Source of the DNA: Ahaetulla prasina
Lineage: Eukaryota > Chordata > Lepidosauria > Squamata > Colubridae
Assembly (NCBI RefSeq): GCF_028640845.1
Contig: NC_080539.1
Location: 193,325,436-193,389,435 of the forward strand
Reading direction: 5' to 3'
DNA: 64,000 bases
A program made the translations under genes and the position numbers. Within the stretch, counting starts at the first letter, position 1; the number at the start of each line of letters is the position of its first letter. This document shows positions 1 through 64,000 of the stretch, piece by piece. The notes beneath the pieces were generated by a model, which saw nothing but the letters and a program-made list of their open reading frames with translations, was not told the DNA's origin and did no database searches.

Positions 1-795
1 CCTATCTTCTGGGTTGTTGGCTATTCATGCCAGCTTGATGTCATCTGCAAATTTGATTAGTTCCCCTTTTATTCCCTCATCTAAATCATTTATAAAGTTA
101 TTGAAGAGTACTGGACCTAAAACAGAACCTTGGAATATTCTACTGCATCCTTCCCTCCATGTAAATCAGGTATGTCAAACTCAAGGCCACAGGCCCAGAT
201 TTGACCCATGGGGTGCTTAGATCTGACCTGTGGGGCCGCCCTGGAAACAATAAAAGACTGGCCCCTGGTGCCTCTGCCAGTGAAAATGGAGCTCGGGAGG
301 GCCCTCCCAAGCTCCATTTTTGCTGGCAGTGCATTGCAGGAGGCTGTTGCAGCCGAAAATGGAGCCTGAGAGCCCGTTTTCACTGGCAGAAGTACTCGAG
401 TGATGTCGAGTTGACCATGTGGCCCTCAGTGAAATCGAGTTTGACACCCTGATGCAGATGTTGTTCCATTAAGAACTACATGCTGAGTGTGGTTTATCAG
501 CCAGTTACAAATCCATCTGGTGGTGATGCTTTTTATCCCATATTTTTCTACCTTACCATAAGTAGGTTCTGGTCTACTTTGTCAAATGCCTTACTGAAAT
601 CCAAGTATACTCTGTCCACAGCATTTCATTGATCCATTAATTTAGTCACACTGTCAAATAATGAAATAAAATTGATTTTGCATGATCTGTTTTTGCCCAT
701 GCTGGCTTCTAGGTATTACTTTACTTGCATCTAGGTATTCATAGATCTGTTGCTTGATTATCTTTTCCAGGATCTTCCCTTTCAAGGATTTCACA
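1..795 (-). mobile_element. CR1/L3-type LINE fragment (RT region), split by a hAT
   Basis: The minus strand carries the reverse-transcriptase part of the CR1 family repeated across the window. Recognisable pieces are the aspartate-bearing ADD region near 40, the GVPQGS-equivalent segment near 130, the Trp-Leu turn near 510, and the DFSKAF-equivalent near 590. The copy is diverged, with many stops. Positions 167-451 are a later insertion. It runs off the left edge of the window and its other end fades out near 795. Confidence 0.75.
167..451. mobile_element. hAT-type non-autonomous DNA transposon in CR1
   Basis: The ends are inverted: CAGGTATGTCAAACTC on the left, and GAGTTTGACACCCTG on the right. 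The flanks ATGTAAAT (159-166) and ATGCAGAT (452-459) are an 8-bp target duplication with two mismatches, as expected for hAT. The element sits exactly inside the CR1 copy, whose sequence resumes after it. It holds no transposase. Inside are partly palindromic GC-rich segments (AAAATGGAGC and GCTCCATTTT). Confidence 0.8.
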
Positions 796-1514
796 ACACA
801 TTAAAGGAAAGTCTGTTGTGTGAACACAGCCATAAAGTTAGGTAAAGATGTTTGAAAAACAAACAAACTAATCTATGGCAATTTATTTTATGTAAGGATT
901 TGAATGAAAATGTGCTCATTTTCCTATTCCGTGTTTTGCGACTATATTGTAATTTTGGTCAATGTAGAGAGTATTTAGCTGGGTTTTTTTGTCCATTTCT
1001 CTATCATCTACATCTTGTTGCTATGCAATCACTCCAAATGTAAATGTTTTGGATTCATACTTCAGTTTACTGGAGAAATCCCTGCAGTAAAAAGCCTCAG
1101 CTAATAATGTAATTAGCTTGAAATGGTAACATCGAAACTTATCAGTTAGATTTTTACTCTACTAAATTGTCTTAGTGTTGTCAAGGCACCAATAAATTTT
1201 ATTAATGACCTTAGAAATAAAAGATTAAATAAGTGAACCATGGTGAAAGACAACTTGCTCTCAAGAAGTGTAAGGATATGAAACATGATGTACGCTTTGA
1301 TATACATGGCATCATTATTCAAGTCAGTTTCTAGTTATCTTCACAACAACTTAACTCGGTGGCTCCCACTATAATTTCAAAAGAACAAGATTTGTAAGTC
1401 AAGATTCTGCCAGCTAATATTGCACACACATTGTTTCAGAAATTAAAAGGTAGAAACAATTATATGTGCTGGATTGAAGAATGTTATTTTTTTAAAAAAA
1501 TAGATGCTTAAGAA
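796..1514. other. unassigned intronic sequence
   Basis: AT-rich, without a convincing open frame, repeat family or RNA gene that I can recognise. Confidence 0.5.
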
Positions 1515-1657
1515 AAGGAAGGAGGGAGGGAGAGAGAGAGAGAGGAAGGAAGGAAGGAAGGAAGGAAGGAAGGAAGGAAAAGAAAGGAAGGAAGAAAGGA
1601 AGGAAGGAAGGAAATAAAGAGAAAGAAAGAAAGAAAGAAGGAGAGAGAGAGAGAGAG

Positions 1658-1713
<56 letters not shown>

Positions 1714-1714
1714 C
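1515..1714. repeat. purine microsatellite (GGAA/GAAA/GA)n
   Basis: About 200 bp made almost only of A and G on the + strand, moving from GGAA units to GA and then GAAA units and ending in GATA. The long Ser/Leu/Phe-rich frame on the other strand is a by-product of this tract. Confidence 0.95.
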
Positions 1715-2049
1715 AGAAATGGGCTTATTCCCTATTACTATATTTATCATGTTAAACTCAGTTCATGGGATAAAAAAGAGGATTTCCCTGCCCATAGTGA
1801 ACAATTAGCAAAAGATAGCCTCAAGGCTTCTCAGACTTAAGAGGATCTGAATTATGTGCATGCCATTCTCATAAAATCTAGTGGAAGTTGTGACTTTGCA
1901 TCCAGATAAATGAATAGCTTCATATTGTGTAGTGAATTAATTTTGTATTAAATATTCATAGATTGTAAGTCAAAGAAAGAAAATAAAATATTATACTGCT
2001 GATATTATGGGAGGTACAGCTGTTCTAAGGAAAGGGCAGCTATCCAGAG

Positions 2050-2480
2050 CTGTGCAGAGAAGAGCAACAAAGATGATTAGGGGACTGGAGACTAAAATAT
2101 ATGAAGAACGGTTGCAGGAACTCAGTATGTCTAGTTTAATGAAAAGAAGGACTAGGGGAGACATGATAGCAGTGTTCCAATATCTCAGGGGTTGCCAGAA
2201 AGAAGAGGGAGTCAAGCTATCCTCCAAAGCACTTGAAGACAGGACAAGAAGCAATGGGTGGAAACTAATCAAGGAGAGAAGCAACCTAGAACTAAGGAGA
2301 AATTTCCTGACAGTTAGAACAATTAATAAGTGGAACAACTTGCCTGCAGAAGTTGTGAATGCTCCAACACTGGAAATTTTTAAGAAAATGTTGGATAGCC
2401 ATTTGTCTGAAATGGTGTAGGGTTTCCTGCCTGGGCAGGGGGTTGGACTAGAAGATCTCCAAGGTCCCTTCCAACTCTGT
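2050..2480 (+). mobile_element. CR1/L3-type LINE 3' end
   Basis: This is the last ~120 codons of the reverse-transcriptase ORF ([13 protein letters not shown], then [30 protein letters not shown], and DSHLSEMV followed by a stop). After it comes the family 3' UTR (CCTGGGCAGGGGGTTGG, AAGGTCCCTTCCAACTCT). It is 5' truncated, as usual for LINEs, and close in sequence to the copy at 9268-10550. The UTR runs directly into a TTATG microsatellite. Confidence 0.9.
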
Positions 2481-2634
2481 TATTATGTTATGTTATGTTA
2501 TGTTATGTTATGTTATGTTATGTTATGTTATGTTATGTTATGTTATGTTATGTTATGTTATGTTATGTTATGTTATGTTATGTTATGTTATGTTATGTTA
2601 TGTTATGTTATGTTATTATGTTATGTTATCCATC
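2481..2634 (+). repeat. (TTATG)n tail of a CR1
   Basis: About 30 nearly perfect TTATG units begin immediately after the CR1 3' UTR, with one interruption near 2617. Its position shows that the tract grew from the LINE's terminal repeat. Confidence 0.95.
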
Positions 2635-3884
2635 CATAACAATGCCATCAATGTAAGAGTTGCAGTTTCCCATGTTTATGTTTTATCTTGGATTGTCAGA
2701 TCTAGATTGCAAAACTTCAAATGACTGTTAATTGGCAGCAAAGAGTTAGTATTTTCTGTCAAATGGTCATCCAGATTTTCTGCATTATTTTACCATTTGT
2801 AAGATCTCTATATCTGCAATCAAATATGGAAGGACAACAGCAAGCACCGAGAATTTGAAGAAACTGAAGTGAATTTTTTTCCAATGCCTGTCTTTGAAGA
2901 GTTCTCCTGTGGTACTGCTAAATCTTCATCTATTACAAATGTGGCATTGAGATACTTGCCTGCAATTATATCATTTAGGACATGGACAATTACATGAGTT
3001 TACATATCCAGGGTTATCTGCAACAATCCACGGTTTCTTCAAAATGACGGTATTTCCTTCATAATTTCTACCCTTCATGTACTTGCATATGACGTTGAAG
3101 TGCAAGTACAAGGGGGTGAAGTTAGCATAGCACATTTATCATTTGCTCTTCCTTACCTTATGAGCAAATGTCCATGATCATCCCAATTATTCCTTAGTTT
3201 ATATATCCACAATTAGTTACTTGCACAACTCCAATAATTCATAGTTAATTTGATCAATTTCAAGGTAAATGTGAGGCCATGTCAGTGCCACTGCTTTTCA
3301 CATAACATACCATAATATACCTTTCCATCAATATTTGTGTTAGCCCTATCTTTTTTTTTACACTTTAATTTCTTTTTGCCAGAAGCTTTTTAAATTATAT
3401 GTTACTTTTGGGATACATCTTTCCAATTACATGCTCTTCTGCATGAATTTTGCACCTACTCAAATCCATGGTGAATTTCTTTTACATTCCAGCTCTTAGG
3501 AAAATATTGTGTCAGATTCACAGGAATAAAGGAAGTTCACATAAAGAATGCTTGCTCATATTATCATCAATTTTAATCATTTAATGAGTTAAGATGCTAA
3601 TCTGACATCCAATTTAATTGGGAAAGGGATAGATAAGGCCAGTCCTTCCCTCTGCACATCATTTTATCTCTGTTTTCCTGCCAAAAGAAAGAAAGAAACT
3701 CTATATCCACCAATTTCCTGAATCTATATTTGCTCTGGTTTATTTGGTTATGATGATTCATATAAGTCCTCCTTCTATAAAGGGAGATCAGCTTATATAC
3801 TGTAGTTCCTCATCCTTTGCTTTATTCAAGCAAAGTTGCAGAAGATAGGTCATTAAGTATAACAGTAATAACAATGGGTCCTAA
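2635..3884. other. unassigned intronic sequence
   Basis: AT-rich with a few short homopolymers. I recognise no gene or repeat family. Confidence 0.5.
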
Positions 3885-4775
3885 CCAACAACATGAAATT
3901 TAATGTGGAGAAAAGCAATTTTTTACAGCTAGGCAGGAAAAACCAAAGGTACAAGTACAGATTAGGTGAAACCTGGCTCAAAAATAGTAACTGTGAGAGG
4001 GACCCTGGAGTCCTAGTAGATGATTACCTAACCATGAGCCAGCAGTATGCAGCAGCAATCAAATAAGCTAAGTTAAATAAGTGTATTAATACCACTTTAT
4101 AAACCCTTAGTAAGACTGCACCTGTAATACTGCATCCAGTTTTGGTCAAAAAGATGTTGAGACTTTGGAAGAAGTGCAAAGAAGAGCAACAAAGATGATT
4201 AAGGGCCTGGAGACCAAAACATATGAAAAAAGGTTGCAGGAATTGGGCATGTCATGTCAAATTTTTTAACTTTTAATTTCCAAACATTAGGGGTGCTCAA
4301 AAGTTGTGACATGCCTTGGATATTTTAACAATATTTTGGTTACTTTAATATAATGTAGATGTGCTTGATAAGTAACTACATAAATATTGTAACTTTTTAA
4401 CATTTTCTTTTTTGTTTCATTGGCCAGTCGAGAGAAAAGAAGAACTAGGGGTGACATGATAGCAATATTCCAGTATTTGAGGGGCTGTCACAAAGAAGAG
4501 GAGGGGGGGTTGTCAATTTATTTTTCAAAGCACCAGAAGGCAAGATAAGAAACAATGGATGGAAAGGATAGAAGTAACCTGGAATTAAGGAGAAACTTCC
4601 TAACAGGACAATTAGCTGGTCCAATGGAATAGTTTGCCTTCAGAAGTTGTGGGTGTGTCATCACTGGAAGTTTTTTAAAAAAGACTGGACAGCCACCTAT
4701 CTGAAATGTTATAGGGTGTCCTGCTTGAGCAGTGGTTTAGACTAGAAGGCCTCCAAGATCCGTTCCAGCTCTATT
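3885..4775 (+). mobile_element. CR1/L3-type LINE, diverged, with a 180-bp insert
   Basis: The copy follows the C-terminal half of the CR1 ORF (the NMKFN-like start, LGRKNQRYKYR, then the [13 protein letters not shown] segment) and ends in the family 3' UTR (CTAGAAGGCCTCCAAGATC, CCAGCTCTATTCTGATTG). It has many frameshifts and stops. Positions 4249-4428 are unrelated to CR1 and split it between GGGCATGTC and GAGAGAAAAGAAGAAC. Confidence 0.8.
4249..4428. mobile_element. unidentified insertion inside CR1
   Basis: About 180 bp of AT-rich sequence with no match to the CR1 copies elsewhere in the window. TGACATGCC near 4310 mirrors GGCATGTCA at the left junction. I see no clear terminal repeats or target duplication, so the class is open. 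It could be a short DNA element or filler at a deletion. Confidence 0.4.
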
Positions 4776-5257
4776 CTGATTGAACTGGCCCAAGGTTATC
4801 TTCATGGCCCAAAGTGATCTTCATAGCAGAGAGAGGTTTGAAACTGATCTTTCCAGTTCCAAGCTTTCCAGGCCATGTAGAACTGCATCATGTAACTGTT
4901 TCTACCTGGATCTCAAGCCTCTGACTACTTTTCACCAGGGCTGGAGATTTTTCAGGTTCTTATGAACAAGAAGAGTGGAGTGACAGAAAATAGAAAATGA
5001 ATGTGAATGCCACCTCCAACATGAACCTCTAGCAGTGTTTGTTAAAAATTGCTAAGCCTGAAACCAGACAGTTTTAATTCTCTTCCAACTAAGGGAAAGA
5101 TGAAGTGGAGGATATCAGGTGGTGAAAGTAGTCTTATACTGATACAATGCAAGCTCCACTGCTTTTGTATGGGCATTATGATGTCACATGTAGATTTGAA
5201 AGAAGCAGTGTTTGAGTAATGATAGAGCAAGGCTGCTCCAGGAAAGCAGTTTTGTAT

Positions 5258-5335
5258 CATTTTTAATTATGCACTGCCCAGAGTCACCCTGTGAAATGGG
5301 TAGTCTGTAAGTTGGATAAATAAATAAATAATAAT
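5258..5335 (+). mobile_element. old LINE/SINE 3' tail
   Basis: The stretch GCACTGCCCAGAGTCACCC, then GTAAGTTGGATAAATAAATAAATAATAATAAT, has the form of the degenerate 3' ends of old L2-like elements and their SINEs in squamates. Similar tails lie near 6180-6250 (minus), 8800-8862 (plus), 14125-14215 (minus), 43080-43165 (minus) and 55630-55690 (minus). Confidence 0.45.
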
Positions 5336-8300
5336 AATTTTGAAGAACTCTGGTTCCTATGATATGTCTGGAAGATGAAGCAGAAGAATAGAATTACAAA
5401 ATGGTTAACTTTTATATGTGGGCTTCGGCTGAAGTTTAAAATGTACAAATGTTGTCCTCATCTGAAAATAGACTATTTGGTATACCTCCTGATGGATTTT
5501 CAACTCATTGCTTGAATAAATTGCAGGAATTCTTGAATAAATAATTGCTTGAATGAATGATAGGGATGTTTTATATTGTAGTTTAAGGTGATTATTCTTT
5601 TTAACTTCAACTGAATTTTGCAGAATAGTTGGATTTCTGCTTCTTCTGGAGCTATTGGAAGCATTGAATAAATGACAGCTTTTTTTTTTTTAATTTAAGC
5701 TCCCTAATGATGGAAATGCATAATTGCAGTTGATATGCCAAATACATCCTCCCCTAGGAGCAGAAAAATCAAGGGGCATGATTTAAGATGTGGTAATTTC
5801 CAGATTAGATTACTGTATTGTCTTTCATGTGGTGCTGCCCTTGAAAGCTTTGTGAAATTACAACTGATTCATAATGTCTTGGCAGGTTGTTTGTTAGAAC
5901 ATGCTTTCTATAAACATATTATGCTTTTTCCCTTACCCTACCAGGATGTAGTTCTGAATTTTAAGTCAGAAAACTGTAAATAGTTTGAGACTTTAGCATG
6001 TTTTTTGTGTACAAAGAGACAGACTGATATATATTCATTTTAGTTTCAACTTTTGTTGACAGAGAATGTTGTATTTCACAGTTTCTAATGCCTCTATTTA
6101 GAATTGCACTTGATTGCATATATTAGAGGACCAGGTGAATCTCACTATGAATAATTTATAGAGAAGGAAGAAGATACAAATTTATTTATTATTCATTGCA
6201 TTTATATTCTGTCTTTTCTTTAGAGAGCTCAGGGCAGTCTATATGACACTCATTTTGTCCCCGCAATATAAATAAATGTTGCAACAAGCTGCATGCTCCA
6301 GTTGTGAAAATTAATTTTAGAAAGACATTTAGTTAAAGTAAAATTAAAGAAAAAAAGAATAGAGCACAGACTGAATCTGAGAACAGTGAGGGAATCAAAA
6401 CAGAGATTGGTTTTTCACTAAGGTAACCAACAGTTTGTGCAACATATGTTGTATCTTCAATTATTTTAGTTCTATTATTTAAAAAAACAGATTTGATATA
6501 AAATTTCAGTATTCCACATTATCATAAATATTACATTTTATGGAGCGGATGAAACATTTTGTGTTCAGTACAGACACTAACATTTAGAAAATACATGTTT
6601 GATTACACTAGAGAGGAAAGTGTGGGTACAGCCCGATTATCTCTTACCAAGAAAATTGACCCAAGCTGTATTTCCTGGACTACTCTGTAGATTGGAATAT
6701 AGTTACCTTTCAATTCCTGAACTTCTCTGGATTTTACCATGCAGTTTCAACTTAAGAATGACATACAATATATATTAGGGAAACTGTGTATGAAAATAAA
6801 TATTGTTTTCTTGCATTTTTGAACTCATAGAACAACATGGACCTGAAACAGAATTGAGGAAGGCTTGAAGTATAAGCAAAATAGAATTGGATGTGATGTA
6901 GAGTTTTCTATTCCCATAGGAGCCCAGTCCATATTCAAGCATGAGTATCAAATATTGGTTTGGGAGAGAAAACTACCCTCCAAGTGCCTTTTTAAAAAAG
7001 CCCGAAAAGCTTAGAAACTCACAGTCTGATTGGAACTGGTGCCAGGATAACATTTTCTCCCAAAGGCCTTTTGTGCATCCCCTTTCCAACAATACTGTTG
7101 TACTGAGTTAAATGGGTAGTTGGTTTTCAGGACAAAAGATGTGTGTTTAGTGTAATGTGTAGGCTGGTCTAAATCAATACTTTTGCAGCTGAATGAAATT
7201 GCGGAATGTACTAGAGATTTTGTAGAGCAAGAAATTGATCTCACTTCCCATTTGGCATGTTAACCAAAAGTCTATCTTTCTTTGATTTATTTTCGTAGCC
7301 TCCTGTGGATTTCATGAGAAACTTCGCTTTTGTAATTGTCCATTGATCTGTTATTTTAAACAGAAGGCAAAGTTTTCTGTTGTTTGTAATTATATCATTT
7401 GGTTGTTGACAACTAATAGCAAAACAAAAAAACAAAAACAAAAAACAAACCATGGGGTTTACATTTGTACCTTGTTGATGTTTTTTTATTAGTAATAAAA
7501 TAAAATTGATTATAGTTTAGAGTTTTTAAACTTTTCATTATTATAACTGCTGTGGATGTGGAAATAACAACAAAGCACATTTGAACTGACCCTTAACAAC
7601 ATCCGAACATGTTGTATTTGGAAGTATCCTATTGAAAGGATCTTTAAATGTACTTTAAAACTGTTGCTGAAAGAGGCTGATCAGGGTAACATTCTCTATA
7701 GACAAAAGGTTTAAAGGAAACTATTTCAGCCAGATTTTTTTTTGGGGGGGGGGAGGAGGGTTGTTTGCAAACTATGACTTACCAATAAGCCAAAAGAATC
7801 CTCTTTTGGTTAACATCAAATGTTTCCAGAGTTCATGTGTATCAAAGTATAAGCATTATGAACATTAAGACACAGTGTAAGTCCTGTTGTACAACAGGCA
7901 AAAGTAGAATCATCAATATGATCTCATTGAACTATTTGCTATAAACTAGAAAATGAGGCCAGGTATGCAAATGGAGCAGGAATCCACAAGAGGAAGCAAC
8001 TGTATGCTGAAAGATTGTGATAACCGCAGCAAAGTACAGAAGTACATTTTTCCAGCACCAAAGCATATTTAATAATTGGCAAGGGTCTGAATCTGCCCAG
8101 TAACAAGTCTCTGGGTAAAACTGAGTGAAGCAAAAAAAAGAATTAAGTTGCTTCTTTACGCCAGACTTCTCCCAGTGCTCCTAGCCAGTGTCTTGGCAAA
8201 GCCTGTTTTAATGAGGAAAGTGTATGTGTGAATGTTTACAGATGTAACTTTGTTTGATTAAATCAGTAAAACTTTATCATTGGTCTGATGATTATAGTCA

Positions 8301-9248
8301 GGTACTGATTAGCTTTATTTAAAGAAGATTCAGTTTATCTTGGGGATCTCTGCACCCATTGATAGTGTGAATGCATGTCTTCTTTGTAAATTTCCACGTC
8401 TATACCAGAATTGCCTCCTTCCTTTTCCAACCATACTCTCATCAAGGGTTAGGGGAGATTAGATAGTCCCTTGAAATTGGAAAGCAGTGAAGAGAGGCTG
8501 GGGTACTTGATTTCTACAGAGCAGTGGATGAAATCTATCTGACTATAAGTGAAACAGATTCTATATGGATTCAGTTTTCTTTAGCAGCACATAATCTGAT
8601 ATCTTTGCACATTGTAATTTACTGAATCATAGGAGAATTATCATATTCCCAATATGCCCAAAATGGAGTTAACCATCCACAAGTATCAACCTCAGGGGGA
8701 TTTTGGGCTTGTAGTATGAAATTATTTCAAGAGAAAACGAAGGATTAGGGTCAGTGGGAATATGCCAAATTTTCCAGTGAAGTATAACCACCAGAGTTGT
8801 GCTCTAAGATGGGTGGCTGTGCACATCTTTTAAATAAAAATAAATAAAATAAATAAATTGGGGAGAGCACAGAATCCTGATTGGGTGTATGTTAAAAAAC
8901 AGACTTTTGATTTGATCTGACCATGTGAAATAAGTAGTTTTCAACATTTAGTGACCACCTAGATGTATTTTCTCCATGAGGAAAATGTGGAATTGATTAG
9001 TAGGTACAGATCAAAAAACATTGCTTGTTTTTACTATTTATACCTATTAATCCAAATAATATATGCACTTTCCTTATAACCAAAATGATTGGAAGAGTCA
9101 CACTCTTCATATGCTGGTCATGACTGATGGTGATGTAATGCTTGACTTTGAACCTCCATAGAGATATTTCCATTAAAATCTATCTAAGTCTGGAATAGCA
9201 CCTTGAAAGAAAGCCAAAAGCAAATGGTGAACAAAATTCTACTCCATA
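5336..9248. other. unassigned intronic sequence
   Basis: Mostly AT-rich, apparently unique sequence. It holds two degenerate LINE-like tails (6180-6250 and 8800-8862) and a T8/G10 homopolymer run near 7735-7757. The open frames at 5735-5983, 7011-7244 and 7939-8133 have no recognisable domains and look like chance. Confidence 0.5.
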
Positions 9249-9267
9249 TTTTTGCCTTAGAGGTGAT

Positions 9268-10550
9268 CTTTTGCCTTAGAGGTGATCACCGAACACCTAG
9301 AAGCAAACAAAATAATAACCAAAAGCCAACATGGGTTTGTCAAAAACAGATCATGCCAGACTAATCTTATTGCATTCTTTGACAAAGTGACAAAATTAGT
9401 GGACCAGAGGAATGCTGTCGATATAATTTACTTGGACTTCAGTAAAGCATTTGATGAAGTAGACCATAATCTACTACTAGATAAAGTAGAAAAATGTGGG
9501 TTAGACAGCACCACCACCAGATGGATTCGTAACTGGCTGACCAACCGCACTCAACGTGTAGTCCTCAATGGAACTACATCCACATGGAGGGAAGTATGCA
9601 GTGGAGTACCCCAAGGCTCTGTTTTAGGCCCAGTACTCTTCAACATCTTCATCAATGACTTGGACGAGGGGATAGATGGGGAACTCATCAAATTTGCAGA
9701 TGACACCAAGCTGGCAGGAATAGCCAACACTCCAGAAGATAGGCTCAAGATACAGAAAGATCTTGACAGACTTGAACATTGGGCACTATCTAACAAAATG
9801 ATATTCAACAGTAAAAAAAGTAAGATTCTACATTTAGGCCAAAAAAACAAAATGCACAGGTACCGGATATGTGGTACCTTGCTCAATAGCAAAGTGAGAG
9901 AGATCTTGGAGTCCTAGTGGACAACCATTTAGATATGAGCCAGCAGTGTGCAGCAGCTGCCAAAAAAGCCAACACAGTTCTGGGCTGCATAAACAGAGGG
10001 ATAGAATCAAGATCACGTGAAGTGTTAATACCACTTTATAATGCCTTGGTAAGGCCACACTTGGAATATTGCATTCAGTTTTGGTCGCCACGATGTAAAA
10101 AGGATGTTGAGACTCTAGAAAGAGTGCAGAGAAGAGCAACAAAGATGATTAGGGGACTGGAGGCTAAAACATATGAAGAACGGTTGCAGGAACTGGGTAT
10201 GTCTAGTTTAATGAAAAGAAGGACTAGGGGAGACATGATAGCAGTGTTCCAATATCTCAGGGGTTGCCACAAAGAAGAGGGAGTCAGGCTGTTCTCCAAA
10301 GCACCTGAGGGTAGAACAAGAAGCAATGGGTGGAAACTGATCAAGGAGAGAAGCAACTTAGAACTAAGGAGAAATTTCCTGACAGTTAGAACAATTAATC
10401 AGTGGAACAACTTGCCTGCAGAAGTTGTAAATGCTCCAACACTGGAAATTTTTAAGAAAATGTTGGATAGCCATTTGTCTGAAATGGTGTAGGGTTTCCT
10501 GCCTGGGCAGGGGGTTGGACTAGAAGACCTCCAAGGTCCCTTCCAACTCT
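9268..10550 (+). mobile_element. CR1/L3-type LINE, 5' truncated, best-preserved copy
   Basis: The copy starts inside the reverse-transcriptase domain and runs to the family 3' UTR and a (TTA)n tail. It is the least decayed CR1 here: one frame covers 9282-9917 and a second covers 9917-10492, with only one break between them. At the 5' junction a 19-bp segment, TTTTGCCTTAGAGGTGATC, is repeated in tandem (about 9250-9287). Confidence 0.95.
9282..10492 (+). pseudogene. CR1 reverse-transcriptase ORF, one frameshift
   Basis: This is the C-terminal two thirds of a non-LTR reverse transcriptase, which copies the LINE RNA at a nicked target. Motifs seen in order are GFVKNRSCQTNL, YLDFSKAFDEVDH (first catalytic Asp), [28 protein letters not shown] (the ADD pair, equivalent to YxDD) and LHLGQKNK. 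A small deletion near 9885-9905 shifts the frame. The second part then carries the thumb and C-terminal region ([30 protein letters not shown]) and ends in a stop at 10492. The endonuclease domain is absent through 5' truncation. Confidence 0.9.
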
Positions 10551-10554
10551 GATA

Positions 10555-10617
<63 letters not shown>
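10551..10617 (+). repeat. (TTA)n tail of a CR1
   Basis: About 20 TTA/ATT units directly follow the CR1 3' UTR after TCTGATA. Compare the TTATG tail at 2481. Confidence 0.95.
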
Positions 10618-10867
10618 CTTGAATATTTAAATCAATAAAGCAGAGTTGGAAATGTGCACACACAGCCCCAGGCGGTTTTTGAGGAGCTCTTATCTATTTT
10701 GCTATCTATTAGGAAAAAGTCACAAGATTGGATGTTTTCATTTGAAATCTCTTAAATATGAGACATTTTAAGGTAAAACTGCTAAATATCATGTAAGATT
10801 TAGCAATCTCATGTTATCTTTCAATATTTGTTATGTTTAGCTTCATTTTTAGTTTCAGTGCTGTTGC

Positions 10868-12207
10868 ACAAAGATCACACAGTGATTAAGTTAGTGGATC
10901 AAGGAAATGTATACTTACACTTCAGGAAGGCATTTGACAAAGTAGACCACAACCTACTTGGTAAAATAGAACAGTGTGGGATAGATAGTACTACCACCCG
11001 ATGGATTCACAATTGACTGACATATTGCACTCAACGTGTAGTCCACAACGTGTAGTCCACGTGTAGTCTTCCTTGATGAACGTATCTTTTCTTTTATGTA
11101 CACTGAGAGCATATGCACCAAGACAAATTCCTAGTGTGTCCAATCACACTTGGCCAATAAAATTCTATTCTATTCTATTCTATTCTATTCTATTCTATTC
11201 TATTCTATTCTATTCTATTCTATTCTATTCTATTCAATGGACCTATCTTTACATAGAGGGAAGCATGCAGCATGGTTCTGGGGCAAGTGCTCTTCAACAT
11301 ATTCATAAATGATCAAAATGAGGTAGATAGAAGGAGAGCTCATCAAATTTGCAGATGACATCAAGTTGGGGGCAATTGTTAACACTTTGGAGGATAGACT
11401 CAATATTCAGAAGGATCTTCAAAGACTTGAGCATTGGGCTCTAGATAACAAGATACAGTTCAATGGTGAGAAAAGTAAGATCCTGCACCAACGCAGGAAA
11501 AATCAAATGCACACATATAGAATAGGTGACACCTGGCTCAACAGTACTAACTGTGAAAGGGATCTAGGTGTCCTAGTGACCCACCACATAAGTATGAACC
11601 AGCAATGTGCTGCTGCTGTTAAAAAAGTTAATGCAGTCCTGGGCCACATCAACAAAGGGTTAGTTTCAAGATCATGAGAAATGATAATATTGCTTTATGC
11701 TGCATTATTGAGGCTACACTTGGAGTATTGCATCCAGTTCTGGTCACCAGAATATAAAAAAAGATGCTGAGACCCTAGAAAGAGTACAGAGAGGAGAAAC
11801 TAAGATGATAAAGGTCTGCATGATAATTAATACTAGAAACAGTTAAGGTATATCTAGTCTAACAAAGATAAGAATTAGGGGTGACATGACATCTGCCTTC
11901 TGGTACATAAGGGGCTGCCACAGAAAGGTTGGGGTTGACTTATTCTCTAAAACTCCTGAGGGCAGGACAAAAAGCAATGGCTGGAAACTCATTAAAGAGA
12001 TCCAATTTGGAACAAAGGAGAAACTTCCTGAAAGTGTAAACTACTAGCAAATGGAACAGCTTGTCTGCTGGAGTTGTGGCTCCTCCATCGCTGAAGGTTA
12101 TTAAGAAAGGATTGGACATCCATTTGTCTGGGGTGATATAAGGTCTCCTGCCTTGGATAGGGGGCTGGACTAAAGACTTCCAAAGGCCCTTCTAGCATAT
12201 AATTATA
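10868..12207 (+). mobile_element. CR1/L3-type LINE, old copy split by another LINE tail
   Basis: The RT region begins with VIKLVDQGN and a FRKAFDKVDHNLL segment. It is interrupted at about 11068-11234, then resumes with FADDIKL, LEHWALDNKIQFNGEKSKILH, LGHINKGL and the thumb region, and ends in the family 3' UTR. It contains several stops and frameshifts. Just before the interruption CAACGTGTAGTCCA is repeated locally. Confidence 0.85.
11068..11234 (+). mobile_element. LINE 3' end with (ATTCT)n tail, nested in CR1
   Basis: The segment runs from CTTCCTTGATGAACGTATC through TGTCCAATCACACTTGGCC and AATAAA into about 15 ATTCT units. The same 3' end occurs in reverse at 29600-29830. It splits the surrounding CR1 copy. 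The pattern matches the snake LINE 3' ends described as seeding AATAG-type microsatellites. Confidence 0.85.
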
Positions 12208-12726
12208 TGATTGTTTTTTCCTTTAGAAGATGCCACCTGAACCAAAACCACTGAGAACAAAATTAAATTTACTTACTTCATCTATTAAGCGTGATGCATT
12301 AACATCACATGGTGTTAGCTTGGAGAATAATATCAGATATTATGCATTCTCTGGAATGTTATGTTCTCAGGTTTTTATGATTGGAGCATTGGTTCCTTTG
12401 AATAAAGCTTAAATATTTTTCCCATTTCATTATTCTCTCTCTTGCATATTTTGAGACTAGTTTGAAGCTGCCATAACGTAACATAACATAATTAGTAAGA
12501 CAAGTGTGTTTGTGTGTTGTGTGCATTGCATGTGTGCATGTGTGAGAGAGGAAGGAGAGTGGGGAGAGAGAGAGAGAGAGCGCACAGGCATACTTGTTAC
12601 ATCAGGAAGAATAGATCCATATTTTATTGTTTATTATTTCTAGAGACACAGGGGTTTTAGTATAAGTCTAGCATTCGGATAGACCTAATTCAGTGAATAA
12701 ATTCCTTTTCTTTTAAATTTGCATTT
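12208..12726. other. unassigned sequence with a TG/GA-rich patch
   Basis: The open frame 12230-12412 has no recognisable domain. A TG-rich then (GA)n simple repeat lies at 12508-12582. No repeat family is recognised. Confidence 0.5.
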
Positions 12727-12948
12727 CAAGGCGGCTTACACTATGTCAAGCAATAGTCTTCATCCATTTGTATATTATATACAAAGTCAACTTATTGCCC
12801 CCAACAATCTGGGTCCTCATTTTAGCTACCTTATAAGGATGGAAGGCTGAGTCAACCTTGGGCCTGGTGGGACTTGAACCTGCAGTAATTGCAAGCAAGC
12901 TGCTGTTAATAACAGACTGCATTAGTCTGTTGAGCCACCAGAGGCTTT
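12727..12948 (-). mobile_element. tRNA-derived SINE
   Basis: On the minus strand the element starts with a tRNA-like head (CTCTGGTGGCTCAACAGAC as A-box region, CAGGTTCAAGTCCCACC as B box). The body is CTCAGCCTTCCATCC, TGAGGACCCAGATTGTTGG and GGGGCAATAAG, followed by a tail ending GTAAGCCGCC. The body is shared with the Sauria SINEs at 29190 and 33130, while the head and tail differ. The tail resembles the L2-type 3' end seen at 16030, which suggests mobilisation by L2. Confidence 0.75.
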
Positions 12949-15639
12949 AATCTGCTAACTAACTTTTATATTTATATACATTAAGTGGATGCTTATAAAA
13001 TCCTCCCAAGAATTTAGTGCAATTTTTAGCATCCATTATGCTCCAGGATTAGTGTGCATAGAGTTTATTAATAATGAGGCATGCCTGGCATTTCCACTTT
13101 CTTAAGAGTACTGATACTCATTTGTAGCAATGGTTTGCATAGCAAAAATTGTTTTGTCATTCCTCTGGATTAATCTTTCTGTTGATTTTTTCAAAGTTGA
13201 TAAAGAATTCCTCTTGGATTCACTTGTGGCAGTTAAGCAATACCTGAAAAAGAACAGATGGGGATGTTTTTATTTTACAGTGGTTGAAGTTGACCTGCAA
13301 ACCAGAAAACTTCTTGTTCCAAAATCCTCTCAGGCAAGAATTTATGGGATGGTCTCTAGCATTCATTTTTCTTTCATGTGGTCCTAGGCACATCTTTCAC
13401 AGACTGAGGCTAAAAAGAGTACGCTATACCAAGCCCAGAGAGCCAAAGAGCCCAGAGAACCCGGGACCCTACTTCAGGCACAACAGACCTATTTTCAAGA
13501 AACAAAAATAATAAGATAAGTTTGCTGGAAGATTAGATTAGATGGAAGGGGGGGGACTGCATTAGGAGGTCATTTGGAAACAGATTCAGAAGCAGCACTT
13601 CATTGAAACAGAATAAATCTAGGGAGTTAATTCTAAAGTTATTTGAATGAGAAAGATTTAGGCTTCCCTGTGTGACGTGTTCTCTCTATAACTTAAAGTT
13701 CCATAGTCCCTTTTTGTGCACATGGAGAGAGAAGAAGAATAAAGAACTGCATTACGAAAGACATTGATCTCAAAGACGGTGGGAAGCTGCATGCACAAAG
13801 CTTTTCTTCCCTCTCACTCTCAGTGTTTGTTTATAAATAAAAACAAATCAGGCAGTGAGAAATATAAGGGAAGCAAAACCAAAGGTGCTAAAGGACACCA
13901 GGAAATCAATGTTCCAGTTTCTCACATCAGATAAGACCTTTCTTTGAATTGACTTAGGCAATAGTAGATAGAAAAAAGTAAGATGGAAATGTATTTCATA
14001 GAGAAATGGCACTTCTGGCAATTGCAAGTGATTGTGAAAAATGCTTTTACATATGTGACCCCCTCCCCATAACTCAAATGATATAATCATTGCTACTACC
14101 ATCAGTCTGTTCAAAGGAAGGTTTGCTTATTTATTAAATTTCTTTGCTGCCCATCTCACTGATACCATGACTCTGGGTGGTTTACAAAAGGCTTGCAAAA
14201 AACAGGAAAGTATAACCTGATACTGATCCACACATGTATCATTTGCCAGTTCTCAAATTGCATTTGGAGCCTTAGAACTGCCTGCCTAATCATGCCTCCT
14301 TTGCCTGACCAATTGGTCAAGGTGTGTCATGGAATTGCGGACTGTCAGAAGCTGTGATGTTTCCCTGGTAGGAGGCAAAGCTGATAACTGGAGGGATTGG
14401 GAAGGATGCATTACATGTTTGAGCCCCCCCCCCCCCAAAAGCCCCTGACAATCTTTTACCTGTTGTATAATCTCTATCCCTCACTGATTCATTCAGAAAG
14501 TGTCTGGAAGAAAGCTTTTGTGCATGTATAGTTGTATGAATACTAGATTACATCTGAGTGAGGATCCTGATGATTCATGTGGTGAATCCTCCAATGGGGC
14601 TCTCATGTCACATCAGATTTCAGGTCTCATATATTATATTACAAAGGAAATGACAGATAATGATGCAATGTTCTGTTCTTTTTTATTATTTTGGTTTCTA
14701 CTACTTTTAATGCTGCCCAAAATCCTATCGAGTTGGACAGCTCTCTAAATTCAATACATACATATATACATACACTTGGCATAGTGATTATTTGATATAT
14801 TTTTTCTTTGTTTCCTTCTGCACTTACGACCTGAAATCTTCTACCCTGGAGCTTCTATGACTGGCAGTTCTTTTTTGATGACTGATGGGGAGGAAGATAT
14901 TTCCTGTCTTTTCTTTTTCTTTTCATTTCTATACTCTTACTGTATTGTAAAAAACTAATGAAAATATTTTTTAAAACGATGGAGCTGTGCTTTACTGATA
15001 TGGGCTAAAGTAAGAGAATCTTGAAAGTATAATCATATTTTCCCTTCTGCTCATTGCCAAGACAGAGCAGGGGTTAGAAGTCGGGTCAGCTAACCTAGTT
15101 TCCTGGCAGATCTTTCATCGGATACAGCACTTTAGTGCTGCTGGGTAGAAGAGACCTGTTGCAAAGATAATTAGGGAAGAACCTACTAAATATGACTGTA
15201 GTTCTTGCATTCTATAATAGGGTCCTGAGAGAGCTGAAGGCTTCTCCAGGACCTAAATACTTCTCTTCTAATGGCTGGAGATTAGCACAGCAACCTCAAG
15301 AACTACTAGGCTATGCTAACCACAGGCTGGAAATTCAGAGTAGTTGCTTTTCTCCAAAGCAGCTCATTCCTTTCCTTCACTATCTAATTAAGGGGGGATC
15401 AGAGATGCTCCATTCCAAAAGCTTTGGCATCAGCAGTGGATGTCACATATGAAGACTCTGAAGACTAGTGACTGTTTTGGGGTAGAGTAAGGGCTCATCC
15501 ACACACTGGCTTAACAGCTTGACAATGCCCTCCTTAATCATTCTCAGTACTTGGCCCTTGTTGCCTCCTCAGCTGAGGCCCATCTAACTTTGAATTTTGC
15601 TGATCCAGTATTAAAGTGATAGGTACTGTTCCTCAATGG
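12949..15639. other. unassigned intronic sequence
   Basis: It holds a degenerate minus-strand LINE tail at 14125-14215, a C14 run near 14424 and short GA- or T-rich patches. The frames at 13130-13387, 13284-13511, 14500-14748 and 15192-15452 show no domain I know. Confidence 0.5.
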
Positions 15640-15771
15640 CATGGGTGTCAAACTTGACTGTGTCACATGATGTATCATGATGTATTGCTGTTTTTTGCCT
15701 TTGCGGAGCTGGGGTGGGCGTGGCCTATGCATGACGTATCTGGCCCACAGGCCTCCAGTTTGACAGGCCTG
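15640..15771. mobile_element. short hAT-type element
   Basis: The left end CATGGGTGTCAAACTTG and the right end CAGTTTGACAGGCCTG are inverted. The interior (GCCTTTGCGGAGCTGG) is shared with the element at 24142-24277, so both belong to one non-autonomous family. I find no clear 8-bp target duplication here. Confidence 0.65.
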
Positions 15772-15974
15772 CATATAGCTATTTTTGTTTCTGCTTATTT
15801 ATTGGCTTCTGCAGGCATTTTCTTACACAATCTCAGATCTTATGCAGCCTTTTTATCAACATATATTCACCACCCGTGTCAAACAGTGTTAGATCAGTCT
15901 CTTTTAAAGACAGAAATGGAGAAGCAGCAGGCGGAAGACTGTTTCGTAGCTCAACAGCAGGCAATCTAATAAGG

Positions 15975-16735
15975 GCATTTATTTTTATTTATTTATTTTT
16001 ATTTTATTTTATTTTATTAAATTTCTATACCGCCCTTCTCCCGAAGGACTCAGGGCGGTGTACAGCCAAAATAAAACACAGAATATGTACAATTAAAAGA
16101 ATTTAAAATGAACTATTACTATGCGGCCGATAATTAAAACATTTAAAAATTTAAAATATTATTAAAACCCCAATTTAAAAGCAACTATTTATGCCAGTCC
16201 TGCTTGAATGAATAAATATGTTTTAAGCTCACGACGAAAGGTCCGAAGATCAGGCACTTGACGTAAGCCAGGGGGGAGTTCGTTCCAGAGTGTTGGTGGT
16301 CCCACAGAGAAGGCCCTACTCCTGGGGGCCGCCAGCCGACATTGTTTGGCGGACGGCACCCTGAGAAGGCCCTCTCTGTGAGAGCGTACGGGTCGGTGGG
16401 AGGCATAAGGTAGCAGCAGGCGGTCTCGTAAGTACCCGGGTCCTAAGCCATGGAGCGCTTTAAAGATGGTAACCAGAATCTTGAAGCGCACCCGAAAGAC
16501 TACAGGAAGCCAGTGCAGACTACGGAGCAGTGGTGTTACATGGGAGCCACGAACGGCTCCTGTTACCACTCGCGCAGCTGCATTCTGGACCAACTGCAGC
16601 CTCTGGGTGCACCTCAAGGGCAGCCCCATGTAGAGAGCATTGCAATAATCCAGCCGAGACGTAACCAGAGCGTGAGTGACTGTGCATAAGGCATCCCGGT
16701 CAAGGAAGGGACGCAACTGGTGAACCAAGCGAACT
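15975..16735 (-). mobile_element. L2-clade LINE 3' end
   Basis: On the minus strand an open frame (16728-16189) is followed by a ~200-bp UTR that includes CACCGCCCTGAGTCCTTCGG and an A/T-rich tail of TTTTA units. It is 5' truncated. The same 3' end lies at 56738-57480. Confidence 0.85.
16189..16728 (-). pseudogene. L2 reverse transcriptase, C-terminal part
   Basis: The 179 residues include LDYCNALYMGLP, RLQLVQNAAARVV, LRSLHWLPV, RFKILVTIFKALHGLGP, SFSVGPPTLWNELPPGLR-type and LKTYLF segments. These form the usual C-terminal tail of L2-clade non-LTR reverse transcriptases. The catalytic palm lies upstream and is missing, so the frame is a truncated remnant even though it is open. Confidence 0.85.
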
Positions 16736-18243
16736 TGAATTTTGTTTTCAGTATGGTTGTTAAACTGTCAACATGGGTGTAATAGCTTCTGGAGAAGGAA
16801 GAGTGCAAAATCTCTGATTCTCAAGCTCCGATGCCCAGCTCCATTCGCCCAACATTAAGAAGATGATCAATAGTGCTTTTTTAATCTAGCAGGGGGGAAT
16901 GGAAACTCTGGGGAAGGAAGATGGCGGCCACCAATAGTTGTTCTTAGTTCGTTCAAATAAAAATCAACTGGGAGAACTTGAGTCCAAGCTAGCTGATCCA
17001 TGAGCATGTGCATGTGTGCCGAACCCACCCACCCTTCCTTTGAATCAACAATTGCAGTGGTAAAGCTGAAGCCTCTGCCCAGGGGAAGACTTTCACCTGG
17101 ACAGACCTGCTTTACTGCCCAACCTGGTTGAAGCTGCTCAAGCCCCCCTTCCTGGGAGAAGAGATGCATTCTGTCCACTAAAGCAATGTCCTGAGTTCTC
17201 AGGGTTTACCAGACAAAGAGAAGTTTCTTGTGGACTGTATTAACTTTGTCCTTTATTCTTTGTATAACAAGAAGAACCTTTAAAAGAGTGATTTTTCAAG
17301 TTAACAAGCAGAATTCAGCTAATGTGTAGAAACACGCCTACAGTTGTTCCTCTCTGCTTCCCTCTGGTGTCTGCCTGCAAAGGATGGAATGTAGCCAGTT
17401 TCCTTTCATCTTTCCTTCGAAAGATCTTTCCCAATAGATTTATGTCTTGCTTCTTGTATAGAAATTCAAGATGGGTTGCTCCCTACCCTATTTTTCCTCA
17501 TAACAATCATGTAAAGTAGGTTGGGATAATAGGGTACTGGTGCCAAGCAATAGAGTGAGTTTGGTGGTTGGAGGGTGGACTAGAACCTATTTCTCCCCAT
17601 TACTAATCCAATAACTAAACCTCCATATCACTTTGGGACTCTAACTTATGGCCTAATTGCTCTATTATTGTGAGATTAATGTTTAACTTCCTCCTAGCAG
17701 AAATCATGGTTCTGCAGAAATGACAGTATGCCTGTTCTAAAATGCAGCTGATAGTTAATCAATAGCTTCAGTTAAAACTTAGCTGGCTGCCTCTCATAGC
17801 TATCAATCACACCCTTTACTCTCTCTATGCAAGAAGAGTGGATTCCATTATTTGTCAGCTTTTGTCTTAATGTCATTTGTAGTCTTGAGTCACCCAGGAA
17901 GTTCCAGATGGACACTGCCTCATTCCCATTATCCCATGCTAGCTTTTTCTCTCTCTCTCTCTTTCTCTCTGTCTTTCTCTCTCTTTCTTCTCTTTAATTC
18001 CTCATAAATATATTTCTACTAGGTTCTTAGTCCATTTTCAATTCCCCTTCTCTTTCTGTGAGGTTTATTCGGGATGCCAAAACCTGTTATCGGATTTCCA
18101 CCATCACCCAAATTCCCCCGCCCCCAATTTGGCTATCCTCCAAATATCCTTTTTTTATGTTTGGGAGCTCATTTGGCAAACTGTGTTGAGCTTCCCCATT
18201 CTCTTTAGAAGTAAGCTCTTCTACTTATATAGGAAAACAAGTA
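16736..18243. other. unassigned sequence with a (CT)n tract
   Basis: It contains a CT-rich microsatellite at 17943-17998. No gene or repeat family is recognised. The frames at 16867-17178 and 17322-17519 look like chance. Confidence 0.5.
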
Positions 18244-18641
18244 CAGGTAATCCTTGACTTATAACACTTCATTTAGTGACCGTTTGAAGTTACAATGACA
18301 CTGAAAAAAGTGATTTATGACCATTTTTCACAATTATGACCTTTGCAACATCCTTTTGGTCACTTGATGTACATTCAGATGCTTGACAATTGATTCATAG
18401 GTATGACACTGCCAATGTCCCGGGGTCATGTGACCATATTTTGCGATTTTCAGATGAGCAAAGTCAATGGGGAAAGACAGATTCATTTAACAACTGTGTT
18501 ACTAATTTAACAACTGGAGTGATTCACTTAACAAATGTGGCAAGAAAAATTGTAAAATGGGGGCAAAACTTATTTAACAAACTTTTCACTTAGCAACGTC
18601 AATTCTGAGCTCAATTGTGGTCGTAAGTCAAAGACTACCTG
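18244..18641. mobile_element. non-autonomous DNA element with inverted ends
   Basis: The left end CAGGTAATCCTTGACTTATAAC mirrors the right end TCGTAAGTCAAAGACTACCTG. The interior has repeated ATTTAACAACTG motifs and no transposase. Related diverged copies are at 37033-37320 and 56308-56571. The flanks show no clear target duplication, so I leave the superfamily open. Confidence 0.65.
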
Positions 18642-18846
18642 TCCTGGGAAGGGAAGTGCTCGTAGCTGTCACCTTGAGATTCTCTTGCCAGTTCTGGCAG
18701 GTTTGGCAAAAGTGAAGAAAGGAAAATGCTGTCTGCTGTCAAAAGGAAAATAGCCTGCAATAAACAGAATAACAGAATATCAGAGTTGGAAGGGACCTTG
18801 GAGGTCCTTCTAGTCCAATCCCCTGCTCAGGTAGGAGATCCTATAT

Positions 18847-20138
18847 CAGTGATGGCTAACCTTTTCAGCACCGTGCCGAAAGCATGTGTGTGTGCGTGTG
18901 AAAGTGTGCATGTGCATGCATATCCATAATACAATACGTGTGTGACCCCCCCATGCCCCTACACATGTGTGCATGATCCCCTCACGTACGCCCCGCCCCA
19001 CCCCCACGCATGCATTCAGAAACCCCATGAGCCCCTCCCCTCGTGCAGGCATGTGCTACCCCACGCATACACGTATGGGTTGTGTGCACCCCACCACCAT
19101 GCATGTATGCGACCCCGTGCATGCACGCACGATCCCACGCATGCACAACCTGCCCCTGACGCATGCCCGCAACCCTCACATGTGTGCCCCCCATGCATGC
19201 ACAAGCGTCTCCTGTATGAGCCTCACCCCCGCACATGAATGGAAAAAAATGGCAGATTTTAATGGTGTAGTCAATGGAAATGTCGATTATAGAACGCAAA
19301 AGACGATGAAACAAGTAGGAAAATCCTTCCCAAATCCTTCTTTAGGGTGAAATCCTTCTTTAGAAAGAAATAGACAATATACTTTTTATTCAAACAGACA
19401 CTTATCATGGTCCAGAATAGATATGATATGGATGACAATGAAATTGACTCTTAACATTCAAGAAATTGACATAGAAACCAGCACCTGGTCGGATCATAAC
19501 CCTATAACAATGAAATGGAAAGGACAAAGGAAAAGAACTAGATGGACTTTACATACTACAATACTAAAAGATAAGGAATTTGTACAGAAAATGGAGAAGG
19601 AGTTGGCTTTCTTCTTTAAGGAAAACAAAAAAGAAGATACAACAATACAAAATTGCTGGGATACAATGAAGGCCTATGCAAGAGGTCTAATGATAGATTA
19701 TATAAGGAAAAGAAATGCAAAGAAAAGGCAAGCTCATAAAACACTAGAAACCTGCTACAAGAAACTTGAGGAAGACTTACAGAAATTTCCAGATGAAAAA
19801 GACATTAAAATGAAAATGGAATTAATTAAACATAAAATGGGTTTAATCGAAAAAGAAGAACTAGCACAGAAAATTAGAGGTGGGAAACAGAATTACTTTA
19901 AAAATGCTAATAAACCGGGTAGGTGGTTAGTTTACAAATTGAAAAAAGAGAAAGAATCTCGGAAAATACTACGATTAGTGGATAATCAAGGTCAGGTGAG
20001 ATATGGGAACAAGGAGGGAAGAAACCTGAAAACCAGCTGGCTGGCGGAAGGTATGCATGCACGTGTAGTAGAGCTGTGCTGGGACAACAGCTTGCGTGCC
20101 CTCAAGTGGCACCCCATCGCATAGGTTCCCCATCGCAG
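18847..20138. mobile_element. hAT-type element carrying an L1 fragment
   Basis: The left end CAGTGATGGCTAACCTTTTC and the right end AGGTTCCCCATCGCAG are imperfect inverted repeats. The 8-bp flanks TCCTATAT (18839-18846) and CCCTCTAT (20139-20146) match at six positions and lie inside a CR1. The left interior (18880-19240) is rich in CACGCATGC-type alternating purine-pyrimidine sequence. The right interior includes AAAACCAGCTGGC and GTGCTGGGACAACAGC. About 19245-20020 in the middle is L1 sequence. There is no hAT transposase. Confidence 0.75.
19245..20020 (+). pseudogene. L1 ORF2 fragment (endonuclease end)
   Basis: The open frame from 19423 has the end of an apurinic endonuclease domain (IDMIWMT-like, then STWSDHNPITMKW with the SDH catalytic triad segment). 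It continues into the linker before the reverse transcriptase. Upstream, in another frame, is ADFNGVVNGNVDYR (the GDFN-type motif), so at least one frameshift lies between 19330 and 19423. Neither an L1 5' end nor a poly-A tail is present, and both ends lie inside the hAT element. Decayed. Confidence 0.8.
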
Positions 20139-20550
20139 CCCTCTATCCTTTCAGACAAATGACTGGCCAATCTCTTCTTAAAAGCTTCCATTGTTGGAGC
20201 ACCCATAACTTCTGAAGGCAAGATGATGGTTAATTGTTCTCACTGTCAGGAAATTTCTCCTTAATTCCAGGTTGCTTCTCTCCTCGATTAATTTCCAACC
20301 ATTGTTTCTTGTGTTGCCTTCTAGTGCTTTCAAAAATAGGTTGACCCCCTCTTCTTTGTGGCAGCCCCTCAAATATTAGAACAATGCTATCATGTCACCC
20401 CAAACCTTACGCAACCATTCTGTTGGTTTAGCCTCCAGCCCCCTAATCATCTTTGTTGCTCTTCCCGGCACTCTTTCCAGAGTCTCAACATTTCTTTTTA
20501 TATCATGGTAATCAAAACTGGATGCAATATTCCAAATGAGGTCTTAGTAG

Positions 20551-21453
20551 TGTGGCTAGAGTCTAAGAGGGACAGGGAGCCTGCAGCAAATTTCGATGGT
20601 TTGCAGATGCTTATAAAACACTTGTTCATACAACCTTTGCTGGGCAGAAGGTAGCGTTTCACTGCATCACAGCACTGAATATGCTCCTGATGTAGATCCT
20701 TCTTCATACTTTGGGAAGCAACAGTTTGGTTGGGAGAAATAACTCTCTTTTTTTTTAACCTGAAACCATCGCTTTCAATGCATGCTGCCTTTGCAATGGA
20801 CAAGGGATGAGATGAAGGTGATGTCATGAAGGCCTAACATACTGAAAGAATTAATGAAACTTCTTCACACTGTGGATGAGTAGTACATGAGGAAGAGCTA
20901 CCAGTATTAGAGCAAAACAGGTCTTTGGCAGCAATCAGCATTTGTTTATCTTTGATATTTAAATATGTATCTCCAGTCCCAGGGTGTTCACTGGCATTCA
21001 AAACCAGCAAAAGATAATATCATACACTGGGATCAGACATATTAAGCACATTTACAGATACCACTTTCAGCTAATTAATCTTATTAGGAGGTCAGTTAAA
21101 TTTTCTTTCTTCCACCAGGTGTTTACTTGGTAGAAATGGCTTCCTGTTTATGATTCCTTTTTTACTATTGCATTATTATTTAATGGCAATGAATTTTAGT
21201 ATATTGTCAATGAACTGTAGTGCATTTCTGAGATACTATAAAGCTGAACAATGGTTACAAAAAATTTGTACATAGACTATCCATGTAATATAAAAGTAGC
21301 AACAATAAAGTTGGCAAAACAGAATGACTTTACTTGCTTTGCTCACAGCATCTTTGTGCCTTTTGTCAGGATCAACCATTCTGTCCAGCACACATACTGT
21401 ATATTGTGTAAATTTGCAATAGTGGCAAATATCTGTAGCTTTGGTATAGAATG
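20551..21453. other. unassigned intronic sequence
   Basis: No recognisable gene or repeat. The frames at 20358-20654 and 20498-20827 partly overlap the CR1 or lack domains. Confidence 0.5.
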
Positions 21454-21765
21454 AAGGTGAGTTCCCTGAGCTTGTGGGTTGGTTTCCAAACATCATTAGG
21501 TATCATCTTCAGCTTAGGGGATATCAGTGTTAGTGTTCTGTGTATAAGAGCTTTGTGTAGTCAGTGAGGGTCTTGTGTGAGCCATCGTCACAAGATCCTC
21601 AACTTGATACACCCATACCTGACCCATCACAAGACCTACTGACCACACAAAACCGTATAAACAGAAGAACACTGACATTCCCTAAACTCTGCTGAAGATG
21701 TTTACCTAGCCTGGTAATGAAACATTCGGAAACCAACCCACAAGCTCGGAGTACAAACCTTCACC
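21454..21765. mobile_element. Penelope-like remnant, inverted pair
   Basis: The left arm (21454-21585) and right arm (21628-21765) are imperfect inverted copies, with AGCTTGTGGGTTGGTTTCC against GGAAACCAACCCACAAGCT at the outside. Further inside, TCAGTGTTAGTGTTCTG mirrors CAGAAGAACACTGACA. The sequence GAAACATTCGGAAACCAACC after TGAAGATG resembles the terminal repeats of Penelope-like elements, which carry hammerhead motifs. No GIY-YIG or reverse-transcriptase frame remains. Confidence 0.55.
21690..21750 (+). ncRNA. hammerhead-ribozyme-like motif
   Basis: The core strings are CTGAAGA (21692-21698) and GAAA (21719-21722). Between them a hairpin (TTACC, loop TAGCCT, GGTAA) takes the place of stem II. 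CTGA-N-GA plus GAAA is the conserved hammerhead core, with the middle base free to vary. The left-arm copy on the other strand keeps CTGAAGATG but has lost the GAAA side. Cleavage activity is not shown by sequence alone, and stem II here has unpaired bases next to the core. Confidence 0.4.
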
Positions 21766-23419
21766 CTCATACTGTGTAAAAATAAGGTAAATCTAGAGTG
21801 TAAAATGAAAATAAGAGATTGTAAGTGACATGATGAAAAGAACATTTTAAAAAACAACAACCCAAGAGCAAATCCAATATCTATTTACTCAGAAATAAGA
21901 CTCCCTATGTCCAATTATATTTATTTCCCAGAAAGTGTTTCAGAATTATATTCTAAAGCTTTCCTTAAAGAGGAAAAGTATAATACATATAATTATAGCA
22001 AGATCTCTTTTGCTCCAATTGCATGTTCTGGTTCATGAAATTCTCAAGATGGAAGAGTAATGCCTTTCTTCTAATAAAGTTTAGCAGCAGTAGTATTTAA
22101 AATATGGTTTAACCAATCAAATCACTGAAAGCCCTATACCCTTGAGTGGGGTTCTCGTACTATGGGTTGCACCCTCCTGGCTTATTCAGTCCAAATTTAA
22201 GCAAACACACTATTTCCCACTCTACCTAGACAAGATATTATTGGTTTGTCCAGGTAATGAGAATGTATACTGGCAACAGTCCAATCAAATTAGGTTAGCA
22301 CACCTGAAGTTCGATCATTGTTGGAACTACTAAGAGTGACCACATTTATCATATCTCCCTTCCTAACAGCAGAGACACCTTCAACTCTTTGCTTGCCCCC
22401 CTGCTAGCTGCATTTGCTGATAGCCCATCTTTTCTCACTCTGCATCCAGCAATAACGTGCAGGGGAGGACAGCAGAATGGCCAAGGTGAAGTCTATATCT
22501 ATTGGATTCTCTCTGTGCATCTGGCAAGTGCATGAAAGCACAGTAGCAGCATCTCTGACATATTTGGCAAGCAGGAAAATATGTCTCTCGCTGCAAATGA
22601 AGGTAGTGTGTCAGCATGCAATGGCACAATCTCTATCAGTTGCAAACTGTGTTGGAGCTCTGGGCTCTTGGTGCAACCCCTACGAATTGTAAATTGATGC
22701 AACCTCTATCAGTTGCAACCTCTACCTTGCAAATTGTGTTGGAGTTCTGGACTCTTGGACAAAAAAATTGAATTGAATGAAAATTGAATGAAAAAAAATT
22801 TATTCTTGGAAAACTCTTTTTTCCTCCTTTCCCAAAAGCAATACCTGGATGTGAGCATGTGCGTGTGAGAGAGAAAGCAGAATATTGATCCCTCTACTTC
22901 TTGGTACTAAGTTAGCATCCTAGTTGTTTTCCCTAGATTGGTTGCTTTTTTTATCTGCAGTTGAGGCAAATGAGTACTCCAAGTATGCTTGGCACTCATG
23001 CTGTAATCTACTAGTTTCCTGTCATTGCCATTATTTGAAAGAATCTAGGGATGCCCTTAGTATCCATTAGCATGGCCATAGATCTTACTGCCTGAGTTCT
23101 GAGCCAGAAGTTGCCTGGGTAGAAACTTTCTTGTGCCAAGATGGGTTCCACATTATCCCTGCTAGCCTACTAATGCACCTGCACCAGATTCACCAACCTT
23201 GTGGTCAAGCACTAGGCCTAGTTCTGATGTGGGCAGATTCACCTCATTGAAGGTGACTGCCGTAGAACAGAGGTTGCTGTACTTGACTCCTGCCAAGGGG
23301 CTTCTGGGAACAGGCCTCCATAAGCTACTTCTGGGAGTAGAAGAAAACTCCTGCTTGCTGTGCCAAACCAATAATGAATTGTGCAAGACTTTTTTCCTCC
23401 TCACCCCAAGAAATAAGTA
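21766..23419. other. unassigned sequence with a local duplication
   Basis: Near 22630-22760 a segment of about 90 bp occurs twice with changes: TGTGTTGGAGCTCTGGGCTC, then TGTGTTGGAGTTCTGGACTC. The rest shows no gene or repeat family I recognise. Confidence 0.5.
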
Positions 23420-24105
23420 CCATATTTTTTGGAATATAAGATGCACTTCCCCCCCCTAAAAAAAGAGGCTGAAAATTTGGGTGCATCATACTCTGAATGT
23501 AGCCCTGCCCACCCGCCAGCCCCCACCCTTCGGCTTCTGTGTGTCTTCTTCCTTGCTGTAGAGATCGCCACTGACAATGGCATAGCCATTTTGGGCACTG
23601 GGCATCGCATTTTTGGCCTCCAAACGCTCCCTTTGAGAGTTCTTCTAGGCTGTGAGGATTGCCAAAGCACATCACCACCGATTGCTGCCCGAAAATGCGA
23701 CACTTGGAGGCTGAAAACGCGACATGCAAAATGGCTCCCCAGAACAGCTCCTGCCTTCTCTTACTCCTTCTGTGCTTCGCCTGCTGTAGTCACTGGAGCT
23801 CCCTCTAATGATCAGCTGAGCTTTTGAAGCTGTTTTTTAGGCTCAATGAGGGCTTGCGAGTGAAGCGATATTCTGAGTTTCGCCTGCTGTTTTCATTGCT
23901 GCTTCCTCCGACTATCAGCTGTACTTTAGAAGCTGTATTTCAGCCCCAACCAGGCCTGTGCGCTCAAAACCAGCGAACTAATGTGCTGAAGCTGACCAGG
24001 CTAAGGACTACTAGCCTGGTAGGCAGATTTTTCCCCCCTGTTTCCCTCCCCAAAAACTAAGGTGCGTCTTATACACCGGTGCATCTTATACTCCGAAAAA
24101 TACGG
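23420..24105. mobile_element. DNA transposon with inverted ends, non-autonomous
   Basis: The left end CCATATTTTTTGGAATATAAG and the right end, which reads CCGTATTTTTCGGAGTATAAG on the other strand, are inverted repeats of about 28 bp. GTGCATC-type sub-repeats lie inside both ends. The 686-bp interior is GC-rich and has no transposase. The long frames in it (23325-23729, 23429-23827) overlap on both strands and show no domain. I find no clear target duplication. Confidence 0.7.
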
Positions 24106-24141
24106 TGTGTCAGAACACATTGTGACAGGGTTCTATTAGAG

Positions 24142-24277
24142 CATGGGTGTCAAACCTGATCGTGTCACGTGATGTATCGAGACATATCATGACTTTTTTT
24201 TTGCCTTTGCGGAGCTGGGATGGCTGTGGCCTGTGTGCGATGCATCCAGTCTGTAGGCTACCAATTTGATACCCCTG
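24142..24277. mobile_element. short hAT-type element
   Basis: The ends are CATGGGTGTCAAACCTG and CAATTTGATACCCCTG. The flanks TATTAGAG (24134-24141) and TTTTAGAG (24278-24285) form an 8-bp target duplication with one mismatch. Same family as 15640-15771. Confidence 0.8.
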
Positions 24278-24904
24278 TTTTAGAGTATTATCAAACAATT
24301 TATTCAAGGGGAAGAGATTTTACAAAATTTATTTTATAGCCCCCACTCTATAACATTGTTTACCATCTTTGGAAGCAAATTTTGGGGGAAATAGAGTTAA
24401 TAGTGAAGAACTGAGCAGTTTAACTGTGCCTTGAGCAAAAATGTTTTACCTTTTTATTTTGGAATAAATATATGAAAATATGGATGCACATGAATGCTAT
24501 GTGCATTATTCATGCATGTTGTGTCTGTACTTGAAATTATTCTGCAGATGTTCCTTGAAGTGGTACCAAAGTACTAATGCCACCAAAGTAATGCCATATA
24601 TAATTATGTGAGAAATACAAAATTATTTATTAAAAACATCTACCTTTGATTTGGAGGCTTGCTTTGTGTCCTCCTGTCATCTGAAGTACTGTTCATGGGA
24701 GACAATGTGAGTCACAGCCTTTTCTGAAGTTGCATTTCTTCTTTGCTTTTAAATATGAAATGAATGCTGACTTTATGAGTGCTGTGACAGCTGGACTTTT
24801 ATAAATTTCGTCCACTTTTAAATGAGAATGAATAAGTGATTTGTGTATATTGTATGAGAAACCTTGGAAATTGATAAGTGACTTGGGAATACTTTAGTAT
24901 ACAA
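24278..24904. other. intron 2 end, unassigned
   Basis: AT-rich sequence just upstream of the ERBB4 exon. No repeat recognised. Confidence 0.5.
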
Positions 24905-24925
24905 TCAAATCTCTGTCTTTTGCAG
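24905..24925 (+). promoter_or_regulatory. 3' splice site of ERBB4 exon 3
   Basis: A pyrimidine-rich run (TCTCTGTCTTTTGCAG) sits directly before the exon and ends in CAG. It is a standard U2-type acceptor. The reading frame is open for 16 codons upstream of it, so the splice site rather than an ATG fixes the exon start. Confidence 0.9.
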
Positions 24926-25112
24926 TCTATCAGAGAAGTGACTGGCTATGTCTTGGTAGCGCTGAATCAATTTGAATACCTTCCTTTGGAAAATCTGCGG
25001 ATCATTCGTGGAACAAAACTGTATGAAGATCGCTCTGCACTGGCCATCTTCCTCAATTACAAAAAAGATGGGAGTTTTGGACTGAGGCGGCTTGGGCTGA
25101 AGAACTTGACAG
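24926..25112 (+). CDS. ERBB4: ERBB4 exon 3 (extracellular domain I, part)
   Basis: This single internal exon encodes 62 residues, from [15 protein letters not shown] to LGLKNLT, plus the first base of the next codon. The family product is a neuregulin-binding receptor tyrosine kinase at the plasma membrane, and this piece lies in the first receptor L domain (about residues 79-140 of human ERBB4). The match is clearly closer to ERBB4 than to EGFR or ERBB3 ([23 protein letters not shown]). The frame has no stop. The exon enters at phase 0 and leaves at phase 1, and its length of 187 bp is the ERBB4 exon 3 length. It is preceded by a pyrimidine-rich tract ending in TTTTGCAG and followed by GTAAGG. 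The NLT glycosylation sequon at the end (human N138) is kept. Against human ERBB4, recalled from memory, I count seven differences: V80I, R95E, Y115S, R124K, N128S, Q132R and E133R. An ERBB4 paralogue is unlikely but not excluded. Confidence 0.95.
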
Positions 25113-25118
25113 GTAAGG
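25113..25118 (+). promoter_or_regulatory. 5' splice site after ERBB4 exon 3
   Basis: The exon ends ACAG and the intron starts GTAAGG, a near-consensus U1 donor. Reading through it would meet a stop after about eight codons, which supports the exon end given here. Confidence 0.9.
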
Positions 25119-25972
25119 GAAAAACAAAAAGATTATAAGAGAATAGCTTGATCCTATTGACCGTAGTTTGCAGATCTTAGATATAATATCAAAGGACTGG
25201 CCGGTTTTGATCTACAAAATAAAACAAAAGAGAACAGAGCAAATAAGCAAAAACATCAGTTGTGTTCTCCTTTTGTACTAAAGCATTTGATTTCTCAATC
25301 ACAATTCTGACAGGTTGTAATTTAACAACTGTCAGTTGTCTATCCTATATCTAAATCTTTTTATCAGTGGTGAGGAATCTGTGTCACTCTAGAAATTGTC
25401 CAACTATGTCTCTAAGCATCTGTGATCCTGAACTATGTTTCAGGACTCCTGGAAATAGTAGTTTAATAACATCTGGAGGTTATCAGTTTCCCTTCCCAAC
25501 ACTTGTTACCATATTTATTACTGATATTGGAAGAAACAACACAGCTGTGAGCCACTGCATTATCAGTCATATGCCACATGCTTGGCATAACCTGTATCAA
25601 CAGAGCAATGCCACAAAGCCTCTTATCTAGATATGGTCTAAAGAAATGGTTAGTATTTTTGACTCTCTTGGAAATTGATATCATTAAAAGCATGGAACTT
25701 AAATGGAATTGATTGTGTTTAGGACCAGATTGGCAGATGTCTGAAATAATCAGTTACCACACACATATAATTCTACCTGCTATCCTGTTTAGAACTAGTG
25801 AATAGCTGCTGTGTTCTGCTTAGTTGACAGACGGGCTTTAAGACAAATGACAACTTTCAAAGGATAAATATCTTGCAGAGTAACAAACATAGTAACTGTG
25901 TCAGACAGTGTAGATTGCATTGAAAGGCATGGAACCATTTTTTAAAATACAGTTTAAACTTAAGCGATTAGG
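25119..25972. other. intron 3 start, unassigned
   Basis: No gene. Around 25360-25490, GTGAGGAATCTGTGTCAC and GTTTAATAACATCTGGAGG look like the worn ends of an old short repeat, but I cannot assign a family. Confidence 0.45.
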
Positions 25973-26150
25973 CAGTGGTGGGATTCAAATAATTTAACAA
26001 CCGGTTCTGTGGGCATGGCTAGGTGGGTGTGGCTAGGTGGTCATGTGACTGGGTGGGCATGGCCAACTTGACGTCACTCATGGCAAGTTGGGGCGGCACC
26101 TTGCTGTGAGTGACGTTATTGGCCATGCCCACTCAGTCACATGACCGATG
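25973..26150. mobile_element. hAT-type element end (CAGTGGTG family)
   Basis: It starts CAGTGGTGGGATTCAAATAATTTAACAACCGG, which matches the left end of the element at 48707 and resembles the one at 40920. Inside, GTGGGCATGGCCAACTTGACGTCACTCATGG and GAGTGACGTTATTGGCCATGCCCACTC form an imperfect hairpin. The matching right end (CACCACTG) was not found, so the element is incomplete or has a later insertion. Confidence 0.55.
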
Positions 26151-26482
26151 CTGCAGAGACAGGGCGATTTCCTACCTCCCCCTCCCTCCACCCTTGGGCT
26201 GGCCAAATAAAAGCCCATCTAAAGAGTATTGCCTGCCTGCTGAATACTGGCAAAAGAAGGCTAGGGGGAAAAAAAGAGAAGGGCCCATGGAAACGCCCCA
26301 TTTTCTGCACCATGCTGGATCGGGATGGGGAGGTGAGGGGGGGAGCAAAAATCCTACTCATTTCATACATACTCACCAGCACGACAGAGAATCTCTCTTC
26401 CAGCTCACCAGTTCAGGCATTGGGAGCTTGACCAATTTTCTTCCAGCACTCAAGCAGGGAATCCCAGGAGCGCCAGCATATT

Positions 26483-26820
26483 GCATGCTTTTCACTCCAA
26501 GCAGCCCAGACTGGAAAACACATGGCTGGGGTGGAGGAGCGGTCCTTCTTAACAAGCTCAAAACTATTGCTGCAAGCCTGAGTTCCCCACACGAGAGCTG
26601 CAAACCTAGCTCTGGCTGCAGACATGTGATTATGAGGGCAAGCTTTTTCCAAGGCCAGTCATAGAGGGAAACAGAGATAAGTGTGCCAGAGAACCGGACT
26701 TCCAGCTCTTGTGCAGGGAACCCAGACTTGCAACTCAGTTTTGAGCTTGTTAAAAAGGACTGCTCTTCCACCCCAGCCATGTGTTTTTAAGTCTGGGCTG
26801 CTTGGAGTGAAAAGCATGCT
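26483..26820. repeat. long inverted repeat, ~130-bp arms
   Basis: The left arm (about 26483-26612) begins GCATGCTTTTCACTCCAAGC. The right arm (about 26685-26820) ends with its reverse complement GCTTGGAGTGAAAAGCATGC. The first ~85 bp of the arms are near identical and the inner part is more diverged. The loop is about 70 bp. The arms would fold into a long hairpin. Confidence 0.85.
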
Positions 26821-26914
26821 GTCAAGTCCCAATTCAGGACTCGCCATACCTGGGGGGGGGGGCACGGTGCTGCAACCATCGGAGCTGGTGAGTCCAACAG
26901 CAAGCAAGGCTGCG

Positions 26915-27440
26915 GTCGTGGCGGGACATGTCAGGACAGCGCCGGCCTGAAGCTAGCACAGACCTGCTGGGAGGACACTTGCCCCAGTGGTCAGGAGGCT
27001 GCTCACCTGCCTAGCCAGTGTCAGAAAAGAGGGAGGCAGAAAAGTTCAGCCAAGTCTTCTCCTCCTTCTCAGCCTCAAGCAAACAGGCATACACACCTCA
27101 TGGGACAGGGATCTTCTGTGAGGAGACAGTGTGTGCCCGTGCACCGTCTCCTCACAGATGGTCCCAGCACTGTGAAATATGTGCATGCTCTCTGTATCTT
27201 TCAGGCTGAGAAGGAGATGTCTTGCCCAAACATTTCCTGCCATGGAAGCTGTCTTTAAGTAGCAAGGAAGGCTGTAGCAGCTGCCTTCCGAGCAACTTTG
27301 GCCAACCTGAAGAACAGGGCAGTGACAGTGGCAACGGGCCAGGAGAACGGTGGGACATGTCAGGACAGAGCCAGCCTGAAGTTTGTCAGCAGGCCATCCT
27401 CCTGGCTGGGTCTGGCCACAAGCAGCACTGGCATTGGCAG
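26915..27440. repeat. nested direct and inverted repeats
   Basis: GGGACATGTCAGGACAG occurs at about 26923 and 27353 in the same orientation, followed by related GCC(G/A)GCCTGAAG sequence. Between them CTCCTTCTCAGCCT (about 27061) and AGGCTGAGAAGGAG (about 27203) bound an inverted repeat. Its arms also share CTGTGAGGAGAC and GTCTCCTCACAG near the centre at about 27138. No open frame in it shows a known domain. The GC content is above that of the surroundings. Confidence 0.7.
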
Positions 27441-27486
27441 GCAATGGGGTGCGCGGTTGGTGCGAAGAACATGATGGGACTTCCAG

Positions 27487-28690
27487 TCTTCAAGCGCCAT
27501 GTAGAGCGTGTTGCAATAGTCAAGACAGGAACTGACTAGAGCTTGAGTGACTGTGAGTAAGGACTGTTGGTCCAGGGAAGGACTTAACTCGCACACAATC
27601 TGCAGTTGCACAAAGCTCTCCTGGCCACAACTGCCACCTGCTCTTCAAACAGGAGTCATGAGTCCAGGAAAACCCCTAGATTACACACAGGGTGTGTTTG
27701 AGGTGGTGCCACCCCATCCAAGACCAAAGATGGCAATTCTTCCTGAGCCAACGAACCCCAAACCCAGATCCAGAACCCACTCAGTCTTGCAAGGGTTTAA
27801 TTTTGACCCGTTGCTCCTCATCCAGCCCCTAACAGCCTCTAGGCACTGCAAGGGGGCGGACATGGGATCACTTAACTCACCACGGGCCGAGACATACGGC
27901 TGAGTATCATCAGCATATTGGTGATACCTCAGTCCATGGTGACGGATGATCTCACCCTCTCATATAAATGTTGAACAGGAGCAGAGAGAGTACTGAGCCC
28001 TCAAAGGAACCCCGCAAAGCTGTGGGCGAGGGCTGGATCTCTCATCTCCTATCAACACTGACTGAGAGGGGCCGCAGAAGAAAGAAGTGAACCAGGATAG
28101 CAAAGATCTCCCACTCCCATCCCCCAAAGCTGTCCCAGGAGAATACCATGGTCAATGGTATCAAAAGCCACTGGGAGGTCAAGTAGAGCAAGGATGGATG
28201 CACTACTCCCATTCCTCTCTTGCCACAGATCATCCAACAGTGTGACCAATGCAATTTCTGTTCCAAATCCAGGCCTGAATCCTGACTGGTAAGGGTTGAG
28301 ATAATCTGTTTCACCCAGAAACCTCTGGAGCTGCCGCGCGACCACCTTCTTAACAACCTTCCTCAAAAAGGGAAGATTCAAGACAGGGATTCTATCCTGT
28401 TGGAAATTATCCAACAGGGTAGAGTCCAGTGATGGCTTCTTAAGAAGAGGGTGGACTACAGCCTCCTTAAAGTGCTGGGGCACTGCCTCTTCCTGTAGAG
28501 AAGCATTAATCACTGCCGGAGTCCACCTGCCTGTCACCTCCTGGGAGCTTTTCGCACAGTGTATACCAGCAGTTATGGTGATGGCAGCCAACTTGGATGC
28601 TTTTAAAAGAGAACAGAATAGGTTCATGGACAACCTAGCTACTAATATTACTGGCTGTTTTGCCATCTTTTGAATCAAAGCTGCCTACTT
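27487..28690 (-). mobile_element. L2-clade LINE fragment
   Basis: The minus strand carries L2 reverse-transcriptase sequence in two frames, ending after ALVSSCLDYCNTLYMAL. The 3' UTR is absent. The copy is diverged (for example LPVAFDTIDHG for the usual LSAAFDTVDHG) and contains frameshifts between 27611 and 28052. It abuts the repeat complex at 26.4-27.4 kb. Confidence 0.85.
28052..28678 (-). pseudogene. L2 reverse transcriptase palm fragment
   Basis: The 208 residues have VVHPLLKKPSLD, IPVLNLPFLRKVVKKVVARQL, DYLNPYQSGFRPGFGTEIAL and LLDLPVAFDTIDHGILL, the first catalytic Asp region of an L2-type reverse transcriptase. The frame breaks soon after, before the YxDD region, so no complete enzyme is encoded. 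Confidence 0.85.
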
Positions 28691-29189
28691 CAGACACTGG
28701 CTGGTGGGAAGCAATATTATGCTCCAGTCTCTGCTTGTGAGCAGCCCAGATGGATTCAGTTGACCGATGTTTAACTGAGTGGATATATTATCTGATCCAG
28801 GAGGGATCTTTTTATGTCCTTGTGACTTAAATCACTACTCACCAGATTTATTTGACATTTGGGTCATTTTTTCCCTTTTCCCACACACAAATACAAAAAA
28901 TTAATTGTTTGTTATTAATATGCTTTTCTGTTAGTTTTTTTGTATTTTACTCTTACTGATAAATCAAATATTTAAAAAAATAGTCACCAGGTTCATAGTT
29001 TTGGAGGAAATAATTAGGGCTTGTCCTAATTAAAATTAATTAATTAAACATAAGGAACACACTGCATCAATCACTATTTAAAAAATAAAATAAAACTTGG
29101 TATTAGGGAGAATTCATCATACTCTTGAACAGCCCATTTCAACTAATAGCAAAACAACACATCATTGTGCAGTGAGACCACTATGTAAA
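28691..29189. other. unassigned intronic sequence
   Basis: AT-rich. No repeat family recognised. Confidence 0.5.
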
Positions 29190-29420
29190 GCGCCATGGTG
29201 GTGAAGTGGTTAGAATGCAGTATTGCAGGCTAACTCTACATACCAGGAGTTCAATCCTCACTGGCTCAAGGTTGACTCAGCCTTCTAACCTTCTGAAGTT
29301 GGGAAAATGAGAACCCACATAGTTGGGGGCAATATGCTGACTCTGTAAACCACTTAGAGAGGGCTGTAAAACACTATGAAGAGGTATATAAGTCTAAGCA
29401 CCATTACTGTTGCTATTCTA
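29190..29420 (+). mobile_element. Sauria-type SINE
   Basis: The tRNA-like head has A-box sequence (TGGTGAAGTGGTTAGAATGC) and a B box (GGAGTTCAATCCTCAC). It is followed by the body (CTCAAGGTTGACTCAGCC, GGGGGCAATATGCTGACTC) and the Bov-B-like tail (GAAGAGGTATATAAGTCTAAG, with GCTATTCTATT at the end). Pol III-transcribed SINEs of this type are mobilised by Bov-B LINEs in squamates. Confidence 0.9.
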
Positions 29421-29598
29421 TTAGAATTTGTATTTTCCTTTGATGTTTTTAATAATATTCGGACTAACTAGTTACAACTGTTAAATGATTTCAGGGGGAT
29501 TTTGTTTTGTTATTGTCACTTTGATTGTCTTCTAGCTAAATGGTCATTTTCTCTATCCAATTACGTGTATTTCTAGGTGTAGGATTGGCTGCAGCTGA
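29421..29598. other. unassigned spacer
   Basis: Short AT-rich spacer between the SINE and the AATAG tract. Confidence 0.4.
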
Positions 29599-29693
29599 GA
29601 GAATAGAATAGAATAGAATAGAATAGAATAGAATAGAATAGAATAGAATAGAATAGAATAGAATAGAATAGAATAGAATAGAATAGAATAGAA
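29599..29693 (-). repeat. (AATAG)n tail of a LINE 3' end
   Basis: About 18 uninterrupted AATAG units. They adjoin the LINE 3' end at 29694 in the same relation as at 11160-11234, in opposite orientation. Confidence 0.95.
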
Positions 29694-30060
29694 TTCTTTA
29701 TTGGCCAAGTGTGATTGGACACACAAGGAATTTGTCTTGATGCATATGCTCTCAATGTACATAAAAGAAAAGATACGTTCATCCGGAATCATAATGATAG
29801 TCATAGGGTACAAATAAGCAATCATGAAATAGTATCAATATAAATAGTAAGGATACAAGCAATCCTTACTATTGCAACAAAGTTACAGTCATATGAAAGC
29901 TAATATTAGTTTGGCAGTAGAACTCAACAAAAACAAGAGATAAGGAAGTTCGGAGAATGGCTAGAGAAGCTATATATTTTAAAGGCTTGTGAGGATGTAA
30001 TGATCACTTCCTGAATAGTTGGTAACTGCAAGGTGTATGTCCTAAGATCTGACAATTCTA
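29694..30060 (-). mobile_element. LINE 3' UTR joined to the AATAG tract
   Basis: ATTCTTTATTGGCCAAGTG, ATTGGACACACAAGGAATTTG and AAAGATACGTTCATC match the nested copy at 11068-11160. Beyond about 29830 (GTAAGGATACAAGCAATCC, GTTACAGTCATATG) it continues as the longer 3' UTR of the same snake LINE. Its left limit is uncertain. No open reading frame is included. Confidence 0.7.
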
Positions 30061-31189
30061 CATTATGGGAGAAAGTCACTGTTTCCTGCTGAATAAGCAG
30101 AGACTACTGCAAGCTTATAGGAAGAATATAAATTAATAGTTTCCAAGAAGCAAAGCAAACAATTAAGCAAACAAACAGAGGAAGCTAATAGAAGATTGGA
30201 AGAGTTCCCTTTCAACTCCCATGCTCCCAGTTTCAGAAAGTGTAGTGGATTAATTTAAGAGTTTAAAAAAACAAAAAAAGAATAACCTTACTATATGTGA
30301 TACTATAAAAATTATAGTAGAAGTGAAGTTCAGTGATAGAATTCTGCATTTTTGACCTGCAATGCTTGGGCATATTTCAATTTGTCTACTCCAGCCTTAA
30401 AGGAACGTCATTCCTTTATTTGCAGTGAATGCATTTGTGTCCTGGCATTTTAATAAATATCAGAGTATCTCATGAAATAAAATAAGAACTTGACCAGATC
30501 AAGTGAAGGAGATGCTACAATAGGAACTACAATGAACAACGAGCAACCCTTCATTAGGAAGAGAACTAAACAAAGTAATAAATCTACTTAATAAAAGGTA
30601 AGGCACCTTTTGTTAAGACACATAATGTCTACTTCTGGTAGAAGTAGGTCACATAAAATATAGTTTGTAACACCAGAACTTAGAAACAACTTTAAGATCT
30701 TTGCTGGAAAAAAATTCAGACTCTAAGCCTTCAGAGGAAAGGCTCCTGTTTGGATTCAGTCTGGAAAAGTCGGCATGTAGCTCAACAGGTAACTGTGAAC
30801 ATCAGGAAGAAATAAGACTGCACTTGAGACTGATAGAAAACATAGTCAGAGAATATTGTTTTTAATAAGTGAAATCACTAGGGCCAGATAAATTGCTTTT
30901 CTGGGGCTAAATAGATTGCTTACAGTTTGGCTGAATGTTTATATCTTGGAAAATAGGTGACAATGACTGGAGAAGGATAAACCTCTCTATGAACACACAG
31001 GGAAAGGGGGGAATTTACAGATACAGATTACTGTAGTCAATATGTAATTGAAACCCAGGAAGATTATAAATTATTTTATACATTTGTAAGTATTGTGAAA
31101 ACAATTTGGTGATAATCAAAAAGTAGCATAAATTTCTAAAGAACAAATATTGCCAGGCAAACCTTATCTCATGTTCTGATTGGATACCT
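30061..31189. other. unassigned intronic sequence
   Basis: No recognisable feature. Confidence 0.5.
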
Positions 31190-31975
31190 TCCTTATTACA
31201 TTACAGGAATATTGTACACATTCTCATTTCATCACAGTATTTGATAAGACATCCCATGCCAACCTGATTAGCAAGCTAATTAGATGTGAATTACATGGTC
31301 TGACAATTAAATGGACTGATAACTTATTTGAAAACCATATCCAAGGATTCTTATCAATGTTTCAGTATAAAATGCTGAATACTTGACTGAGAAACAATCT
31401 TCGTGAAAAAGAAGGCATTGATTACTAACTGAATATAAGTCAATAATGTAAGCATGATGTGGCTATAAACAAACACATTGGTTTTGGTTGCATCAGCGGA
31501 AGGTTTCCAAATCAGAGGAAGTAATTATTCTATTCAAGCACTGTGTCCTCTTTTTAGCACATAATTTTAAAAGAATTCACAGAAAATAGAAAAGGTTAAG
31601 AGAAGGGCATCAAAGATAAAAGAGGACTAGAAACAAATTCCTACAAAGACACATTGAAGGAACTGAAAATGTTTAGCTTTGATAACAGAAAAACTAAGGG
31701 ATGATACGGTGATATTATTCACATATCTGAAATAATGCGGTTACATAGAAGAAGGTGGCAACCTGCCTTTTTTCCCTCAAAGAGCAAGACATGAAATAAT
31801 GTTTATAAATTACAGGAAATCAGATTTCAACTGTGTGTGTTAGGGAAAAAGACAACCTTAATATTAAGAGCAGTTCAACAGTGTGACCAGAACTCCAGTA
31901 ATCCGGAGGTGATGGATGTGCCCAAGAACAGGCCAGATAACCATTTGTCTGAGTTATTTTTACCATTTTGTTATA
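31190..31975 (+). mobile_element. old CR1-like LINE remnant
   Basis: The order of decayed motifs follows CR1: TVFDKTSHANLISKL (31222 region), then the thumb region AGAGAAGGGCATCAAAGATAAAAG near 31600, and the C-terminal part with CAGATAACCATTTGTCTG near 31940. It is far more diverged than the CR1/L3 copies and has stops throughout, so it belongs to an older family. Confidence 0.6.
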
Positions 31976-33129
31976 TTAATGTATGCTGATTCATTCAATT
32001 TTTGATGGGGGCTAGCCTAGGAATATAGTAATACTTGGGGATATTATGATTAGGAACCAGATGTGATATGGGGGTGTCTTTCTCTGACATATGCTCAGCA
32101 TACTCGGAGGCATTCTTGTTGTTGTCACCTTTGAGGGTAGGGTGTCAAATCTTACCAAAGTAAATCCCCTTCCAGATGGGACTGAGAAAATGTTCTAAAG
32201 ATTTTGGGGAATAACATATGGCCTCATGATAAGGGCTTTATTAAGCTGAAATGATCTAATTGTATTGCTTTATAAATTTAAACCCAATACTCTGTTTAAT
32301 TTTGGCAGTGGCTTTCTCTAAACCTAGAATGTACACCATGGATTAAGATTGCAGAAGGCCGAATTTGCAACTATATAAGCATTTGAGGTATTTTTATTAT
32401 TAGAATAATGAAACACAAAGGAAAAAAGGTCTGCATTAGATAATGACAGTAGAATAAAACAAAAATAAACCACTACTGAATATAAATAAAACAAAATCAT
32501 GGAAAAATTTCTAGTGACACATTCTTCCCTTCCCTTTCATTTATTTCCATGACTGTTCACATTAACCTAGATATTTATATTTTATATTGAACATAGAAGA
32601 TTATTGCTATTTCTATTTAAGTCCTTTCATCTATTTTTTATTAGTCTAAATTTCCCCCCCTAAAAACATATTAAAAATGCCTAAATCTACATTGTTGTCT
32701 AAGGTATAATATAAGGAAGCCATTCCTGTTTAATTTTTGTTAGCCTTCTATTATAGATAACAAATGGATCATTGAACAAATCATCAGTGTTCTCACTCAA
32801 GGCAAAATGATCTATCCTATATCAGACACATTATGTGAAGACCTGGTTCTCTAGAGAAGGCTCGGGAAAAGAAGAAGGAAAGAAAAGGTGGATGCAGTTA
32901 TAATGGCAATGAGTGTAGTGTTGGAAATCCTAAAAGACCAGGATAGAGATAGATATAGAAAATCTATCTATATGGTTGCTAGGAGTCAAAAACTATTTGA
33001 TGGCACATAATCAAATCTGTTATCTGTTTTATTATTACTATTTTGGTCTCCCATTTGGCGAACATTCCTCTTTTTCAATGTTATGCCAAAGCAAGTATTA
33101 GCATACAATATATAAATTATGAACCATAA
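31976..33129. other. unassigned intronic sequence
   Basis: AT-rich. No recognisable feature apart from short GATA/ATCT runs near 32945. Confidence 0.5.
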
Positions 33130-33335
33130 GAGCCGTGGTGGCTCAGTGGTTAGAATGCAGTATTGCAGGCTAACTCTGAAAACTGCCACCAGTTCGATCC
33201 TGACCGGCTCAAGGTCTTCCATCCTTCCAAGGTCAATAAAAGGAGGACCCAGATTGTTGGGGCAATTTGCTGACTCTGTAAACCACTTGAATAGGGCTGT
33301 ACAGCATAATAAAACAGTATGTAAGTCTAGAGATA
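33130..33335 (+). mobile_element. Sauria-type SINE
   Basis: Head GAGCCGTGGTGGCTCAGTGG with A box, B box CAGTTCGATCCTGACC, then CTCAAGGT, GGACCCAGATTGTTGG, GCTGACTCTGTAAACCAC and the tail end ACAGTATGTAAGTCTAG. It is a slightly shortened copy of the family at 29190. Confidence 0.9.
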
Positions 33336-36300
33336 TTTGTTTCTTCCAAGATTAGAATTTATCAGCCAGGTTGACCTAAACTAGGAACATACCTTCAAAC
33401 ACCTGTTCTGGCAAATATTTCATGCATCACAATCATTTTTGGACCTGTTACAAGATACAGCAAGATTCCAGCCAGAGGAATATGGATGAGATGCAGGGCA
33501 TTGGGGATGGGAAATCACACAAGGTGGATCTCAGATATTAGAGCTGGATTGTTTGTAATGCTGATGTGTCCCTGATGCAAAATAGTGCACCATACAAGAA
33601 ATGGTTTATCACCAGGCTTTGAATAGTTTGCTGCTGTAATTATTATCCTTATCCTTAGTAAATTTGATTATAGCTTTAGTGGTCTTTTGTTCCCATAAGA
33701 AAAGGTCATAAAATGGATATTTCCAAGTTGAGGAAGATTAGAAATAAGTGTGTCAATATTTGAAGGAATCTCCTCAATTTTGATATTATTGGTTTTCTAA
33801 GTATGCAAAACATTAGTTTGGCACTTTCCAAATATAACCATGTTACTTTGAGAATAGTTAATTTTCAGCTTCTCAATCTTTTGACTAAAATCATACTAAG
33901 CAGTTTTATATACTCTGTGTATACTTTTTGAAACTTTTAATAGGCACATTTCTTACATGTACATTGTTCCTACATAGCTTTACAATTTATTATAAAGTAT
34001 ATAACCTGTGTTCTGACTGATAGATTAATCCAGAAAATATGAACTAGCCCATTTAGTTCCAAAATGCAGGCTATAGTAAATTCTCCAGCGTCCTTATAGT
34101 TGAATGTGCCTAAAAGAAATATTGCAAGCTGGTGTCCCATCTATATTGAATGTCAGGCAGTAAATCACTGATTTCTAAACACTTAACCTGTACTTCAACC
34201 TTTTAAGCTTAACTTAGCAGTACAGTCAAAGACTTGATTTAGTTAGATTTAAATTTTTAAGAAAGATAAGAGATAAAACCTTATGTACGTTGGTTGAATT
34301 CATATTGTAGTGATGTCAGGGACTTTATATATTTTCTCAAAAGTTTGAACTATAGGCATCTTCCTCTTTCCATCGTTGCAAAGTAATAAATATTTGGTAT
34401 GTTATTTGGTGGCCTTAGGCAGTTGTGATATTGTAACTTTAGCTGGGAACTGCTAGTTAGCTTATACATAGATTCCTCTTTTTTTTTTGCAAGCTTGCTA
34501 TTTTGTTGAGGAAAAAATAAATCTCTGATGGATTTCTTTCATCCTTAATTACACAGTGGTTTACATAGGTTTTTAATATAGTATGCCAGCATTTACAATT
34601 GTATCACACAAAAAGGAGGATTCTCTGATTTGTTTAAAATTTCCACTTGAACTTGTAATTAAGCTCTCTAACAATTGTGGGGAATTTCCATTGCTCCCTT
34701 GCTAAGGCAGTAGAATGTTTTAGATCAACAACCTAAACTTTATGCCAAGAGTAAGCCCACGGATGGGAGAGGAGTTAGTTTTAGTGCCCTTATGCAAATT
34801 CTGATGGCAAACGTCTATGGAGATTCTCACTCATCCAGGTCATGGTTATCTCAAAGGTGGTTTTTCCAAAAGACAATTGGACTTTCATAGTTTTATGCTA
34901 GTTCAATTTCCTTTTGGGAAAATCACCTTGCCATGCTGATGGCAAGTTTCAAAGGGACTCCGTTCTCCCAGGAAGACCGAAGGAACAAGTCCCACAGTTG
35001 TGCCATTCTGGAACAGATTTAAATAAACTTCCCCATTTGTTTCATTTGGCAGCAGAAGAGCAAATTCTCCTGGGAAAATGGGTCTTCCCTACTCTCTATC
35101 CAGACAGGCTTTTGGAAAGAGCAGACAATTGGCCGCACATTTAAAGGTCAACACCAGCTTTATATTTTGAGTCCATATTGCTGGTATGATACTCGATTAA
35201 TGGAGGATTTTAAAAAGAACACACTTGTATAGGTATCCTGTATAATTTGGGGTAATCTCACAGAAGGTCTATAACTTTTTCTCAGCCACTGAAATACTGC
35301 TTAGAAATAATAAGAGAAAAAAGTCTCAATGTGTATTAAGTATTTTTAATACTTAAACATTTTAAGTATTAAATGTAAGTACTTATTAAAATGGCTAGAT
35401 GTCCTATTTTTGCCACTGAGGCTTCTGAATTAGGAAGCCCAAAATAAATTTATTGATTCAATCTGTCTTGACCGTAACATGGCTTTGTGTCTGTCTGTCT
35501 GTCTGTCTCTCTCTGTCTGTGTCTAACAGTGATGCTAGAATAGGCACTTTGCTGAGATTTCAGCCCTATGTTGAGATGAGAGTCATATTTGAAAATGGAT
35601 CTTCCTGTCTTTCTCTCTCTACCCTGAGACCGTAGGATTGCAACCTTGGGCTGTTGATTAGAATTCATAGGATTATTTGGTTAAATAAATATTAATCAGA
35701 TGATATTCTTACTTTACAGACATAGCACAAACGCAGAGAAAGTGCAATAAATTAGGCTGCAGCTTTTCTTAGTTGAGTCAGTGTTAGGAGGTCTCTAGTG
35801 GCATTGCTCACTGTGCCTTGAAAGCAGTATTTTCAGAATGTGCAAAAGCCTCCTCTGAGTAAAACACTTCCTGTATCTGATTCCCCTGCTTCTTCATTAT
35901 AAATGACCTTGTAGAAAACAGAACTGGAGCTGTCTTGGAAAAAGGTTGACTGCACCGGGCAACACCTCCCCTGCCCTGCTTATGTGGTCTAGTTCTTATT
36001 CAAATGATGGAAGATCTCCATTATAATATAACTCACTAATGCCATATTCACTTAGGAGGTGTCCCATATTTTCGTACAAGTAAAGAAGAATATTAAAGCA
36101 GAGACCAGTTCCTATAAATTATGCATATGAGAATAAGTAATGCTGCTCAGTTATTGCTAAATCTTATGGGTTTCAAGATGTAATATCTTTGATTAAGCTT
36201 CTGTAAAACTGTAAATCCTAGCAAAGAGTTTCCTGTTCTAAATAAAGCTGGGCCAAGCTTTAGAGAAACTTCCTCCACACCCTGAATACTATTAATAGAG

Positions 36301-37032
36301 ACTTGAACTCTCTCTTCTAATTCTTTGAGGGTTTTTTCCCCCCTGGCCTAACAGATCTCCCACCCACAATACCCCCCTCCACCACTTCTCAGGATATAGC
36401 AGAATTTCTGCCAGTGACATTCAGTTTTTCTGAATTGTCTGAATTGTCTGAAAATAACCTTTTCTCCCCTTTTTCGTTAGTTTCCTCACTGTCTCTGTTT
36501 TGTTCTTACTGTCCAAGCTTCCTGATTTTAAGAAGCTAGAATAGAAGAGTTATCCTGTGACAATTTCAGTTTAATTTAACTTCAGTTGAATTGGAGGCCC
36601 AAGTGACTTCCACAGAGAGATTAGGGCTACTATACCTGAACTGAATCAGTTCAAATGATCAGAAACCTCTGACTCTTGCCATCTATTGACTACTTGGATT
36701 TTCGTAGCTCAAATATGGCAGAGAGACAAAGAGAGATATCTGTATAAATGAAAAAGAAATTCACATTCAGAAACCTTGGTCACTAAAGGAATACTTAGAT
36801 GTAGATATTCCACATCCTGTTTTAAGCATAACGGCTTTCTTTTTAAAAAATACTTCTGTCATGAAAGAAAATTTTGGTTACCCCGACTAGGATGCAATGG
36901 GAAAGGGGAGTTTTGGAGAAGATAGGTGGGTTCACACAGCACCTATCAATCAATTATTTTTCAAAGCAATTCCTTTTTCTAAGGAATGTGCTGCTATCCT
37001 TCACGGTTTCAGTATGATCCTGGGAATATGTA
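33336..37032. other. unassigned intronic sequence
   Basis: This is the longest stretch in which I recognise no transposon: 3.7 kb of AT-rich, apparently unique DNA. It has a (TCTG)n tract at about 35485-35525. Conserved non-coding elements could lie here, but they cannot be seen from one sequence. Confidence 0.5.
35485..35525. repeat. (TCTG)n / TCTC simple repeat
   Basis: GTGTCTGTCTGTCTGTCTG followed by TCTCTCTCTG and TCTGTGTC. Confidence 0.9.
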
Positions 37033-37320
37033 CAGGCAGTTTTTGCTTAACAGTCACAGTTGGGACTGGGAACTCTTTTGCTAAGTAACACTATAGTTAA
37101 AAGAGACATCGTGTTCCTGTGATGGACTTATGACCTCATTTCTACTGTGATTGTTACGTGAGACTTCATGGGACCATGACTTGCACATTCCTGCTGAAAG
37201 CTGTGATGTGCACAAATGGCAAGCATATGATTGTGTGATACTGGTGTCCACCAGTTGCAATGTTCTAATCTCAATCACGTGACCACAGACATGCAACAGT
37301 CATATTTGTGAGGACTAGAC
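37033..37320. mobile_element. old element related to 18244-18641
   Basis: It starts CAGGCAGTTTTTGCTTAACAG and ends ATTTGTGAGGACTAGAC, corresponding to worn ends of the 18244 family. The middle holds GGACTTATGACC and GTGACC motifs typical of that family. Strongly diverged. Confidence 0.45.
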
Positions 37321-37489
37321 ATGGGTACTTTTTCAGCATCATTCTTAATTTCAAATGACAGGGCAGCTATTTAACTAAAGATCCATATTTAGTTAAAGAT
37401 TTTGCCTTGTTTTCATTACAATGGGCAATGCAGTGATTCAGTTTCAAACTGCAAAGGTGCATTTGTGGCAACGAGGCTAGGGTTTTGTT

Positions 37490-37960
37490 GTTTTCTTTAT
37501 GCAATAATTTTTATTAAGAATTATATTAAAGAGACAAAACTAATACAAGAATATAATACATTTTGAAAAAAGAACATTTAAAAAATATAGAAAAATACTC
37601 CCAAAAATAATATTAACAAATCTTTCACCTTCATCAGCAGTATATTCAGCATTATCAATTTATCTCTGCATTTTAAAATATAACCAAATACAACTTCATT
37701 CTATATTCCACCCCATTTTCTATTAACTCATCTCTAAACCACCAGCTTTTATTAACTGACAAAGATCCAGTAAAAATTAATAGAAATGCCTAACAATTTA
37801 AGTATATAATCTCCCTTTCCATTTAATTTAAATCCCCTCATCCCTCTCTTTAATAATCTAAATCTAATCCCAATTAACAAACATGATTAAAAAATTAAAA
37901 AACTATTAAACTTTACCAAAAATAGTAAACCCTTATTTACATAAGGCTACCAGACCTGCT
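37490..37960 (-). mobile_element. possible L1-like 3' UTR
   Basis: Very AT-rich and C-poor on one strand, beginning TTTTTATTAAGAATTATATTAAAG, which looks like a LINE 3' end on the minus strand. No coding sequence, poly-A tract or target duplication confirms it. Confidence 0.3.
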
Positions 37961-38589
37961 AAATAAGATATATTACAATGCAGGAAGCCATGAGCTAGGG
38001 ATCCCATAGCATTGACAGACAATTAGGATGGAAGAGCTAACCAAGAGGGAATAAGAAAGGAGGAAGCAAGGAAGAAATGATAGGTTCTAGGAAGCTGCTT
38101 ATGACAGTTCATTTGCCTCATCCCCTAGCCCTATTCTGCAGCCCTTAAAGCATTTTGCACACTGGAATAAAAGAACTAATTCCATAAATCCAAGCATGCC
38201 TGGAGAGGTTGTGGCCACCTGAATTTTTAGCAGTGAGGCAAAATAATGAGCTAAACTTTTGAAAGCAACAGTTGTGTCTTAGTGATCAAATAGCCTACAT
38301 CCGTGACTAGGATACACAATCCTGACTATCTGCAGGGACTCAATATAGCTGGGCATGACTCTGAAAGCGTGAGAGAAGTGGGAGGGACAGAGAGATATTC
38401 CTTTATACATTTCTAATAAAGAAGTTTGGGAATTTAGAGACAGTGGGTTTGGTTTGAATCATTTCCAGAGGAAGGCACATATTATTCATTTTAAATTAGC
38501 TTTAAAACTGCTATTCATTATCAGAAATATGGATTTATTATTTTGAGTTATGTGCTGCTGGCTCTGGCATCCTGTTAACCAAAGTGTTC
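37961..38589. other. unassigned intronic sequence
   Basis: No recognisable feature. Confidence 0.45.
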
Positions 38590-38882
38590 ATCTTAAATAT
38601 GACTTCAGTAACAGAGTTGTTAATGCCTGGAATACACTACCTGACTCTGTGGTCTCTTCCCAAAATCCCCAAAGCTTCAACCAAAAACTATCTACTATTG
38701 ACCTCATCCCATTCCTAAGAGGACTATAAGGGGCGTGCATAAGAGCACCAACGTGCCTACCGTTCCTGTCCTATTGTTTTCTTTCATTATATCCAATTCG
38801 TATAGTTATTTCATGCTTATGCTTATATATAATGTGTGACAAAATAAATAAATAAATAAAAATAAAATAAATAAGTCTAGAA
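38590..38882 (+). mobile_element. LINE 3' end, family shared with 53526 and 63185
   Basis: The ORF end can be read as VVNAWNTLPDSVVSS, followed by LSTIDLIPFLRGL and a stop. The UTR then contains CGTGCCTACCGTTCCTGTCC and ends in TAAATAAATAAATAAA. The copy at 63185-64000 (minus) shows the same ORF end in a longer context. The clade is not certain (jockey/CR1 superfamily). Confidence 0.75.
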
Positions 38883-40673
38883 CCTGTCCTCAATCAGTCT
38901 ATTGTCCAAAGCTTGCAAATGCAAAACTGTGCCAACCATGATAGAAAGTTCCAGCTCTTTTCTCCCTCAGCCTCTGAAAATTACAGATCTGGACAGGTGA
39001 CATATACCTCCAATATCCAGCAGACAAGTCCAACTCTTCCTTCAAAGCCTTGATCTTGAGCCAGCATATTTCATAATTTTTTTGTGCAGGGATAATGTTG
39101 GGCTTTCTCTTCATCTGCCATTTCATCCAATCACTCCAGGACTTTTGTACAACATTGTTAATACGGGGCAATTGTTTCTAAGTCAGCAGGCCTAGGGAAG
39201 TCTTGCTGTGAGATGCACAGGAAGCCTCAGGAATGGATTCATTCTGGCTGTGGGAGGATGGGAGTTATAGTTCAACACATCTGCAGGACATAGATTCAAA
39301 AGGTCTAGAATGCACCGATTGTTGACTAATATTGAGAAATCAAATTTATAAATATATACATATATTTGTGACTTCAAATATAATTTTAATCCATTGGTGA
39401 TATTCCCTTGATGACTGTGAAATCAGTTCATAATAAATTGTATTTGCTGTGATTTGGGTTATGGCTTGGTTTTGCTTATTTGCCTATTACTCGAGTGCCT
39501 GATAGTCAAATAGTATGTTTTGTCTCCCTGCAGTCATATGCATCTACTGAAAAGAAAACTTGACTGGGTTTAGTGGGACTTGCTTTTAGGGAATTGTGGG
39601 GGGGGGGATTGAATTTCAATATATTACTGATAAATTAAAAAAGAATGAAAGAAGCTACAACTCTGCTCAACGATACATTGAGGATACCAAAAAGCTAGAG
39701 CTGCAAAAAGCTAGATGAGTAAGAGGATTGAGGATTCTGTCTGCCTGTCTGTCCATCAGCAGGGTAACTTGGAAAACAGAATTGGTGTGAAGAGAAAAAC
39801 CTTCAAGAGAAAGAGTAACTTGAAAACTGAAATTTTTTTTCCCAGGGCTGCAGTTTGGAATGCTGCCCCATAGCCCCACTCCCTCTTTCCCAGTCAGTTG
39901 GCTCAGAGTGGGAGCCTAGATACCCCACCCTCAATACCCATATGCAGAAAAACACAGGAGTTCCTTCCCACACCCAGGGGCTGCACATATATTCCATCTG
40001 TCTAGACATTCTCACACACAAAATCAGCACAAATATACTCACCGTGATTTGACCTACACACACATAAACTCAGACGGTACATATGCACATAACCTGTTTA
40101 AATCTTGAGGAGGAAGTGTGCACACATGCATACACAAATAGACACAGCAATTTTACAGAAGGAAATCCAAGTGTCTCCTAAGGCCACTGCTGGTGAAGGG
40201 CTCGAAAGCATTTACAAAGCCAGACTATGTATATCCCCCCCACCCCTTGTTAATTAAAGGATTAGGACCATTTGCATGAAGTTGTCATTCAGTGGGAGTT
40301 TCATCTTTCCTCAAATGACAACCTCTGTATCAGAAGCCAAACCATATGGAAACTGGCACAGATTGATGTGTGAAATGGGTCCTCTTTGGGATGCAGTATC
40401 ACTTCACAGCTTTGAATAATAATGAAAGCATCAAAAGTCAATCTGAAAAGCTGCAAAGCGCTAGCTCAGTATGTTTTGACAACAGAGTTTTTTCTTTCCT
40501 AATATTTGCATTCTAGGAAACTAAATAACAAACCTCTATAATCTTCCATTTAAACAAATAGCCCAGGAATGAGCAGAACTTCAAAGCTGGAATTTAGTTA
40601 GATTAACAATAATGTTGTACTTGTGAAAAAATGTCTTGGAATAGTTACTGATTACAAGCTGAATCTAAATGAG
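38883..40673. other. unassigned intronic sequence
   Basis: No gene. Around 39236-39310 GGGAGGATGGGAGTTATAG resembles a common worn squamate repeat, but I cannot classify it. A G9 run lies near 39598. Confidence 0.45.
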
Positions 40674-41365
40674 CAGCGGCTATCCAGTCTCTTCTTAAAA
40701 GCCTCCAATGATGGAGCAGCCACAACGTCTGAAAGCAAGTTGTTACAATTGTTCTCATCGTTAGGAAATTGCTCCTTAGTTCTAGGTTGCTTCTCTCCTT
40801 AATTAGTTTTCATCCATTGTTTCTTCTCTTGCTTTCTGGTGCTTTGGAAAATAGTTGAACCCCTCTTATTTATGGCAGCCCCTTAGATATGGGAACACTG
40901 CTATCATGTCTCCCCTAGTCAGTGGTGAAATCCAATTTTTTTTACTACCAGTTCTGTGGGTGTGGTTTGGTGGACGTGACTTGGTGGGCATGGCAGGGGA
41001 AGGATACTGCAAAATCCCTGTTCCCTCCCCACTCTGGGGCCAGCCTGAGGAGGTATTTGCTGGTTCTCCGAACTACTCAAAATTTCTGCTATCGGTTCTC
41101 CAGAACCTGTCAGAACCTGCTGGATTTCACCCCTGCCCCTAGTCCTTCTTTTGATTAAACTAGACATACCCAATTGTTGTAATTGCTCTTCATATGTTTT
41201 AGCCTCCAGTCTCCTAATCACCTTTGTTGCTCTTCTTTGCATTCTTTCTAGTCTTAACATCTTTTCTATATTGTGGAGACCAAAAGTGGATGTAATATTC
41301 CAAATGTGGTCTTACCAAGACATTATAAAGTGGTATTGACACTTTGCGCGATCTATTTCTCATAC
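40674..41365 (-). mobile_element. CR1/L3-type LINE fragment, split by a hAT
   Basis: The minus strand shows the C-terminal third of the CR1 ORF ([35 protein letters not shown]). It lacks the 3' UTR on the left and the upstream part on the right, where another CR1 copy begins. Positions 40920-41135 are a hAT insertion. Confidence 0.85.
40920..41135. mobile_element. hAT-type element with perfect target duplication
   Basis: The left end is CAGTGGTGAAATCCA and the right end TGGATTTCACCCCTG, inverted with one mismatch. CCCCTAGT occurs on both sides (40912-40919 and 41136-41143), an exact 8-bp duplication of CR1 sequence. 216 bp, no transposase. Confidence 0.92.
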
Positions 41366-41367
41366 AT

Positions 41368-42290
41368 TCAAGTCATACAATCTAGGGCTGGAAGGGACCT
41401 TGGAGGTCTTCTAGTCCAGCCTCCTGTTCAAGCAGGAGAACCTATACTATTTCAGATAAGTGACTGTCTAGTCTCTTCTTAAAAACCTTCAGTGATGGAG
41501 TGCCCATGATTTCTGAATGCAAGTTGTTCCACTGGTTAATTGTCCTCACTGTTAAGAAGTTTCTCCTTAATTCCAGGTTGCTTCTCTCTTTGATTAATTT
41601 CCAACCATTGTTTCTTGTCATGATCTCTGATACCTTGTAGAATAATTTGAGCCCCTCTTCTTTGTGGCAGCCCCTCAAATACTGCTATCATATTACCCTT
41701 AATTCTTCTATTCTTTAAACTAGCCAAACCCAAATCCTGCAGCCATTTTTCATATGTTTTAGTCTCCAGGCCTTTGATCATCTTAGTTACTCTTCTCTGA
41801 ACTTTTCCCAAAGTCTCAACATCTTTTTTGTAGTATAGTGACCAAAATTGGTTGCAGTATTCATATGTGGTCTTATTAGGGTTTTATAAAGCGGTACTAA
41901 TACTTCACATAATCTTGATTCTATGCCTCTGTTTATATAACCCAGGATTGTATTAGCTTTTTTGGCTACTGCTGCACACTGCTGCATATTCAAATCATCC
42001 ACTAGAACTCCAAGGTCCATCTCACAGTTACTGTTTTTGAGCCAGATATTACCTAATCTGTACTTATACCTTTGATTTTTTTTCCTGCCTAAATGTAAAA
42101 TTTTGTTCTTTTCCATATTAAAATTCATTTTGTTGGATAGGACCCATTGTTCAAGTTTGTCAAGATCTTTTTGGATCCTGAGCTTGTCTTCAGGGGTGTT
42201 GGCTATTCTTGCCAGTTTAGTATCATCTGCAAATTTCACGAGTTCCCCTTCTATTCCCTCAACTAAGTCATTCTCTGTTAATGCAACCTA
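41368..42290 (-). mobile_element. CR1/L3-type LINE, 5' truncated
   Basis: On the minus strand two frames (42239-41787 and 41678-41442) give [48 protein letters not shown] and [14 protein letters not shown], then the family 3' UTR near 41370-41440 (GGCTGGAAGGGACCTTGG). It has one main frameshift near 41787 and smaller ones. Confidence 0.9.
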
Positions 42291-42475
42291 GGATTTCATT
42301 TGCCTTTTATGAGCACACTGCTGGCTCCTATTTAAGTGATTGTTCACTAGGATTCCAAGATCCCTCTTGCAATTACTGCTTTTGAGTCAAGTACCACCTA
42401 TTCTATACTTATGCATTTGTTTTTTCTTGCCTAGATGTAAAACCTTACTTTTCTCACAATTGAATTTTGTTTTCA
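42270..42475 (-). mobile_element. second CR1-type fragment
   Basis: It starts again in the region after the catalytic ADD motif (CTAGGATTTCATTTGCC, AGGATTCCAAGATCC, CTAGATGTAAAACCTTAC), overlapping the part already present in the neighbouring copy. It is therefore a separate, shorter CR1 insertion or a segment of a related family. Confidence 0.65.
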
Positions 42476-42499
42476 TCGTACATCATCATCCCCCTTTAT

Positions 42500-42910
42500 T
42501 GTGCTTTAGTCAGTTCTGCGCACTACACATTGGGAAGGATTCAGATAAAATTAAGAGAAGGGCAAAAATGATGAGCAAAGGGGACAAAAAATGAACTCTA
42601 GGAAGATAAATTGAAGGAGCTGAATACCTTTAGCTAAAAGGTATTCACTAAAAGAATTCAGTGGGGGCAAGGTTATGGTAGCACACTACGAATCTTTCAA
42701 GGGATATCCCTTACAAGATAGCCTGATTTCTTTCTTTCTTGTTTCAAGTGCAGAACCTAGAGTAATGGATTTAACTTAAAGGGAGTCAGATTTTCATAGA
42801 CTATAGCAAAAACATTTCTAACAATATGTACAAGATTGAGAATGGAAAGAAGAGGCTGCCTTCCTTTTGTTGAAAGTTATGGATGTTTGAATTTGGATTG
42901 GTGTATTAAA
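42500..42910 (+). mobile_element. old CR1-like remnant
   Basis: AAGAGAAGGGCAAAAATGATG, then GAAGATAAATTGAAGGAGCTG and the decayed C-terminal region, follow the same pattern as 31600-31900. Highly diverged. Confidence 0.45.
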
Positions 42911-43077
42911 TAGAGGAGTGACTCCAATTCCTAAATTCCTTAAACATATCTGGGATATGGATTTTCAAACCAGTTTGAGCCTAGTGTCTATACTGTATGA
43001 ATTCTTTGCAAATGGGCATGTGCCATCATCTTATCTCTCTTCACTTCTAATTCTGAAATTTCATCAGGTTTTCCTCA

Positions 43078-43400
43078 TGGTTGAATGCTATGCAGTTCTG
43101 TGGGGACACAGAAGATTATAAGCTGCCCAGAGTTACCCTGCAATAAGATAGACAGCCAATAAATAAATAAAATAAAAACAAATAAAACATTTTCTGCAGT
43201 GCTTTTGTACATTTTGAGCCTCTAAGTCATTTGCTCACCAAACTGTCTGGCAGAGCCAGGTCTTAAGGTTCTTATGAAATGCCAGGAGGGTGGGAATCAA
43301 TCTCACCTCCAGAGGGCAGGAGTGATATCAGAGGAGGCTTTTTTCCTGAAGCCTGCCAGCTGAAATTCCTTGGCTGTTATCCACAGGGGCGGGCCAGTCC
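43078..43400 (-). mobile_element. old L2-like LINE 3' end
   Basis: On the minus strand the ORF end encodes a KNLKTWLCQTV-type segment after CCAGGAGGG-rich sequence. It is followed by a tail with TTTATTTATTGGCTG and GGGTAACTCTGGGCAGC. The layout matches an L2-type C-terminus and 3' UTR. Confidence 0.5.
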
Positions 43401-45254
43401 CATCTTTATCCCATCTTAAAGAACTATTACTACTCTAATAGAGAGCACAGGGCTTATCTCTCACTTTTATCTGACCAGGACCCCAATATAGGTTCCAGAT
43501 TACCCAATTTTGTGTTATTATTTGTTGTATCCGTCATACCTATGGTTTAGGTTTAGCACAATTGTTTGTGATTGCTACTACTATCTGTATAATTTATTTT
43601 ATGTAGTTTCATTGCATTTTTTAACATCTTTTTTTAAAAGAAGATTTATTAATAATAATTACAGGTTTATATACTTTATTGTTGTGCTCTCTGGCCTAAA
43701 GACCATAATAAAGGAGAGAGATTGATTGAAAAGTGCATTGCTTTGATTTAGTGTGCCTCGTTCCTCTGAATTTATGCTAAAACACAGAATTTGCATGGGA
43801 ATATTATTTTAAAGGAAGAAAAGATATGCAGAGCACTTCAGAAATAAATCATACAAAAAAACTTGATGAGCAATATAAAGCAGATGTCCACAGTTAAGAA
43901 TAAATTGAAAGGTTTTGAAGATTTTTTGCAAGGCAAAGATATTTTCCTATGAATGTGAACAGAAAACAGTAGCAATTACTTCTGGGATACTCTAGCAATT
44001 AGCGACTAATGTTTCCTCTGTCTCATTTATTTATAAATATTTGTGCGACCGACAACAGTTTTTCCACAGTAAATTAACTTGTTGCTTAAGAATGATAAAG
44101 ATGGACAGGAGATCAGCAATTCATTTCTATTTACCTCTTGGTAATATGAGGCGCTTTCATTATGTCATAAGGAGTGTGCCTGGAGGCAGGGGCTGAATGA
44201 ACAAAGCAGAACAAGCTGGAGGCTTTTTTATTTGATGTTCTGAAATTGCTGTAGGGGGTGACTTCTCTGAATCTCTTTTCCTCTCTCCAATATGCTAAAA
44301 CACAAATGCATTCATTTCTCTTTTCAATAAAAAGTAAGATAAGCATCTGTCCATCTAACTAGTATGAAAACCTTTGTCTTTTCATACTTCTCCGGGGAAT
44401 AGCTGTTACTGTCAGTTTTATTTATATATTTATTTATTGAGATAATTTGTATGCCTCCTGCTTCTCAGACTCTATGTTTAAATATGTATACCCTGACACA
44501 TGAACACATATAGGGAAGGAGAAAGAGAGAGACACTGAGTGAAAATATTCCTGGCCAGGGAATTCAGTCTGCTTAAGTAGACTAAATTGGATATTGAAGT
44601 ACAGTTTTCAAGATATGTCCAATATTTAGGATTCTAGACATACCTGAGTATAAGCAGTAATTTTGCCAAGGGCTGTTCAAATCAACACATCCTGAATGGG
44701 ATACATATACATATAAAGACCAGGGATGGGATACATATAAAGACCAGGACACTAGTTGCTCCATTGCCAGGATGGTGGTATCAGACGACAGCTAGATATA
44801 CTGTAGTTCATTCTCCTGTTTTGTAGGATTTAAAGCAGTTATGAAAGATTGCTAAACTATTCAGTGCTATACAGTACTGAAGAGAAAGGGCAAGCAGGCA
44901 TGTCTGGGAGAATGACCTAGGACATGGCAAAATGCCTAGAAGCTGAGCCAGGGAGAAGAACGTTTGTAGCTGAATATTCCTGAATCCACATCATTCAAAG
45001 CAGGAATCAGAGCAGTCCTGTACCTCTGATTTAATATCTATAGCTCTCCGATTTGCAGGTCGGCCAGTGGGGGCTGCAGATTGGGGCCTCAGGCAGATGC
45101 TGATTGCATGTGGATGGGTTGGTACGTGCTATGAAGTACAAGTTGACAGGGGCTGCTGGCAGGCAGCTGGACAAGATCTACGGAGTTTGGGCAGGCAAGT
45201 GCTACTGAACCTATTATTACATTATTAGCATATAACATTATTACCTTTTCAACG
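43401..45254. other. unassigned intronic sequence
   Basis: Nothing recognised. Near 44695-44755 a 25-bp piece (GGGATACATATAAAGACCAGG and a variant) is duplicated. Confidence 0.45.
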
Positions 45255-45700
45255 TACTGAAGAATAAAATATAGGAGTTGGAAGGGAATTTAGATATCAA
45301 ATAGTGCAGAATTCACTAAGCTTTGCTCAACAGGTATCCAACCAACCCATTTGAAAACCTCAGCTTGAATACTACCTATCCCTGTTCCTAAGCAGATTGT
45401 TTCACTGCTTTACATCTCTTATCATCAGGCAATTTCTCATGCAATTCAGATTGAATATCTTTGCTTTTAATTTTAATGCATTGGTTCTTGAACTGATTTT
45501 AATTTCAACAGATTTTCTTCTGTTGAGACAGCTGAAGACTGTATTTAGCTTTTGCATCACACTGTTTGTTCATATTCAGCTGATGGTTGCAAATACTCCT
45601 GGATTCTCCTTTTGTGTGCTACTATTGAGTTAAGTAAACTGAAATTGTACTTGCAGCCATACTGCTTTTGACAATGTGTTCTGTGAGATTCTTTAATGGA
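45255..45700 (-). mobile_element. possible old CR1 3' end
   Basis: TAGGAGTTGGAAGGGAATTTAG and GGTATCCAACCAACCC resemble the CR1 3' UTR, and ATCAGGCAATTTCTC resembles the ORF end. Divergence is too great for certainty. Confidence 0.4.
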
Positions 45701-47154
45701 TTCTCCTTGGATTCTCTTCTAGCTATGTTGTTAATCCACAGCAGTCAGTTTGGTGAGCCTTGGCAATCTTTTCAACATGTTCTGGGTATATACACAAGAA
45801 AAAGATCACTTCTTGTTATAATTTAATATGTCCATTCTGTTTTTCATTCTCAGTGGAGAGTTTGGTGTATTGATCCCTACAGAGCAGTCATTTCTGCTTG
45901 TGTTACATGTTCAGTGATTCAGACTGCTTGGTCACGTTCAATGGCATGGAACTCCAATTTTCTTCACACTTTCTTGGTACACGTCTTCAAGTACTGACTA
46001 CTCCCAGTGAGGTGTCTTCCTGCTCCCTAGGGAAATCCTTTTGTTTCCGTTGCTCCTGGAAAAACTATCTGGCTCTGCCCTTTTCAGTATCCTCATTCTG
46101 GTAGACTTTATGGAAAGCTCTGTATGGAATACCTGCGTGCTCCTCGCATCCTGGGTCTTAAAGGACAAAGGCTAGCCCCACTTCTCCTGCAACAAGGAGA
46201 CAGGCTTGCATTTCATCAAATGTAAGTAGCATACTTTTCTGGGAAGAAAGCAAATTTAATGCATAGTTGGCAGATCATCACTGATAGCTTCTTCAGCACC
46301 TATCCTTTTGGCAGGCATTGTTTCTGTCCTACTTCCAAACACCAGACAAACTATAGTCCAGGACCTCACAGTCGGACAGGGTCCCTTAAAATTTCATTTT
46401 TTCATTTATTAGAGTTTTATTATATTTTATATGTGTATGTCTCCATAAATTAAGTCCTCCTATATGACTCACATGACCACCATATGCTTTGTTTCAGCAT
46501 GATTTCATACTTCTGTTCAGAGAGACACCTTTCCCATCTCATCACAGGTATGGTGGCATTCTTGCCAAGTTATTACCTATCCTGATTCTATGCTATCCCT
46601 TATGGAATAGAGCTCCACACCTGCCTATAGTTTAGATCTCGCCATGTCGAAAGATAGCCCTGCCCACCTTGCTAATCTTCTTGATAGAATCCCCCCTGTT
46701 TTGGTTTGCTATTCTGTTTGCTTGCACTGGATCAATCTCCCAGGATCAAGCCTACCCTTTCTCTAAAGAGTGCCAGCTGAGATTTTATTTGAGAAAAAAA
46801 TGTATAAAAGATACACATTAGGCAAGTTACAAAGAAAAGTACAGCTTTCCCTAGTTAACATCAGGGAAGGCTCAAAACAATAAAATTAAATAGAAACATT
46901 GAACATAGTCCAGAGTGAACCCCATATGTTTTATTACAATCACAGCAATAGATTGGATACCTTTTTCAGATTTTCATTTTTTAAAAAAGAAAATGAGATG
47001 TCTGGGAACATGGTAAAACTTGAGTTTCTAGAAGAACTTTAGGAAAACATAAAAGCCAATTCATATAATCTGAGCTCTAAAAATGCCACAACATTTTTAC
47101 CTGTCACAAATTTTCCTTGGCAAGAAATGTTAAAAACAATGCTTGCAAACTGAT
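45701..47154. other. unassigned intronic sequence
   Basis: No recognisable gene or repeat. Confidence 0.45.
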
Positions 47155-47904
47155 TTTTAAAAAGAATCAAAGAAAATAATACAAATGAAAATTATATTTC
47201 TCACACTTACCACACATCTTGCCATGCCTAAAGTCTTTGTTTCTAAAGGACATTTACATATGCAAATACTGTATTCAGTGATAGAAGTGATAAATTACAG
47301 AAAAAGAAAATAATACGATATCTAAGTAGGTCCAATTGATACTTTCTGACGCTGGTTTTGTGATTTAAGCTAGTGTCCTTTGATTCCATGGTTCTCAGGA
47401 CAATTATTTTAACATTTAGCCATTTCTGGGGTTAGAATAAAAATTGTTGAAAGATTTTGGAATCTGAATTAAAAAACAAAACAAAAAACGAATTCCTTAA
47501 AAAAATATCACACTATTCAAAACATTTTAAAAAGAATCAAAGAAAATAATACAAATGAAAATTATATTTCTCACACTTACCACACATCTTGCCATGCCTA
47601 AAGTCTTTGTTTCTAAAGGACATTTACATATGCAAATACTGTATTCAGTGATAGAAGTGATAAATTACAGAAAAAGAAAATAATACGATATCTAAGTAGG
47701 TCCAATTGATACTTTCTGACGCTGGTTTTGTGATTTAAGCTAGTGTCCTTTGATTCCATGGTTCTCAGGACAATTATTTTAACATTTAGCCATTTCTGGG
47801 GTTAGAATAAAAATTGTTGAAAGATTTTGGAATCTGAATTAAAAAACAAAACAAAAAACGAATTCCTTAAAAAAATATCACACTATTCAAAACATTTTAA
47901 AAAG
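47155..47904. repeat. 370-bp tandem duplication
   Basis: Positions 47155-47524 and 47525-47894 read identically base for base as far as I can follow by eye. The 10-bp string TTTTAAAAAG recurs a third time at 47895-47904, so the units meet at a short homology. The unit is AT-rich, with no known repeat or open frame in it. It may be a very recent duplication or an assembly error. Confidence 0.95.
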
Positions 47905-48597
47905 TATTCACAAAATGCATTAGTATTGACAAACACCTCTGTCTAAATCATTAAATTTAATTATTAAACCATTCTTCTTCGCAGATTCACACTGAAACAA
48001 GTTCAGTTGCCTACAGTTGTATATATACCTCAAGTAAAGCAAAGTGGCTGTGTAGCACACATCTATGGAAGCAGCTTTAGCAACCTTGCAGATGGCATTC
48101 AAAGAGAAGTGCTTCCTATTCCAGATGCTAACATGTTTTCCAAATCACCTCTTTCAATGTTTTGCTCTGTCCTAAAACTTTTTTCTTTTTTGAAACAAAA
48201 TTGATGAGGAAGATATTGTCAAGTGTAAGAAATCGGGAGCCAGGATAGAGTTCAAAAGTACTAGAAGTCATGCTACCTCTACACAAGACGCTGAACTACT
48301 AACAGTCAAGGCAAAATGGTGCCAGATAAGAGTCAACGGACTTCAAGAGGGCTGGACTTAGTTTTCTTAAGGAGGTGTAGAGATTCCAGACTGGGGATAC
48401 ATTTGACCCCACCCTTGAACTCAGCCAGGTCATTTCCTACAGTTATTCTGTAATATTGTTTACTTATACTCTTTCAACTTGGGTATAATTAGGAATAAGT
48501 CAACATCCCAATTCCATTTAACTATTCTTCCATTAAGTATTTATGGTCCGTTTTCTGTTCTGCTGGCATTTGTTTATAAAAATAATGCAAAGGGGCA
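47905..48597. other. unassigned intronic sequence
   Basis: The frame 48007-48204 (+) begins after a TTCTTCGCAG-like acceptor but shows no domain and no donor that would make it a convincing exon. Confidence 0.4.
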
Positions 48598-48633
48598 TTG
48601 GTCCTAGCTGATATGCCCTTTCTTGTGGTGTTT

Positions 48634-48706
48634 GACGGGAGGGGCCAGGATGGGTTATTCTAGGCTCTAGCTCTATGGACCAAATTGAATTTTCTGAGGT
48701 TCCAGC
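48634..48706. repeat. DIRS left inverted terminal repeat
   Basis: It begins GACGGGAGGGGCCAGGATGGG and includes TAGCTCTATGGAC and TTGAATTTTCTGA. The reverse complement, with several changes, is at 51238-51310. After the hAT insertion the similarity resumes (CTCCCTGGTGACATTCCTC). Confidence 0.85.
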
Positions 48707-48833
48707 CAGTGGTGTGATTTAAGTAATTTAACAACCGGTTCTCTGCCCTAATGATTTCTTCCAACACCCAGTTTGGCAAACTGCTCAGAAAGTTAACAAC
48801 CAGTTCTCTTGAACTGGCTCAATCTCACCACTG
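48707..48833. mobile_element. hAT-type element inside the DIRS element
   Basis: Ends CAGTGGTGTGATTTAAG and CAATCTCACCACTG are inverted. The flanks GTTCCAGC and GTTCATCC agree at six of eight positions. It interrupts the left DIRS terminal repeat, so it arrived later. Related to 25973 and 40920. Confidence 0.8.
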
Positions 48834-48956
48834 GTTCATCCTCCCTGGTGACATTCCTCAGTTTGACAATGAAGGCAAGCGAATGGCAATCCATCTGAAA
48901 AACACAAACAAAACTCCCCACCCCTCGGGAGTCGGGCCAGACAGGTAACAGGGTGG

Positions 48957-49060
48957 GGCTGGCCCCTCCCATGAACACCACAAGAAAGGGTGTATCAGGT
49001 AGGACCAACATCCCTTCTTCTTAATGTATCAACAGGAGGTGCCAGGATGGGACATACCAA
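48957..49060. repeat. DIRS internal complementary region
   Basis: The first half (GAACACCACAAGAAAGGG, GTAGGACCAAC) is the reverse complement of the left outer end at 48599-48633. The second half (GGAGGTGCCAGGATGGG) has the same sequence as the right outer end read on the minus strand. Together they form the end-to-end junction used in the circular DIRS replication model. Confidence 0.75.
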
Positions 49061-49997
49061 AGCTTGGCAGTCCTACGGGCAGGAACTGTCCTGGGCCAAT
49101 GTCCCTGCCTCCTCATGGACCTGCTGCAGGACCCACTGGCAAAATGCTGCCTCAGCAGAAGGGTAAGAGTTAAGCCCAATGATGGACAACATGTCCATGT
49201 TGCCGCCCTACAAATCTGACAGTAGCCTGGGTAGCCCAGGCCGCCGTAATGGCCGCACTACGTGTGGAGTGTGCTGTTATCCCCTGAGGCAGCGGGAGAG
49301 CTTGAAGCTCATAAACACAGGCTATACATGACTTAAGCCAACACCCTACCATGGAAGGGGTCACCCTGTGGCCCAGAGTTGATGGCTGAAAGGAGACAAA
49401 CAGGGATTCAGTCTTCCTGAAGGAAGTGATCCTCGATTTGTAAATATGGAGGGCCCTCCTAATGTCCAGCATATGGCAGGTCTGCTCTAAGGCATGCCTA
49501 GGCCTTGGACAGAAATCCAGCAAGACCAGCTTTTGTGCTCAGTGAAACAAGGAGTTGACCTTTGGAAGGAAGTCAGGGTCCAGCTGCAGGACCACCCTGT
49601 TTGATCAAAAAATACACAGGTCCTTCCTCAAAGATAATGCCGCCAACACCAAAATCCATCTGGTCAACATGACGGCCACAAGGAAAGCAACCTTACATGA
49701 GAGGAAGTGACAGCTGGCCTCCCTCAAAGGTTCAAAAGGTGCCTTGGTAAGGGCCTGTAATACCCTGGTCAAGTCCCAGGTGGGATAGCAGTGCATTGTT
49801 GGAGGTCGCAAATTAGAAGCCTCTTGCAGAAAAACTTGCAACCTCGGATGGTGAGCAAGGGAGCCCCAGTCCCCAAAGGTCAAGACAGAGCCCAGGGCAG
49901 CAACCTGCCTATGCAAGGTGTTAGGGGAAAGCCCACATTCCATGCCCCCTTGTAAAAACTCCAACACCTCCACCACTGAGGCTGAAGTAGGGTCCAA
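49060..49997 (-). pseudogene. DIRS tyrosine recombinase, broken
   Basis: The core-binding part is intact at 49997-49605 (GLSPNTLHRQVAALGSVL, PTWDLTRVLQALTKAPFEPL, LSCKVAFLVA). After a stop, the region with LDPDFLPKV leads to the catalytic part at 49523-49170 (LDIRRALHIYKSR, LGHRVTP, GITAHSTRSAAITAAWATQATV). HSTR is the H-x-x-R box. Then the frame shifts: ICRAATW is found one frame over. The catalytic tyrosine expected soon after is not in a readable context (near 49170 the frame gives HHW). The enzyme integrates circular DIRS DNA. This copy cannot. Confidence 0.8.
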
Positions 49998-50111
49998 ATG
50001 TGGTGGCTGAAGATATCCACTGTCTACAAATCACCTCTAGGAACATTCTAGGGATAGGGATCGTATCTGCCGCATTTCCCATCTTCCTGTTTCCCAAAGT
50101 CAGTGGGAGGC

Positions 50112-50750
50112 TCAGGTAGAGTCTCTTCCCAAAAGGGCAGTAGCCACTGCCTTGGAGAGCAGTGGCTTGAGGAGGGCGGGGTTGAAAAGACACCAAAATT
50201 GTGGTCTGTCCACGGAGTCCTCCTCAAAATCGGAGAAGTCTCCCTCACCCTGGAACCACTCCGATTGGGAGTACCAGCTCTGGCCCGAATGTGCGGGCAA
50301 AACAGGCCCATAATAACATGCTCCCTCAGCATATAGCCCCAAAGGGTCCACATCCGAGTCAAGAGGAAAACTCGGATTGGTCAATTGTTGGTGCTGTCGG
50401 ATTTCTTCAGCAATCCCTCTCTTGATCGCTCGATCAATCCACTGCTCTTTGAAAGGAGGCATATCCTGCTCCTGCCACTCCTCTGGACAGAGCCCTGCTG
50501 CGGTGGGGGTAAATATCACTTCAGGAGTCTTACATGTGATCCCCAAGGAGCTAGGCCATTCTGGGTGGTCCACCAGGTCCTCAGGTGACCAGGTTGAAGC
50601 AGCTCCTGACTGGGAAACCTCCTGCGGTGCTTGCTGCAAAGCAATATCTGGGGAGTGGTGTACTGCGTGGCATTCTGCCCTCGTGTTAGTGGCATGGCCT
50701 TGTGTAAAGGCACCTGCAGAAGCCTTTGAACACTGTTTTTCCAAGGCCAC
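50112..50750 (-). pseudogene. DIRS gag-like frame
   Basis: A 212-residue open frame, proline/glutamine-rich at first and acidic near the end (GDFSDFEEDSVDRPQFW, FNPALLKPLLSK). The position upstream of the recombinase and the acidic-to-hydrophobic ending fit a DIRS gag-like ORF1. No zinc knuckle is visible. Assignment rests mainly on context. Confidence 0.5.
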
Positions 50751-51218
50751 TGCAGGCTGGCGGTCCTTGGCCTAGTAGTTGCTCTGCCACCTTATCAGAC
50801 TGAGGAGACCAGGTGCCCCCAGCTGAAAAATTGGAGCACTTCCCACTACAAAATGGCGGGCGCCAAAGCAGCTCTATCAGATTGAATAGGACCATGTCAA
50901 GGCTACAGGAGATGTGGTCCTGGAGGCTCCTGGCTCAAACCTTCACAGCAGGGAGCTGCCCAAGATGGGGATCAAGCCCCCTTTCTGCAGCACCCCCAAA
51001 GACATACCAGTCTGTGTCATGGGGGGGGGGAGGCGCCAATGTGGGCCATCCCCCGTTCTCAAATCCAGAGCCAGGACCTCCCCCCAGCTGCAAAGCTGAC
51101 AATGAAGAAAGAAGGAGAAGAAAATTTTAAAAAATGCTAAAGTCCAGGGAAGAAAGGCTCAGAAGCTCTATGGAGCTAAGCAACATGTGTCCATACCTGA
51201 GACTGAGTTGAAAAAACT

Positions 51219-51310
51219 GAGGAATATCACCAGGGAGGCGGAATTTCAGAAAATTCAACTCAGTCCATAGAGCTACAGCTTAGAAGAACCCATCCTGGCA
51301 CCTCCCGTCG
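51219..51310. repeat. DIRS right inverted terminal repeat
   Basis: It ends CCATCCTGGCACCTCCCGTCG, the reverse complement of the left repeat's start. CAGTCCATAGAGCTA and GAGGAATATCACCAGGGAG are the other matching blocks. Confidence 0.85.
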
Positions 51311-51320
51311 ATACACTATG

Positions 51321-52901
51321 GAGAATATGTTAGTATCGCTTTGTATATTCAGATGGCTAATGCATGGTTTCTCATTGACCATACAGTATTATCATGCTGA
51401 AATAAATCCCAGTAAATATATTACATCAATGACCTATAAGAAAAACAACAACACAATACATATGAAATGAGCACATTAATCTATTATGAGTCTGAGCAAA
51501 TATGTAATTAAATAATAAAATGAAACTTCTCATACTTTTCTGCCATTTCTCAAATATAATTAGCCCATTTGGAACCTCAAAATCTGAGAAAGGAATTAAT
51601 GGAAATTTGTAAACTTTGCAGATTATAATACAAGCTTTCCCAGAGCTAGAAGAATGGCACTATGCAACCCATAGGTCACAGCGCAGCCTCCAGATGTCTT
51701 ATTTGTGACTCCTGAAACTCTCTATAGTCGCAGTTGTCAAAATCACAGGATATTTTAGTCTTAAAATATTAAAGTCAATCACTGTAAAAGTTTCTTGTCC
51801 CCACTCCCATCCCAAAAGGAAATTGGATATCCTAATCCTATATATGTGCATGAAATGACCATGCACACTTTGTACTGCCACCCTATGAATTGCAATGTTT
51901 GAATACCCAAAAGTATAAATCCTGGCTGCCAAAAATCACTCACGTTTGAGATAAAAGGTTTTGGGAAGAAATTTGCTATCAGGTTTTGCCAGTATTGAAG
52001 CTGGTTTCAAAGTTTTCAAAATTATGTCTAAGGCAATCATTCTTAATACAGTATTTCTATACTGTTACAAAGCAGTGCTGTTAAAGTGTTGTTTTCTTTA
52101 TTGCCAACAGAACTATGTTAATTTGACCCAATAAATGTCATATTAACACATTATTCCTGGGAGGTGCTGCTCTGGATGTTGCTAGCTTTTTCATGGGGCT
52201 GCTGTAACAGCTGGTCTCCACAGAAGCCCTGAGCAAGGAACGGCAGAGTCAAGCTCTGCATAAACATTTGCCTTTTCTAGGAGTAGGAAGCCAACAGCAA
52301 GACATCTGCTAGATAGAGCATATTCTTATTCTGCTACTCTGTTCCTGGCTCCTAGATTATGTATCATTCAACAATCAATAGGATATTCTAACTTGCCTGA
52401 AAAGAAGATAACCATGTCTTTCAGATGGCTCTCTGAAGATTAGAATGAAAAACCTCATCTGAATCCATTTAATGTTTTCCCCACAAACTTAAAGCTACCC
52501 TCCAATTTTATATATGTGATCCGAGAAAAAAAAATACTGTATTCATTTAACCAAATATTGTATAATCCTGATTAATGATTATGCTGAAGCTAATTTGTTG
52601 GTGTCCCAATAAAGCCATTGATCTGTTTCTTTTTTTAAAAAAGAAAAGGCTGTGGGATTGTGATTTACATTATCAGAAATGGTGTATTGTCAAGGTGAGC
52701 TCTTTGATTGCAGAGTAACTTGGTTATTCATAGATCAACTTGTAAATTAGCAAGAAATTGATCACATACTATATCATAAAGATAAAGTGGAAGAATTTTT
52801 AAAATCTATTTACCTTTAATAAAATATATTGAACTAAGGCCCTTTTTCCCCAATGATTTCCAACAACTTTCACAACCTTTCTGTCAAACCTCCAAGTAAC
52901 G
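51321..52901. other. unassigned intronic sequence
   Basis: AT-rich, no recognised repeat. The frame 51699-51932 shows no domain. Confidence 0.5.
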
Positions 52902-53171
52902 TGTCCTAAAAAATAAAGTCCAAGGTATTCATCTTTTTTTCAAAGTCTATTTATTAGGTACACATTAAATTGGCAAGGGCTTAGTGTAATTCCGACTCTG
53001 GACAGGATGTGGAATTACACCCAATAAAAGCAAAAGTATGAAACTTCCCCCCAAGTCACAATGTCCAATCAATCCTCAGTCTAACAGCTCGGTGACTCCA
53101 AAATCCACCTTCATCCAGCTGCAGGCATCTTCTCTGTCCCCACGGGAAAAGAATGCCACCTAGACATTACA
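52902..53171 (-). mobile_element. LTR with polypurine tract, minus orientation
   Basis: Read on the minus strand it starts TGTAATGTCTAGGTGGC and ends TTATTTTTTAGGACA (TG...CA). A CTAATAAATAG polyadenylation-type signal lies in its last quarter. Immediately upstream is AAAGGGGGAA, a polypurine tract. This suggests the 3' LTR of an element whose internal part is lost. The LTR superfamily is unknown. No target duplication can be checked because the upstream side is truncated. Confidence 0.55.
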
Positions 53172-53463
53172 TTCCCCCTTTACCTTTACAACCCCACTTT
53201 CAACAGTTAGAAAGTAATAATAATATCAAAGTAATAATAATATCAGAGTTGGAAGGGACCTTGGAGGTCTTCTAGTCCAACCCCCTGCCCAGGCAGGAAA
53301 CCCTATACCATTTCAGACAAATGGCTATCCAACATTTTCTTAAAAATTTCCAGTGTTGGAGCATTTACAACTTCTGCAGGCAAGGTAATTCTGCAGGTAA
53401 TTCCACTGATTAATTGTTCTAACTGTCAGGAAATTTCTCCTTAGTGCTAGGTTGCTTCTCTCC

Positions 53464-53466
53464 TTG

Positions 53467-53523
<57 letters not shown>

Positions 53524-53627
53524 TTAATTAATTTTGTCATAACAATATACACAAGCATAACAAGCATAACACAAAAGATTATATAACATATAAACATATA
53601 TATGGGGAGAAACAAGGTAGTATAAGC

Positions 53628-53715
<88 letters not shown>

Positions 53716-53763
53716 GAAGAAACAATAGGACAGGAACGGTAGGCACATTTGTGCTCTTATGCA
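53464..53763 (-). mobile_element. LINE 3' end nested in CR1, with (TTTA)n and (TA)n
   Basis: On the minus strand it reads TGCATAAGAGCACAAATGTGCCTACCGTTCCTG-like sequence, the family of 38590 and 63185, and ends in TAAATAAATAAA (plus-strand TTTA units, 53465-53525). A (TA)n tract of about 80 bp (53632-53712) has expanded inside it. The CR1 continues on both sides (CTCCTTGATTA and ATTAGTTTCCACCC), suggesting a 4-5-bp overlap at the target. Confidence 0.8.
53632..53712. repeat. (TA)n microsatellite
   Basis: About 40 TA units within the nested LINE tail. The Tyr-Ile frames on the minus strand are artefacts of it. Confidence 0.98.
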
Positions 53764-53907
53764 CAAATTAGTTTCCACCCATTGCTTCTTGTTCTACCCT
53801 CAGGTACATTGGAGAATAGTTTGACTCCCTCTTATTTGTGGCAACCCCTGACATATTGGAACACTGCTATCATGTCTCCCCTAGTCCTTCTTTTCATTAA
53901 ACTAGAC

Positions 53908-54488
53908 TGTTCTGTTTCCCTTCCCCCAATACTCCCAGCAAAGAGTCCGTCAGAGGCCTTCCTTTTTTCCTTTTATTTACATAGATACATGTCCTGGCCA
54001 CGTCTACCCACGGGCCTGCCAAGTTTCTGGAGATAACGAGGAAATTATAGATAAGGCCAGAATTACTCACGAATATATTCTTCCCTCCATTAAAACAGTT
54101 AGCTCGCGCCAATTCATTAGCTCACGCCAACTCATTACTCGCGCCAACTCATTACTTTGTCCAAGACAAAAAACCAGGAAGTCCCGCCTCCTATTTATAG
54201 TCTCTGCAGATGTCACTGCATGACAATTATGACTTGGCTTTGTCCCAACTCTTCCGCTGCTGCGCACGCCGATCAAGCCTTCGTAATCTTGCGTCCCTCC
54301 AAAACTGTTCTTGGGGCGTTGCCAAATCAGAAGAAGGCCCGGGAGAATCAGGCCTTGCCGGCCCCTCCCTTTGAGTGGGTGCCAGGGAGGGAGAGGGCTC
54401 AAGAGAAGCAGGGCTTGCCAGGTCTTCTCCCTCATTTTCTGAATCATCCGAGTCCAGGAGTCTGGGTCCAGGAACCTGGGTCACAACA
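53908..54488 (-). mobile_element. solo LTR in CR1, 5-bp target duplication
   Basis: On the minus strand it starts TGTTGTGACCCAGG and ends GGGAAACAGAACA. TAGAC flanks it on both sides (53903-53907 and 54489-54493), and the CR1 reads through when it is removed. It contains a CTATAAATAGG promoter-like box and AATAAAAGG near the end. The 581-bp length, TG...CA ends and 5-bp duplication indicate a solo LTR left by recombination. It is related to the LTR at 62459-63055. Gypsy or endogenous-retrovirus origin is not resolved. Confidence 0.9.
54227..54484 (-). pseudogene. reading frame within the LTR (element ORF end)
   Basis: From the fifth base of the LTR a frame stays open for 85 codons (begins VTQVPGPRLLDSDDSENEG). 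The LTR at 62459 has the same frame from the same base. No ATG lies at the start, so this is best read as the C-terminal end of an upstream element ORF that once ran into the 3' LTR. It is acidic and proline/serine-rich, then basic. Function unknown. Confidence 0.5.
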
Positions 54489-55298
54489 TAGACATACCCA
54501 GTTCCTGCAACCGTTCTTCATATGTTTTAGCCTCCAGTCCCCTTAATCATCTTTGTTGCTCTTCTCTGCACTCTTTCTAGAGTCTCAACATCCTTTTTAC
54601 ATCGTGGCGACCAAAACTGAATGCAATATTCCAAGTGTGGCCTTACCAAGGCATTATAAAGTGGTATTAACACTTCACGTGATCTTGATTCTATCCCTCT
54701 GTTTATGCAGCCCAGAACTGGGTTGGCTTTTTTGGCAGCTGCTGCATACTGCTGGCTCATATCTAAATGGTTATCCCCTAGGACTCCAAGATCCCTTTCA
54801 CAGTTACTAGTATTGAGCAAGGTACCACTTATCCGGTACCTGTGCATTTTGGTTTTTTTGCCTAAATGTAGAACCTTACTTTTTTCACTGTTGAATTTCA
54901 TTTTGTTAGTTAGTGCCCAATGTTCAAGTCTGTCAAGATCCTTCTGTATCTTGAGCCTATCTTCTGGAGTGTTGGCTATTCTTCCAGCTTGGTATCACCT
55001 GCAAATTTGATGAGTTCCCCATCTATCCCCTTGTCCAAGTCATTGAAGAAGATGTTGAAGAGTACTGGGCCTAAAACAGAGCTTGGGGTACTCCACTGCA
55101 TACTTCCCTCCATGTGGATGTAGTTCCATTGATGATTACACGTTGAGTGCGGTTGGTCAGCCAGTTACGAATCCATCTGGTGGTGGTGCTGTCTAACCCA
55201 CATTTTTCGACTTTATCTAGTAGTAGGTTATGGTCTACTTTATCAAATGCTTTACTGAAGTCCAAGTAAATTATATCGACAGCATTTCTCTGGTCCAC

Positions 55299-55340
55299 TA
55301 AAATGGGGAGAGATGTTATATAATATCTCTCCCCATTTTA
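55299..55340. repeat. 42-bp near-perfect palindrome
   Basis: TAAAATGGGGAGAGAT (55299-55314) is exactly mirrored by ATCTCTCCCCATTTTA (55325-55340). The centre GTTATATAAT is itself palindromic except for its outer pair. It lies at the 5' truncation point of the CR1. Confidence 0.95.
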
Positions 55341-56307
55341 ACTGTGACCTGTCATTTGAAAACTTTCAGTCTGATGGGGATTAAGAATTGGCATTTTATC
55401 CAAATAACTCTCTATCCAAAGTGCAAGTTTCAGGAGGAGTGGAGTGGTGGACTGGACGTGACTCAATCTGACACCTTAACCTGTAGGCACTGATGGTGTT
55501 GGGTCCATGCAGGAAGATGCTTTATCACCATGTAATGGGGCACCTACAATTCATGGAAGACTCTGATATATTTTGCCACTTACGAATCCCATTTAAGTTT
55601 TGTTAAACTGGTACTCTGAACACAAATAAATTTATTCATGAAATTTAGAAATTGTCCATCTCCCTCTCAGAGGGACTCTGGGTGGTATGCAAGTAAAATG
55701 TTTTAATACTATACTTAGCTGGCAGAGGAAAGATCTTGATCATGAAAAAATAGTTAGTTCTTTTTTTAAAAAAATCATCTCTATTCCATTGAAATAGAAG
55801 TATGGACTAGTCACAGTGCTTTCTGCTCTTTGGCCAGCCGATGGTATGGTGTGGAACAGTAGGGTCAGTGTTCTATATGCAGGTGTGCAACTTAATTTGC
55901 AATTCTCATACATTCTGTCCTCTCTATCCAATTTTGGTTCACTCCCACTTTGCTTTGGGTCTCTTCTTTGAGAACAAAACTATAAGCTTACACTGTAAGA
56001 AATGTCATCCTGACATTTTAATTAATGCTGCTATCCAAGGGAGTACATGTAGACTACAGGAAAAGATTGTATCCTGGAATATAGAATTTATGTTCCTTAG
56101 CAATTGAGGAAGGAAGAGACACTGTATGGATATTATTTCAAAACTAGATGTTGGATCAAAAATAAGATTTGTCATCTCTTCTATTGCCAATTTCTGTTGC
56201 ATCTTCCTTCAGAACTACTAACTTGTGTCCAAAATCCCCCATGCATCCAAGATGTTTTTATATCAACTTCATTAGAAATCTTATTCATATTTATGTGCTA
56301 AGGAGTA
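55341..56307. other. unassigned intronic sequence
   Basis: It contains a worn LINE-like tail near 55630-55690 (GAGGGACTCTGGGTGG). Nothing else is recognised. Confidence 0.5.
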
Positions 56308-56571
56308 CAGATAGTCGTACAGGTACTAGAGTACATATTTAGGATGGGTGAAGTGTCCCAGGATGATGTGATCCCCTTTTGCGAACTTCTGACAAGCAAC
56401 GTCAACTGGGAAGCCAGATTCACTTAACAACTAAGTTACTAATTTAACAACCACAGAAATTCACTTAACAACTGTGGCAAGAAAAGTAGTAAAATGGGGC
56501 AAAACATACTTAACTCTCATTTAACAAGATAAATTTTGGGCTCAATTGTGGTCGTAAATTGAGGACTATGT
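56308..56571. mobile_element. element related to 18244-18641
   Basis: ACTTAACAACTAAGTTACTAATTTAACAACC-type motifs, GTGGCAAGAAAAGTAG and TCAATTGTGGTCGTAAATTG closely follow the right half of the 18244 element. The ends are worn (CAGATAGTCGTACAGG on the left, GAGGACTATGTAC on the right). Confidence 0.65.
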
Positions 56572-56737
56572 ACTGATTCATTCCTAGAATTTTCCCCTCA
56601 ATCCCCCCCCCAAATCTCTTCCTCTGTTATGAGCTTATGAAAGCAACAAAGCCCTACATGGCCCATGACTGTTACTAATCGACGATCTTGGACTATACTA
56701 AATGACATAAATTCAGGAACCAAACTTTGTGATAAAT
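56572..56737. other. unassigned spacer
   Basis: Short AT-rich sequence with no recognised feature before the L2 tail. Confidence 0.4.
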
Positions 56738-57480
56738 CTTGATTTTATTTATTTATTTATTTATTTATTATTCAAATTTATATACCACCCTATCTCCCGA
56801 AGGACTCAGGGCGGTTCACAGGCAGATAAAAAACATATATATACAAATTAAGAAAACCATTAAGAAACATATTCAGAAAGCCTAATTATTAAAAATAATA
56901 TAAATATTAAAACCAATTAAAACCCCTATAAAATTTAAAAAATTTAAAATTTAAAAAATTTAAAAACTAGTCCAGTCCCGCGCAGATAAATAGGTGTGTT
57001 TTAAGCTCATGACGGAAGGTTGGAGGTCTGGAAGTTGACGGAGTCCTGGGGAGTTCGTTCCAGAGGGTGGAGCCCCACAGAGAAGGCCCTTCCCCTGGGC
57101 GTCGCCAGACGACACTGTCTAGCTGACAGCACCCTGAGGAGTCCCTCTCTGTGAGAGCGCACGGGCCGGTGAGAGGTATCCGGTAGCAGTAGACGGTCCC
57201 GTAAGTAACCCGGCCCTATGCCATGGAGCGCTTTAAAGGTGGTTAACAGAACCTTGAAGCGCACCCGGAAGGCCACAGGTAGCCAGTGCAGTCTGCGCAG
57301 GATAGGTGTCATACGGGAGCCAAGAGGGGCTCCCTCTATAACCCGCGCAGCCGCATTCTGAACTAACTGCAGTCTCCGGATGCCCTTCAAGGGGAGCCCC
57401 ATGTAGAGAGCATTGCAATAATCCAGGCGAGACGTCACGAGGGCGTGAGTGACCGTGCACAGGGCATCCCGGTCTAGAAA
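56738..57480 (-). mobile_element. L2-clade LINE 3' end
   Basis: The minus strand carries an ORF end (57438-57007) followed by ACCGCCCTGAGTCCTTCGGG and an A-rich UTR with AAATTTAAA repeats and a final TAAA-unit tail at 56738-56770. Same family as 15975-16735. It is truncated on the right at 57480, where CCGGTCTAGAAA changes to unrelated sequence. Confidence 0.85.
57007..57438 (-). pseudogene. L2 reverse transcriptase C-terminal remnant
   Basis: MTSRLDYCNALYMGLPLKGIRR, LQLVQNAAARVIEGAP, LRRLHWLPVAFRVRFKVLL, ALHGIGPGYLRDRLLLPDTSHRP. It parallels the frame at 16189-16728. A frameshift near 57070 removes the usual WNELPPGLR end (read as LERTPQDS). Confidence 0.85.
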
Positions 57481-57824
57481 TTTTAATCCATATCAACTCT
57501 GGTGATGCCACTTCCATATTAACATTACTCCCTAAACCAGAAGAAGCTACATTTGCTCACTCTCCAATATGGCACAGGCAATCAATTGTCTTTACATGTA
57601 CCAAATTGACAAATCTCTAGCCAACCAAAAAATGGAGATAAATGGCAATATCCAACAACTGGTGGAGAACAATTAAGCATGACTAGACAGTCTGCAGTTG
57701 ATCTCAGTATATTACTTGAGGGGGGGGGAAAACTACAAACACATAGCAGAAACCACATTAATTAGAACTTCCCAAAGCCATTACTCAAGGATTAAATATA
57801 GACCAGCATTTCATACTATATATG

Positions 57825-57858
<34 letters not shown>

Positions 57859-59246
57859 CCATGTAATTCCTTGTTTACCTATTCTATGCCACATCTGAAA
57901 GATACCCTTTTCAGTTCTGTCCCTCACCTATCTTTCCATCATTTTCCGCTCTCCTTTTGTCTATTCTCTTCTCCAACAAAATAAATCTATTTCTTTCTCA
58001 GAATGATAAGCTTGTGTAATAAAAAAAAATATTTAGTTTTGAGGTGCCACATAATTCTGGGTTGTTTCTGCTGCACTAGACAGATATAGTTATTTCACTG
58101 GTAACAAAAAAATATGTGTGACTTTTTTTATAGACACTTCTAAGTAATTCTATCTCCCAATTCTAAAATAATTCTATTTCTTTGTTCCTGACCTGTCTCC
58201 TTACCATTTCACCTTTTCTTTTCTCTTCCCATCTCATTTCATAGAAGCTTATGTGGTTAGTCATTCAGGACCCACAAGACTTTTTATCTTTCCCGTTGCA
58301 GTAGTATGTCACAAATAATTCCTTTCTCTGTTTAGGGTTGTTTTTTTCCCCAATGGAAATAACTTTCTCCCATGCTTATATAATAAGAAAAAAAGCACCC
58401 CCACCCTCATGCCCTGGAATCTCTTCACTCTACTTGATACATAACATAATTCAAGTGGTAAATAAAAACAAGAGAATACAATAAATACAATAATGCAACA
58501 CCTGTACTCTTCAAGATGGAAGTGTGCAAGAGTATTCAGTTGGATAATCCTCACATTTTCTTTATTTTATGATAGCAGAAAGTTTGAGAAGCATTGAATA
58601 TGAACTCTTACGTTAGTTTGACTTTTTTTCTCAATTAACATGTCATTTTGATTATTTCCAGAAGTCTTTTTTTTGCCTCTGTGTGTGTTTTCTGTAAAGA
58701 ACTTAGCTGAGTACAGATATTTATAGCTCCCACTTGCTATGTTTTTTTATATGAATGTCTTCAAAGATATACACCACAATTGGCCTTGTAGTTTTAATAG
58801 TGATTAGTGAGAATAATTTACCACAAACCAGCAAGAGGCAAGCAAGTAATAAAATTTCATAATGGCTGAAAAAAGAAATCGGTGTCATAAAACATAGGGG
58901 AACTGAAATCCACTTGAGTCCCTTATTCTTCAGATTCATAAACCAATAAAATATTGCACTGACTTGTAATAGCAAATTTTCATTAATTTTGTATACTGCT
59001 TTTGACAATAATCCAATGTATATTTACATTTATACATGTAGTATTTTTATTATGGACATTTTGTCTGAACAGAGAACTTAAGTACGGGACTGAGGCCATA
59101 GAAAAGCTATCTGAGATAACTAATTGAATTCACCAGAAAGAGGTATCTTTGGAAATGAATCATGCTCCTTTTTTTACACATGGAATATTCTGATTAACAA
59201 GGCTATATGCCAAAGTTTAAAATGCAACAATATTTTCCCTAGCTGC
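57481..59246. other. unassigned sequence with a (CA)n tract
   Basis: A (CA)n microsatellite lies at about 57826-57855. Otherwise AT-rich with no recognised gene or repeat. Confidence 0.5.
57826..57855. repeat. (CA)n microsatellite
   Basis: About 15 CA units following ATGTT. Confidence 0.97.
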
Positions 59247-59337
59247 CCCTTCCCTTCCCTTCCCTTCCCTTCCCTTCCCATCCCTGCCCTGCCCTGCCCT
59301 GCCCTTCTCTTTTCTTCTCTGCCCTGCCCTGCCCTGC
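59247..59337. repeat. (CTTCC)n and (CCTGC)n pyrimidine-rich repeat
   Basis: Five-base units CCTTC, then CCTGC, then TTCTC-type sequence, then CCTGC again. All are C/T-dominated and G-poor apart from the TGC units. Confidence 0.95.
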
Positions 59338-59790
59338 ATTTAGTGTTAAAAAATAGTGTTGTAAAAGATCACTCTATACATTATTTCCATGTATGAAATT
59401 ATTATTGCACATTGAAAGATGCACTTCATTCTGAAATAAAGGAAAATGGGGGCGGGAGATTCTTCAAATGTGCAGAGTTGAAAACAGGGGTGGAATGTTT
59501 GACATTTTAGCTTTCCAATTATTTTATTACTGAAATGGAACTAAAACATACTTAGTTATCATTATAGCTGATGACTTTTAAAAGAAAACCTTTTGGGGAG
59601 GCTTAACAGAGAACCCCAAAAGTTTTCCTGTGCAATTCATGACCTTATTACATCTAGATGCTGAATGCATAGTGTATGTTTAAACAAAATTAAATAAAAA
59701 TGTATTAATATTAATATAGATATGAATCTGCATAGAAGCTGAAGAAACTAGAACATATACTCAGCTCATGCAAGAAATTCACATGAACTG

Positions 59791-61586
59791 GAGACGACTT
59801 CCGGTATCCAGCGGCAACGGACGTCTGGAAGGCTTCTCCTGCCTCCAGCGCCCGAATCCGGCCGCCGCCGAGGCCCTCAGGGGCCAGGTGTTCCGAAAAG
59901 GACACCTGCCGCAGACGGCTCGCCAGGGTCTCCCAGCCGACATACAGGACTGTGGGGACCCGATGCTGGCGCGTCCTAGGCTCGGCGGGGTTCGAGGCCA
60001 CAGGCGCGGCCATTATTTTGGTCGTGGCCTGGGCCGCTGTGCCCAGTGACACGGGGCATTGGATTTATAACTGCAGCAGCCTGGTGGTGAACAGGGCACG
60101 GAGAAGAATTGAGGAGGAGAAGGGAAGGAATATCGGTGGCGTGGTGGACTGCTCCGGTGCGGGGGTTTTTCTCCCCTGCGGTTGGAAGAACACGAGTTAT
60201 TCTGGAGAGGAGAACTTAAAATAAGAAGATTACCGGTTTTGTGGAGCTCTGGAGAAGAGGTGATGGAGAAATTTAGGAGGGAAGGTTTGAGGCCCCCTCC
60301 TTCTGGGGAACAGTGGTGGCGTCCAGCTTCCGCCTTCACTATGAGAATTTTGATGACATCACTTCCTTCGGCTTCCTGGTTGACTAACTGTACTCTGGAC
60401 TCGTTGCTCCTGTGAGTGCCCCTGGTGGATCCGGAGGAAATTACAAGGATACTGTGCCTGCCTGAGGATTTTGTATTTTTTTTCCTTAATGGCAAAGGTC
60501 AGAGACCAACTGCTGGAGAGATGGAGAGAATTTTGGAAAAGTTATCTAATATGGACAAGAAATTGATGAAATAAGAGCAGAAATTGTGACTATCCAAAAG
60601 GATTTAAAGGATACTCAACAAGTTTCAGCAGAAAACAAGCAGAAAGTGGAAGGTTTGAGGGTGAGATGCGGGGAGTGCAGAAAAGAGAGGAGACGACAGG
60701 CAATGCTGTGCTTGGACTACAGATGGATAAAATGTCTTATTTCCTTAGGTTTCAAAATTTGGAAGAAGTGGACCAAGAAGACTTGAGAGATGTTGTGACT
60801 AAATTGTTGGGAGAATTTCTTGGGAGAGGTGTTGATTTCATGAATTGGGATGTGGATCGAGTTTATAGAGTTAATTAGCAATATGCACGCACGCATGCAG
60901 TTCCCAGAGAGGTTCATGTCAAATTTGTGAGAAGAGAGACGAGAGATGAAATTCTTAGAAAACATAGGAGTGGGGCACTGATTTACAGGGGCAGGAGATA
61001 GCCATTCTGAGGCAGATTCCCAGACAGGTACGTGAAAAAGAAAGAAATATTATTTTTGTCAAGCAAATTGTACCAGAAGGAGTGGGCTTCAGATGGCTGA
61101 TGCCAGAGGATTGATGATTTTCCGGGAGGGCATTACGAAAAAATCAGTACAATTGCGGAGGCTACGGCCTATGTGGAGGAACACAAAGCCTTCCTGGAAT
61201 CAGATGACCCAGGAATTGAAGAAGGGAGGTTATAGATCATGGGGCTGAAGCGGCTGCCGCTGTTGCGGCCCTGGAGCTAGGTCAGGCTGAACCCAGAGTT
61301 CTGAGATCCAAAACTAGGAAGTGATAAAGATATTTGGGATTGTGTTGGTTTTCCTTATTCTCTTTTGTACGATATTCTGTTTATTCTTGACTCTTCTTTA
61401 TTACGTATTTAAAATTTGCAAACTTAGCTACTTCGTGTCACCTGCTTGCCTTATGGCTGTTGTATGTGTTAAAAAATTTGAGTAAAATTCTTATTTTAGA
61501 TAAGAAAAATGAAAATTTACCATACCTGATATGTATTTGTATAAACCTTTTTTGACTAATAAAAACTTTTTGAATAAAAAAAAAAA
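59791..61586 (+). mobile_element. short L1-derived element: 5' UTR, ORF1, 3' UTR, no ORF2
   Basis: The 19-bp flank AAGAAATTCACATGAACTG lies directly before (59772-59790) and directly after (61587-61605) the element. It has a GC-rich, CpG-containing 5' part (59791 to ~60480), a broken L1 ORF1 (60489 to ~61323), about 240 bp of 3' UTR and a poly-A tail after AATAAAAACTTTTTGAATAAA. Nothing of ORF2 is present between ORF1 and the 3' UTR. The layout is that of a 'half-L1' (HAL1-like) element, or of one internally deleted L1. Confidence 0.85.
60489..61323 (+). pseudogene. L1 ORF1 (RNA-binding chaperone), frameshifted
   Basis: L1 ORF1 protein coats L1 RNA as a coiled-coil trimer. A coiled-coil stretch (ERILEKLSNMDKKL, then TIQKDLKDTQQVSAENKQ) is followed by the RRM-like part (LRFQNLEEVDQEDLRDVV, WDVDRVYRVN) and the C-terminal domain (REVHVKFVRRETRDEILRKH, LRQIPRQVREKERN, GFRWLMPEGLM). 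It ends ALELGQAEPRVLRSKTRK and a stop. Frameshifts lie near 60565, 60660 and 60990, with others further on. TAG replaces a codon at about 60877. Each segment remains clear, so decay is moderate. Confidence 0.85.
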
Positions 61587-62210
61587 AAGAAATTCACATG
61601 AACTGATTATAAACAAAAATATCATACAGTTGCCAAAAAAGTTTACTGCAACATCTGTACAAATTATCATGTACCAGTAACCAAAAAATAGTGGAAGTAT
61701 AAAGTTGAAAAAGTAGTTAAAAATAAGCAGGTTAAAATATTGTGGGATTTCTTAATACAGACTGATAAAGTCTTGGTTCATAATACACCAGATATATCTG
61801 CAGTTGAAAAGAGGAATGTGGATAATTGATGTGGTGATTCCAGGGGAATAGCAGTGTAGAAGACAAAGAATTGGAGAAGGTCACAAATGATCAGGATCTG
61901 ACAATCAGAACTGAAATATTATGACATAAACTGGCCATGGTGATCCCAGGGGGCCATACCAAATACTCTTGGATAGCACTTCAAAAATCTGTACATTGAC
62001 AAACTGTCCATCTGTCAATTAAAAATTGCCACACTGCCTTTATCCACACATATACTACTACAATGATACATTGTAATATCCTAGATTCTTGGGAAGAACT
62101 CGCTAAAGAACAGCTAAAGAAATGGCAACTGTGACTTCACATTGTAATATGTAATAACAACAACAGCAACAACAATTTATATGCTAAGTCCCAGTAACCC
62201 TGGACAATTT

Positions 62211-62290
62211 ACAAATTGTTATTTATTTAATATTTAGTTATTTATTTAATACAAATTGTTATTTATTTAATATTTAGTTATTTATTTAAT
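62211..62290. repeat. 40-bp tandem duplication, two copies
   Basis: The unit beginning ACAAATTGTTATTTATTT occurs at 62211-62250 and again at 62251-62290 without a difference that I can see. It is made of ATTTATTTA motifs. Confidence 0.95.
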
Positions 62291-62458
62291 ACATGTAATT
62301 CGAGATTTGAACAGCTTGACACAATGGTCAGATATGGGAGATTCCATTCTATACCCTATAATGGACATCTCTGCATTTGTGGAGCAGCAGAAGCGGTAGA
62401 AGACCTGGCTCACACCCTATTTGATTGTTGGCTGTATAAGAGGGTGAGAGACAGATAC

Positions 62459-63055
62459 TGTTGTGTCTGCGGGGCCCGAGCCCGGCTTCCTGGCAGAGAG
62501 TGACTCGGAGAGTGAGGGGGAAGAGCCAACAGGGCTTCCCTCTGCAGAATCTTCCTCTCTGGCTCCGCTCCAGATTCCAGAAGCAGGCCAGGTGGAGGAG
62601 GAGGAGCTGACATGGCCTATTTCCCCTGACCCCTCCTTCCCCCTGGCAACGCCCCAAGAGCCAGCTGAGGAGGACCAATCGTGGCTAGACGCAAGGCAGC
62701 GACGCTGAAAGAAGCGTGCGCAGCAAAAGAAAGAAAGGGGCCGGCCCAGGGAGTGCTGAGTCATGGAGCCACACCCCACAGGGTATAAAAGTGGGTGGAG
62801 CTGCCTTTGGGCTCCATGATGGACAAAGACTGACTTTTGGAAACTTCGGCTGCTTTATTCAGGAATTGGCTTTTTGGACTTCTGTTTACTTCTGAGCTCT
62901 GGGTTGCTCCAGCAACAGACCGCAGTAGCATTGAAGAGATAAGGAGGACTTGGCAGGCCATCGCAGGTTCGTTGCTAGAACTGATATCTGTAGCAAGAAT
63001 AAATTGCTGGCAAATACAGTCGGCTCGTGTGTCTTCTGGGGGGTGGGGCAGAACA
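62459..63055 (+). mobile_element. solo LTR in LINE fragment
   Basis: It begins TGTTGTGTCTGCGGGG and ends GGGGCAGAACA. The flanks are GATAC (62454-62458) and GGTAC (63056-63060), a 5-bp duplication with one change. GGGTATAAAAGTGGG is a TATA box near its middle and AAGAATAAATTG a polyadenylation signal. It is similar in length, ends and internal order to 53908-54488 and belongs to a related family. Confidence 0.85.
62463..62708 (+). pseudogene. reading frame within the LTR (element ORF end)
   Basis: An open frame of 81 codons starts at the fifth base of the LTR (VSAGPEPGFLAESDSESEGE) and stops at TGA after LDARQRR. It aligns with the LTR frame at 54484-54227: acidic SDSESEGE / SDDSENEG, then SLAPLQ / SLAPTQ, then LATPQE and LDAR / RDAR. 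No initiator ATG is present. Confidence 0.5.
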
Positions 63056-63184
63056 GGTACCTCGGTCTATATACTAAACAAACGATCCATTGAACCCCAT
63101 ATTAAAACAACTTAACTTATGTGTGGCCAGAATTTGAAAACATTTAATATAGTACAGTACTTGACCAAAATGGTTTGATTGAGA

Positions 63185-64000
63185 TCAGCATATTTATTTT
63201 TTTATTTTTATTTATTTGTCAATCATATATAAGTAACAGGTAAAAGTATAAATGTAATTTGGATACATGAAAAGAGTAAGTAAAAAAGGAATATTAGGAC
63301 AGGGACAGTAGGCATATGGGTGTACTTATGCACGCCCCTTACAGACCTCTTAGGAATGGGGTGAGGTCAACAGTAGACAGTTTAAGCTTAAAGTTATGGG
63401 GGTTTGGGGAAGAAACTACAGAGTCAGGTAGTGCATTCCAGGCATTGATCACTCTGTTACTGAAGTCATATTTTCTGCAATCAAGTTTGGAGCAGTTTAC
63501 CTTGAGTTTGCATCTATTATTTGCTCATGTATTGTTGTGGCTGAAGCTGAAGTAATCATTGACAGGTAGACATTGTGGTAGATAATTTTATGCACTATGC
63601 TTAGGTCAGATTGAAGTCTGTGTAGTTCTAAGTTGTCTAAGCCCAAAATTTGGAGTCTGGTGGCATAAGGAATTTTATTATGAGCAGAGGAGTGGAGGGC
63701 TCTTCTTGTGAAATATCTCTGGATTCTCTCGATTGTATTTATGTTCGATATGCAGTGCGGGTTCCAGACAGATGAGCTGTATTCAAGGATTGGTCTAGCA
63801 AATGCTCTAGTTAGTAGTACAATATTACCAGAGAAGAAGCTATGCAAGATTAGGTTAACAACTCTTAGTACCTTTTTGGCAATGTTGTTACAGTGGGCTC
63901 TGGCACTTAGATCTTTAGAAATGAGTACTCCAAGGTCCTTGACAGAGTGAGGATCATCTATAAGGTCATGTCCATCTAATTTGTATTTTATTTTTTGATT
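63185..64000 (-). mobile_element. LINE 3' end, runs off the window
   Basis: On the minus strand the frame 63847-63497 has ARPILEYSSSVWNPHC, INTIERIQRYFTRRA, LQILGLDNLELHRLQSDL and a VYKI-type segment. After a frameshift near 63500 comes a VINAWNALPDSV-type segment and the UTR with CCTACTGTCCCTGTCC, ending at AAATAAATAAA (63195-63215). It belongs to the family of 38590 and 53464. Further ORF sequence continues past 63850 to the window edge. Confidence 0.75.

Follow-up and report, generated by a model that had tools for sequence, protein, structure and literature searches.

The window analysed here, 64,000 nucleotides on C1 (193325436-193389435) of the Ahaetulla prasina assembly, carries toward its right end a 1.8-kb unit (59791-61586) made of a 5′ UTR, an L1 ORF1, a 3′ UTR of ~250 nt and a poly-A. 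An initial annotation had described it as an L1-derived element with ORF1 only, flanked by an exact 19-bp duplication. We found this duplication (AAGAAATTCACATGAACTG) on the forward strand at 59772..59790 and 61587..61605, flush with both ends of the element, an arrangement with a chance probability of about 9e-12. No second half-L1 copy was found within the 64-kb window.

The 5′ UTR (59791..60520, + strand, 730 bp) was GC-rich, in agreement with the initial annotation, and also rich in CpG, with an observed/expected ratio of 0.69 (0.83 in its first 300 nt) vs 0.23 for the whole window. It is presumably an internal promoter. A ACTTCCGGT motif, which we take to be an ETS/GABP-type site, lay at 59797..59805 (+), 7 nt from the element start. 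It was the sole match in the window, with 0.09 expected and at least one match in 9 of 100 shuffles. An upstream start at 60489..60520 (+) was out of frame with ORF1 in the window copy; certain other copies read it in frame, with 281-residue frames (MAKGQRPTAGE...).

ORF1 (60521..61324, +), examined by alignment to an open protein, P0001, and through a structure model and structure match of the latter, comprises a coiled coil, an RRM, a C-terminal domain (CTD) and a tail. The earlier claim of an L1 ORF1 reaching its own stop held in that the gene was recognisable and its stop codon was found at 61322-61324; it did not hold for an open frame. Aligned over the 270 residues of P0001, the window copy was identical at 256 and substituted at 4, with 1 stop and 9 one-base frame breaks. 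The T-rich 3′ UTR (61325..61575, +), recognized from sequence and copy comparison, directly abuts the ORF1 stop. It is followed by a poly-A run (61576..61588, +), whose last bases are also the opening A's of the right duplication and which has an AATAAA located 12 nt upstream. As initially proposed, ORF2 was lacking between ORF1 and the poly-A, and the three longest forward frames after or across the ORF1 stop of the window copy gave no Pfam family at E 0.1.

P0001 is named as Ahaetulla prasina LOC131191674. Its model (mean pLDDT 81.9) had a long helix at residues 2-72, an RRM, a C-terminal domain and a low-confidence tail at 235-270. The best matches in a structure search were human L1 ORF1p chains (top E 1.4e-9), and the predicted ORF1p has the L1 fold. 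Pfam Transposase_22 matched ORF1 only below the cut-off, and a PDB search with a profile built from 19 relatives reached human L1 ORF1p (E 7e-8). The element is L1-derived and carries an L1 ORF1. Among the 22 protein relatives, all named ones were squamate, and a further protein search added no new relatives. None were found in viral_contigs, genome_contigs, plasmids or phages, as expected for a vertebrate element. In a tree with the 22 relatives, the window element, P0001, P0002 and P0003 formed one clade (support 100/100), and the clade persisted once three more ORF1s, drawn from L1 loci in the A. prasina genome, had been added. P0002 and P0003 had full frames, with 60 and 53% identity to P0001. 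These squamate ORF1 trees, which held no mammalian sequence, support the earlier suggestion of an independent reptile half-LINE.

The whole A. prasina assembly (1,772,332,521 bases) was searched for further copies. The best 40 of 2,367 candidates, window included, were scored, and all 40 matched the element; the 39 others had 94-98% identity to the window copy, and 33 of the 40 were near full length (position ≤6 to ≥1781). In each of these 39 copies, fetched for their likeness to the window copy, the match covered the junction and ORF1 ran directly into the 3′ UTR. The match was single and uninterrupted in 37; L040 and L043, the latter with a variant 3′ end, gave two matches each. The initial annotation had set beforehand a common ORF1-to-3′-UTR junction in many copies as the mark of a family, and a single copy with the junction as evidence against it. 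A 34-mer reaching from the end of ORF1 into the first bases of the 3′ UTR had 2,197 places in the genome (≤3 mismatches), and its reversed control had none, in favour of the family.

Twenty regions sampled from 100 listed junction places, all on C1 and with zero mismatches, contained 27 matches. Of these, 25 spanned the junction and all 25 reached position ≥1785, so the junction led to the same 3′ end, as it did in the 16 open-ORF1 copies described below. Thirteen of the 25 started at position ≤3 and 12 later. The remaining two matches were 5′ pieces (positions 1-705 in L059 and 3-681 in L063). The half-L1 in L059 carries an inversion of its 5′ portion, as in twin priming. Pairs among the 40 closest copies diverged by 1.33% on average with gaps left out, a value that understates the spread of the family because 39 of them were chosen for likeness to the window copy. 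Seven of the 20 sampled ORF1s had 19-21 residue differences from P0001. Some half-L1s occurred as same-strand pairs 2.2-2.5 kb apart (C1:36039125/36041308, 50173057/50175516 and 57162058/57164357).

In 33 of the 39 copies, exact direct repeats (≥11 bp) lay no more than a few bases from each end, and the other six gave none; in the second sample repeats of this length accompanied 16 of the 25 matches, one of them consisting mostly of A's. All 33 duplications in the first set were distinct, so tandem or segmental amplification was rejected. Around the 33 target sites there was a T at −2 in 20 and a T or C at −1 in 28, followed by A in 29, 29, 20 and 26 at +1 to +4. Part of the A bias stems from the neighbouring A tail; the T/C preference ahead of the nick does not. 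The duplications start at TY/AAAA, a motif like that of an L1-type endonuclease. The genome holds many copies without ORF2, in which ORF1 is joined to the 3′ UTR; they inserted independently at sites of the L1 type, and they carry poly-A and target duplications. An ORF2 with endonuclease and reverse transcriptase was found neither in the element nor in the copies examined.

Open and broken ORF1s were both encountered. None of the 39 best-matching copies had an ATG frame of 265 residues, and the window copy and all 59 other aligned ORF1s (39 + 20) had at least one frame break relative to P0001; L063 was scored with one break among the 20, yet was open from residue 11 in the P0001 search. In that search of the genome, 101 of the best 142 of 16,551 places had no stop and 41 had one (hand count), a share that describes the best-scoring places and not the whole family. 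Many of the 101 spanned all 270 residues, so that ORF1 is open in at least some copies. They included one group whose match extended 7 codons further (831 vs 810 bases) and another with an identity of about 96%. For 16 of the stop-free places we followed 441 bases from the end of ORF1; all 16 entered the same 3′ UTR (88-100% identity) and ended at the same 3′ end, with very variable A tails, some of few A's.

The frame breaks were nearly all deletions. The 40 rows including the window had 257 one-base losses, 16 two-base losses and no gains, the last events of L043 being artefacts of an aligned slice that ended early; the 20 sampled rows had 108, 28 and 2, respectively. Breaks fell at recurrent codons in both close and diverged copies, in mosaic combinations, and in 43 of 55 pairs of break sites each of the four possible combinations occurred, with P0001 taken to have no breaks. 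The published A. prasina assembly is Nanopore-based and polished with short reads (PMC9999515). Because the breaks are recurrent, nearly all deletional and mosaic, the simplest reading for such an assembly is that most are systematic Nanopore errors left by short-read polishing in repeats. Decay is less likely as their chief cause, given the dominance of losses, the shared codons and the mosaic combinations. Several observations count against assembly error: the breaks were correlated in blocks, the 39 copies were selected by likeness to a broken window copy, longer runs were only slightly more frequent near breaks (a level attained in 565 of 20,000 draws), and the CR1 copies in the window had 64 mismatches and only 6 one-base gaps. 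A stop at codon 120 recurred in copies at different sites and may be real. Real frame breaks would mean that many copies do not produce ORF1p.

Autonomous L1s were sought in the same genome. The genome-wide search for L1 ORF2 returned 10,206 candidates, of which 150 were scored. A stretch at about 19423-20121 of the window, presumably an L1 ORF2 fragment, had abundant genome relatives. Many of the ORF2 relatives crowded in a few zones, among them C1 183-191 Mb, C2 183-196 Mb and C4 65-90 Mb, which are perhaps pericentromeric. We fetched eight L1 loci (L068-L075), chosen for ORF2 likeness. Like the half-L1 they had an ORF1 homologue (25-48% identity over the matched pieces) and a poly-A, but their ORF1s belonged to other clades and, at the three borders read (L068, L070, L074), ORF2 began directly at the ORF1 stop or no more than about 10 nt from it, whereas the half-L1 has its tail of ~250 nt there. 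This was the comparison with same-species L1s that the initial annotation had called for. Five of the eight loci matched the half-L1 DNA, in part of ORF1 only and at 59-65%, and none matched its UTRs at E 0.01. Among the eight loci there was no ORF2-bearing parent with the 5′ UTR, ORF1 type or 3′ UTR of the half-L1. In L069 the 3′ end followed a G-rich tract, and the 14 nt before the A run were identical to those of the half-L1 (E 2 by sequence alone), a likeness that may serve only as a lead to the helper L1. L071 had a second, more divergent L1 (4764-7301, ORF1-like and ORF2-like frames) beside the first.

We are highly confident that the element belongs to a young, ORF2-less, L1-driven half-L1 family in the Asian vine snake. 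Each copy would be transcribed from its own CpG-rich 5′ UTR, here presumed to act as promoter, and open copies would encode a short L1 ORF1 protein with coiled coil, RRM, CTD and disordered tail, which should bind its own RNA in cis. The endonuclease and reverse transcriptase of an autonomous L1, a putative helper, would then copy the half-L1 RNA in trans into TT/AAAA-like sites. Mobilisation is presumably by L1 ORF2p, judging from the abundant L1 ORF2 and the endonuclease-like motif.

The anatomy of any one copy would also fit a lone L1 from which an internal deletion removed ORF2, either before insertion or afterwards, without any family. The 2,197 junction places, the 33 distinct target duplications among 39 copies and the 3′ UTR common to all 16 open-ORF1 copies refute this reading, to which we assign practically no probability. 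It is also very unlikely that the 250 nt past ORF1 represent an ordinary L1 spacer between ORF1 and ORF2, cut short by premature polyadenylation. The AATAAA before the A run would suit such an origin, but the near-immediate ORF2 at the three L1 borders speaks against the spacer, which the initial annotation had named as a way in which its proposal could fail, and the 25 sampled junction matches and the 16 open-ORF1 copies all share the same 3′ end, with no longer version seen.

The role of ORF1 within the family is less settled. We consider it somewhat probable that ORF1p is needed in cis. It is possible, if doubtful, that ORF1 is a passenger in an equally real family, decaying freely while autonomous ORF1p and ORF2p move the RNA in the manner of a SINE. 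SINEs move in trans with LINE enzymes and encode no protein; the half-L1 resembles them in being LINE-driven in trans and differs in encoding one. The breaks in all 59 other aligned ORF1s and the codon-120 stop at different sites would favour a passenger, as would the private changes in the 40 closest copies (34 nonsynonymous, 7 synonymous, 1 stop), which fit neutral decay after insertion. So would the pN/pS of 1.35 between the two subfamily majorities (40 rows vs 7 loci) over all codons, a ratio we distrust since all 25 nonsynonymous differences lie within codons 3-16, which look like a different N-terminus or a misalignment. Outside codons 1-16 the same majorities differed by 0 nonsynonymous and 4 synonymous changes, a small count at which constraint on ORF1 is hinted. 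Against a passenger there are also the 101 stop-free places among the best 142, the longer and the ~96% groups included, and, should these two belong to half-L1s, the full frames retained by P0002 and P0003 despite their divergence. Tentatively, and with rather low expectation, we further propose that the window element, P0001, P0002 and P0003 represent an old squamate ORF1-only lineage with a cis-selected ORF1, whose ORF2-bearing parent may have vanished from this genome and which another L1 clade would drive.

The mammalian HAL1s are L1 derivatives with ORF1 only and of several origins (PMC5753468, PMC5322556), with nearly 2,100 copies in the human genome (PMC5322556). HAL1s and the snake family are alike in being L1-derived, with ORF1 only, poly-A, target duplications and many copies, and presumably in depending on L1 (PMC5322556, PMC5753468). 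The snake family differs in its host, in having its own ORF1 clade among squamate sequences, and in that the sampled copies are little diverged and many ORF1s are open. No half-L1 in reptiles appeared in the titles and abstract openings of the literature matches listed. On all testable features the family is of the half-L1 kind, which supports its being a reptile counterpart of mammalian HAL1 and indicates that the half-L1 design also exists outside mammals. The mammalian HAL1s pose the question why an L1 parasite keeps ORF1; the snake family, which numbers about 2,200 junction copies and includes diverged subfamilies as well as many open ORF1s, makes it testable by dN/dS and a retrotransposition assay. 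Repeat annotation in snakes may score half-L1 copies as truncated L1s.

The window contained further repeats. A reverse transcriptase frame at 9282-10492 (RVT_1, E 7.8e-29), continued in another frame, presumably belongs to a CR1-like element, and pieces with 94-97% similarity to it lie on the opposite strand between 53215 and 55301. Two ORFs on the minus strand at 49605-50750 had no Pfam match; to us they resemble a DIRS-type tyrosine recombinase and its neighbour. The longest A or T run in the window was below 14 bases, which would fit homopolymer shortening in the assembly; a window without runs of at least 14 seems short of them for AT-rich vertebrate DNA. At 47155-47904 a 370-bp unit occurred about twice, head to tail and with 100% matches; it was duplicated either very recently in the genome or in the assembly.
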